Origin: Acidimicrobiia bacterium
GTDB lineage: Bacteria; Actinomycetota; Acidimicrobiia; Spongiisociales; ZC4RG35
DNA: 34,414 bases
Direction: 5' to 3'
Assembly: GCA_025928935.1 (NCBI GenBank)
Contig: JAICNB010000031.1
Location: 1 to 34,414, forward strand
Under the pieces are notes generated by a model. The model ran no database searches. It was not told where the DNA came from and saw only the letters and a program-made list of their open reading frames with translations. Positions 1 through 34,414 of the stretch are shown here, piece after piece (the stretch's first letter is position 1; each line of letters opens with the position of its first letter). The position numbers and the translations under genes are program-made.

Positions 1-26
1 CGATTATCTCGGCGGCTCGAACCCTC

Positions 27-40
27 TCTCCGGCCGGAGA
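27..40. promoter_or_regulatory. 14-bp perfect palindrome TCTCCGGCCGGAGA
   Basis: The sequence TCTCCGGCCGGAGA is its own reverse complement. It could be an operator for a dimeric regulator of the cox operon or the stem of a terminator for a gene left of the window. No T tract follows, so its role is open. Confidence 0.35.
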
Positions 41-148
41 TCGTGTATCACTCACTGGAACGAGCGACACGTTAGGCGCCCGATCTTGGAGGGAACCGAA
101 ACCTCACCGCATTCGTACTGGCCGTGATGCGCCGATCGCAAACCGTTG

Positions 149-160
149 CAGACATGTCTG
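149..160. promoter_or_regulatory. 12-bp perfect palindrome CAGACATGTCTG
   Basis: CAGACATGTCTG is a perfect inverted repeat about 65 bases upstream of the possible -10 TATGCT and about 135 bases before the first predicted start in the cox operon. Its position and symmetry suit a regulator binding site. No regulator is identifiable from the site itself. Confidence 0.3.
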
Positions 161-292
161 ACGGCGCGTTTGCGGGTCATTCGACTGTCCGGGCGTTGGC
201 CCTGCTTCGCTCGGTCCCACCTGGGTATGCTGATTTCGATTGCGGCGCGGGTTGTGGGTGGCGTCGACAGAGCCGCATTCGAGGAGGTCCCT

Positions 293-568
293 TTGGCATT
301 CGAGTCTTCCGGCCATAGCCGGGGCAACCCGCGTCTCTACGAGCTGATCGAGGGAGCCCCCAAGACGGGGAAGAGCCCCACCATGTGGGCCTGGCCCGAG
401 ATCATCGAATATCTCAAGGTCGCCGGGCAGCCCGTCCAGGGGCCGTGGCCGCCCCACCAGGAGCCGCGGCCCGACCCCGAGGCCGAATCCCTACCTGTGG
501 CGATACCGGACCCTCAGTCGTTCCCCAGGGAGCCCCGCCCCGAACCAGGCACAACGCCACAAGCCTGA
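293..568 (+). CDS. Small hypothetical protein ahead of coxM
   Basis: This is a 91-residue open frame starting at TTG 293, chosen because GAGGAGG at 281-287 lies six bases upstream. I do not recognise a family. The N-terminal half looks folded, with the stretch RLYELIEGAPKTGKSPTMWA followed by WPEIIEYLKV. The C-terminal third is rich in Pro, Glu and Arg and is probably disordered. There is no signal peptide or membrane segment. Its stop at 566-568 is only 21 bases before the coxM start, so the two are probably co-transcribed. It could be a small accessory protein of the CODH operon. A fortuitous open frame in high-GC DNA is the alternative, although the strong ribosome binding site argues against that. 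Confidence 0.45.
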   Translation: MAFESSGHSRGNPRLYELIEGAPKTGKSPTMWAWPEIIEYLKVAGQPVQGPWPPHQEPRPDPEAESLPVAIPDPQSFPREPRPEPGTTPQA

Positions 569-577
569 GCATCAAGC

Positions 578-592
578 AAGGAGGCCACCATC
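578..592 (+). promoter_or_regulatory. Strong Shine-Dalgarno in front of an ATC start codon
   Basis: AAGGAGG at 578-584 is a full Shine-Dalgarno sequence. Five bases later is ATC at 590-592. The reading frame from ATC is coxM, and an in-frame TGA at 566-568 leaves no ATG, GTG or TTG between the stop and ATC. The next ATG is at 707, past conserved FAD-binding sequence. The site therefore implies initiation at ATC. Confidence 0.7.
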
Positions 593-1464
593 TACCCCGC
601 TCGATTCCGCTACGAGGCACCACGATCGATCGATGAGGCCGTCGCCCTACTCCACGACGGCGGTGGCGACGCCAAGGTCCTCGCCGGGGGCCAGAGCCTG
701 GTCCCGATGATGAAACTTCGCTTCGCCTCGCCCGAGATGCTGGTCGACATCAACGAGATCCCAGACCTCGACTATCACCGGGTCGACGACGACGGGACCA
801 TCCGGGTGGGCGCCGTGTGCCGCCACGCAGACCTGGAACGGTCCTCGCTCCTCGATACCCGACAGCCGACCATGGCTGCGGCCGCTCCACTGGTGGCGGA
901 TCCGATCGTGCGCATGAGGGGCACCCTCGTCGGCTCGGTCTGTCATGCCGATCCCCAGGGAGACTGGGCATCGGTCATGACGGCTCTCGACGCCTCGATC
1001 ATCGCCCAGGGGCCCAACGGGCGCCGCAGCATCGCGGTCAGAGACTTCGTGCTCGGGCCCTTCCAGAATGCCCTTGCATTCGACGAGATCGCGGTCGAAG
1101 CCGTGGTCCCGACCCCCAGAGGCATGCCGGCAGGCGGATACCTCAAGCTGGAGCGGAGGGTGGGCGACTACGCCACCGTCGGGGTGGCAGTGGCCATTGA
1201 CCGTGTGGGCTCCCAGGTCGGCAGGGCCGGCATCGCCCTCACCGCCGTGGGCCCTGCGACCATCGCGGCGGATGCTGCCGCCCAGAAGCTGACCGGCCGC
1301 CCGTTGACGGCCGACAACATCGGCGAAGCCGCCGAGCTGGCGGCCGAGGCCGCCCAGCCCAAGTCCGACCACCGGGGCAGCGCCGACTTCAAGCGACAAA
1401 TGGTCAGAGTCTTCACCAGCCGGATCCTGACCGGGCTGTTGCGATCGGAAGAGGAGGCCGCCTG

Positions 1465-1465
<1 letters not shown>
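590..1465 (+). CDS. coxM: Aerobic CO dehydrogenase, medium (FAD) subunit CoxM
   Basis: CoxM is the flavoprotein subunit of the cytoplasmic Mo-Cu CO dehydrogenase. It takes electrons from the iron-sulfur subunit and passes them to the respiratory chain. From the ATC at 590 the product has 291 residues, the usual CoxM size. It opens with [18 protein letters not shown] and then [14 protein letters not shown], the FAD-binding motif of this family. The middle holds the second FAD-contacting region ([16 protein letters not shown]), and the C-terminal CO dehydrogenase flavoprotein domain follows. Starting at the first ATG (707) would remove 39 residues, including the FAD motif, so ATC is preferred. 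The gene overlaps coxS by one base (TGATG). The MSL order is typical of form I enzymes. Confidence 0.93.
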
Positions 1466-2000
<535 letters not shown>

Positions 2001-2004
<4 letters not shown>

Positions 2005-4379
2005 CGGCGGTCGACGAGATCAAGATCGGCGGGATGGGGGCAAGCAGGCGCCGGGTCGAGGACAACCGCTTCATCAGGGGGAAGGGCAACTACGTAGATG
2101 ACATCGTGCTGCCCGGGATGCTGCACATGGAGATCCTGCGCAGCCCCCTGGCCCACGCGCGCATCAGGTCCATCGATGCCTCGAAGGCATGGGCGATGCC
2201 CGGTGTCAGGCTGGTCCTGACCGGCGAGACGATGGCCGCCCGCAACCTGGCCTGGATGCCGACCCTCTCCTACGACACCCAGGCCGTCCTGGCCACCGAC
2301 AAGGTCCGCTTCCAGGGACAGGAGGTGGCATGCGTGATCGCCGACGACCCCTACATCGCCAAAGACGCATGTGAGGCGATCGTCGTCGATTACGAGCCGT
2401 TGCCGGTCATCGTCAACCCGACCCAGTCGATGGCCGACGGGGCGCCACTGATCAGGGACGACAAGGAGAACCAGCCCAACAACGTGATCTACGACTGGGA
2501 GGTGGGTGACAAGGAGGGGACGGATAGCGCCTTCGCCCAGGCCGATCTGGTCTCCAAGATCGACCTCCACTACCCGCGCTCGCATCCCTCCCCCATCGAG
2601 TGCTGCGGATCGATCGCCGACTTCAACCGGGCCACATCGAAGCTCACCGTCTACCTGACCACTCAGGCGCCCCACATCATCCGGGCGGCGGTGGCGCTGG
2701 TGGCGGAGCTACCCGAGCAGATGATCCGGATCATCTCACCCGACATCGGTGGCGGTTTCGGCAACAAGGTCCCCGTATATCCGGGGTACGTCGCCTCGAT
2801 CCTGGCCTCGATCCTGCTGGAGCGGCCGGTGAAGTGGATCGAGGACCGCACCGGCAACCTGATCTCGACCGGCTTCGCCCGCGACATCTACCTCCACGGA
2901 GAGCTGGCCCTGCGCAAGGACGGCCGGATCCTCGGGGTCCGGATGAACACGACGGCCGACCACGGAGCCTTCTTCTCCGATGCCCAGCCCTCCAAGTTCA
3001 AGATCGGGCTGATGCACTCGGCCTTCTCCTGCTACGACATCCCCAACGCCCATCTCCTGGCACGTGGGGTGTACACCAACAAGGCCCCCGGTGGTGTCGC
3101 CTACCGATGCTCGTTCCGGGTCACGGAGGCGATGTTCTTCCAGGAGCGGATGGTGCAGGCGGCGGCAGACGACCTCGGGATGGATCAGGCCGAGTTCCGC
3201 CGGATCAACTTCGTCCGTGACGACGACTTCCCCCATCGCACCCCGTGGGGCTTCCTCACCGACTCCGGTCAGTACGGCAAGTGCCTAGACGTGGGTCTGG
3301 AGGCGGTCGGCTACCAGGACTTCCTCATGGAGAAGGAGGAGGCAGCCAAGCGCGGCCGACTGCTCGGCATCGGCATCTCCACCATGACCGAGCCGCTCGG
3401 CGCCGGCAACAGCCGGGAGTACGACATTCTCGGGATCAAGATGTTCGATTCGGCCGAGCTCAAGATCCACATGACCGGCAAGGCCCTGCTCCGCACCGGG
3501 GCCAAGAGCCAGGGTCAGGGCCATGAGACGACCTGGGCCCAGATCGTGGCCCACGAGCTCGGGATCCCGGCGGAAGACGTCCTGGTCGAGGAGGGCGACA
3601 CCGACACCGCCCCCTTCGGAATGGGCACCTACGCCTCCCGCAGCACTCCCGTGGCGGGGGCGGCGGTGGCCATGGTGTCACGAAAGATCCGGTCCAAGGC
3701 CCGCAAGATCGCCGCCCATCTCCTCGAGATCTCCGAGGAGGACGTCGAATGGGAGTTGGGCCGCTTCTATGTGCGCAGTCAGCCCGATCGGGGGGTGACG
3801 ATCCAGGAATGCGCGGTCGCCGCCTACTCCAACATGCCCGATGGAATGGAGCCGGGCCTGGAGAACGTCGCCTACTACGACCCACCCAATCTGACCTGGC
3901 CCTTCGCCTGCTACATCGTGAAGGTAGAGGTCGACCCGGCCACCGGGGTGTGGGACGTCCTGCGCATGGTGGCGGTAGACGACTGCGGGGTGCGGATCAA
4001 CCCCATGATCGTCGAGGGTCAGATCATGGGTGGTCTCACCGAGGCTTATGCCATGGCCAACATGCAGTTCATAACCTTCGACGCCGAGGGCAACTGCATC
4101 GGATCGAACTTCACCGACTACCTCCTGCCCACCGCCTGGGAGACCCCCGGCTTCGAGCTCCACGAGGTGGTCACCCCCTGTCCCCATCACCCGATCGGGG
4201 CCAAGGGCATCGGCGAGTGCGCCGCCGTCGGGGGGCCTGCCGCATTCGTCAATGCAGTGATGGACGCCGTCAAGGGCTCGGGAGTGCGCAACATCGACAT
4301 GCCGGTGCTCCCTGACCGGGTCTACGAGGCGCTGCAGACGGGCCAGGACATCAGCGGCGCACCCCCCGTGAAGATGTGA
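2001..4379 (+). CDS. coxL: Form I CO dehydrogenase, large (Mo-Cu) subunit CoxL
   Basis: CoxL is the catalytic subunit that oxidises CO with water to CO2, two protons and two electrons at a Cu-S-Mo(molybdopterin cytosine dinucleotide) centre. The product has 792 residues, close to the usual 800-810. The loop AYRCSFR (Cys at residue 370) matches the form I signature AYXCSFR whose Cys binds copper; form II enzymes have AYRGAGR. Other family motifs are [28 protein letters not shown] and, near the C-terminus, [13 protein letters not shown], where Glu739 corresponds to the conserved Glu beside molybdenum. The start at 2001 overlaps the coxS stop (ATGA); an upstream extension of the frame runs through coxS and is not used. 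Together with CoxM and CoxS this supports genuine CO oxidation. Confidence 0.97.
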
Positions 4380-5356
4380 TGAACGCCCAGCCCGCGGACG
4401 GATGGCGGATGATCGAGATGGCGAGTGATCTCGCCCGTCAAGGGGTGGAGTTCGCCCTGGCCACGGTCGTGTGGCGTCAGGCGCCGTCTTCGGGCCATCA
4501 AGGGGCCCGAGCCATCATCACCGCCGATGGCCAGCTGCATGGGTGGATCGGCGGCGCCTGTGCGGAGCCTGTGGTGGTCAGGGAAGCCCAGCGGGCGATC
4601 GAGGACCGCACACCCCGTCTGATCCTGCTCGGTGCCCCGGATCAGTTCGCGGATGTCCCGGAAGGGATGATGTTCGTCCAGATGTCCTGTCAGTCCGAAG
4701 GTGCGCTCCAGTTGTACATCGAGCCCGTCCTGCCCAGTCCCCACCTGGTCGTGGTGGGCCGCTCGCCGATGGCGGCAACCCTGGTCGAGTTGGCATCGGG
4801 CGTCGGCTGGCGTGCCGACCTGGTGGACGTAGCCGACTTCAAGACCGCTCACGTGGGCAGCAGGTCGGTGGTCGTGATAGCCACCCAGGGGCACGGTGAC
4901 GAGGAGGCGGTCGAACAGGCGGTGACCGTCGGTCCGGCCTTCGTCGGCTTGGTCGCCTCACGCAAGCGTGGCGAGTCAGTCCTTGGCTATTTGGCCGATC
5001 GTGGCGTGGCCCGTGAGGTGCTCGACCAGGTGAGGGTCCCGGTCGGGCTCGACCTGGGCCACACCTCCCATTCCGAGATCGCGGTCTCGGTCCTCGCCGA
5101 GCTGGTCGAGCTGCGAGCGAAGGGCATCCTCGACCCCGAGCCCAACTCGAACCCAGGGTCGCAGACTTCGCTCCGCCGTGCTGGGAACCCTGGGGTCGCG
5201 GGAACCGCGATCGACCTGGTATGTGGGATGACAGTCGCTGCCGACGACACGAGCCGGCCCTTCGTGCACGAAGGCGAGACCTACTACTTCTGCTGCCCTG
5301 GCTGCAGGGCTGCCTTCGAGAAAGACCCCGCCGCCTATGTCACCGTTAGGGAGTGA
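4379..5356 (+). CDS. XdhC/CoxI-family maturation protein fused to a YHS domain
   Basis: XdhC-family proteins bind molybdenum cofactor and help sulfurate and insert it into xanthine dehydrogenase-type enzymes; CoxF and CoxI are the CODH relatives. The 325-residue product has the XdhC N-terminal domain (residues about 10-120, with GWIGGACAEP where SGGCVE is usual), then the Rossmann domain (about 120-250: VVVGRSPMA, GLVASRKRGE, PVGLDLGHTSHSEIAVS). A Ser/Asn/Gly-rich linker leads to a YHS domain (about 278-320: DLVCGMTV ... YYFCCPGC). YHS domains occur in copper ATPases and other metal-handling proteins. The start ATG 4379 overlaps the coxL stop; GTG 4376 is an alternative. The fusion suggests metal delivery, perhaps copper, to CoxL, which is inference. 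Confidence 0.88.
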   Translation: MNAQPADGWRMIEMASDLARQGVEFALATVVWRQAPSSGHQGARAIITADGQLHGWIGGACAEPVVVREAQRAIEDRTPRLILLGAPDQFADVPEGMMFVQMSCQSEGALQLYIEPVLPSPHLVVVGRSPMAATLVELASGVGWRADLVDVADFKTAHVGSRSVVVIATQGHGDEEAVEQAVTVGPAFVGLVASRKRGESVLGYLADRGVAREVLDQVRVPVGLDLGHTSHSEIAVSVLAELVELRAKGILDPEPNSNPGSQTSLRRAGNPGVAGTAIDLVCGMTVAADDTSRPFVHEGETYYFCCPGCRAAFEKDPAAYVTVRE

Positions 5357-5357
5357 G

Positions 5358-5942
5358 ATGCTGATCAAGCACGATTTCGAAGTCGACCAACCGATCGAGA
5401 AGGTCTGGGAGTTCTGCTCGGACATCCCCAACGTCGCTTCCTGTCTCCCCGGTGCCACCCTGACCGATGAGGTGGGGCAGGACCAGTACGAGGGCAACGT
5501 GGCCATCCGCCTCGGTCCCGTTCAGATGCAGTTCGCCGGCCGGGCTGCGGTGAAAGAGCGGGATGAGGCCAGCAAGACCATCGTGCTGGACGCCGCTGGA
5601 GCCGACGAGAAGGGTCGGGGGCAAGCCGCCCTCGGTCTCAAGGCCCGTCTGGTGCCAACCGCCAACGGGACCCGGGTCGAGGTGGAACAGGACCTCCAGC
5701 TCTCCGGCGCCGCAGCCCAGTACGGCCGCGGCATGATCTCCGACGTGAGCGCGGTGATGCTCCGTGACTTCGCCACCAACATGCAGGCCAGGATCGACGC
5801 CTTCGATCGGGGCGTCTCGCTGGACCAGATGGAGGCCCCGAAGAGCGCCGGTGGGTTCGCGATCGGCCTCGCGGCCGCATGGATGGCTTTGAAACGTGTG
5901 GCACGGCGCTTCTTCGGGCCCTATGACCCGGCGAGAGTGTGA
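5358..5942 (+). CDS. coxG: CoxG, SRPBCC-fold CO dehydrogenase accessory protein
   Basis: The 194-residue product is a CoxG-type SRPBCC (START-like) protein. It has the typical opening KHDFEVDQPIEKVWEFCSDI, then SCLPGATLTDE and YEGNVAIRLGP, and ends in a hydrophobic and basic tail (GFAIGLAAAWMALKRVARR) that could anchor it to the membrane. CoxG has been linked to membrane association of CODH, and work on the mycobacterial enzyme has reported that it carries menaquinone to it. The start ATG 5358 is one base after the stop of the preceding gene. It is followed by an unusual array of small membrane proteins, which fits a job at the membrane surface. Confidence 0.92.
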   Translation: MLIKHDFEVDQPIEKVWEFCSDIPNVASCLPGATLTDEVGQDQYEGNVAIRLGPVQMQFAGRAAVKERDEASKTIVLDAAGADEKGRGQAALGLKARLVPTANGTRVEVEQDLQLSGAAAQYGRGMISDVSAVMLRDFATNMQARIDAFDRGVSLDQMEAPKSAGGFAIGLAAAWMALKRVARRFFGPYDPARV

Positions 5943-5953
5943 GGAGGTAGGTC

Positions 5954-6208
5954 ATGACCTGGTGGTGGATAGGGAATCTGGTGCTCCTCCTGGTGGTGGT
6001 GCCGGTCCTGGTCGCTCTCTTGAACCGGGTGCTGTCGGCGGTGGAACGGATCCGCAAGGCCTCCGATGACATCCTCGCCGGCGGCGTGGGATTGATCGGC
6101 GAGGTCGACCGGGTGCCCGAGTTGTTGGCAGTGACCGACGGGACGATCTCCGACGTCGCCAACGGAGCGGTGAGGTATGCGGGCTCCGTGGCGAAGCTGT
6201 TGGGTTGA
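5954..6208 (+). CDS. Small single-span membrane protein, array member 1
   Basis: This 84-residue protein has no recognised family. It begins MTWWWIGNLV and has one strongly hydrophobic helix (about residues 4-24), then a basic stretch (NRVLSAVERIRK) and an amphipathic helix with heptad-like spacing. By the positive-inside rule the C-terminal part should face the cytoplasm. GAGGAGG overlapping the coxG stop gives a clear ribosome binding site for ATG 5954, so it is in the cox operon. It shares the layout, and a loose VPELLAVTDGTISDVA pattern, with member 2. A role in docking CODH or CoxG at the membrane is inference only. Confidence 0.78.
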   Translation: MTWWWIGNLVLLLVVVPVLVALLNRVLSAVERIRKASDDILAGGVGLIGEVDRVPELLAVTDGTISDVANGAVRYAGSVAKLLG

Positions 6209-6221
6209 GGAAGGAGACGAG

Positions 6222-6449
6222 ATGCCTGCTGTCGCAGTAGTCACCCTGGTCCTGGCAACCTTGATAATCCTTGCCGCCGCGGTGGGGCTGATCAGGGTGA
6301 TCGAGCACCTGAGTGCCGCACTGAGCACATTACGAGCGGTCACCGGTGGGGTCGATGTGATCGCGGAGAAGACGAGCACCGTGCCGGCGGTGGTCGGCTC
6401 GGTGAATGCCAGCCTCAAGCCCGTCAGCGATTTCGCGGAGTCGATCTGA
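6222..6449 (+). CDS. Small single-span membrane protein, array member 2
   Basis: This 75-residue protein of unknown function has an N-terminal transmembrane helix (about residues 4-24) followed by an amphipathic helix (RVIEHLSAALSTLRAVTGGV) and a Val/Ser-rich tail, VPAVVGSVNASLKPVSDFAE. ATG 6222 is preceded by AAGGAG at 6211-6216; longer readings of the frame run back into member 1. It overlaps member 3 by one base (TGATG). The tail resembles that of member 1, suggesting distant homology. The overall shape, one anchor plus a coiled-coil-like region, recalls DUF948-type proteins, but I cannot assign it. Confidence 0.75.
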   Translation: MPAVAVVTLVLATLIILAAAVGLIRVIEHLSAALSTLRAVTGGVDVIAEKTSTVPAVVGSVNASLKPVSDFAESI

Positions 6450-6709
6450 TGAGCGAGTTCTTCGGAGGCAATACCGGTTGGATGGTCGGGTACATCATCG
6501 GCATCGTCGTCGTCCTGGTAGTGGTCGCCCTGGTGGTGCCGATCCTCGTCCTTGCCCGGAAGATCGGGAACGAGGCGAAGCTCATCGACGACAGCCTGAA
6601 GAAGTCGGTGGTGAACACGGCGGCCCTCGCCGACTTGAGCACCACCAACCAGATGGCCGTCAACGTAATCCAGGGCCTGGAGCGGGGCCGGAAACGGCTG
6701 GGAGGTTGA
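6449..6709 (+). CDS. Small single-span membrane protein, array member 3
   Basis: The 86-residue product has a short polar N-terminus with Gly, a long hydrophobic helix (about residues 12-35: GYIIGIVVVLVVVALVVPIL), then a basic and amphipathic segment (ARKIGNEAKLIDDSLKK) and the pattern NTAALADLSTTNQMAV followed by GLERGRKRLGG. The pattern NTA-x-L-x-TT-x-GLE recurs in member 4, so the two look like paralogues. The start overlaps the stop of member 2. Function unknown; co-expression with CODH is likely from the tight spacing. Confidence 0.77.
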   Translation: MSEFFGGNTGWMVGYIIGIVVVLVVVALVVPILVLARKIGNEAKLIDDSLKKSVVNTAALADLSTTNQMAVNVIQGLERGRKRLGG

Positions 6710-6711
6710 AC

Positions 6712-6993
6712 ATGGCCCTCGCATTGACGCACACCGAGCTCTGGGAGATAGCCAACTGGGCCGGGCTGGTCGTTGTCGTCGCTGTCGCGATCCTCCTCAC
6801 CATCCTGGTGGTCCTGGTACGGACCATCGATCGCCGGGTCGCCGGCATCAAAGAGACCCTGAAGCAGGCCGAGGCCAATACCGCTGACGCGGCCCTGCTC
6901 GACACCACTGCAGCAGGCGTCGATCTGGTGCTCGCCGAAGGTCTGGAGCACCATCTGTTCCTGGGCCGGGTGCTGGGGAAGGTGCGCTCATGA
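6712..6993 (+). CDS. Small single-span membrane protein, array member 4
   Basis: The 93-residue product starts at ATG 6712, two bases after the stop of member 3, with GGGAGG in the end of that gene as ribosome binding site. It has a polar N-terminal segment (LTHTELWEIANWAG), one transmembrane helix (about residues 19-40), then an amphipathic helix (DRRVAGIKETLKQAEA) and the NTADAALLDTTAAGVDLVL...GLE pattern shared with member 3. The end overlaps member 5 at ATGA. No family is recognised. Confidence 0.77.
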   Translation: MALALTHTELWEIANWAGLVVVVAVAILLTILVVLVRTIDRRVAGIKETLKQAEANTADAALLDTTAAGVDLVLAEGLEHHLFLGRVLGKVRS

Positions 6994-7361
6994 GCCTCGT
7001 CCTGTTCAGCGTCCTCGACATCGTCCTCCTCATCGCCGGGTTGGCCATCTACCTCTGGATCGTCGGCGGACAACTGACCCGTATCGCCGGCAATCTCGAG
7101 GAGTGCAGCGACCTGGTGCAGCAGATCAAGGCCAACGCCGAGCCGATCGAAGGCAACCTCGAGCACGTCAACCGCACCGGCGGGGTCGTGGCCGGTGCCC
7201 TCCCCCTGCTCTACGGGATGGCGGAGGGGATCGTCACCGGCGCCACCTACGACCCGGAGCAGATCGCCCAGCGCGGCCCGGCGGTTCCCGCCTCGGGCAC
7301 ACGTCGCTCTCGCATGTTGCATGCGGTGGGATACGCCCCAGAAGGGCAAACCGGGAAGTGA
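6990..7361 (+). CDS. Small single-span membrane protein, array member 5
   Basis: At 123 residues this is the largest member. It has an N-terminal transmembrane helix (about residues 3-25, IVLLIAGLAIYLWIVGGQL), a long heptad-like segment (LTRIAGNLEECSDLVQQIKA, then EPIEGNLEHVNRT), a hydrophobic patch GALPLLYGMAEGIV that could lie on the membrane, and a basic, probably flexible C-terminal tail. The segment resembles coiled-coil regions of DUF948-like or chemoreceptor-like proteins, but no assignment is safe. It ends just before a 10-bp hairpin, so it closes the cox operon. Confidence 0.76.
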   Translation: MSLVLFSVLDIVLLIAGLAIYLWIVGGQLTRIAGNLEECSDLVQQIKANAEPIEGNLEHVNRTGGVVAGALPLLYGMAEGIVTGATYDPEQIAQRGPAVPASGTRRSRMLHAVGYAPEGQTGK

Positions 7362-7367
7362 CAGCGC

Positions 7368-7395
7368 CGGGTCGGGTGGCGCCTTACCCGACCCG
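7368..7395 (+). terminator. Hairpin closing the cox operon
   Basis: CGGGTCGGGT at 7368-7377 pairs perfectly with ACCCGACCCG at 7386-7395 around an 8-base loop. It begins seven bases after the stop of the last array gene. There is no T tract, as is common for terminator hairpins in high-GC bacteria. Confidence 0.65.
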
Positions 7396-7526
7396 ACTGC
7401 ATTCCCCTCCGGATCACCTAACCGGTGTTCCGGCACCCCATATGTGTCCGGGTGACAGGAAGACATGACACAAAGATTCGGTCAGAATTCCGTCAGCGAT
7501 CCACCACGGGCGGACACTAAGGGGCA

Positions 7527-8087
7527 ATGACTTCGCAGACGGCCGACAGGTCTCGATTCGAAGCGATCTGGCGCCAGCACCGCCATCAGGTGCTGGCCTA
7601 TTGCCTGCGACGCGCGTCGACGGCCGATGCAGAGGACGCTTGCGCCGAGACGTTTCTCGTCGTGTGGAGGCGAATCGACGAGATACCGTCGGCCCCCAAG
7701 ACCCTTCCTTGTCTCTACGGGATCGCCCGCAAATCGCTGTCGAATCAGACACGAGCCTTCTATCGAAGGGGGCGTCTCCACACAAAGCTCACCAACCTGG
7801 GCATGACGACTGCCGCCGACCCGATGCTCGTTGTCGTGCAGAGCGCCGACGACAAGGTAGTGACAGACGCGGTCCGACGGCTCAGGCCCGTCGACCGGGA
7901 GATAGTGATGCTCGATGTCTGGGAGGACCTGTCAAGGACCGAGATCGCCGAGGTGATGGGCATGACACGGGCCGCCGTCGATCAGCGGATCCATCGCGCC
8001 TATCAGAAGCTCTCCCTGGCCCTGGAGCCCGTCTTGGAGATACGTTCGATCGCTTCCCCTCCGATCGCCGAGGAAGGAGGGACATGA
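7527..8087 (+). CDS. ECF-type RNA polymerase sigma factor, copy 1
   Basis: The 186-residue product is an extracytoplasmic-function sigma factor. Region 2 is seen in RFEAIWRQHRHQVLAYCLRR and AEDACAETFLVVWRRIDEIP, and the region 4 helix-turn-helix in RPVDREIVMLDVWEDLSRTE followed by IAEVMGMTRAAVDQRIHRAY. It should direct RNA polymerase to a small regulon. It overlaps the next gene at ATGA, and that gene encodes a membrane protein likely to control it. AAGGGG just upstream of ATG 7527 can serve as the ribosome binding site. An almost identical layout recurs at 9039-10438. Its place between the CODH structural and maturation genes makes control of the locus possible, but nothing in the sequence proves it. 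Confidence 0.9.
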   Translation: MTSQTADRSRFEAIWRQHRHQVLAYCLRRASTADAEDACAETFLVVWRRIDEIPSAPKTLPCLYGIARKSLSNQTRAFYRRGRLHTKLTNLGMTTAADPMLVVVQSADDKVVTDAVRRLRPVDREIVMLDVWEDLSRTEIAEVMGMTRAAVDQRIHRAYQKLSLALEPVLEIRSIASPPIAEEGGT

Positions 8088-8932
8088 CGCACGACCAGAT
8101 CCGTGAGATGGTCCGCCGGGTGAACCCGATCCCGGACCCGAGCATGCTCGAGATCGTCGATGTGCCTGTCCTCACGACCCCTCTGGAGAGGAGGACGGAA
8201 ATGCAGATCGATGACAGACCCGGGACTGAGGTCCAGGCGGACCGCAATCGCCGGCGCGGTCCCCTGGTCGGGATCGCGGTGGCGGCACTGATTCTGGTGG
8301 CGGGAGCGGTGTTCTTGCTGACCCGGAATGAGACTCCGGTGGCCGAGCCGGCCCCGAATGCGACGCTGCTCACCCGTGAGATGGAGTTGCAGCCGATCGA
8401 TCCGGGTGCCTACTTCGTCGACACCGACGGCGACCCGGCGACGACACCTCGCGGCACCTTCGTGATCGAAGGCGCTGGGTGGACCGGACTCGCACCCGGG
8501 GCGTTCTATGCGGTCACGGAAGACGAGGCAGGGCTGATGGTGGCCGAGGTGGACACGGTGGGGGCGCCGGCATGTGGTAGCGGCGCGAAACTGCAGCCCG
8601 CCGGGACATCGGCGGAGGATCTGGCCAACCAGTTTGCCGCCGCCGGATTCTCCATTCAAGAGGCGGTGTCTCCGGTGACTGCCTTTGGGCACAGCGGATA
8701 CCACCTCGTGGTCGAGGTCCCTCCCGGGTGCGATAGCGATGCCCACTGGGTCTGGATGGGCCCAACCTTCGGGCGCTACTACCACCAGAGCCCGGGTCAA
8801 GTGGTCGAGTACTGGTTCCTCGATGTGGAGGGCACACCAGTCATGGTGGAGGCGTCCTGGATGGCCGAGTTCGCAGAGGAGGACGTGGCTCAACTGCGGG
8901 CCGCCATCGACACCCTTGTCATCACGCCGTAG
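8084..8932 (+). CDS. Single-pass membrane partner (putative anti-sigma) of ECF copy 1
   Basis: The 282-residue protein has a cytoplasmic N-terminal segment (MTHDQIREMVRRVNPIPDPS), a basic stretch (ADRNRRRG), one transmembrane helix (about 61-80) and an extracytoplasmic domain of about 200 residues with two conserved Cys (ACGSG and PPGCDS) that could form a disulfide. Translational coupling to the sigma gene suggests it is the anti-sigma factor or sensor. No HxxxCxxC zinc anti-sigma motif is present, so any such role uses a different interface. The N-terminal half is very similar to the copy at 9596; the outer domain has diverged. The outer domain belongs to no family I know. Confidence 0.72.
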   Translation: MTHDQIREMVRRVNPIPDPSMLEIVDVPVLTTPLERRTEMQIDDRPGTEVQADRNRRRGPLVGIAVAALILVAGAVFLLTRNETPVAEPAPNATLLTREMELQPIDPGAYFVDTDGDPATTPRGTFVIEGAGWTGLAPGAFYAVTEDEAGLMVAEVDTVGAPACGSGAKLQPAGTSAEDLANQFAAAGFSIQEAVSPVTAFGHSGYHLVVEVPPGCDSDAHWVWMGPTFGRYYHQSPGQVVEYWFLDVEGTPVMVEASWMAEFAEEDVAQLRAAIDTLVITP

Positions 8933-8951
8933 GCAGCGGCACCCGATAGCT

Positions 8952-8981
8952 GGAACGGGTCGGCACACGCCGACCCGTTCC
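8952..8981 (+). terminator. 13-bp hairpin between the two sigma/partner pairs
   Basis: GGAACGGGTCGGC (8952-8964) pairs perfectly with GCCGACCCGTTCC (8969-8981) around the tetraloop ACAC, 20 bases after the stop of the first partner gene. This is a very stable stem and likely a terminator separating the duplicated units. TCCTGTC (8999-9005) and GACAGGA (9024-9030) just downstream form a further 7-bp inverted repeat whose right arm is also the likely ribosome binding site of the second sigma gene. Confidence 0.7.
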
Positions 8982-9038
8982 TGTCGAGTGGGCAAGAATC
9001 CTGTCAACGCGGAATCTGATCCGGACAGGAACTGGTTG

Positions 9039-9599
9039 ATGGCGACGAAGGCGGACGCAGAGCGGAGGGCTCGCTTCGAGGCGATCTGGGCCGAGCACTC
9101 ACCCAAGGTGCGCGCCTACTGCATACGTCGGGTCGCATCACACGACGCCGACGACGTCGCTGCCGAGATATTCCTGGTGGTATGGCGCCGGATCGACGAG
9201 ATTCCGCCGGCGCCCAAGACTCTCCTCTATATCTACGGCATCGCAGGCAAGGTGGTCTCCAACCACACCCGATCGTTCCGTCGCAAATCCCTTCTCGACG
9301 AGAAGCTGCGCAATCTGGGTGTCGCTCCCCCGGTCGACCCAGCGTTGCTCGTCGTCCAGAGCTCCGACGACGCCGATGTCGCAGCGGCGGTTCGAAACCT
9401 GAGCCAACGAGACCGCGAGATCGTCATGCTCTACGCCTGGGAGGATCTTCCGCGGAACGACATCGCCGAGATCATGGGTATGACCAGGTCCGCGGTCGAC
9501 CAGAGAATTCACCGTTCCTACCAGAAACTGGCTCGGGCTCTCCAGCCCCTCATCAAACCAAACCCTTCCCCTCCGGTCGCTGAGGAAGGAGCGACATGA
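9039..9599 (+). CDS. ECF-type RNA polymerase sigma factor, copy 2
   Basis: A 186-residue ECF sigma factor, the same length as copy 1 and clearly its paralogue. Region 2 shows ARFEAIWAEHSPKVRAYCIRR and EIFLVVWRRIDEIPPAPKTL; region 4 shows SQRDREIVMLYAWEDLPRND and IAEIMGMTRSAVDQRIHRSY. The start ATG 9039 follows AGGA at 9027-9030 and gives the same length as copy 1; upstream readings run into the preceding gene. It overlaps its partner gene at ATGA. Differences in the region 4 recognition helix from copy 1 are small, so the two may recognise overlapping promoters. Confidence 0.9.
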   Translation: MATKADAERRARFEAIWAEHSPKVRAYCIRRVASHDADDVAAEIFLVVWRRIDEIPPAPKTLLYIYGIAGKVVSNHTRSFRRKSLLDEKLRNLGVAPPVDPALLVVQSSDDADVAAAVRNLSQRDREIVMLYAWEDLPRNDIAEIMGMTRSAVDQRIHRSYQKLARALQPLIKPNPSPPVAEEGAT

Positions 9600-10438
9600 C
9601 ACACGATCAGATCGATCGCATGGTCCGCAAGGCAAATCCGCTGCCGGACCCGACTGCCCTCGAGCCTGTGGAAGTGCCGGTCCTCGCCACCCCTCTCGAG
9701 AGGAGAATGGAAATGCAGATCGATGACAGACCCACCGAGGTCCAGGCAGACCGCAATCGCCGGCGAGGTCCCATCGTGGGGATCGCGGCGGCGGCGGTGA
9801 TCCTGGTCGCAGGGCTCGTCTTGTTCTTGACCAGGGACAACACCCCGGTGGCCGAGCCGGCCCCGAATGCCACTGAACTGACGGGCGACGGTCAGCCCCT
9901 AGCCCCCGGCGCCTACTACGCCGACACCGACGGCAACGAGGAGACGGCGACTCGTGGCACCTTTGTCATCGAAGGTGACGGGTGGGAGGACGCATCCGGG
10001 GCCGGGGCGATGAAGAGTTTTGCTGAGAACCAAGTTGTTTGGCTCTTGGTCGTCGAGGTCGACGAGGTGTGGCCATCGATATGCGAGTCGACCGCTCCGG
10101 TGGCGGCGGGGACGACCGCGGCCGAACTGGCCAACCAGATCGCCAACAATGGATCGACGGTCCGGGAGGCGTTGGCGCCGGTCAATGCCTTCGGCCACAA
10201 CGGGTACCACCTGGTCGTAGAGGTGCCCGCTGGGTGCGGCGGTGAGGCCAAACCGGCCTGGACGGGCCCCGTTTTCGGCTTTGAGCGTTACTCCGACCCA
10301 ACCGAGATGGTGGAATACTGGTTCCTGGATGTGGAGGGCACCCCGGTCATGATCGATGCGACCTGGACGCCAACTTCCCCGGAGGAGGATGTGACCGAGC
10401 TCAGGGCAGTGCTCGACACCTTGGTGATCACTCCCTAG
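9596..10438 (+). CDS. Single-pass membrane partner (putative anti-sigma) of ECF copy 2
   Basis: The 280-residue paralogue of the protein at 8084 has the same layout: N-terminal MTHDQIDRMVRKANPLPDPT, a basic segment, one transmembrane helix (about 61-78) and a large extracytoplasmic domain with Cys in SICES and PAGCGG. The stretch from TPLERR to the helix and VAEPAPNAT is nearly identical to copy 1, while the loop after FVIEGDGWE differs strongly (MKSFAENQVVWLLVVEVDEV against a shorter, different version). This pattern is expected of a duplicated signalling unit whose sensor domains are diverging. No zinc anti-sigma motif is visible. Confidence 0.72.
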   Translation: MTHDQIDRMVRKANPLPDPTALEPVEVPVLATPLERRMEMQIDDRPTEVQADRNRRRGPIVGIAAAAVILVAGLVLFLTRDNTPVAEPAPNATELTGDGQPLAPGAYYADTDGNEETATRGTFVIEGDGWEDASGAGAMKSFAENQVVWLLVVEVDEVWPSICESTAPVAAGTTAAELANQIANNGSTVREALAPVNAFGHNGYHLVVEVPAGCGGEAKPAWTGPVFGFERYSDPTEMVEYWFLDVEGTPVMIDATWTPTSPEEDVTELRAVLDTLVITP

Positions 10439-10457
10439 CTCAGGCTTTCTGGCAGAT

Positions 10458-10487
10458 AGTCGGGGGTACCTACGGGCGCCCCCGGCT
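10458..10487 (+). terminator. Hairpin after the second sigma/partner pair
   Basis: AGTCGGGGG (10458-10466) pairs with CCCCCGGCT (10479-10487), one G-T wobble included, around a 12-base loop. It begins 20 bases after the stop of the partner gene and is followed by a short TT. A rho-independent terminator is plausible. Confidence 0.5.
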
Positions 10488-10526
10488 TCGTTGACATGTC
10501 CGGCCCAATCAGGCAGATTCGGGGTC

Positions 10527-10796
10527 GTGGCCATCTCAGAGGCGGCTCGAAGCGACCTGTACACTGGGCTCGTCGAAGTGCTCGGACCCGATCGAGCCGA
10601 AACCCTGATGAGCGCCATACCCCTCTACGACCTGGACGAAGTCGCTACCAAGCGAGACCTTCAGGTGCTCAAAGGAGAGTTACGTGCCGAGATCTCGATT
10701 GAGATCGGGTCTCTTCGCAAGACGATGACGAACTGGATGCTGACCCAGTCCGTGGCGATCATCGGGGCCATCGTCGGTGTCGCATTCCTGACCTGA
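10527..10796 (+). CDS. Small coiled-coil protein with C-terminal membrane anchor
   Basis: The 89-residue product (GTG 10527; TTG 10491 is an alternative) has a helical N-terminus (AARSDLYTGLVEVLGPDRAE), a segment LDEVATKRDLQVLKGELRAE with clear heptads, and a C-terminal transmembrane helix (about residues 70-88, QSVAIIGAIVGVAFLT). The ATKRDLxxLKxEL style matches a widespread group of small bacterial coiled-coil/membrane-tail proteins (DUF1640-like) of unknown function. It faces the minus-strand cluster convergently and stands alone as a transcription unit. It might be unrelated to CODH. Confidence 0.7.
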   Translation: MAISEAARSDLYTGLVEVLGPDRAETLMSAIPLYDLDEVATKRDLQVLKGELRAEISIEIGSLRKTMTNWMLTQSVAIIGAIVGVAFLT

Positions 10797-10802
10797 CCGC
10801 TT

Positions 10803-10814
10803 CGGTTCGAACCG
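10803..10814. repeat. 12-bp palindrome CGGTTCGAACCG in a convergent gap
   Basis: A perfect 12-base inverted repeat in the 28-base gap between two convergent genes (stops at 10796 and 10825). It could act as a weak two-way terminator. It is short, so the assignment is uncertain. Confidence 0.3.
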
Positions 10815-10824
10815 GGTAGCTCCA

Positions 10825-11268
10825 CTATCCACCCGCACCCGGCGGCTCTCGCCGAGTCGTCAGCGGGCCGGTGGTGCCCGGGGTCTCGTACTCCCCTATC
10901 CAGTGCTCCTCCCACGCATGGTCGTATTGATCCTGGTTGCACCCGGGGCGATAGATGGCGATCAGCTCACGGACGATCTGCTCACGATGACCCCGGGTGC
11001 CGCCGGGGACCTCGTAGACGGCGATGTGGAGGTCGAACCGCTTGCCCCCCACTCGAGCCAGCCAGCACCCCGCGGCCGGGTGGTCGAAGGGAAGTCGCTC
11101 GGTGGAGAAATCATCCGAATGGCCCACGAACAGCACTCCGTACTCGGTCTTGGCCGGGTCGGGCCTGTACATGACAGCGAACACCCCGGCTCGGGCCGGA
11201 GCGGTCCAACCGGCCAGGACCCTCGGCCCTTCGAAGGGATACCCGGCCAGCGAGCCGAGCCGGATCAT
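10825..11268 (-). CDS. Unknown 147-residue protein, possible degenerate GIY-YIG fold
   Basis: The start ATG 11268 overlaps the stop of the upstream gene (ATGA) and is preferred over a longer Arg-rich reading. The product has no sure family. The succession GVFAVMYRPDP, then GVLFVGHSDDFS, a helix with HPAAGCWLARVG, EQIVRELIAIYRPGCNQDQ has the spacing of a GIY-YIG domain (GIY, YIG-x-S, E in the last helix, Y-x-P-x-x-N), but the first Tyr is Phe and the second motif is FVG, so nuclease activity is doubtful. The C-terminal 20 residues look disordered. It is the last gene of the minus-strand moxR/VWA operon, which suggests an accessory role there. Confidence 0.7.
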   Translation of the reverse strand: MIRLGSLAGYPFEGPRVLAGWTAPARAGVFAVMYRPDPAKTEYGVLFVGHSDDFSTERLPFDHPAAGCWLARVGGKRFDLHIAVYEVPGGTRGHREQIVRELIAIYRPGCNQDQYDHAWEEHWIGEYETPGTTGPLTTRREPPGAGG

Positions 11269-11570
11269 CCGCGTGGGCCCACTTCGTCGGCGCCGTAGAA
11301 CTCGTCCTCGTCCTCGGCGATCGTCTCGACGTCGACGATGGGCCACACCGGGAGACGGGCCTTGGCCACGGCCTCGGTGAACACCGTCAGGGCTCGCTCG
11401 ACCGCCTGCTCGCCGTCATCCGCCTCGACCACGATTTGGGCCCCGTAGCTCGAGGTCCCCATCCCGCTGGCGATCCCGTTGCTGGCGGCCACCGCATCGG
11501 CCAGCTCCACGACTTCCTCCAACTCGATGATACGGTCACCCTCTGCCATGAGGGAGACGCTCCATCTCAT
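11265..11570 (-). CDS. Unknown 101-residue protein of the coxD/coxE-like operon
   Basis: I do not recognise this small protein. It starts MRWSVSLMAEGDRIIELEEV, continues VVELADAVAASNGIASGMGT, has a strand-rich middle (YGAQIVVEADDGEQAVERAL), and ends in an acidic tail (ETIAEDEDEFYG). Alternating strand and helix suggest a small alpha/beta sandwich. It is sandwiched by ATGA overlaps with the VWA gene upstream and the 147-residue gene downstream, so its synthesis is tied to theirs. There is no membrane segment or signal peptide. Confidence 0.75.
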   Translation of the reverse strand: MRWSVSLMAEGDRIIELEEVVELADAVAASNGIASGMGTSSYGAQIVVEADDGEQAVERALTVFTEAVAKARLPVWPIVDVETIAEDEDEFYGADEVGPRG

Positions 11571-12733
11571 CGCAGCTCGGGGAGCCGGTCGGCCAGCTCT
11601 TCCAGACTGGCCAGGTCGTGCCCGGAGAGGAGCAGGTCGATGTAAGGCTCGGCCACCATCATCCCCAGGGTGTTCGGCCGGAAGTCGGGGTGGTGGCCCT
11701 TGTGCGGGTTCATCCAGATCACCTTGTGACTCAGCCTCGAAAGACGCTCCATGGCACCGGCCAGCAGCGCCGGGTCACCCCGGTCGAGCCCATCGGAGCA
11801 GATGACCACGATGGACCCACGGCTCATGCCCCTTCTCCCCCACTGGCGGACGAATGTGTCGATCGACTCGCCGATCCTGGTGCCCCCTTCCCAGTCGAAC
11901 ACCAACCGGGCGGCCTGATCCAGCGCGTCGTCCGGCCGCCGGCGCTCGAGGGCGCGTGTGATCCGGGTCAGCCGGGTCCCGAAGCAGAACACCTCGACCC
12001 GGGCCGCGGCGCGTCGGGTCGAGTAGGCGAACTGGAGGAGATTGCGGCTGTAGTCGGCCATCGAGCCCGAGACGTCGAGGATGAGCACCAGTGGCCTCAT
12101 CTTCAGTCGACGCCGACGCCAGAAGAGCTCTGCGGGCTCGCCGTGCATCCGCAAGGTGGTCCGCACCGTGCGGCGCAGGTCGGGACGAGTCCCGGATGGA
12201 GCCCCAGCAGTGCGTCGGCTGCGGCGACGGGGCGGGACTACCCGGATCCGGTTCATGATCCTCCGCAGGGCGGCCAATTCCTCGTCGGTGCAGGCAGCGA
12301 AAGCCTTGTGGCGCCAGATCTCAAGATCGGAGGCCATTAGACCCAGCCTCGCCTCCTCCTCGTCCTTGCCGGGTCGGCCCGGTTCGGTGGCCGGCACCTC
12401 GATGACCGCCTGGCTCTCGATGTCGGAGCTCTTGAGCGCGAGCTTCATCGGCTCAGGCAGCTCATCGTGAGAATCGAGGAAGAAGCTGCGAAAGACACGG
12501 TCGTATATGGGGATCTGGTCACGTCGGGTCACCAGGGTGGTCCGACCTCCCCAATACACATCGAGCAAGTCACCCGGGTCGAGAGCAGCCACCGCGCCAC
12601 AGAAGGAGAGGAGCTCCCCGGACCCGACCGGGATTCCAGCCCATCGCAGCCGTTCGCCAAAGTCGACCAGCATCCTCACCAGCGGGCCCTCGGAATCTCG
12701 GCCCAGCAAGCCAAGGCCGCCGGCCTCAGCCAT
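11567..12733 (-). CDS. CoxE-like VWA-domain protein, copy 1
   Basis: The 388-residue product is a VWA protein of the CoxE family. The metal-ion-dependent adhesion site is DVSGSMADYS at about 220-229, preceded by the family's RRRRLKMRPLVLIL; later VWA motifs are GGTRIGES and ICSDGLDRGD. CoxE proteins pair with MoxR ATPases, and in Oligotropha CoxD/CoxE act in building the Cu-S-Mo site of CODH. Basic segments (VVPPRRRSRRTAG) precede the VWA domain. The start overlaps the end of the MoxR gene by eight bases. A second CoxE-like gene at 15785 has a diverged N-terminal half. Confidence 0.9.
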   Translation of the reverse strand: MAEAGGLGLLGRDSEGPLVRMLVDFGERLRWAGIPVGSGELLSFCGAVAALDPGDLLDVYWGGRTTLVTRRDQIPIYDRVFRSFFLDSHDELPEPMKLALKSSDIESQAVIEVPATEPGRPGKDEEEARLGLMASDLEIWRHKAFAACTDEELAALRRIMNRIRVVPPRRRSRRTAGAPSGTRPDLRRTVRTTLRMHGEPAELFWRRRRLKMRPLVLILDVSGSMADYSRNLLQFAYSTRRAAARVEVFCFGTRLTRITRALERRRPDDALDQAARLVFDWEGGTRIGESIDTFVRQWGRRGMSRGSIVVICSDGLDRGDPALLAGAMERLSRLSHKVIWMNPHKGHHPDFRPNTLGMMVAEPYIDLLLSGHDLASLEELADRLPELR

Positions 12734-13613
12734 CGGCGGCTAGCTCCTCCAGCCGACCCATGACCGTCTCGAGGTCATCACGCTCCTTGATCACTGCGCC
12801 AAGGGTGTCCTCGACGGTCTGAGTGTCGAGCTCTTCGCGGCCCAGGACATTGAGGGCCGCCACCCAGTCCAGCGTCTCGGCGATGCCGGGAGGCTTGGCC
12901 AGGTCCAGCCCGCGTAACCGGTTTACCGCCGTCACCACCTTTCGGGCCAGGTTCTCGGACGCCTCCGGGGCCCGCACCCGGATGATCTCCACCTCACGCT
13001 CGGCGCTCGGGTACCCAACCCAGTGATAGAGACAGCGGCGCTTCAGGGCATCGTGCAGCTCCCGGGTGCGGTTGGATGTCAGGATCACCACCGGTGGGGC
13101 GTCAGCGGTGATGGTGCCGATCTCGGGAATGGTGATCTGGAAGTCGGACAGAAGCTCCAGGAGGAAGGCCTCGAACTCGTCATCGGCCCGGTCGACCTCG
13201 TCGATGAGCAGCACGGCCCGATCCCCCTCGCGTAGTGCGGTGAGCAGTGGGCGCTCGAGGAGGAACCTGGGACCGAACAACTTCTCGACCTGTTCCTCAT
13301 CGGCGATGTCACGTTCCGAGAGCGCCCTGATCTGGAGCATCTGACGGGCGTAGTCCCACTCGTAGAGAGCCTGGTTGGTGTCGATGCCCTCGTAACACTG
13401 GAGCCTGATGAGCTTGCGCCCGAATACCGACGCCAGCACCTTGGCCAGCTCGGTCTTGCCCACCCCCACCTCACCCTCGACGAGGAGCGGGCGTCCCAGG
13501 GTCAGGGCGACGTACACCGCGGTGGAGAGCCCCCTGTCTGCCAGATAGCCGCCTGATCGGAGGAGGTCGGTCAGCCCGGCGACACTGGCCGGTGACGGGA
13601 TGGAGTCGCTCAC
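12726..13613 (-). CDS. MoxR-family AAA+ ATPase (CoxD-like), copy 1
   Basis: The 295-residue product is a MoxR ATPase. Walker A is GEVGVGKTE (about 47-55), Walker B LLIDEVDRAD (135-144), and the sensor/arginine region TSNRTRELHDALKRRC. RLQCYEGID and ALYEWDYARQ are typical of the CoxD branch. MoxR ATPases with VWA partners act as chaperones that insert cofactors; CoxD of Oligotropha was linked to insertion of S and Cu into CODH. Translation begins at GTG 13613, with GGCAAGG upstream. Its neighbour downstream is the VWA gene. A paralogue lies at 14910. Confidence 0.92.
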   Translation of the reverse strand: MSDSIPSPASVAGLTDLLRSGGYLADRGLSTAVYVALTLGRPLLVEGEVGVGKTELAKVLASVFGRKLIRLQCYEGIDTNQALYEWDYARQMLQIRALSERDIADEEQVEKLFGPRFLLERPLLTALREGDRAVLLIDEVDRADDEFEAFLLELLSDFQITIPEIGTITADAPPVVILTSNRTRELHDALKRRCLYHWVGYPSAEREVEIIRVRAPEASENLARKVVTAVNRLRGLDLAKPPGIAETLDWVAALNVLGREELDTQTVEDTLGAVIKERDDLETVMGRLEELAADG

Positions 13614-13650
13614 GGCCTTGCCCTCTCCGGACGGGGTGTGATCGCCAGGG

Positions 13651-13899
13651 CTAGCTGCCCTGACCGAGCACCAGGTCTCGAACCGACCCTTCCGAGGCGC
13701 TCAACTTGCCTTCCCGCGCCAGCTTGGCCCGCCAAGCGGCGCCGATGTCGCTTCCAGGCTCGGCATAGCCGTCGAAGGTCACGCCCTTCATGTTGCGGCA
13801 CGACTTGGTCGGGCTGCAGTCTTCGTCGAGGTCGTGGTCGTGGGCGACCGCCCACACCGATTGCAGCACGTCCGCGGTGGTCTCGTCCCGAGCCGTCAT
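13651..13899 (-). CDS. Small hypothetical protein upstream of the MoxR gene
   Basis: An 82-residue protein without a recognised family. It starts MTARDETTADVLQSVWAVAH, followed by DHDLDEDCSPTKSCRNMKGV, with two Cys six residues apart, then GYAEPGSDIGAAWRAKLA. The pattern could bind a metal, but that is speculation. On its strand TAGACT lies nine bases before ATG 13899, giving a nearly leaderless start. The gap to the MoxR gene is 37 bases, so it probably heads that operon. Confidence 0.65.
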   Translation of the reverse strand: MTARDETTADVLQSVWAVAHDHDLDEDCSPTKSCRNMKGVTFDGYAEPGSDIGAAWRAKLAREGKLSASEGSVRDLVLGQGS

Positions 13900-13935
13900 C
13901 CTGTTCGAAGTCTAACCGCCGAGGGCCCGAATCGA

Positions 13936-14841
13936 CTATGGAGCGCTTCGGGCATCGATGGCCTCGGCCAAGATGGACACTGCGATCTCACCGGGCGTCT
14001 CGGCGCCGATGTCCAGCCCGGCCGGACCGTGAACCCTGCCGAGATCGCTCACACCCCGGTAGCCCAGCCAATCCGCCCGGGTCTCCTGCATACGCCTGCT
14101 GCCCACGGATCCGATGTAGCCGGCCTCGCTCTCCAGTGCCGCCAGCAGGGCCGGGCCGGCCAATTCGAGATCGTGTGCGGCCACCACCACCTTGTCGGCC
14201 GGGGAGAGGCCGGCGATGACCCCAGCAGCCGCGGCGACGTCGGTGACGACCCGGATCTTCCACCCCAACGCGGCCGCCATCTCCGCGAGCGCCTCCGCCA
14301 CTGGGGTGCTCCCTACGATCGCGATCTCCGGCACGGCGCTGAACACCGAGATCACCCGATCATCGACCGCCATCGAGGATCCGGGGCCCTCCGCGAGACG
14401 CTGTTGGACTCGCTCGTCCGCCTCGCCCACGGTGTCAGGGGTGTACAGCTCGAACCCGAACACCTCGTCTCCCTTCAGCCGGGCGACGAGACAGAACGGC
14501 TGGCGGGCCCCGGCCAAGTCCAGGACCCGGGCAGGAAGCTGCGCCGCCGGGACGATCAGGCACCGTGCCGATGCGCCGGCCTCTATTCCGGCGATGAGCG
14601 CATCCACGTCTCCGAGCTCGACATCGACGAGGCGGCCGCTATCCCAGCGCCCTGCCATGTCCGCCAGCTGGGCGTCGAACACGCCCCCGGCCAGGGTCGC
14701 CACACGGCCACCACCAGGTGTGAACATGACCGCATCGGACCAGTCCGCGATCGCGATTCCATCGGCTTCGACCAGCCATGCGACATCGGCGCGGGTCCCG
14801 GCGCGAAGACAGGCCGCGGCGCTGAGGGCGATCCCGTACAC
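13936..14841 (-). CDS. XdhC/CoxI-family maturation protein
   Basis: The 301-residue product has a weakly conserved XdhC N-terminal domain (about 10-110, ATLAGGVFDAQL where SGGCVE is usual) and a clear C-terminal XdhC Rossmann domain (about 145-295: IAIVGSTPVAEALAEMAAAL, YIGSVGSRRMQETR, GPAGLDIGAETPGEIAVSIL). Family members handle molybdenum cofactor for xanthine dehydrogenase-type enzymes. The usual Cys of the N-terminal motif is absent. GTG 14841 lies seven bases after TACAAT on this strand, so a leaderless transcript is likely. It is divergent from the second MoxR gene, with both promoters in the 68-base gap. Confidence 0.85.
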   Translation of the reverse strand: MYGIALSAAACLRAGTRADVAWLVEADGIAIADWSDAVMFTPGGGRVATLAGGVFDAQLADMAGRWDSGRLVDVELGDVDALIAGIEAGASARCLIVPAAQLPARVLDLAGARQPFCLVARLKGDEVFGFELYTPDTVGEADERVQQRLAEGPGSSMAVDDRVISVFSAVPEIAIVGSTPVAEALAEMAAALGWKIRVVTDVAAAAGVIAGLSPADKVVVAAHDLELAGPALLAALESEAGYIGSVGSRRMQETRADWLGYRGVSDLGRVHGPAGLDIGAETPGEIAVSILAEAIDARSAP

Positions 14842-14909
14842 GCGCTCGATTGTATGGAGCAGACCGTGTGCAGAGAACCACCGCCAGGGGGCCGTTTAGT
14901 CTTTCGGTT
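14842..14909. promoter_or_regulatory. Divergent promoters of the XdhC-like and second MoxR genes
   Basis: On the minus strand TACAAT (14849-14854) lies seven bases before GTG 14841. On the plus strand TAGTCT (14897-14902) lies seven bases before GTG 14910. Both match the TANNNT-N6/7-start layout of leaderless genes. Good -35 hexamers are not visible. A shared regulator could act in the space between. Confidence 0.6.
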
Positions 14910-15788
14910 GTGATTCCAGACACAGTCGAGAAGCTCGACCAGCGTCTCGACGACCTCGACTACTTCGCCGACGAGAGTCTTCTCGTCGCCATCCACATCG
15001 CCGTCCAGCTCGGCCGGCCCCTCTTCCTCGAAGGTGAGGCCGGGGTGGGCAAGACCGAGGTGGCGAAGGTCCTCGCTGCCATGGGAGAAGCAGAGCTAAT
15101 TCGTCTCCAGTGTTACGAGGGGCTGGACGTGGGCCAGGCCCTTTACGAATGGGACTACGCCCGTCAGATGATGGCGATCCGGCTCCTCGAGGCGCGTGGC
15201 GAGGGTGCCAGCGCGACGCCGGACGACATCATGAGCCGCGATTACCTGATCGCACGGCCCCTGCTTCAGGCGATCGAGGCCAGCACCACCGGGCACCGGC
15301 CCGTGCTGCTCATCGACGAGCTCGATCGGGCTGACGAGGAGTTCGAGGCATTCCTGCTGGAGTTGCTGTCGGACTTCCAGGTGACGATCCCGGAGATCGG
15401 GACGATCAAGGCGGAGACCAGACCCATCGTTGTCCTGACCTCGAATCGCACGAGAGAGATCCACGATGCCCTGAAACGCCGCTGCGTCTACCACTGGATC
15501 GACTACCCGACTCCGGCTCGGGAGGCCGAGATCATCACGAGAAAGGTCCCCGAGCTCGAGGGCGGGCTGGCCGTCTCACTTGCCGAGGCGATGCGCCGTC
15601 TGCGGGAGATGGAGTTGTTCAAGCCACCAGGGGTGGCCGAGACCCTCGACTGGGCGGAGTCACTGAAGCTCCTCCAAGCCGGAAAGCTGACGCCGTCGAC
15701 GATCGACAGCACGATCGGCGTGGTCCTCAAGTACAAGGACGACATCGACATGGTGCGCAGCGCAGGGGTCGAGAAACTCGTCGGATGA
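14910..15788 (+). CDS. coxD: MoxR-family AAA+ ATPase (CoxD-like), copy 2
   Basis: The 292-residue MoxR ATPase has Walker A GEAGVGKTE (about 42-50), Walker B LLIDELDRAD, RLQCYEGLD and ALYEWDYARQ, and the sensor region TSNRTREIHDALKRRC. It is strongly similar to copy 1 but carries an insertion-like segment, EARGEGASATPDDIMSRDYL, in the middle. GTG 14910 was chosen because it directly precedes the conserved N-terminus and sits seven bases after TAGTCT; a longer reading from 14850 would cross the divergent promoter. The gene order MoxR, VWA, XdhC matches coxD-coxE-coxF, so this set is the better candidate for the canonical CoxD. Confidence 0.92.
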   Translation: MIPDTVEKLDQRLDDLDYFADESLLVAIHIAVQLGRPLFLEGEAGVGKTEVAKVLAAMGEAELIRLQCYEGLDVGQALYEWDYARQMMAIRLLEARGEGASATPDDIMSRDYLIARPLLQAIEASTTGHRPVLLIDELDRADEEFEAFLLELLSDFQVTIPEIGTIKAETRPIVVLTSNRTREIHDALKRRCVYHWIDYPTPAREAEIITRKVPELEGGLAVSLAEAMRRLREMELFKPPGVAETLDWAESLKLLQAGKLTPSTIDSTIGVVLKYKDDIDMVRSAGVEKLVG

Positions 15789-16894
15789 GCCCGCTCGGCT
15801 TGATCGACCAGCTCAGCGCCTTCTCATCATCACTGCGCGGACGCGGCCTGGTGGTGACCCCCGACCAGACCTCGGACATGGCCCGGGCCCTCACGCTGAT
15901 CGATCTGGCCAGCCGCACCCAGGCCAGGGCGTCCCTGCGCTCGCTCGCGGTCACCGACCCGTCGCAGATCCCGGTGTTCGACGAGGAGTTCGACAGGTTC
16001 TTCGCCGGGTTCCCGCCATCCCTGCTCCCGCCCCGTCACGACGTCGAGTTATCCCGGGTCCCGGTCAGTTCGCTCCAGGGCGGCGCGGGCAGCGAGAGCG
16101 TGGACGTGGCCGCCCAGTCGGGGGCCTCTGCGGTGGAGAGGCTCGCCACGCGCGACTTCGCCGATCTCGACGATGACGACCTCCAGGAAGCTCGTCGTCT
16201 CGTCATGACCATGATGTGGCACCCCACCGACTACCGGACACGCCGCTGGTCACCCGGCGACGGCCGTCGCCCCGACCTTCGACGGACGTTGCGGAAGGCC
16301 GTCGGACCGACAGGGGACATGATGTCCCTGAGCTGGAAGAGGCGGCGCCGGAAGGAGCGCCCTCTGATCATCATCGCCGACATCTCGGGATCAATGGAGA
16401 AGTACTCCGACATCTTCCTCGTGTTCGCCCACGCCGCCCAGCGTCGCCTGCGCGAAGTGGAGATCTTCACCTTCTCCACCCGACTCAGCCGCATCACCGA
16501 GGACATGCGTCGCCGGGACACGAGGACGGCGTTGGCCCGGGTGGCCGAGCGGGTGACCGACTGGTCTGGTGGCACCCAGATCGGCGAGGCACTCTCGGAA
16601 TGGAACCGTCTCTGGAGCCGGCGATTGGCACGGGGCGGGCCGGTGGTGATGATCTTGTCCGACGGATGGGACTGCGGCGACCCGGGTCTGCTGACGACGG
16701 AGATCGCCCGTCTGGCCCGCTCGGTCCATCAGGTGATCTGGCTCAACCCGCTGGCGGCCCGTGACTCCTACCAGCCGCTGACGCGCGGCATGCAGGCGGT
16801 GATGCCGCACATCGATCAGCTGTTGCCGGCGGCTAGCGTCAGTGACTTCAAGGGTGTGGTGAAAGTGCTCGATTCCGTGGCCGGAGCGGGATGA
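15785..16894 (+). CDS. coxE: CoxE-like VWA-domain protein, copy 2
   Basis: The 369-residue VWA protein has its MIDAS motif [10 protein letters not shown] at about 199-208, preceded by [16 protein letters not shown], then [10 protein letters not shown] and [10 protein letters not shown]. It is the expected partner of the MoxR ATPase upstream, with which it overlaps at ATGA. The C-terminal [20 protein letters not shown] is typical of CoxE. In known CODH systems CoxE assists CoxD in maturing the Mo-Cu site. It overlaps the next gene by four bases. Confidence 0.92.
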
Positions 16895-17202
16895 TGAGAA
16901 ACCAGATCGAAGTCCGAAATCGCTGGGCGTCCGAGGGCAAGAGGGTCGCGGTCGCCACCGTCATCCGCGTACATGGCAGCGCGCCCCGGCCGGAGGGCTC
17001 GAAGTTCCTGGTGTCGGACGCCGGTGACATGGAGGGCTCGGTGAGCGGGGGCTGCGTCGAGAACGACGTCTTCCTCCATGCCCAGGAGGTCATCGAATCC
17101 GGAGAACCGAAGACGGTGACCTACGGGATCGCCGACGATGACGCCTTCGAGGTGGGGATGGCCTGCGGTGGGACCATCGACGTCTTCATCGAGCCGTGGT
17201 AG
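16891..17202 (+). CDS. XdhC N-terminal domain protein (half of a split CoxF-like protein)
   Basis: The 103-residue product is a stand-alone XdhC/CoxI N-terminal domain. It contains [20 protein letters not shown], then [17 protein letters not shown] with the conserved SGGCVE motif, and [14 protein letters not shown] at the end. In most bacteria this domain is joined to a Rossmann domain; here a TAG at 17200-17202 ends it and the Rossmann part is in the next frame, starting at GTG 17196. The Cys in SGGCVE is kept, unlike in the two other XdhC-like proteins of the window. It follows coxE in the coxF position, so it likely acts in cofactor delivery to CODH. Confidence 0.88.
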
Positions 17203-17969
17203 CCACCCTCGAGGCGATCCAGGGGATCCTCGATCGCGAGGAGTACGGATCGGTGATCACCTTCGTCGATGGCCCCTGCCTCGGTTCGAAAGTGGTCTTG
17301 GGCTCAGAGGCCCAGGTGATGACCGGCGAGCTGCCACCCGACATCGCCGATGACCTGACTGCCGATGCCCGGGTGCTGATGGACCACGAGCAGCATCGGG
17401 CGATGGAGTACCCACCCCACACCGTCTTCATCGAGTCGTTGGCCCCACCCCAGGAGATGGTCATCGTCGGAGCTGTCCACATCGGCCAGTCCCTGGCCAG
17501 CTTCGCCGGCCAGATGGGTTACCGGGTCACCGTCGTCGACTCGCGAGGGGCATTCGCCACGCCCGACCGGTTCCCGGCCACCCGGATAGTGGTCGGCTGG
17601 CCGGAGAACGTGCTCGACCAGATCACCTTCGACCGGCGCACCTGGCTGGTCATCCTCTCGCACGCTCCCGCCCACGAGGACCCCGTTCTCGAAGCGGCTC
17701 TGAAGAGCCCGGTGCGGTACATCGGGTGCATGGGGAGCCGGAGGACCCAGGACCTCCGGGTGGGACGTCTGCGTGAGAAGGGCTTTTCCGATGAGGACAT
17801 CGCCAGGGTCCGGGGCCCGGTCGGGCTCGACATCGGAGCAGAGAGCCCTCAGGAGGTAGCGGTCTCCATCCTGGCCGAGATGACCATGGTCCGGTACGGG
17901 CATGGCACCGGCATCTCCCTCCATGGCATCGAAGGCAGGGTCCACAAGCAACGCCCCGAAGACGAGTAA
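17196..17969 (+). CDS. XdhC Rossmann-domain protein (second half of a split CoxF-like protein)
   Basis: The 257-residue product begins at GTG 17196, overlapping the previous gene by seven bases, which implies coupled translation. Its first 80 residues correspond to the connecting part of XdhC proteins ([20 protein letters not shown]), and the Rossmann domain follows ([54 protein letters not shown]). The C-terminal tail is basic and polar. With the preceding gene it makes a complete XdhC. The two are intact and overlap neatly, so this looks like an established two-gene arrangement and not a recent frameshift. Confidence 0.88.
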
Positions 17970-18000
17970 GGCGGAGGGCCGGGATCACCGGTTCGGGGAA

Positions 18001-18006
18001 TACCCT
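18001..18006 (+). promoter_or_regulatory. Leaderless -10 TACCCT of ppc
   Basis: TACCCT lies exactly six bases before ATG 18013, the layout expected when transcription starts at or next to the start codon. Confidence 0.5.
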
Positions 18007-18012
18007 TTCCCG

Positions 18013-20721
18013 ATGGCAAAGAACCGGGACGAGGCGCTCCGGGCCGACATCAGGCGGTTGGGCAACCAGTTGGGCGATGCTCTGGTCCGCCAACACGGGT
18101 CGGCGCTTCTCGACCTGGTCGAGGAAGTCCGGGCCCTGGGCAAGTCGTCGCGGCGTGGAGGCAGCGGGGAGGCCGCCGACGAGCTCGGACAGAGGCTGGC
18201 CGGCCTCGGTGTCGCCGAAGTCATCCCCCTGGTCCGAGCCTTCACCACCTACTTCTACCTGGCCAACGTCGCAGAGCAGGTCCACCGCATCGACCAATTG
18301 AGAACGACCGAGTTGGGCCTGGCCGCCACGGTGGATCGTGTGCTCGACGCGGGGGTCGATGGTGAGGTCCTCGCCGACGTCCTGGGCAGGCTGGAGATGC
18401 GGCCGGTGTTCACCGCCCATCCCACCGAGGCGGCCCGCCGCTCGATCCTGAGCAAGACGGTCCGGCTGGAAGAGCTCATCGAAAGAAGACTCGATTCGGC
18501 CGAGGAGGACCATGAGCCGATCGACCGCCGCACGGCCGAGTTGATCGACCAGATCTGGCAGACCGACGAGCTCAGGTTGGAGAAACCCAACCCGGTGGAA
18601 GAGGCGCGATCCGCTCTCTACTACCTGCTTCAGATCGCCTCCAAGGTCATGCCCGAGCTGAGCGAGCGGATCACCCACGAGCTGGCCCGGCTTGGGGTGG
18701 ACGATCCACGGAGCCCGATTCGGTTTGGCTCATGGGTAGGCGGTGACCGGGATGGAAACCCCGGGGTGACCCCGGAGACGACTCTGGAGACCCTCCGGCT
18801 CCAGCACGATCGTGGGTTGCGGCATCTCATCGGCCTGATCGAGGAGCTGGCCGACGAGCTCTCCGTCTCGGAGAGGCTGGCCCCGATCAGCGACGAGCTG
18901 AAGACGTCGCTCGAACAGGACCGGGAGTCCCTGCCCGAGGTCTGGCTGCGAGAGGGGCGCCGCACCGCCTCCGAGCCCTACCGCCTCAAGTGCTCATACA
19001 TCCGGGCCCGGCTGATCGCCACCAACCAGCGCCTCCATCAAGGTCTGGCCCATGTGGACGGCATTCACTATGCCCACCCCGATGAGCTGCTGGTCGACCT
19101 GGATCTGATGGCGGACTCGCTCCACCGGTCGCGGGGGGAGCTGATCGCCAGAGGGGCGGTGTCCCGGGTCCGTCGCGCCGTGGAGACGTTTGGGTTCCAG
19201 GTCGCGATCCTCGACGTTCGGGAGCACGCGGCGAAGCATCGAGAGGCCGTCGGCGAGCTCTTCACGATGCTCGGCACCGACTATCTCATGATGACTCCGG
19301 AGCAGCGTCACGAACTGCTCTCCGCGGAGCTGGCGGGGGCTCGCCCTCTCACCGGGCTGACCACCACCCTCAGCCCGGGCGCCGAGCTGACCGCTGGGAC
19401 CTTCGACGCCATCCGGGAGGCCCAGGACCTGTACGGGGACCAGGTGATCGAGTCCTACATCATCTCGATGACGGAGAGCGCCGCCGATGTGCTGGAGGCG
19501 GCGGTCCTGGCCCGGGAGGCCGGGCTCATCGACCTGAAGCGAGGCATCGCCCGGATCGGGCTCGTCCCTCTGGTGGAGACCATCACCGATCTCCGCATCG
19601 CCGGGCCCCTCCTGCAAGCCCTGTTCGAGGACCCCCGATACCGCCAGATCCTCACGCTGCGTGGCGACACCCAGGAGGTGGTGCTCGGCTACTCCGACTC
19701 CAACAAGGAGGGCGGGATCACCACCTCGCAATGGGAGATCTACAAGGCGCAACGGGCGATGCGGAACGTGGCGGAGGAACATGGGATCCGGCTCCGCCTC
19801 TTCCATGGGCGTGGCGGGACCATCGGGCGTGGCGGCGGTCCGACCCATGCCGCCATCCTGGCCCAGCCCTACGGGACGGTCGACGGTGAGCTGAAGGTCA
19901 CCGAGCAGGGAGAGGTGATCTCCGAGAAGTACGGCCACCCCGCCATCGCCGCCAGGAACCTGGAGCTGGCCCTGGCCTCTGTGATCGAGTCCTCTCTCCT
20001 CCATCGGCGATCCCGACAGCCGAAGGACATCCTGGATCGGTGGACCGAGGCGATGGACTACCTCTCCGCCGAGGCGTACACCGTCTATCGGGACTTCGTC
20101 CAACACCCGAGCCTGGTCTCCTACTTCCTCACCTCCACTCCCGTCGAGGAGCTGGGCAGGCTCAACCTGGGAAGCCGGCCCTCCCGTCGTCCCGGCGGGG
20201 TCGGCGGCATCGAGGACCTTCGAGCCATCCCCTGGGTGTTCGGATGGACCCAGACCCGCCAGATCGTGCCCGGATGGTTCGGAATCGGCACAGGCATACG
20301 TGCCGCCCGCAAGGCGGGATTAGGCGACGTCCTCGACGAGATGGCCCGGGAGTGGGGCTTCTTCCAGACGTTCCTGAGCAACGTCGAGATGACGCTGGCC
20401 AAGACCGACCTCGACATAGCCGGCCGGTACGTGGCCAGCCTGGTGCCCAAGGAGCACCGCAGCCTGCTCGATCTGATCCGGGCCGAGTGTGACCTGGCCA
20501 CCGAGGAGCTGCTCGCCGTCCGCCACCGCACCGGGTTGCTCGAAGACCTGCCCCTGCTCCGGCGCACTTTGGGGGTGCGTGACGTCTACCTCGACCCGAT
20601 CAACTATCTCCAGGTTTCTCTGCTTGCCCGGAGCCGTTCCGGTGAATCGGGTGAGGATCTCGACCGCGCCCTCCTGCTCACCGTCAACGGCATCGCGGCC
20701 GGGATGAGAAACACCGGCTAG
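18013..20721 (+). CDS. ppc: Phosphoenolpyruvate carboxylase
   Basis: The enzyme carboxylates phosphoenolpyruvate with bicarbonate to oxaloacetate, refilling the TCA cycle. The 902-residue product has the usual length and all main motifs: FTAHPTEAARRSI with catalytic His136, GSWVGGDRDGNPGVTPETT, VLGYSDSNKEGGITTSQWEI, and the Gly-rich loop FHGRGGTIGRGGGPTHAAI with its catalytic Arg. It ends in NGIAAGMRNTG, the conserved C-terminus that closes the active site. ATG 18013 was chosen because it precedes the conserved start and stands six bases after TACCCT; a longer frame overlaps the XdhC gene. It is a separate transcription unit from the cox genes. Confidence 0.96.
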   Translation: MAKNRDEALRADIRRLGNQLGDALVRQHGSALLDLVEEVRALGKSSRRGGSGEAADELGQRLAGLGVAEVIPLVRAFTTYFYLANVAEQVHRIDQLRTTELGLAATVDRVLDAGVDGEVLADVLGRLEMRPVFTAHPTEAARRSILSKTVRLEELIERRLDSAEEDHEPIDRRTAELIDQIWQTDELRLEKPNPVEEARSALYYLLQIASKVMPELSERITHELARLGVDDPRSPIRFGSWVGGDRDGNPGVTPETTLETLRLQHDRGLRHLIGLIEELADELSVSERLAPISDELKTSLEQDRESLPEVWLREGRRTASEPYRLKCSYIRARLIATNQRLHQGLAHVDGIHYAHPDELLVDLDLMADSLHRSRGELIARGAVSRVRRAVETFGFQVAILDVREHAAKHREAVGELFTMLGTDYLMMTPEQRHELLSAELAGARPLTGLTTTLSPGAELTAGTFDAIREAQDLYGDQVIESYIISMTESAADVLEAAVLAREAGLIDLKRGIARIGLVPLVETITDLRIAGPLLQALFEDPRYRQILTLRGDTQEVVLGYSDSNKEGGITTSQWEIYKAQRAMRNVAEEHGIRLRLFHGRGGTIGRGGGPTHAAILAQPYGTVDGELKVTEQGEVISEKYGHPAIAARNLELALASVIESSLLHRRSRQPKDILDRWTEAMDYLSAEAYTVYRDFVQHPSLVSYFLTSTPVEELGRLNLGSRPSRRPGGVGGIEDLRAIPWVFGWTQTRQIVPGWFGIGTGIRAARKAGLGDVLDEMAREWGFFQTFLSNVEMTLAKTDLDIAGRYVASLVPKEHRSLLDLIRAECDLATEELLAVRHRTGLLEDLPLLRRTLGVRDVYLDPINYLQVSLLARSRSGESGEDLDRALLLTVNGIAAGMRNTG

Positions 20722-20722
20722 A

Positions 20723-20728
20723 TATTCT
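20723..20728 (+). promoter_or_regulatory. Leaderless -10 TATTCT of upp
   Basis: TATTCT, starting two bases after the ppc stop codon, lies six bases before ATG 20735. The spacing fits a leaderless transcript. Confidence 0.5.
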
Positions 20729-20734
20729 CGACCG

Positions 20735-21355
20735 ATGCCTGTCACCATCCTCGACCATCCCCTCGCCGCCGACCTGCTCTCCATCCTCCGCAGCAGGGAC
20801 ACCGAGCCCCCGGAGTTCCGCCAGATCACCGAACGGCTGGGATATCTGCTCGTGGCCGAGGCGCTCGCCGACATGACCACAGTGGACGTCGCGATCGATA
20901 CCCCGTTGGAACGAACCAGCGGGCGCCAGCTTCGACGACCTGTGGTTGCCGTCGCCGTGCTGAGGGCCGGCCTCGGCCTGCTCGAGTCGGTCCTCACCCT
21001 GGTCCCCGACGCTGCCATCGGCTTCGCCGGCGTGCAGCGCAATGAGGAGACCGCTGAGCCCATCGAGTACTACACCAAGTTCCCCGCTCTCTCGACCGCC
21101 CGGGTCCTCATCCTCGAGCCGATGCTCGCCACGGGCGGCTCGCTCTCCTGGGCCATCGACAAGGTCAAGGAGAACGGGGCCAAGGACATCACCGCGGTTT
21201 GCGTGGTGACAGCTCCGGAGGGTCTCGCCGTGATAGAGGAGAGGCATCCCGACGTCCGCATCGTGGCCGCCGCCCTGGACCGGGAGCTCAACACCAGTTA
21301 CTACATCGCGCCCGGTCTCGGCGACATGGGAGACCGGCTCTTCGGGACCCTGTGA
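20735..21355 (+). CDS. upp: Uracil phosphoribosyltransferase
   Basis: The 206-residue enzyme makes UMP from uracil and PRPP in pyrimidine salvage. It shows the PRPP-binding motif LILEPMLATGGS, the uracil-binding C-terminal pattern YYIAPGLGDMGDRLFGT, and typical segments VAVLRAGLGLLESV and PIEYYTKFP. The length is normal for the family. The start lies six bases after TATTCT. It overlaps the next gene (GTGA), so the two are co-translated although no functional link is known. A pyrimidine salvage partner, thymidine phosphorylase, is encoded later in the window at 30751. Confidence 0.96.
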   Translation: MPVTILDHPLAADLLSILRSRDTEPPEFRQITERLGYLLVAEALADMTTVDVAIDTPLERTSGRQLRRPVVAVAVLRAGLGLLESVLTLVPDAAIGFAGVQRNEETAEPIEYYTKFPALSTARVLILEPMLATGGSLSWAIDKVKENGAKDITAVCVVTAPEGLAVIEERHPDVRIVAAALDRELNTSYYIAPGLGDMGDRLFGTL

Positions 21356-21630
21356 CCGATTTCCAGGACGCCGTCCTCGGTGTCATCAGCGCCCTGGAAC
21401 GGGGTGAGGTGGTCACCTACGGCGAAGTGGCAGACCAGGCCGGGTTTCCCGGGGCCGCCCGGGCGGTGGGGACGGTGCTGAGGACCTGTGACAGTGGAGT
21501 TCCCTGGTGGCGGGTGGTCGGGGCGGGAGGCCACATCCGGACGCCTATCGAGGAGCGTCAGGCGGCTCTGCTCCGATCGGAGGGCATCCTCGTGACCGAC
21601 GGGAGGGTAGTTGGCATCAGGAACCGTTGA
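21352..21630 (+). CDS. Alkyltransferase-like DNA repair protein (ATL)
   Basis: The 92-residue product is the DNA-binding domain of the O6-alkylguanine-DNA alkyltransferase family: VTYGEVADQAGFPGAARAVG forms the helix-turn-helix with its arginine finger. The active-site motif PCHRV is PWWRV here (residues 51-55), so Trp52 stands where the alkyl-accepting Cys belongs. That is the mark of alkyltransferase-like proteins, which bind alkylated guanine and recruit nucleotide excision repair without repairing directly. GTG 21352 overlaps the upp stop. Confidence 0.92.
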   Translation: MTDFQDAVLGVISALERGEVVTYGEVADQAGFPGAARAVGTVLRTCDSGVPWWRVVGAGGHIRTPIEERQAALLRSEGILVTDGRVVGIRNR

Positions 21631-21654
21631 GGCCGTCGGCGCGTCGAACCTGAC

Positions 21655-22401
21655 ATGAGCAAACGCCGATACACCATCGCAGCCATCACAGCTCTCGCCG
21701 TCCTCGCCACCGCCTGTGGCACGGGGGCGGGAACGACCCCTCAGGAGATAACCGTGAACACGTCGGAGCAGGCCACCAGCGGCATTTCCGTCACGGGGAT
21801 GGGTGAGGTGACCGGCACCCCCGACACCGTCGAAGTGGGGCTCGGGGTCTCGGTGCTCGCCGACACGGTGGACGAAGCCGCCGCCACTGCGGCGGAGAAC
21901 GCACAGGCCCTGATCGACTCCCTGACCTCGAACGGTGTCTCCGAAGACGACATCACCACGACCGATTACTCCATCTACCCCGAGTACGACTACTCGGGCA
22001 ACCAGGAGCGTCTGACCGGGTATCGGGTCAACAACACGGTCCGGGCCAAAGTCCGGGACATCGAATCGACCGGCACGGTGATCGACGCCGCCGTCGCCGC
22101 TGGTGGCGACAACGTGACCGTGAACGGGCTCTCCTTCAGCATCGAGGACAACGACGAGCTCGTCGCCGCGGCCCGGGAAGCCGCATGGAACGACGCCATG
22201 GCCAAGGCCACTCAGCTGGCGGAGCTGTCCGGCCAGGCCTTGGGCGATGCGACTTCCATCACCGAGTCGGTCAGCATGCCCCCGGTCCCCATTCCTTACG
22301 CCAGCGACGAGGCTGGCGCCGAGCGGGCTTTGACCCCGATAGAGCCGGGCACATCGGCGGTCACCATCACGTTGCAGGTCCAGTTCGGCCTGGCCGGCTG
22401 A
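21655..22401 (+). CDS. SIMPL-domain (DUF541) lipoprotein
   Basis: The 248-residue protein has a lipoprotein signal peptide: basic MSKRRY, a hydrophobic core and a lipobox LATAC with Cys21 as lipid attachment site. The SIMPL domain follows (about 45-248): GISVTGMGEVTGTPDTVEVG, YDYSGNQERLTGYRVNNTVR, VNGLSFSIEDN, AREAAWNDAMAKATQLAELS and a C-terminal VTITLQVQFG. SIMPL proteins are envelope proteins of unclear function. It is followed after 17 bases by a second SIMPL gene with no signal peptide, so they are tandem duplicates sent to different compartments. Confidence 0.92.
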   Translation: MSKRRYTIAAITALAVLATACGTGAGTTPQEITVNTSEQATSGISVTGMGEVTGTPDTVEVGLGVSVLADTVDEAAATAAENAQALIDSLTSNGVSEDDITTTDYSIYPEYDYSGNQERLTGYRVNNTVRAKVRDIESTGTVIDAAVAAGGDNVTVNGLSFSIEDNDELVAAAREAAWNDAMAKATQLAELSGQALGDATSITESVSMPPVPIPYASDEAGAERALTPIEPGTSAVTITLQVQFGLAG

Positions 22402-22405
22402 TCGG

Positions 22406-22411
22406 TAGGCT
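22406..22411 (+). promoter_or_regulatory. Leaderless -10 TAGGCT of the second SIMPL gene
   Basis: TAGGCT lies seven bases before ATG 22419, and the spacing matches other leaderless starts in this window. Confidence 0.45.
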
Positions 22412-22418
22412 CAGACCG

Positions 22419-23039
22419 ATGGGAATCACTGTGTTCGGCATCGGAGAGGCTGTCGGTCGCCCCGACCAGGTCGAAATCGACGTAGGCGTGTCGGTCCTGG
22501 CGGAGTCTGTCGCCGAGGCCGCTTCGGTGGCGGGTGAGAAGGCACAGGTTGTCACCTCGGCCCTGACCTCGGCGGGGGTCGCCGCCGACGACGTGGCCAC
22601 GACGGAGTACTCAATCAGACCCGAGTACGACTACTCGGGAAACGAGCAGCGGCTCCTGGGATACCGGGTGAGCAACATCATGAGAGCCAGGCTGCGCGAT
22701 GTAACGGCTGCCGGACCGTTGGTCGACGTCATTTCGTCCGCCGGCGGTGATCAGACGCGGGTCAACGGCCTGAGCTTCGGCGTCTCCGACGAGACGGCGC
22801 TTCAGGCCGAGGCACGCGAGTCGGCGTGGAACGACGCACTGGCCAAGGCGACGCAATTGGCGAACCTGTCCGGTCAGGGCCTGGGTAGAGCCACGTCGAT
22901 CGCGGAGACCATCAGGCCACCAGTCGCGCCGGTGCGGATGATGGCGGCCGACATGGCTACGGAGAAGACCACACCGATCCAACCCGGCACGACCACGGTC
23001 AGTGTCACCCTCCAGGTCGAGTTCGAAGCCGGCGCCTGA
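22419..23039 (+). CDS. SIMPL-domain (DUF541) protein without signal peptide
   Basis: The 206-residue paralogue of the preceding lipoprotein starts directly with the domain: MGITVFGIGEAVGRPDQVEI, then YDYSGNEQRLLGYRVSNIMR, VNGLSFGVSDE, ARESAWNDALAKATQLANLS and VSVTLQVEFE. There is no signal peptide or anchor, so it should be cytoplasmic. ATG 22419 is seven bases after TAGGCT (22406-22411), pointing to its own leaderless promoter. Longer readings of the frame run into the first copy and are not credible. The function of the family is unknown. Confidence 0.9.
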   Translation: MGITVFGIGEAVGRPDQVEIDVGVSVLAESVAEAASVAGEKAQVVTSALTSAGVAADDVATTEYSIRPEYDYSGNEQRLLGYRVSNIMRARLRDVTAAGPLVDVISSAGGDQTRVNGLSFGVSDETALQAEARESAWNDALAKATQLANLSGQGLGRATSIAETIRPPVAPVRMMAADMATEKTTPIQPGTTTVSVTLQVEFEAGA

Positions 23040-23070
23040 GGCACCCGGGAGGGAATAGCCGCCCGCCTCC

Positions 23071-23076
23071 TATCCT
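23071..23076 (+). promoter_or_regulatory. Possible -10 TATCCT of the cysteine synthase-like gene
   Basis: TATCCT would place the transcription start near 23083, leaving a leader of about 17 bases with the purine-rich AGGCGAG before TTG 23100. Confidence 0.4.
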
Positions 23077-23099
23077 TGAGATCAACAGGCGAGCGAACT

Positions 23100-24437
23100 T
23101 TGAACGACCACTCACTCCGCATCTACGACTCGATGCTGGGGCTGCTCTCGAACGCCGAGAACCCGACGCCCCTGGTCAGGCTGAACCACGTCGTGCCCTT
23201 CGAGCACACCGAGGTGTACGCCAAGCTGGAGTGGTACAACCCCTTTGGCTCGGTCAAGGACCGGATCGCAGCCAGCATGATCCAGCAGGCCCGTGAACGG
23301 GGCGAGCTCACCGACGAGGACCTGGTCGAGCCGACATCCGGCAACACAGGTCTCGGCCTGGCCATGATCGGCAACCTGCTCGGCTACGACCTGACCACCC
23401 CCCTATCCAGCGCCATCCCGATCGAGAAGCGCACGATGCTGCGCTTCTTCGGTGCGACGGTCGAAGAGCTCGAGGACGACCTGTGCCCGGCCCCGTGGGC
23501 GCCCGAGGGCGCCATCGCCCGGGCGACGGAGATCGCCGAGAAGCCCGACTTCCTGATGCTCAATCAGTACGGAAATAGTTCCAACCCCGACGCCCACTAC
23601 CGAACGACGGGACCGGAGATCTGGCGTCAGACCGAAGGCTCCATCACCCACTTCGTGGCCGGGATGGGCACCTGCGGGACGATCACCGGGACCGGCCGCT
23701 TCCTCAAGGAGCAGAGCGCGGAGATCCAGGTGATCGGGGTCCATCCCGCCGAGGGCCACGACATCCCCGGGGTGCGGAGCATCCGCCAGCTGAAGCAGAC
23801 CGAGTTCTTCCTACCCGACGCATACGACGGGATGGTCGAGATCAACAACGAGGACGCCTATGCGCTCACCCTGCGTCTCAATCGGGAGGAGAGCATTCCC
23901 GCCGGGCCCAGTTCGGGCATGGCCCTCGCCGGTGCCCTGTCCACCATCCCCGACGCTCCCGACACCCGCGTGGTGGTGATGTTCCCCGACAACGTGTTCA
24001 AGTACGCATCGTCGATGGCCAGACACATTCCCGGCCTGGCGCCGACCGCGCTTCCCCGGGCCAAGAGCCGAAGGGAGGAGCTGTTCGACGCAATCATCGA
24101 GCACACCCGGCACAACCCACATCTCACCGTCGACGTGGAAGCGGCCCGCTATCGGCTGGAGGCGGAGCAGCCGTTCGTCGTCGACGTGCGGTCGGCCGAT
24201 GAGTTCGCCCAGGGGCACATGCCTGGGGCGGTGAACATCCCGCTCCTCGACCTGCCCGACAACCAGGACCTCCTACCGTCGGACCTGGACAGACCTGTGC
24301 TCACCGTTTGTGCGCGTGGGAACATCTCCCTCCCCGGCGTTCTCTACATCAACTCGCTCGGATACCGCGACGCCCACAGCATCACCGGAGGGCTGACGGC
24401 CTGGGTGGAAAAGGGATACGAGGTGGAAACCACCTGA
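23100..24437 (+). CDS. Cysteine synthase-like PLP enzyme fused to a rhodanese domain
   Basis: The 445-residue protein joins two domains. Residues about 1-315 form a fold-type II PLP enzyme of the cysteine synthase/cystathionine beta-synthase family: NPFGSVKDR contains the PLP lysine (Lys53), PTSGNTGLGLAM is the substrate loop, and GMGTCGTITGTGRFL and GPSSGMALAGAL are cofactor-binding loops. Residues about 335-445 form a rhodanese domain (VVDVRSADEFAQGHMPGAVN) with Cys404 in VCARGN as sulfur carrier and ending GGLTAWVEKGYEV. The fusion suggests handling of cysteine and persulfide sulfur by one protein. The start is uncertain: TTG 23100 is preferred, TTG 23076 and ATG 23133 are alternatives. 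Confidence 0.9.
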   Translation: MNDHSLRIYDSMLGLLSNAENPTPLVRLNHVVPFEHTEVYAKLEWYNPFGSVKDRIAASMIQQARERGELTDEDLVEPTSGNTGLGLAMIGNLLGYDLTTPLSSAIPIEKRTMLRFFGATVEELEDDLCPAPWAPEGAIARATEIAEKPDFLMLNQYGNSSNPDAHYRTTGPEIWRQTEGSITHFVAGMGTCGTITGTGRFLKEQSAEIQVIGVHPAEGHDIPGVRSIRQLKQTEFFLPDAYDGMVEINNEDAYALTLRLNREESIPAGPSSGMALAGALSTIPDAPDTRVVVMFPDNVFKYASSMARHIPGLAPTALPRAKSRREELFDAIIEHTRHNPHLTVDVEAARYRLEAEQPFVVDVRSADEFAQGHMPGAVNIPLLDLPDNQDLLPSDLDRPVLTVCARGNISLPGVLYINSLGYRDAHSITGGLTAWVEKGYEVETT

Positions 24438-24441
24438 TCGC

Positions 24442-24488
24442 ATCCCGTGTGCGGGCCCCCGCCACGGGTCGACGGACGCACACGGGAT
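24442..24488 (+). terminator. 12-bp hairpin after the cysteine synthase-rhodanese gene
   Basis: ATCCCGTGTGCG (24442-24453) pairs perfectly with CGCACACGGGAT (24477-24488) around a 23-base GC-rich loop. It starts four bases after the stop. A terminator is likely; an operator for the arginine cluster is also possible because it lies upstream of that promoter. Confidence 0.5.
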
Positions 24489-24527
24489 ACGGTTTGGGTG
24501 GGAGCTGGGAGCGGAAACCGCCGGGCA

Positions 24528-24533
24528 TACAAT
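24528..24533 (+). promoter_or_regulatory. Leaderless -10 TACAAT of the arginine cluster
   Basis: TACAAT, close to the consensus TATAAT, lies six bases before ATG 24540. The arginine operon mRNA probably begins at its start codon. A clear -35 is not visible. Confidence 0.6.
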
Positions 24534-24539
24534 TCTTCG

Positions 24540-25538
24540 ATGCGGCACTTCCTCAACACCTTCGATTGGACCCGCGAAGAGCTCCAGACGATGGTCGACG
24601 AGGGGCGCCGTCTCAAGGAGAGCCCGTACGGCGATGCCCTCGAAGGCAAGACCGTCGCCCTCCTCTTCCTCAACAACTCACTGCGCACCCGCACTTCGTT
24701 CGACGTGGGGGCACGCCAGCTGGGCGGGCACGCCGTGGTCCTCTCCCCCTCGGGCGGGATGTGGCCCCTCGAGTTCGAAGAGGGGGCAGTGATGCTCGAC
24801 GACGCCGAGGAGCACGTCAAGGAGGCGGCCAAGGTGCTCTCCCGCTACTGCGATCTGATAGGGATCCGGGCCTTCCCCAAGTTCGAGACGTGGGAGGAAG
24901 ACCGAAAGGACACGATCCTGCACGCGTTCGCCACACATGCCGACGTGCCGGTGATCAACATGGAGACGATCACCCATCCCTGTCAGGAGCTGGCCCACGT
25001 TATGGCCCTCCAGGAGCGCCTCGGCACCCTCGACGGCAAGCGTTATCTGCTCACCTGGAGCTATCACCCCAAGCCGCTCAACACGGCTGTTGCCAACTCG
25101 GCGCTCATGATCGCCGCCAAGTTCGGCATGAACGTCACCTTGCTGTGCCCGACCGAAGAGTTCCTCCTCGACGATCGCTACATGAACATCGCCACCCGTG
25201 ATGCCGGCGCCCATGGGGGAAGTGTCTCGGTGACCCATGACATCGAAGCCGGCTACGACGGCGCCGACATCGTCTACGCCAAGAGCTGGGGGGCCCTCCC
25301 CTTCTTCGGGCGCTGGGAAGAGGAAAAGCCGATCCGGGACAAGCACCAGGACTTCATCGTCGACTCACACAAGATGGCGATGACCAATGATGCCGTGGTC
25401 AGCCATTGTCTCCCCATGCGGCGCAACGTCATCATGACCGACGAGGTGTTCGACGGCCCGGGTTGCATCGCCTATGACGAGGCGGAGAACCGGCTCCACG
25501 TCCAGAAGGCCATCATGACCACTCTGATCGACCAATGA
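24540..25538 (+). CDS. argF': N-acetylornithine carbamoyltransferase
   Basis: The 332-residue product resembles the Xanthomonas-type enzyme that carbamoylates N-acetylornithine, not ornithine. Carbamoyl phosphate binding is seen in NNSLRTRTSFDVGARQLGGH (motif SLRTRTS at 47-53) and in METITHPCQELAHVMALQE; acetylornithine-type features are WPLEFEEGAVM, WSYHPKPLNTAVANSALMIA, YAKSWGALPFFGRWEEEKPI and HCLPMRRN at 289-296. In the Xanthomonas enzyme a carboxylated Lys302 follows RRNV; here that position appears to be Ile298, so substrate handling may differ. A succinylornithine substrate cannot be excluded. It overlaps argB at ATGA. The leaderless promoter is directly upstream. Confidence 0.88.
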   Translation: MRHFLNTFDWTREELQTMVDEGRRLKESPYGDALEGKTVALLFLNNSLRTRTSFDVGARQLGGHAVVLSPSGGMWPLEFEEGAVMLDDAEEHVKEAAKVLSRYCDLIGIRAFPKFETWEEDRKDTILHAFATHADVPVINMETITHPCQELAHVMALQERLGTLDGKRYLLTWSYHPKPLNTAVANSALMIAAKFGMNVTLLCPTEEFLLDDRYMNIATRDAGAHGGSVSVTHDIEAGYDGADIVYAKSWGALPFFGRWEEEKPIRDKHQDFIVDSHKMAMTNDAVVSHCLPMRRNVIMTDEVFDGPGCIAYDEAENRLHVQKAIMTTLIDQ

Positions 25539-26896
25539 GCTCGGATCAGGTGCCCCCGGAGCGCCTTTTCACCACGCCCAATCGGGACGTGCGCCAAACC
25601 ATCGTCCACCTCCTGTCCAACATGAGCGACGGTCGTGAGATCCGCTCCTATCTGCAGCGCTTCTCCGAGGTGGACCGATCACGGTTCGCCGTGATCAAGA
25701 TCGGCGGGGCGATCCTGGCCGACCACCTGGAGGAGACGGCGGCGGCCCTCGCCTTCCTCCACACCGTCGGCCTCACGCCCATCGTGATCCACGGCGGGGG
25801 GCACCAGCTCGACCAGCGGCTCGAGGAGCGTGGCATCGAGTCGACGAAGATCGACGGCCTCCGTGTCACCGACCCCGACGTGTTGGACGCCGCCCGGGAC
25901 ACCTTCATCGAGCAGAACATCCTCCTGGTGGAGGCGATCAGGGAGCAGGGCGTCGCCGCCCACGGCCTCACCGCCGGCGCCTTCGAGGCCGACTATGTCG
26001 ATCGGGGGAAGTACGGCCTGGTGGGCGAGCCGACCGAGGTGCACATCGCCCTGATCCGATCGATCGTCGATTCGGGTGCCATCCCGATCCTCACATGTCT
26101 CGGAGTGGCTCCCGGTGGCCAGATCGTCAACATGAACGCAGACTCGGCGACCCGGGCATTGGTCCACGCAGTGCAGCCCCTGAAGATCATCTTCCTGGTC
26201 GATGTCGGGGGACTGCTCGACGACCAGGGCCGGGTAATCGAATCGATCAATCTCGCCTCCGACTACCAACATCTCATGGCGCAGGGCTGGGTCCACTCGG
26301 GAATGCGTCTCAAGCTGGCCGAGATCAAGAGGCTCCTCGACGACACCCCGCTGTCCACCTCGGTTTCGATCACTACCCCATCGGGCCTGGTCAAAGAGCT
26401 CTTCACCCATGGCGGGTCGGGAACCCTCGTCCGCAAGGGTGAGCTGATCAATCGGTTCACGGATCGTGACGCCATCGACGGCAGCCAGGTGGTCAAGCTG
26501 GTGGAGGAGGCATTTGGCCGGGGTCTGAAGGATGGCTGGTGGGGCGGGCTCGACCTCGACACTGCCTATCTTTCCGAGAGTCTCCGTGCCGGTGCCATCG
26601 TGACCCGGATCGGCGACATCGACTACCTCGACAAGTTCGCCATCCTCGAGGACGCCCGAGGCGAGGGTTTGGCCCGAACCGTCTGGGCGCAGCTGGTTGC
26701 CGATCACCCCGTCCTCTATTGGCGCTCACGGACAGACAACCGGTTCAACTCCTTCTACGCCGAGGAAGCCGACGGGTCGGTGAAAAGGGGGCCATGGACC
26801 GTCTTCTGGAGGGGTGAGACCGACTTCGCCAGCATCGCCCCCCGGGTCGAGGCCATTGCCGACCTGACCGCTTCGTTCGTGGGGGATGACGAGTGA
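25535..26896 (+). CDS. argB: Acetylglutamate kinase fused to an acetyltransferase domain
   Basis: The 453-residue protein is a Xanthomonas/fungal-style N-acetylglutamate kinase with a C-terminal NAT domain. The amino acid kinase domain spans about 45-300 (FAVIKIGGAILADHLEETAA, PIVIHGGGHQLDQRLEERGI, ILTCLGVAPGGQIVNMNADS, IIFLVDVGGLLDDQGRVIES). The acetyltransferase part spans about 305-445 (AGAIVTRIGDIDYLDKFAIL, EGLARTVWAQL, YWRSRTDNRFNSFYAEEADG). In Xanthomonas such a fusion makes N-acetylglutamate and phosphorylates it, so it may provide both ArgA and ArgB activity. It overlaps the genes on both sides, consistent with a three-gene operon. Confidence 0.92.
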   Translation: MSSDQVPPERLFTTPNRDVRQTIVHLLSNMSDGREIRSYLQRFSEVDRSRFAVIKIGGAILADHLEETAAALAFLHTVGLTPIVIHGGGHQLDQRLEERGIESTKIDGLRVTDPDVLDAARDTFIEQNILLVEAIREQGVAAHGLTAGAFEADYVDRGKYGLVGEPTEVHIALIRSIVDSGAIPILTCLGVAPGGQIVNMNADSATRALVHAVQPLKIIFLVDVGGLLDDQGRVIESINLASDYQHLMAQGWVHSGMRLKLAEIKRLLDDTPLSTSVSITTPSGLVKELFTHGGSGTLVRKGELINRFTDRDAIDGSQVVKLVEEAFGRGLKDGWWGGLDLDTAYLSESLRAGAIVTRIGDIDYLDKFAILEDARGEGLARTVWAQLVADHPVLYWRSRTDNRFNSFYAEEADGSVKRGPWTVFWRGETDFASIAPRVEAIADLTASFVGDDE

Positions 26897-27828
26897 ATGG
26901 GATGAGTGACCGGCACACCGTCGGCGTGGTCGGGGCCAGAGGCCACACCGGAGCCGAGTTGGTCCGTCTGATCAACGGCCACCCTTCGCTGGAGCTCGTC
27001 TTTGCGGGCTCCCGCGAGCTCACCGGAGAGGCGGTGCCCGGGCAGGAAGGCCTCCGGTTCGAATGGATAGACCCCGACGGGCTCGCCAAACGGGAGGCCG
27101 ATGTGGTGGTGCTGGCGTTACCCGACGGTGCGGGCGACCCCTATGTGGGGGTGGTCGGTCCCGGAACGGTCGTCGTCGACATCTCGTTCGACCATCGTCT
27201 CGATGACGATTGGGTGTACGGGCTGCCCGAGCTGTTTCGTGAGAAGCTCAGAGGGGCGAGCCGGATCGCCAATCCTGGTTGCTACGCCACCGCGGCCCAG
27301 ATCGCCCTGGCTCCCCTGGTCGACGGCGTCGACGGGGTGCCGGCCATCTTCGGCGTGTCCGGGTACTCGGGGGCAGGGACCACCCCGGGTCCTCACAACG
27401 ACCCGGATCGTCTCGCCGACAACCTGATCCCGTACAAGCTGATCGATCACAACCACGAGAAGGAGTCCGTCCGCCATCTCGGCCTCCCCCTCCGCTTCAT
27501 CCCACATGTCCACCCCGCCTTCCGGGGCCTTCTCGTCACCGCCCACGTGCCGTTGGGACGACCGATGAGCGTCGACGAGCTGCGGGCCCGGTTCGATTCC
27601 GCCTACGCAGAGGAGCCACTCGTCGAGATCAGTGCCGAGATCCCCGAGCTCCGAGATGGGGCCGGCCATCTAGGTGTGATCGTCGGTGGCTTCGAGATGA
27701 GCGCCGACGGCAGAAATGCCGTGGTCATCGCAGCAGAGGACAACCTGCTCAAGGGGGCGGCCGTCCAGGCCGTGCAGAACATCAATCTGGCGTTGGGAGT
27801 GCCCGAGTTCGAGGGCCTGATTGGCTGA
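26893..27828 (+). CDS. argC: N-acetyl-gamma-glutamyl-phosphate reductase
   Basis: ArgC reduces N-acetylglutamyl phosphate to the semialdehyde using NADPH. The 311-residue product begins at GTG 26893, overlapping the argB stop; ATG 26902 is an alternative. NADPH binding is in VGVVGARGHTGAELVRLING, and the catalytic Cys130 is in ANPGCYATAAQ. GVSGYSGAGTTPGPHNDPDR and FIPHVHPAFRGL are characteristic, and the arrangement GVSGYSGAGTTP...NLIPYKL is like that of the Xanthomonas enzyme. It ends the arginine cluster and is followed by a hairpin. No argJ, argD, argG or argH is in the window. Confidence 0.93.
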   Translation: MNGMSDRHTVGVVGARGHTGAELVRLINGHPSLELVFAGSRELTGEAVPGQEGLRFEWIDPDGLAKREADVVVLALPDGAGDPYVGVVGPGTVVVDISFDHRLDDDWVYGLPELFREKLRGASRIANPGCYATAAQIALAPLVDGVDGVPAIFGVSGYSGAGTTPGPHNDPDRLADNLIPYKLIDHNHEKESVRHLGLPLRFIPHVHPAFRGLLVTAHVPLGRPMSVDELRARFDSAYAEEPLVEISAEIPELRDGAGHLGVIVGGFEMSADGRNAVVIAAEDNLLKGAAVQAVQNINLALGVPEFEGLIG

Positions 27829-27830
27829 GC

Positions 27831-27852
27831 CGGTCCCTAGCGGTCGGGACCG
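27831..27852 (+). terminator. Hairpin after argC
   Basis: CGGTCCC (27831-27837) pairs with GGGACCG (27846-27852) around an 8-base loop, three bases after the argC stop. No T tract follows. A terminator of the arginine operon is likely. Confidence 0.5.
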
Positions 27853-27913
27853 TGTTCCGGCGAGGTGACGTCGTGACACCGGAGACGGCCTTCGCCACCA
27901 GAGACGACTCACA
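27853..27913. other. Spacer between the argC terminator and the sulfurtransferase promoter
   Basis: No gene or clear element is seen in this short stretch. It is the left part of the 325-base gap between argC and the sulfurtransferase gene; the rest is covered by the promoter and structured leader. Confidence 0.4.
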
Positions 27914-27942
27914 TTGACTTCACCCCCGCCTGTGCATAACGT
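27914..27942 (+). promoter_or_regulatory. Sigma-70-type promoter of the sulfurtransferase gene
   Basis: TTGACT (27914-27919) and TAACGT (27937-27942) are separated by exactly 17 bases, an ideal spacing. The -35 differs from TTGACA by one base. Transcription should begin near 27949, leaving an untranslated leader of about 205 bases. Confidence 0.7.
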
Positions 27943-27948
27943 TCCGAC

Positions 27949-28153
27949 GTGTCTCAGATGACGATGTGCATGTGTCTCTGTGGAAGCTCTCGGGTGGCAG
28001 ACCCGAGCGCAGACAGCATGCGCCGTCAGCGCTCCTGAAGACGCCACCACCCGAGAGCAAGACCTCCCGGCGTCTGATTCTGTGAAGGGAGCTTGGGTGA
28101 ATCGCCCTTTCCGTTCACAGAGCCGTTCTTCGACTTCCAAGGAGCATTGACAC
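27949..28153 (+). promoter_or_regulatory. Structured 5' leader, candidate riboswitch or attenuator
   Basis: The leader can form competing structures. GCTCTCGGGTGG (27986-27997) pairs perfectly with CCACCCGAGAGC (28047-28058), but its core CTCGGGT (27989-27995) can pair instead with the nearer ACCCGAG (28001-28007). Within the long stem, GAGCGC (28005-28010) pairs with GCGCTC (28029-28034). AGACGCC (28039-28045) pairs with GGCGTCT (28069-28075), which excludes or knots the main stem. A last hairpin joins CTGTGAA (28080-28086) to TTCACAG (28114-28120), 18 bases before the ribosome binding site AAGGAG (28139-28144). It does not match a riboswitch class I know. The downstream gene suggests a sulfur-related signal. 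Confidence 0.55.
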
Positions 28154-28990
28154 ATGGCATATGCAAACCCTGATGCACTCGTCACCACCGAGTGGCTCAA
28201 GGAGAACCTGAGCGACCCCAACATCCGGGTCATCGAGGTGGACGAAGACGCCACCGTGTACGACAAAGACCACATCCCGGGTGCCATCGCCTGGAGTTGG
28301 TCCGACGATCTGCATCACGAGACCCGGCGCGACTATCTCGACCAGGAGGGATTCAGCAGGCTGCTCTCGGGGGCCGGCGTCGGACCGGACACCACCGTGG
28401 TCCTCTACGGCGGGAACAACAACTGGTTCGCCGCCTACGCATACTGGCTGCTCAAGTACCGCGGCTTCGACAACGTCAAGCTGCTCGACGGCGGGCGCAA
28501 GAAATGGCAGATCGACTCCCTTCCCCTCGAGTCGGAGCTGCCTCCCATCACCCCGACCGAGTTCGCGATCAGCGGCGCCGAGCGGCCCGAGGTCCGTGCC
28601 TTCCGTGACCACGTGCTCGACATCCTGGGCCAGGCGACCCTGGTCGACGTGCGTTCCCCGGAGGAGTACAGCGGCGAGAAGATCGCACCCGATCACCTGC
28701 CCCAGGAGCAGCCCTACGTGGCCGGCCACATCCCGGGGGCAAAGAACATCCCGTGGGGCAAAGCCGCCAATGAAGACGGCACGTTCAAGTCGGAGGAGGA
28801 GCTGAGGGAGCTGTACGAGGGCGCCGGGGTCACCGGTGGCGAGATCATCGCCTACTGCCGCATCGGCGAGCGCTCCTCGCACACCTGGTTCGTCCTGACC
28901 GAGCTGCTCGGCCACGCCGACGTCAAGAACTACGACGGCTCCTGGACCGAATACGGGTCGCTGGTCAATGTGCCGGTGGAGAGAGGCTGA
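28154..28990 (+). CDS. Thiosulfate sulfurtransferase (two-domain rhodanese)
   Basis: The 278-residue product has two rhodanese domains, the N-terminal inactive (about 10-125) and the C-terminal catalytic (about 150-275). The active-site Cys235 lies in YCRIGERSSHTWFVL, the CRxGxRS/T loop typical of the CysA/SseA sulfurtransferases of actinobacteria. DVRSPEEYSGEKIAPDHLPQ and AGHIPGAKNIPWGKA are also family hallmarks. It transfers sulfur from thiosulfate or a similar donor to cyanide or thiol acceptors, and in vivo probably supplies sulfur for cofactors. AAGGAG ends nine bases before ATG 28154. Expression is likely controlled through the structured leader. Confidence 0.95.
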   Translation: MAYANPDALVTTEWLKENLSDPNIRVIEVDEDATVYDKDHIPGAIAWSWSDDLHHETRRDYLDQEGFSRLLSGAGVGPDTTVVLYGGNNNWFAAYAYWLLKYRGFDNVKLLDGGRKKWQIDSLPLESELPPITPTEFAISGAERPEVRAFRDHVLDILGQATLVDVRSPEEYSGEKIAPDHLPQEQPYVAGHIPGAKNIPWGKAANEDGTFKSEEELRELYEGAGVTGGEIIAYCRIGERSSHTWFVLTELLGHADVKNYDGSWTEYGSLVNVPVERG

Positions 28991-29006
28991 TCTGATCTCT
29001 CAGGGA

Positions 29007-29039
29007 GGGCTCAGGTGAGCGGGAACGGGGACTGAGCCC
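29007..29039. terminator. Hairpin between convergent genes
   Basis: GGGCTCAG (29007-29014) pairs with CTGAGCCC (29032-29039) around a 17-base loop. It sits at the meeting point of the sulfurtransferase gene (stop 28990) and the minus-strand oxidoreductase gene, whose stop codon is inside the hairpin. It may terminate transcription from the left. Confidence 0.45.
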
Positions 29040-30048
29040 ACCAGGGCAGCGGCGACAACTCGATCCTGTCTACCCATTTCACCCACCAGAAGCCACGGCG
29101 GGCGGGTGCCACGATCCGGGCTGGATATCCGTGACCCGGGGCTAGCGGCTCACCTCCGAGACGGGTGACCAGCCAGGTGCTGTCGAGGTCGGCGATCGGG
29201 TATCTCCGGGCGTACCCGGTCATCGACCAGGCGACAAAGCTGCGGCTGCCCGCGCCATCGATCAGCCGGTCGAGACGGACCCCGGCCCACTCCTGCTCGG
29301 AGTACCACCCACCGGTGCAGTCGAGGATTGCGGGGAAGGTCTCCTGTGGCATCGTCTCGAGATCGGCCAGGGTGAGGCGGTTGCCGGCAACCTCGACCGA
29401 CCATTCCCGGCCGTCGATCGATGGCACCCGATCGTCCAGCCACGAAGTGGTAGGCAAACCGGAGGGATCGCCCGATCCCCGCTCGTGCATGCCGGTGAAC
29501 CGCCGATCCCGGCCCGGGGCAGCCAGGGCCTGAAGTGTCCCCTCCCAGGTGAGCCATAAGGTCGCCGCCGCGGCGGTGAGCGCCGAGGCGCGGAGGAAGG
29601 CTCGCCGGTCGAGGTCGAAATGACGCGGCTTGACCGGGTGACGTCGAAAGTGGTCGATGGCGAGGCCGAGGCCCAGCAACCCACCACCGACATGGATCTG
29701 CATCACGGTGACCGGGCCTATCCGTGAGATGTCGCCCTGGGCATGGAGCAGCCCTGTGGCCAGAGTGGTGAGGACCACCGTGAGCAGGATCAGCGAGAAC
29801 GAACGGCCGGGCCGGCGCCGGCTCAGGCCGCGTCGAACGATGGTGGATTTCCATGGGGCGAGGAGGAGGATGCCGAGGGCAACCGCACCGTGTACCACCG
29901 CCAGGTCGAGGGGCCAATCGACACCGACCGCCTGGCTGGCCAACCCGCTCACCACTGCCGTGACCAACAGGCCGGCAAGCGTGAGGTTGGTCCTGCGCCC
30001 ACTTCCGCCCCTCCTGCGGCCACCTCTGTCGCCACTTCCCATCACCAT
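29011..30048 (-). CDS. Membrane cytochrome b-like / molybdopterin oxidoreductase fusion
   Basis: The 345-residue product joins a membrane module to a sulfite oxidase-type molybdopterin domain. Four hydrophobic helices (about 21-43, 48-66, 83-104, 115-132) carry His in VVHGAV, LLHAQG and QIHVGG, suitable as heme b ligands. A twin-arginine-like segment RRAFLRASA (148-156) precedes a fifth hydrophobic stretch. The C-terminal domain (about 205-345) holds ILDCTGGWYSEQEWAGVRLD with Cys244 as molybdenum ligand, and WVKWVDRIEL near the end. It resembles YedZ-YedY (MsrQ-MsrP) combined in one chain. ATG 30048 lies within the palindromic operator and seven bases after TATAAC, so the gene is probably leaderless and controlled by the divergent TetR. 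ATG 30042 is an alternative start. Confidence 0.88.
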   Translation of the reverse strand: MVMGSGDRGGRRRGGSGRRTNLTLAGLLVTAVVSGLASQAVGVDWPLDLAVVHGAVALGILLLAPWKSTIVRRGLSRRRPGRSFSLILLTVVLTTLATGLLHAQGDISRIGPVTVMQIHVGGGLLGLGLAIDHFRRHPVKPRHFDLDRRAFLRASALTAAAATLWLTWEGTLQALAAPGRDRRFTGMHERGSGDPSGLPTTSWLDDRVPSIDGREWSVEVAGNRLTLADLETMPQETFPAILDCTGGWYSEQEWAGVRLDRLIDGAGSRSFVAWSMTGYARRYPIADLDSTWLVTRLGGEPLAPGHGYPARIVAPARRGFWWVKWVDRIELSPLPWWAQSPFPLT

Positions 30049-30072
30049 AACAGCTGTTATACTCAGTGTTAT
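30047..30072. promoter_or_regulatory. Palindromic operator and overlapping divergent promoters
   Basis: ATAACAGCTGTTAT at 30047-30060 is a perfect 14-bp palindrome, and a third half-site TGTTAT lies at 30067-30072. The plus-strand -10 TATACT (30058-30063) for the TetR gene and the minus-strand -10 TATAAC (30056-30061) for the oxidoreductase gene overlap it. Binding of the TetR protein here would silence both genes. Confidence 0.75.
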
Positions 30073-30090
30073 CCAGATTGGCAATCCCCG

Positions 30091-30726
30091 ATGACAACAT
30101 CTACCCGACAACCGGACAAGACCAGGACCGATCTGATCGACGCGGCGATCCGGCTGCTCGCCGACCAGGGTGTCGAGGCGTTGGCGCTCCGCCGAGTGGC
30201 AGGCGCGGCTCATGTTTCCACGATGTGCGTCTATTCCCGGTTCGGGGACAAGATCGGCCTGCTCGAGGCGGTTTACACCGCCGGATACGAGCGCCTGAGA
30301 CTGGCCCTGTCGTCAGTCGAGCCGAGCCCGGACCCGATCCGACATCTGCGAGCGCTCGGTCTCGCCTACCGGCGGTTCGCAGTGGCCAACCCGGCTCTCT
30401 ACTGGCTGATGTTCGAGCGAGTCGTCGGATTCGACCCATCCGCCGACCTCAGGGCCGAAGTGCTGGAGACCACCTTCTCGCCCGTCCTCGATGCCGTGCG
30501 GGCCGCCCTCGACCAGGGCGCCATCGAGGCGGAGAGCACGCTCGTGGGCGCCTACACACTATGGACGGCGGCACATGGCGCGATCAGCTTGGAGCTGACC
30601 CACGCCGCCCCAAGGCCATTGTCGGGCTGGCTCTTCGACAAGCGGGACGCCGGTGAGGACATCTTCCGCCAGGCGATCGACACCGCTCTGCGCGGGCTGA
30701 GCCCGGCCGGGCCCGCGGTCGCCTGA
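30091..30726 (+). CDS. TetR-family transcriptional regulator
   Basis: The 211-residue protein has a TetR DNA-binding domain at about residues 10-58 (TRTDLIDAAIRLLADQGVEA, LALRRVAGAAHVSTMCVYSR, FGDKIGLLEAVY). The ligand domain contains YRRFAVANPALYWLMFERVV, typical of the WHG-type C-terminal domain. It is divergent from the molybdopterin oxidoreductase gene, with a palindromic operator overlapping both promoters, so autoregulation and repression of the oxidoreductase are likely. The inducer is unknown. ATG 30091 lacks a strong ribosome binding site. Confidence 0.93.
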   Translation: MTTSTRQPDKTRTDLIDAAIRLLADQGVEALALRRVAGAAHVSTMCVYSRFGDKIGLLEAVYTAGYERLRLALSSVEPSPDPIRHLRALGLAYRRFAVANPALYWLMFERVVGFDPSADLRAEVLETTFSPVLDAVRAALDQGAIEAESTLVGAYTLWTAAHGAISLELTHAAPRPLSGWLFDKRDAGEDIFRQAIDTALRGLSPAGPAVA

Positions 30727-30737
30727 TCCGATCCGGA

Positions 30738-30743
30738 TAACGT
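30738..30743 (+). promoter_or_regulatory. Leaderless -10 TAACGT of deoA
   Basis: TAACGT lies seven bases before ATG 30751, as at other leaderless starts in the window. Confidence 0.45.
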
Positions 30744-30750
30744 CACCCAC

Positions 30751-32058
30751 ATGGCGTTCTCCGCAGTCGAATTGATCGAGGCCAAGAGAGACCGCCGGGA
30801 ACTGACTCCGGAGGCCATCGAGTGGCTGATCACGGCCTACACCGAGGGCGTCGTCACCGACTACCAAATGGCGGCGATGGCCATGGCCATCTTCTTCAAC
30901 GGCTTGGACGGCGAGGAGTTGGCCGTCTGGACCGAGGCGATGCTCCACTCCGGAGAGGTGATGGACTTCTCCGACATTCCAGCGTCCAAGGTCGACAAGC
31001 ACTCCACCGGCGGAGTTGGAGACAAGATCTCGATCCCGCTCGCCCCACTGGTGGCTTCGGTCGGGGTAGCTGTCCCGATGATCTCAGGGCGTGGGCTGGG
31101 TCACACCGGAGGAACACTCGACAAGCTGGAGACTATCCCCGGCTTCGCCACCCGCCTGGACTCGGACCGGTTTCGCTCCACCCTTCTCCAGCACGGGCTG
31201 GTTCTCGCCGGAGCGACGGGGACGATGGTCCCGGCGGACCGCAAGCTCTACGAGCTGCGCGACGCCACCGGGACCGTGCCCTCCATCCCTTTGATCGCCT
31301 CCTCGATCATGTCCAAGAAGCTGGCCGAGGGCCTCGATGGGCTTCTTCTCGACGTCAAAACTGGCTCAGGCGCGTCGATCAAGGCCTTTCAGGAGTCCCG
31401 CGCGTTAGCCCAGACCATGGTCGACATCGGAGCCCGACATGGGGTGCGAACCGTCGCCTTGATCACCTGGATGGGTCAGCCCCTGGGTCGGGAGGTGGGT
31501 AACGCCAATGAGGTCAGGGAATCGATCGAGGTCCTGAAGGGCGGGGGCCCGGAGGACGTGATCGAGCTAACCATGGCCTTCGGTGAGGTGATGATGGAGA
31601 TAGCCGGCATCGAAGGTGGCCGGGAGCGCCTCAAGCAAGCGATCGACTCAGGCGCGGCGCTGGAGAAGCTGATCGAGGTGGCAGTCGCCCAGGGCGGCGA
31701 TCCGTCAGTGATCGAGAACCCCGACCTCCTCCCGACATGCGCCAATGAGGCGATCCTCACTGCGAACCGAAGCGGGTTCATCACCGGTTGCGACGCCCTG
31801 ACCGTGGGCGTTGCCGCCACCCGGCTCGGAGCCGGTCGCGATCGCAAGGAGGACGACATCGATCCCGGAGTCGGGATCACCGTCGAGGCGAAAGTGGGCG
31901 CCACAGTCTCGACGGGCGACACGCTCGCCCGGGTCCGCTACTCCGATCAGGCCAAGTGGGACGCCCAACGTGACTTGCTTGCCTCAGCGTGGGCCATCGA
32001 GGACGAGCCGCCGAAACCGCAGGACCTGATCATCGAGCGTATCGAGGCCACAAGCTGA
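30751..32058 (+). CDS. deoA: Thymidine / pyrimidine-nucleoside phosphorylase
   Basis: The 435-residue enzyme splits thymidine, and possibly uridine, with phosphate to the base and the pentose 1-phosphate. It has the family signature SGRGLGHTGGTLDKLE, the phosphate-binding VDKHSTGGVGDK, LIASSIMSKKLAEGLDGLLL, and DVKTGSGASIKAFQESRALA. The C-terminal domain (about 345-425) shows VAATRLGAGRDRKEDDIDPG and VEAKVGATVSTGDTLARV. The length is standard. Whether it prefers thymidine or uridine cannot be read from sequence. The gene is followed by etfBA but with a 96-base gap. Confidence 0.94.
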   Translation: MAFSAVELIEAKRDRRELTPEAIEWLITAYTEGVVTDYQMAAMAMAIFFNGLDGEELAVWTEAMLHSGEVMDFSDIPASKVDKHSTGGVGDKISIPLAPLVASVGVAVPMISGRGLGHTGGTLDKLETIPGFATRLDSDRFRSTLLQHGLVLAGATGTMVPADRKLYELRDATGTVPSIPLIASSIMSKKLAEGLDGLLLDVKTGSGASIKAFQESRALAQTMVDIGARHGVRTVALITWMGQPLGREVGNANEVRESIEVLKGGGPEDVIELTMAFGEVMMEIAGIEGGRERLKQAIDSGAALEKLIEVAVAQGGDPSVIENPDLLPTCANEAILTANRSGFITGCDALTVGVAATRLGAGRDRKEDDIDPGVGITVEAKVGATVSTGDTLARVRYSDQAKWDAQRDLLASAWAIEDEPPKPQDLIIERIEATS

Positions 32059-32154
32059 TTCGAAGATTTTGAGCGTCTACTCAAGAGAGGAACTGGCTCG
32101 TTACCATCGCCCGGCACCAGAGCCACGAATAGTCATGGAGATGAGGGTCCGCGT

Positions 32155-32913
32155 ATGAACGTCATCGTCTGCGTCAAGCAGATCCCCGACCCGGCCACCC
32201 CCTATCGCCTCGAGGAGGGGACCAATTGGTTGATTCGTCCCGAGGAGCAGATCCTCGACGACACCGATCGGTATGGAGTCGAGATGGGCCTCCAGCTCGT
32301 CGAGCCCTCCGGCGGGACGGTTACGGTGGTGAGCATGGGCCCGGCCGGTTCGGGCCAAGGCATCCGCCAGGCGCTGGCCATGGGAGCCGACGATGCGATC
32401 CTCATCGAAGACACCTCGTTGCGAGGGTCGGATGCTCTCACCACCGCCCGGGTCCTCGCCGCCGCAGTCGGCCGGCGGGAGTTCGGTCTCGTCATCGCTG
32501 GGACCGAGTCGACCGACGGTTATTCAGGCGTCGTGCCTCAGATGTTGGCCGAGATCCTCGATGTTCCCGCCCTCACCTACGCAACGAAGGTCGAGGTGGA
32601 TGAAGGCTCGGTGACGATCCATCGCCAGACCGTCGCCGGATACGACGTGGTCACCTCGAGTCTCCCCGCCGTCGTCTCGGTGACCGCAGGCGTGGTGGAG
32701 CCCCGCTACCCCACCTTCAAGGGGATCATGGACGCCAAGAAGAAGTCGATCGAGACCCTGTCCATGGGTGACCTGGGCGCGGAGCGCGCCCCGGAGCAAC
32801 TCGTGCTCTCCATCGTCGACGCCGCCGAGCGAACGGCCGGCCGCAAGATCGAAGACGATGGCGACGCCCACGAGGCCATCGTCGCCCTCCTCGCCGAGAG
32901 GAAGGTGATCTGA
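32155..32913 (+). CDS. etfB: Electron transfer flavoprotein, beta subunit
   Basis: EtfB binds AMP and with EtfA carries electrons from acyl-CoA and other flavin dehydrogenases to the quinone pool. The 252-residue product begins MNVIVCVKQIPDPATPYRLE and contains VSMGPAGSGQGIRQALAMGA, IAGTESTDGYSGVVPQMLAE and VEPRYPTFKGIMDAKKK, the EtfB recognition-loop region. GATGAGGG about six bases before ATG 32155 is a good ribosome binding site. It ends immediately before etfA. Confidence 0.95.
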   Translation: MNVIVCVKQIPDPATPYRLEEGTNWLIRPEEQILDDTDRYGVEMGLQLVEPSGGTVTVVSMGPAGSGQGIRQALAMGADDAILIEDTSLRGSDALTTARVLAAAVGRREFGLVIAGTESTDGYSGVVPQMLAEILDVPALTYATKVEVDEGSVTIHRQTVAGYDVVTSSLPAVVSVTAGVVEPRYPTFKGIMDAKKKSIETLSMGDLGAERAPEQLVLSIVDAAERTAGRKIEDDGDAHEAIVALLAERKVI

Positions 32914-33861
32914 ATGCCCGCGGTGTGGGTGTTCGTGGAGCAGGAAGGGGACGGGCCGACCAGCCTCGGCCTCGAGCTTCTGGCCAAGGGCCGGGAACTC
33001 GGCGACGCCACCGTCGTCCTGCTCGGACCCGGATCTGATGAGGTCTTTTCCATCCTCGGCGATCACGGGGCCCGGGCTGTCCTCCATCTCGACGGGGGTG
33101 ATCGTCTCCCGTCCGGGCCGGTGGCGGCCGCACTGGCCGATCGTGCCGGTTCTGACCCGCCCGAGCTGATCCTGATGGGCCAGGCATACAACGACCGCGA
33201 CATCGCAGGGCGCCTCGCGGCTCGACTCGGGGTCGGTGTCCTCTCCAATGCCAGCGACGTGCGGCTTACCGGCGGCGGGGTCGAGACCGACCATGAGATC
33301 CTGGGCGGAACTCAGATCGCCACGGCCAGCGCATCTCAGGGCCCATACATCGTGCTGGCCCGGCCCAAGTCGTTCGTGGCGGAGGCGGTCGGCGGCGACG
33401 CCCCCACAATCGAGAAGCTCGAGCTCCCGGATATCGGAGCAGCCGAGGGTCGGATCACAGAGACACATGTGGAAGAACGTGAGGGCCCGCAGCTCGGTGA
33501 GGCTTCGATCGTCGTCTCCGGAGGGCGGGGGTTGGGCTCGGCCGATGCCTACGAGCTGGTCGAGCGCTTGGGCAAGCAGCTCAAGGGCGCAACGGGAGCG
33601 ACCAGGGCCATCGTCGACGCCGGATGGGTCCCCTACTCCAAGCAGGTGGGCCAAACCGGGAAGACGGTGAAGCCGGAGGTCTATATCGCCTGCGGGATCT
33701 CCGGTGCGATGCAGCATCTGGTGGGGATGAAGGACGCGAAGACGATCATCGCCATAAACAAGGACGCCGACGCTCCGATCTTCTCCATCGCCGACCTGGG
33801 GGTTGTCGGCGACGTCCACAAGGTCCTGCCCAAGCTGATCGAGGCCCTGGAGAGCCGCTAG
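32914..33861 (+). CDS. etfA: Electron transfer flavoprotein, alpha subunit
   Basis: EtfA holds the FAD of the electron transfer flavoprotein. The 315-residue product has the N-terminal domain ([40 protein letters not shown]) and the C-terminal FAD domain (about 190-315) with [60 protein letters not shown] and [20 protein letters not shown]. The start codon directly follows the etfB stop. Both subunits are the standard, non-bifurcating-looking size; no extra ferredoxin or dehydrogenase gene adjoins them in the window. Confidence 0.95.
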
Positions 33862-33878
33862 CGGCCGGCCAACACGAT

Positions 33879-34414
33879 GTGGACAAGTTGAAAAAGGGCG
33901 GGTCATGGCTGCTCGCGGCGATCGGATCGCTCTTGGTGGTCTGGGCCATCGCCATCGGGCCGGTGAGCGTATGGCGCGTCGTCACCCATGGCACCACCAC
34001 CGTCTGGGACCATCTCGAGTACCCGGGGCGCCAATTGTTCGCCAGCCCCAACTCCAGTCCGTGGGCTGTTGATGAAGAAGCTGCAGCGATCGAAGAGGTC
34101 TCCATCGACGGCACCGACGCCGATCTCCACCAGCTACTGGCGGAGACCGGGACGCTGGGATGGGTCGTTGCCCGCTCCGGCGTGATCGTCGACGAGTGGT
34201 ACGGAGCCGATCACGGGCCCGCCGAGACCTCGATGCTGTTCTCCGTCACCAAGTCGGTCACGTCGCTACTGATCGGCGCCGCTGTGGAGCAAGGTCTGAT
34301 CGACTCGGTGGACGACCCGGTGACCCGCTATCTGCCCGAGCTGGAGCCCGGCGACGCCGAGTCGGTGAGCATCGAAGACCTGCTCCGAATGGACTCCGGT
34401 CTCGATTACGTCGA
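33879..34414 (+). CDS. Serine beta-lactamase-like hydrolase (partial, runs off the window)
   Basis: An open frame from GTG 33879 continues past the end of the window; about 178 residues are visible. It begins with a basic N-terminus and a hydrophobic helix (about 9-31, WLLAAIGSLLVVWAIAIG) that acts as signal anchor. The class C beta-lactamase/transpeptidase-like domain starts near residue 75, with GWVVARSGVIVDEWYGADHG and the catalytic SVTK motif (Ser122, Lys125), then DDPVTRYLPEL and LLRMDSGLDY. Such proteins are often esterases or peptidases and not resistance enzymes. ATG 33877 is out of frame and soon meets a stop. Confidence 0.85.
   Translation, partial: MDKLKKGGSWLLAAIGSLLVVWAIAIGPVSVWRVVTHGTTTVWDHLEYPGRQLFASPNSSPWAVDEEAAAIEEVSIDGTDADLHQLLAETGTLGWVVARSGVIVDEWYGADHGPAETSMLFSVTKSVTSLLIGAAVEQGLIDSVDDPVTRYLPELEPGDAESVSIEDLLRMDSGLDYV

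Follow-up and report, generated by a model that had tools for sequence, protein, structure and literature searches.

A HylTM1-5-type set of five small membrane proteins common to a form I CO dehydrogenase operon and [NiFe]-hydrogenase loci

How soluble oxidases of atmospheric H2 and CO reach the quinone pool in the membrane is the question raised by a 34,414-nucleotide stretch of DNA (the window), which corresponds in full to contig G000:C42 of an actinobacterial assembly with 144 contigs. The host is an uncultured actinobacterium with a form I CO dehydrogenase (CODH) operon, in which coxG is followed by five very short genes, here called m1 to m5. The five-part set is common to this CODH and certain hydrogenases, which suggests one membrane adaptor for two unrelated air-scavenging enzymes. 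Use of one five-protein module by two such enzymes would mean that it probably solves a quinone-pool problem common to both.

The operon and its five small genes

The CoxL of the window has both marks of a form I enzyme, an AYxCSFR loop and a score above the TIGR02416 cut-off. The features of the window are:

590-1465, + strand: coxM, FAD subunit; the first ATG/GTG/TTG is at 707, with homologous in-frame sequence from near 590
1465-2004, + strand: coxS, [2Fe-2S] subunit
2001-4379, + strand: coxL, form I; AYRCSFR motif; TIGR02416 score 1099 (cut-off 991)
4379-5356, + strand: XdhC/CoxI-type accessory protein with a fused C-terminal YHS domain
5358-5942, + strand: coxG (SRPBCC, PF06240) with a basic C-terminal helix; matches the solved CoxG-family chain 8uds_D
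5954-6208, + strand: m1, 84 aa, single transmembrane (TM) protein with homologs in CODH and hydrogenase loci
6222-6449, + strand: m2, 75 aa, single TM; m5 paralog
6449-6709, + strand: m3, 86 aa, single TM; m4 paralog; one helix (4-83) in the AlphaFold model
6712-6993, + strand: m4, 93 aa, single TM; cox-type tail EGLEHHLFLGRVL.KV
6990-7361, + strand: m5, 123 aa, single TM; one helix (2-84) in the AlphaFold model, then a low-confidence, conserved, cox-only tail
about 7368-7395, + strand: strong hairpin 3' of m5 (-27.5 kcal/mol, z -2.4) without a T-tract
11567-12733, - strand: coxE (VWA_CoxE), convergent with the operon in most module-bearing loci
12726-13613, - strand: coxD (MoxR-type AAA ATPase)

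Upstream of 707, about 39 homologous N-terminal codons of CoxM lie in frame without an ATG, GTG or TTG start, and translation may begin at an ATC near 590, behind AAGGAGG; CoxM has 291 aa in a related genome (G009) and apparently begins at the 252-aa length in the congener G001 and in G002 too. A small ORF 5' of coxM (227-568), without a Pfam match, is kept in G001 (90%) and G009 (86%), and a gene of similar size lies upstream of coxM in many module-bearing cox loci. Beside coxE, two small conserved genes of 147 and 94 aa, also without a Pfam match, occupy 10825-11549 on the minus strand, and most module-bearing cox loci have similar-sized genes at this position. Directly behind the operon (7527-10438) are two tandem paralogous pairs of an ECF sigma factor and an anti-sigma-like membrane protein of about 280 aa, one such pair being present in G001 as well. 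The region 11567-16894 holds two coxD and two coxE genes in divergent arrangement, with more XdhC-type genes nearby.

The original prediction described five short consecutive genes behind coxG, overlapping or a few bases apart, and their coordinates, order and single predicted TM helices are all borne out. Spacings are +13, -1, +2 and -4 nt for m1/m2, m2/m3, m3/m4 and m4/m5, and each gene has a positive coding score. Between the window and G001, dN/dS is 0.04-0.10 for m1-m5, 0.03 for coxL and 0.05 for coxG; these coxL- and coxG-like values mark m1-m5 as real, constrained genes under strong purifying selection, and their conservation across dozens of loci rules out chance ORFs. The array had also been said to end at a terminator hairpin. 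A strong hairpin does follow m5, kept in G001 and not evident in G009, but since it has no T-tract it is not a canonical intrinsic terminator.

Lysine and arginine are almost absent before the TM helix and number 1.2-3.8 within 15 aa after it, and from this charge bias, seen in all five families, an N-outside/C-inside topology is predicted. AlphaFold models m3 and m5 each as one continuous helix of about 80 residues, of which roughly 50-60 (about 75-90 Å) would be left in the cytoplasm. An amphipathic segment had been claimed for all five proteins; helical moments compared with shuffles of the family alignments uphold this to a moderate degree, being in clear excess for m5, in marginal excess for m1 and m2, and not in excess for cox-type m3 and m4. 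Partner-specific tails are conserved on m5 and m4 in cox loci, and the m5 tail, modelled with low confidence, is absent from hydrogenase loci. The m1-m5 TM proteins have no conserved redox ligands.

Profile-profile comparison of the five, which had been proposed as a check, showed the suspected m3/m4 likeness to be real (E 8.5e-11) and brought out a relation between m2 and m5 that had been missed (E 1.3e-9); m1 and m3 are distantly alike (E 7.9e-6, probability 84). For m1 and m2 the result (E 0.057, probability 1%) gives no kinship by this test, they were rejected as paralogs, and the 'VP-x-LL-x-V' tail that they share is not evidence of it. The five thus form two paralog groups, m3 and m4 with perhaps m1, and m2 with m5. 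In Pfam and NCBIfam scans, m1-m5 reached no more than sub-threshold matches (ATP-synt_B, DUF2561, DUF948), which we take as TM or coiled-coil resemblance and reject as identities; a PDB sequence search returned only coiled-coil-like matches, to m5, and a Foldseek search with the m5 model returned no match.

Occurrence with CODH and with hydrogenases

The block is found in the cox loci of G001, G009 and G002 (where the contig ends after m1) and is absent from other form I cox loci within the order, where CoxL identity is about 65%. One genome per species was scanned with an alignment of cox-type m1, used because the broad m1 alignment was too variable, and the resulting 153 relatives and 80 fetched loci are thus biased towards cox loci; the class and phylum surveys are less biased evidence. 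Nearly all of the 80 loci read coxS-coxL-(XdhC)-coxG-m1-m2-m3-m4-m5, in most cases with convergent coxE and coxD behind. The cox-linked module recurs in dozens of Actinomycetota, and its hosts, cultured ones among them, include Amycolatopsis rubida, three named Pseudonocardia species, Virgisporangium, Rhizocola, Kineosporia, Trebonia kvetii, Planosporangium and Actinomadura. All 79 module-bearing sequences group into a single clade of the CoxL tree (support 100).

Because the fetched loci had been found through the module itself, CoxL was searched independently in 296 genomes of the class. Here m1 is present in 12/12 genomes with a clade CoxL (74-100% identity) and in none of the 42 with only another form I CoxL (54-66%), a Fisher p of 2.9e-12 if shared descent is ignored. 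The search of other genomes therefore confirms a conserved co-occurrence of the block with coxG and coxL. Most form I CODHs, including those of pHCG3 of Afipia carboxidovorans and of related Acidimicrobiia, have no module, which CODH in general thus does not need; no record of the plasmid collection, pHCG3 included, has an m1 match. CODH loci that carry the module retain coxG, basic C-terminal helix included, so the module comes on top of CoxG rather than in its place.

In several loci (L139, L171, L189, L191, L148, L181, L140, L157) the module-bearing operon has a neighbour, a second form I CoxL operon that lacks the module; in Pseudonocardia the two lie back-to-back. One record titled Acidobacteria (L185) has a CoxL and module identical to those of G157, from the window's order, and is probably a mis-titled MAG. 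Matches of P0003 inside 8-TM proteins of G037, G044 and G050, and weak m1 matches in G009:C46 and G121 (183-aa TM proteins), G175 and G285, were dismissed as chance.

The array had been read as a device specific to CODH and CoxG, and this is overturned by homologous five-gene sets at [NiFe]-hydrogenase loci without cox genes, at which the m1-m5 profiles match all five partners. Wide occurrence of the block without cox genes had been named in advance as contrary evidence, and this was observed in part, at hydrogenase loci. In G018, G041 and G268 the five families flank the hydrogenase cluster, with m3-m4-m5 divergent from hydS-hydL and m1-m2 beyond NifU, HycI and TPR genes; DUF1059 lies alongside in G018 and G268. 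G003 has a similar layout in pieces, with m1-m2 on another contig. In L245 the order is hydS-m3-m4-m5-m1-m2-hydL and the five are matched one to one (E 7.5e-10, 1.7e-15, 4.5e-13, 1.7e-12, 6.9e-10); L266 has the same layout. This is the gene order in genomes G374 and G423, with all five matched by their own profiles.

Among the same 296 genomes, m1 is present in six of the seven with a close hydrogenase (53% or more), and in the seventh (G242) m3 and m5 adjoin the hydrogenase where the contig ends. All 18 genomes with a strong m1 have a clade CoxL or a close hydrogenase, and module-bearing hydrogenase loci are common across the phylum; the genome of the window has no close hydrogenase. The large subunit of the G018-type hydrogenase has PDB entry 5AA5, assigned to group 1h in the literature, as its closest match, and is about 44% identical to hydrogenases of Cupriavidus and Streptomycetaceae. 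The module is absent from the group 1h loci of C. necator (Cupriavidus) and Kitasatospora.

Such linkage bears on whether m1-m5 could be DUF948-like membrane proteins with a role in regulation or stress, tied to the operons through the starvation response without direct contact with the enzyme. DUF948 (PF06103) has one N-terminal TM helix plus a coiled coil, and a few m3 and m5 relatives have weak, sub-threshold similarity to it (best E 4.3e-5 and 0.003); the window's own m1-m5 give no DUF948 match that reaches the Pfam gathering score. However, near-perfect linkage to only two enzyme types, a constant number of five, genes that overlap or lie close together, and partner-specific tails make this account improbable.

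Other arrangements were also seen. In L108 (G244:C47, 8760-12750), divergent m3-m4-m5-m1 enclose a truncated-haemoglobin-like gene, with a NuoF-like flavoprotein downstream, possibly a third type of partner. L110, L261 and L262 have the module and then two or three longer membrane proteins (about 200-250 aa) that contain repeats such as ING-T and weakly resemble m3 and m5. Two different hydrogenases adjoin in L234 and L231 (G432, G519), one sharing about 65-68% identity with the G018 type and the other about 42-44%; several module genes occur there in multiple copies, between the hydrogenases or around them.

A tree of concatenated m1-m5 places the main CODH set (38 rows) in one clade (100/100), and a second CODH set (L260, L265) falls apart from it with strong support; the latter has a CoxL 55-57% identical to that of the window and the module in the 1l gene order. 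Hence, the module either joined CODH at least twice or was formerly more widespread and then lost. In cox loci of Rhizocola, Planosporangium and a Micromonosporaceae MAG, DUF1059 separates m2 from m3, another sign of a common origin with the hydrogenase module.

A putative dock for trace-gas oxidases

The original prediction proposed a membrane dock or quinone-access platform, and this is still our best guess for the function; the hydrogenase link supports the general idea of a dock, widened to two trace-gas oxidases. Each subunit would cross the membrane once, with the N-terminus outside, and continue into the cytoplasm as a single long helix, and the five would assemble as a parallel hetero-oligomer. 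The bundle would be a membrane-anchored stalk on which a cytoplasmic oxidase docks, form I CODH here and a [NiFe]-hydrogenase elsewhere, and through which the docked enzyme gains access to menaquinone. The partner-specific tails of m5 and m4 in cox loci would be enzyme-binding surfaces, and CoxG, reported at second hand to bind menaquinone (PMC13240472, citing Kropp 2025), an extra carrier specific to CODH.

By the charge bias around the TM helix, the helices are placed on the same membrane side as CODH and as hydrogenases that have no evident Tat signal. The CODH of M. smegmatis is primarily cytosolic (PMC6794299) and no Tat signal is evident in the hydrogenase small subunits examined, from which it follows that both enzymes act in the cytoplasm. 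That m1-m5 are the CODH version of HylTM1-5, forming a parallel stalk that docks the enzyme and gives it menaquinone access, is a reading to which we give an even chance, because the amphipathic periodicity is only moderate and the complex is one that we infer.

Two further accounts start from the same observations. The five helices may hold the apo-enzyme at the membrane during cofactor insertion, by CoxD/CoxE/XdhC-type factors for CODH and HybD/NifU/CooC-type factors for hydrogenase, and take no part in turnover. The module does usually lie among accessory genes (coxD/E and XdhC in cox loci; NifU, HycI, CooC and TPR in hydrogenase loci), and TM proteins without conserved redox ligands would suit such a platform. 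Yet the two enzymes have the same five membrane proteins without any common cofactor chemistry, and other form I CODHs have the usual accessory genes without the module, so we consider this unlikely. A conduit or channel for a small molecule (gas, proton or quinone), with no docking role, would agree with five TM helices in fixed number and the same predicted orientation in cox and hydrogenase loci. The conserved cytoplasmic helices and partner-specific tails point instead to protein-protein contacts, and the consensus shows no prominent conserved polar TM residues of the kind expected for an ion pathway, which leaves the conduit highly improbable.

Beyond the dock itself, we suggest tentatively, and with some doubt, that the five-subunit parallel-helix menaquinone stalk is a general membrane adaptor, a cassette moved between [NiFe]-hydrogenases and Mo-Cu CODH with its specificity in the C-terminal tails. 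Cultured hosts (Pseudonocardia, Amycolatopsis, Kineosporia, Trebonia) make the role of the module testable, and the second, module-free form I operon of Pseudonocardia beside the first is a natural control.

Comparison with known systems

As a kind of gene set the array has a precedent: in group 1l [NiFe]-hydrogenase clusters, five short predicted TM proteins (HylTM1-5) are already described, encoded between the two subunit genes, small and large (PMC9561532, citing an earlier study). The m1-m5 proteins are likewise five short single-TM proteins, and they are homologous to the five that lie between hydS and hydL at loci of 1l layout (m3, m4, m5, m1 and m2 in L245 and L266), the comparison being with these loci and with the published description. 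In contrast, the set in the window follows coxG in a form I CODH operon instead of lying between hydrogenase subunit genes, its order is m1 to m5 and its m5 and m4 tails are cox-specific. The block is hence a known kind of hydrogenase gene set with a new partner, not a CODH invention. No earlier report of m1-m5-type proteins in CODH operons appeared in the freely accessible literature that was searched.

Group 1m clusters of Actinobacteriota are described with HybD, an FeS assembly protein, CooC, TPR, DUF1059 and two small single-TM proteins of 82-92 aa (PMC9561532). The likeness is that m1, m2 and DUF1059 adjoin in L062 and L103, whereas these loci carry three more members (m3-m5), divergent upstream of the small subunit gene, so that the full set is five. 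As a fit to published layouts rather than a formal hydrogenase classification, G374 and G423 match the group 1l description, and G018, G041 and G268 that of group 1m except for their five TM proteins.

The proposed role resembles that of HucM, whose tube or stalk carries menaquinone over 94 Å (PMC10017518), similar to the roughly 75-90 Å that an m3 or m5 helix would span: both would be helical scaffolds linking a cytoplasmic enzyme to menaquinone in the membrane. HucM differs in being a single peripheral protein that forms a tetramer, and neither sequence nor fold kinship between it and m1-m5 was detected. CoxC, CoxH and CoxK of pHCG3 are likewise membrane proteins of a form I cox cluster but are larger and annotated with MHYT domains. 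Judged by sequence relationships, the block of the window is a HylTM1-5-type module that two unrelated trace-gas oxidases of the cytoplasm share, and its CODH partners belong to at least two lineages of CoxL.
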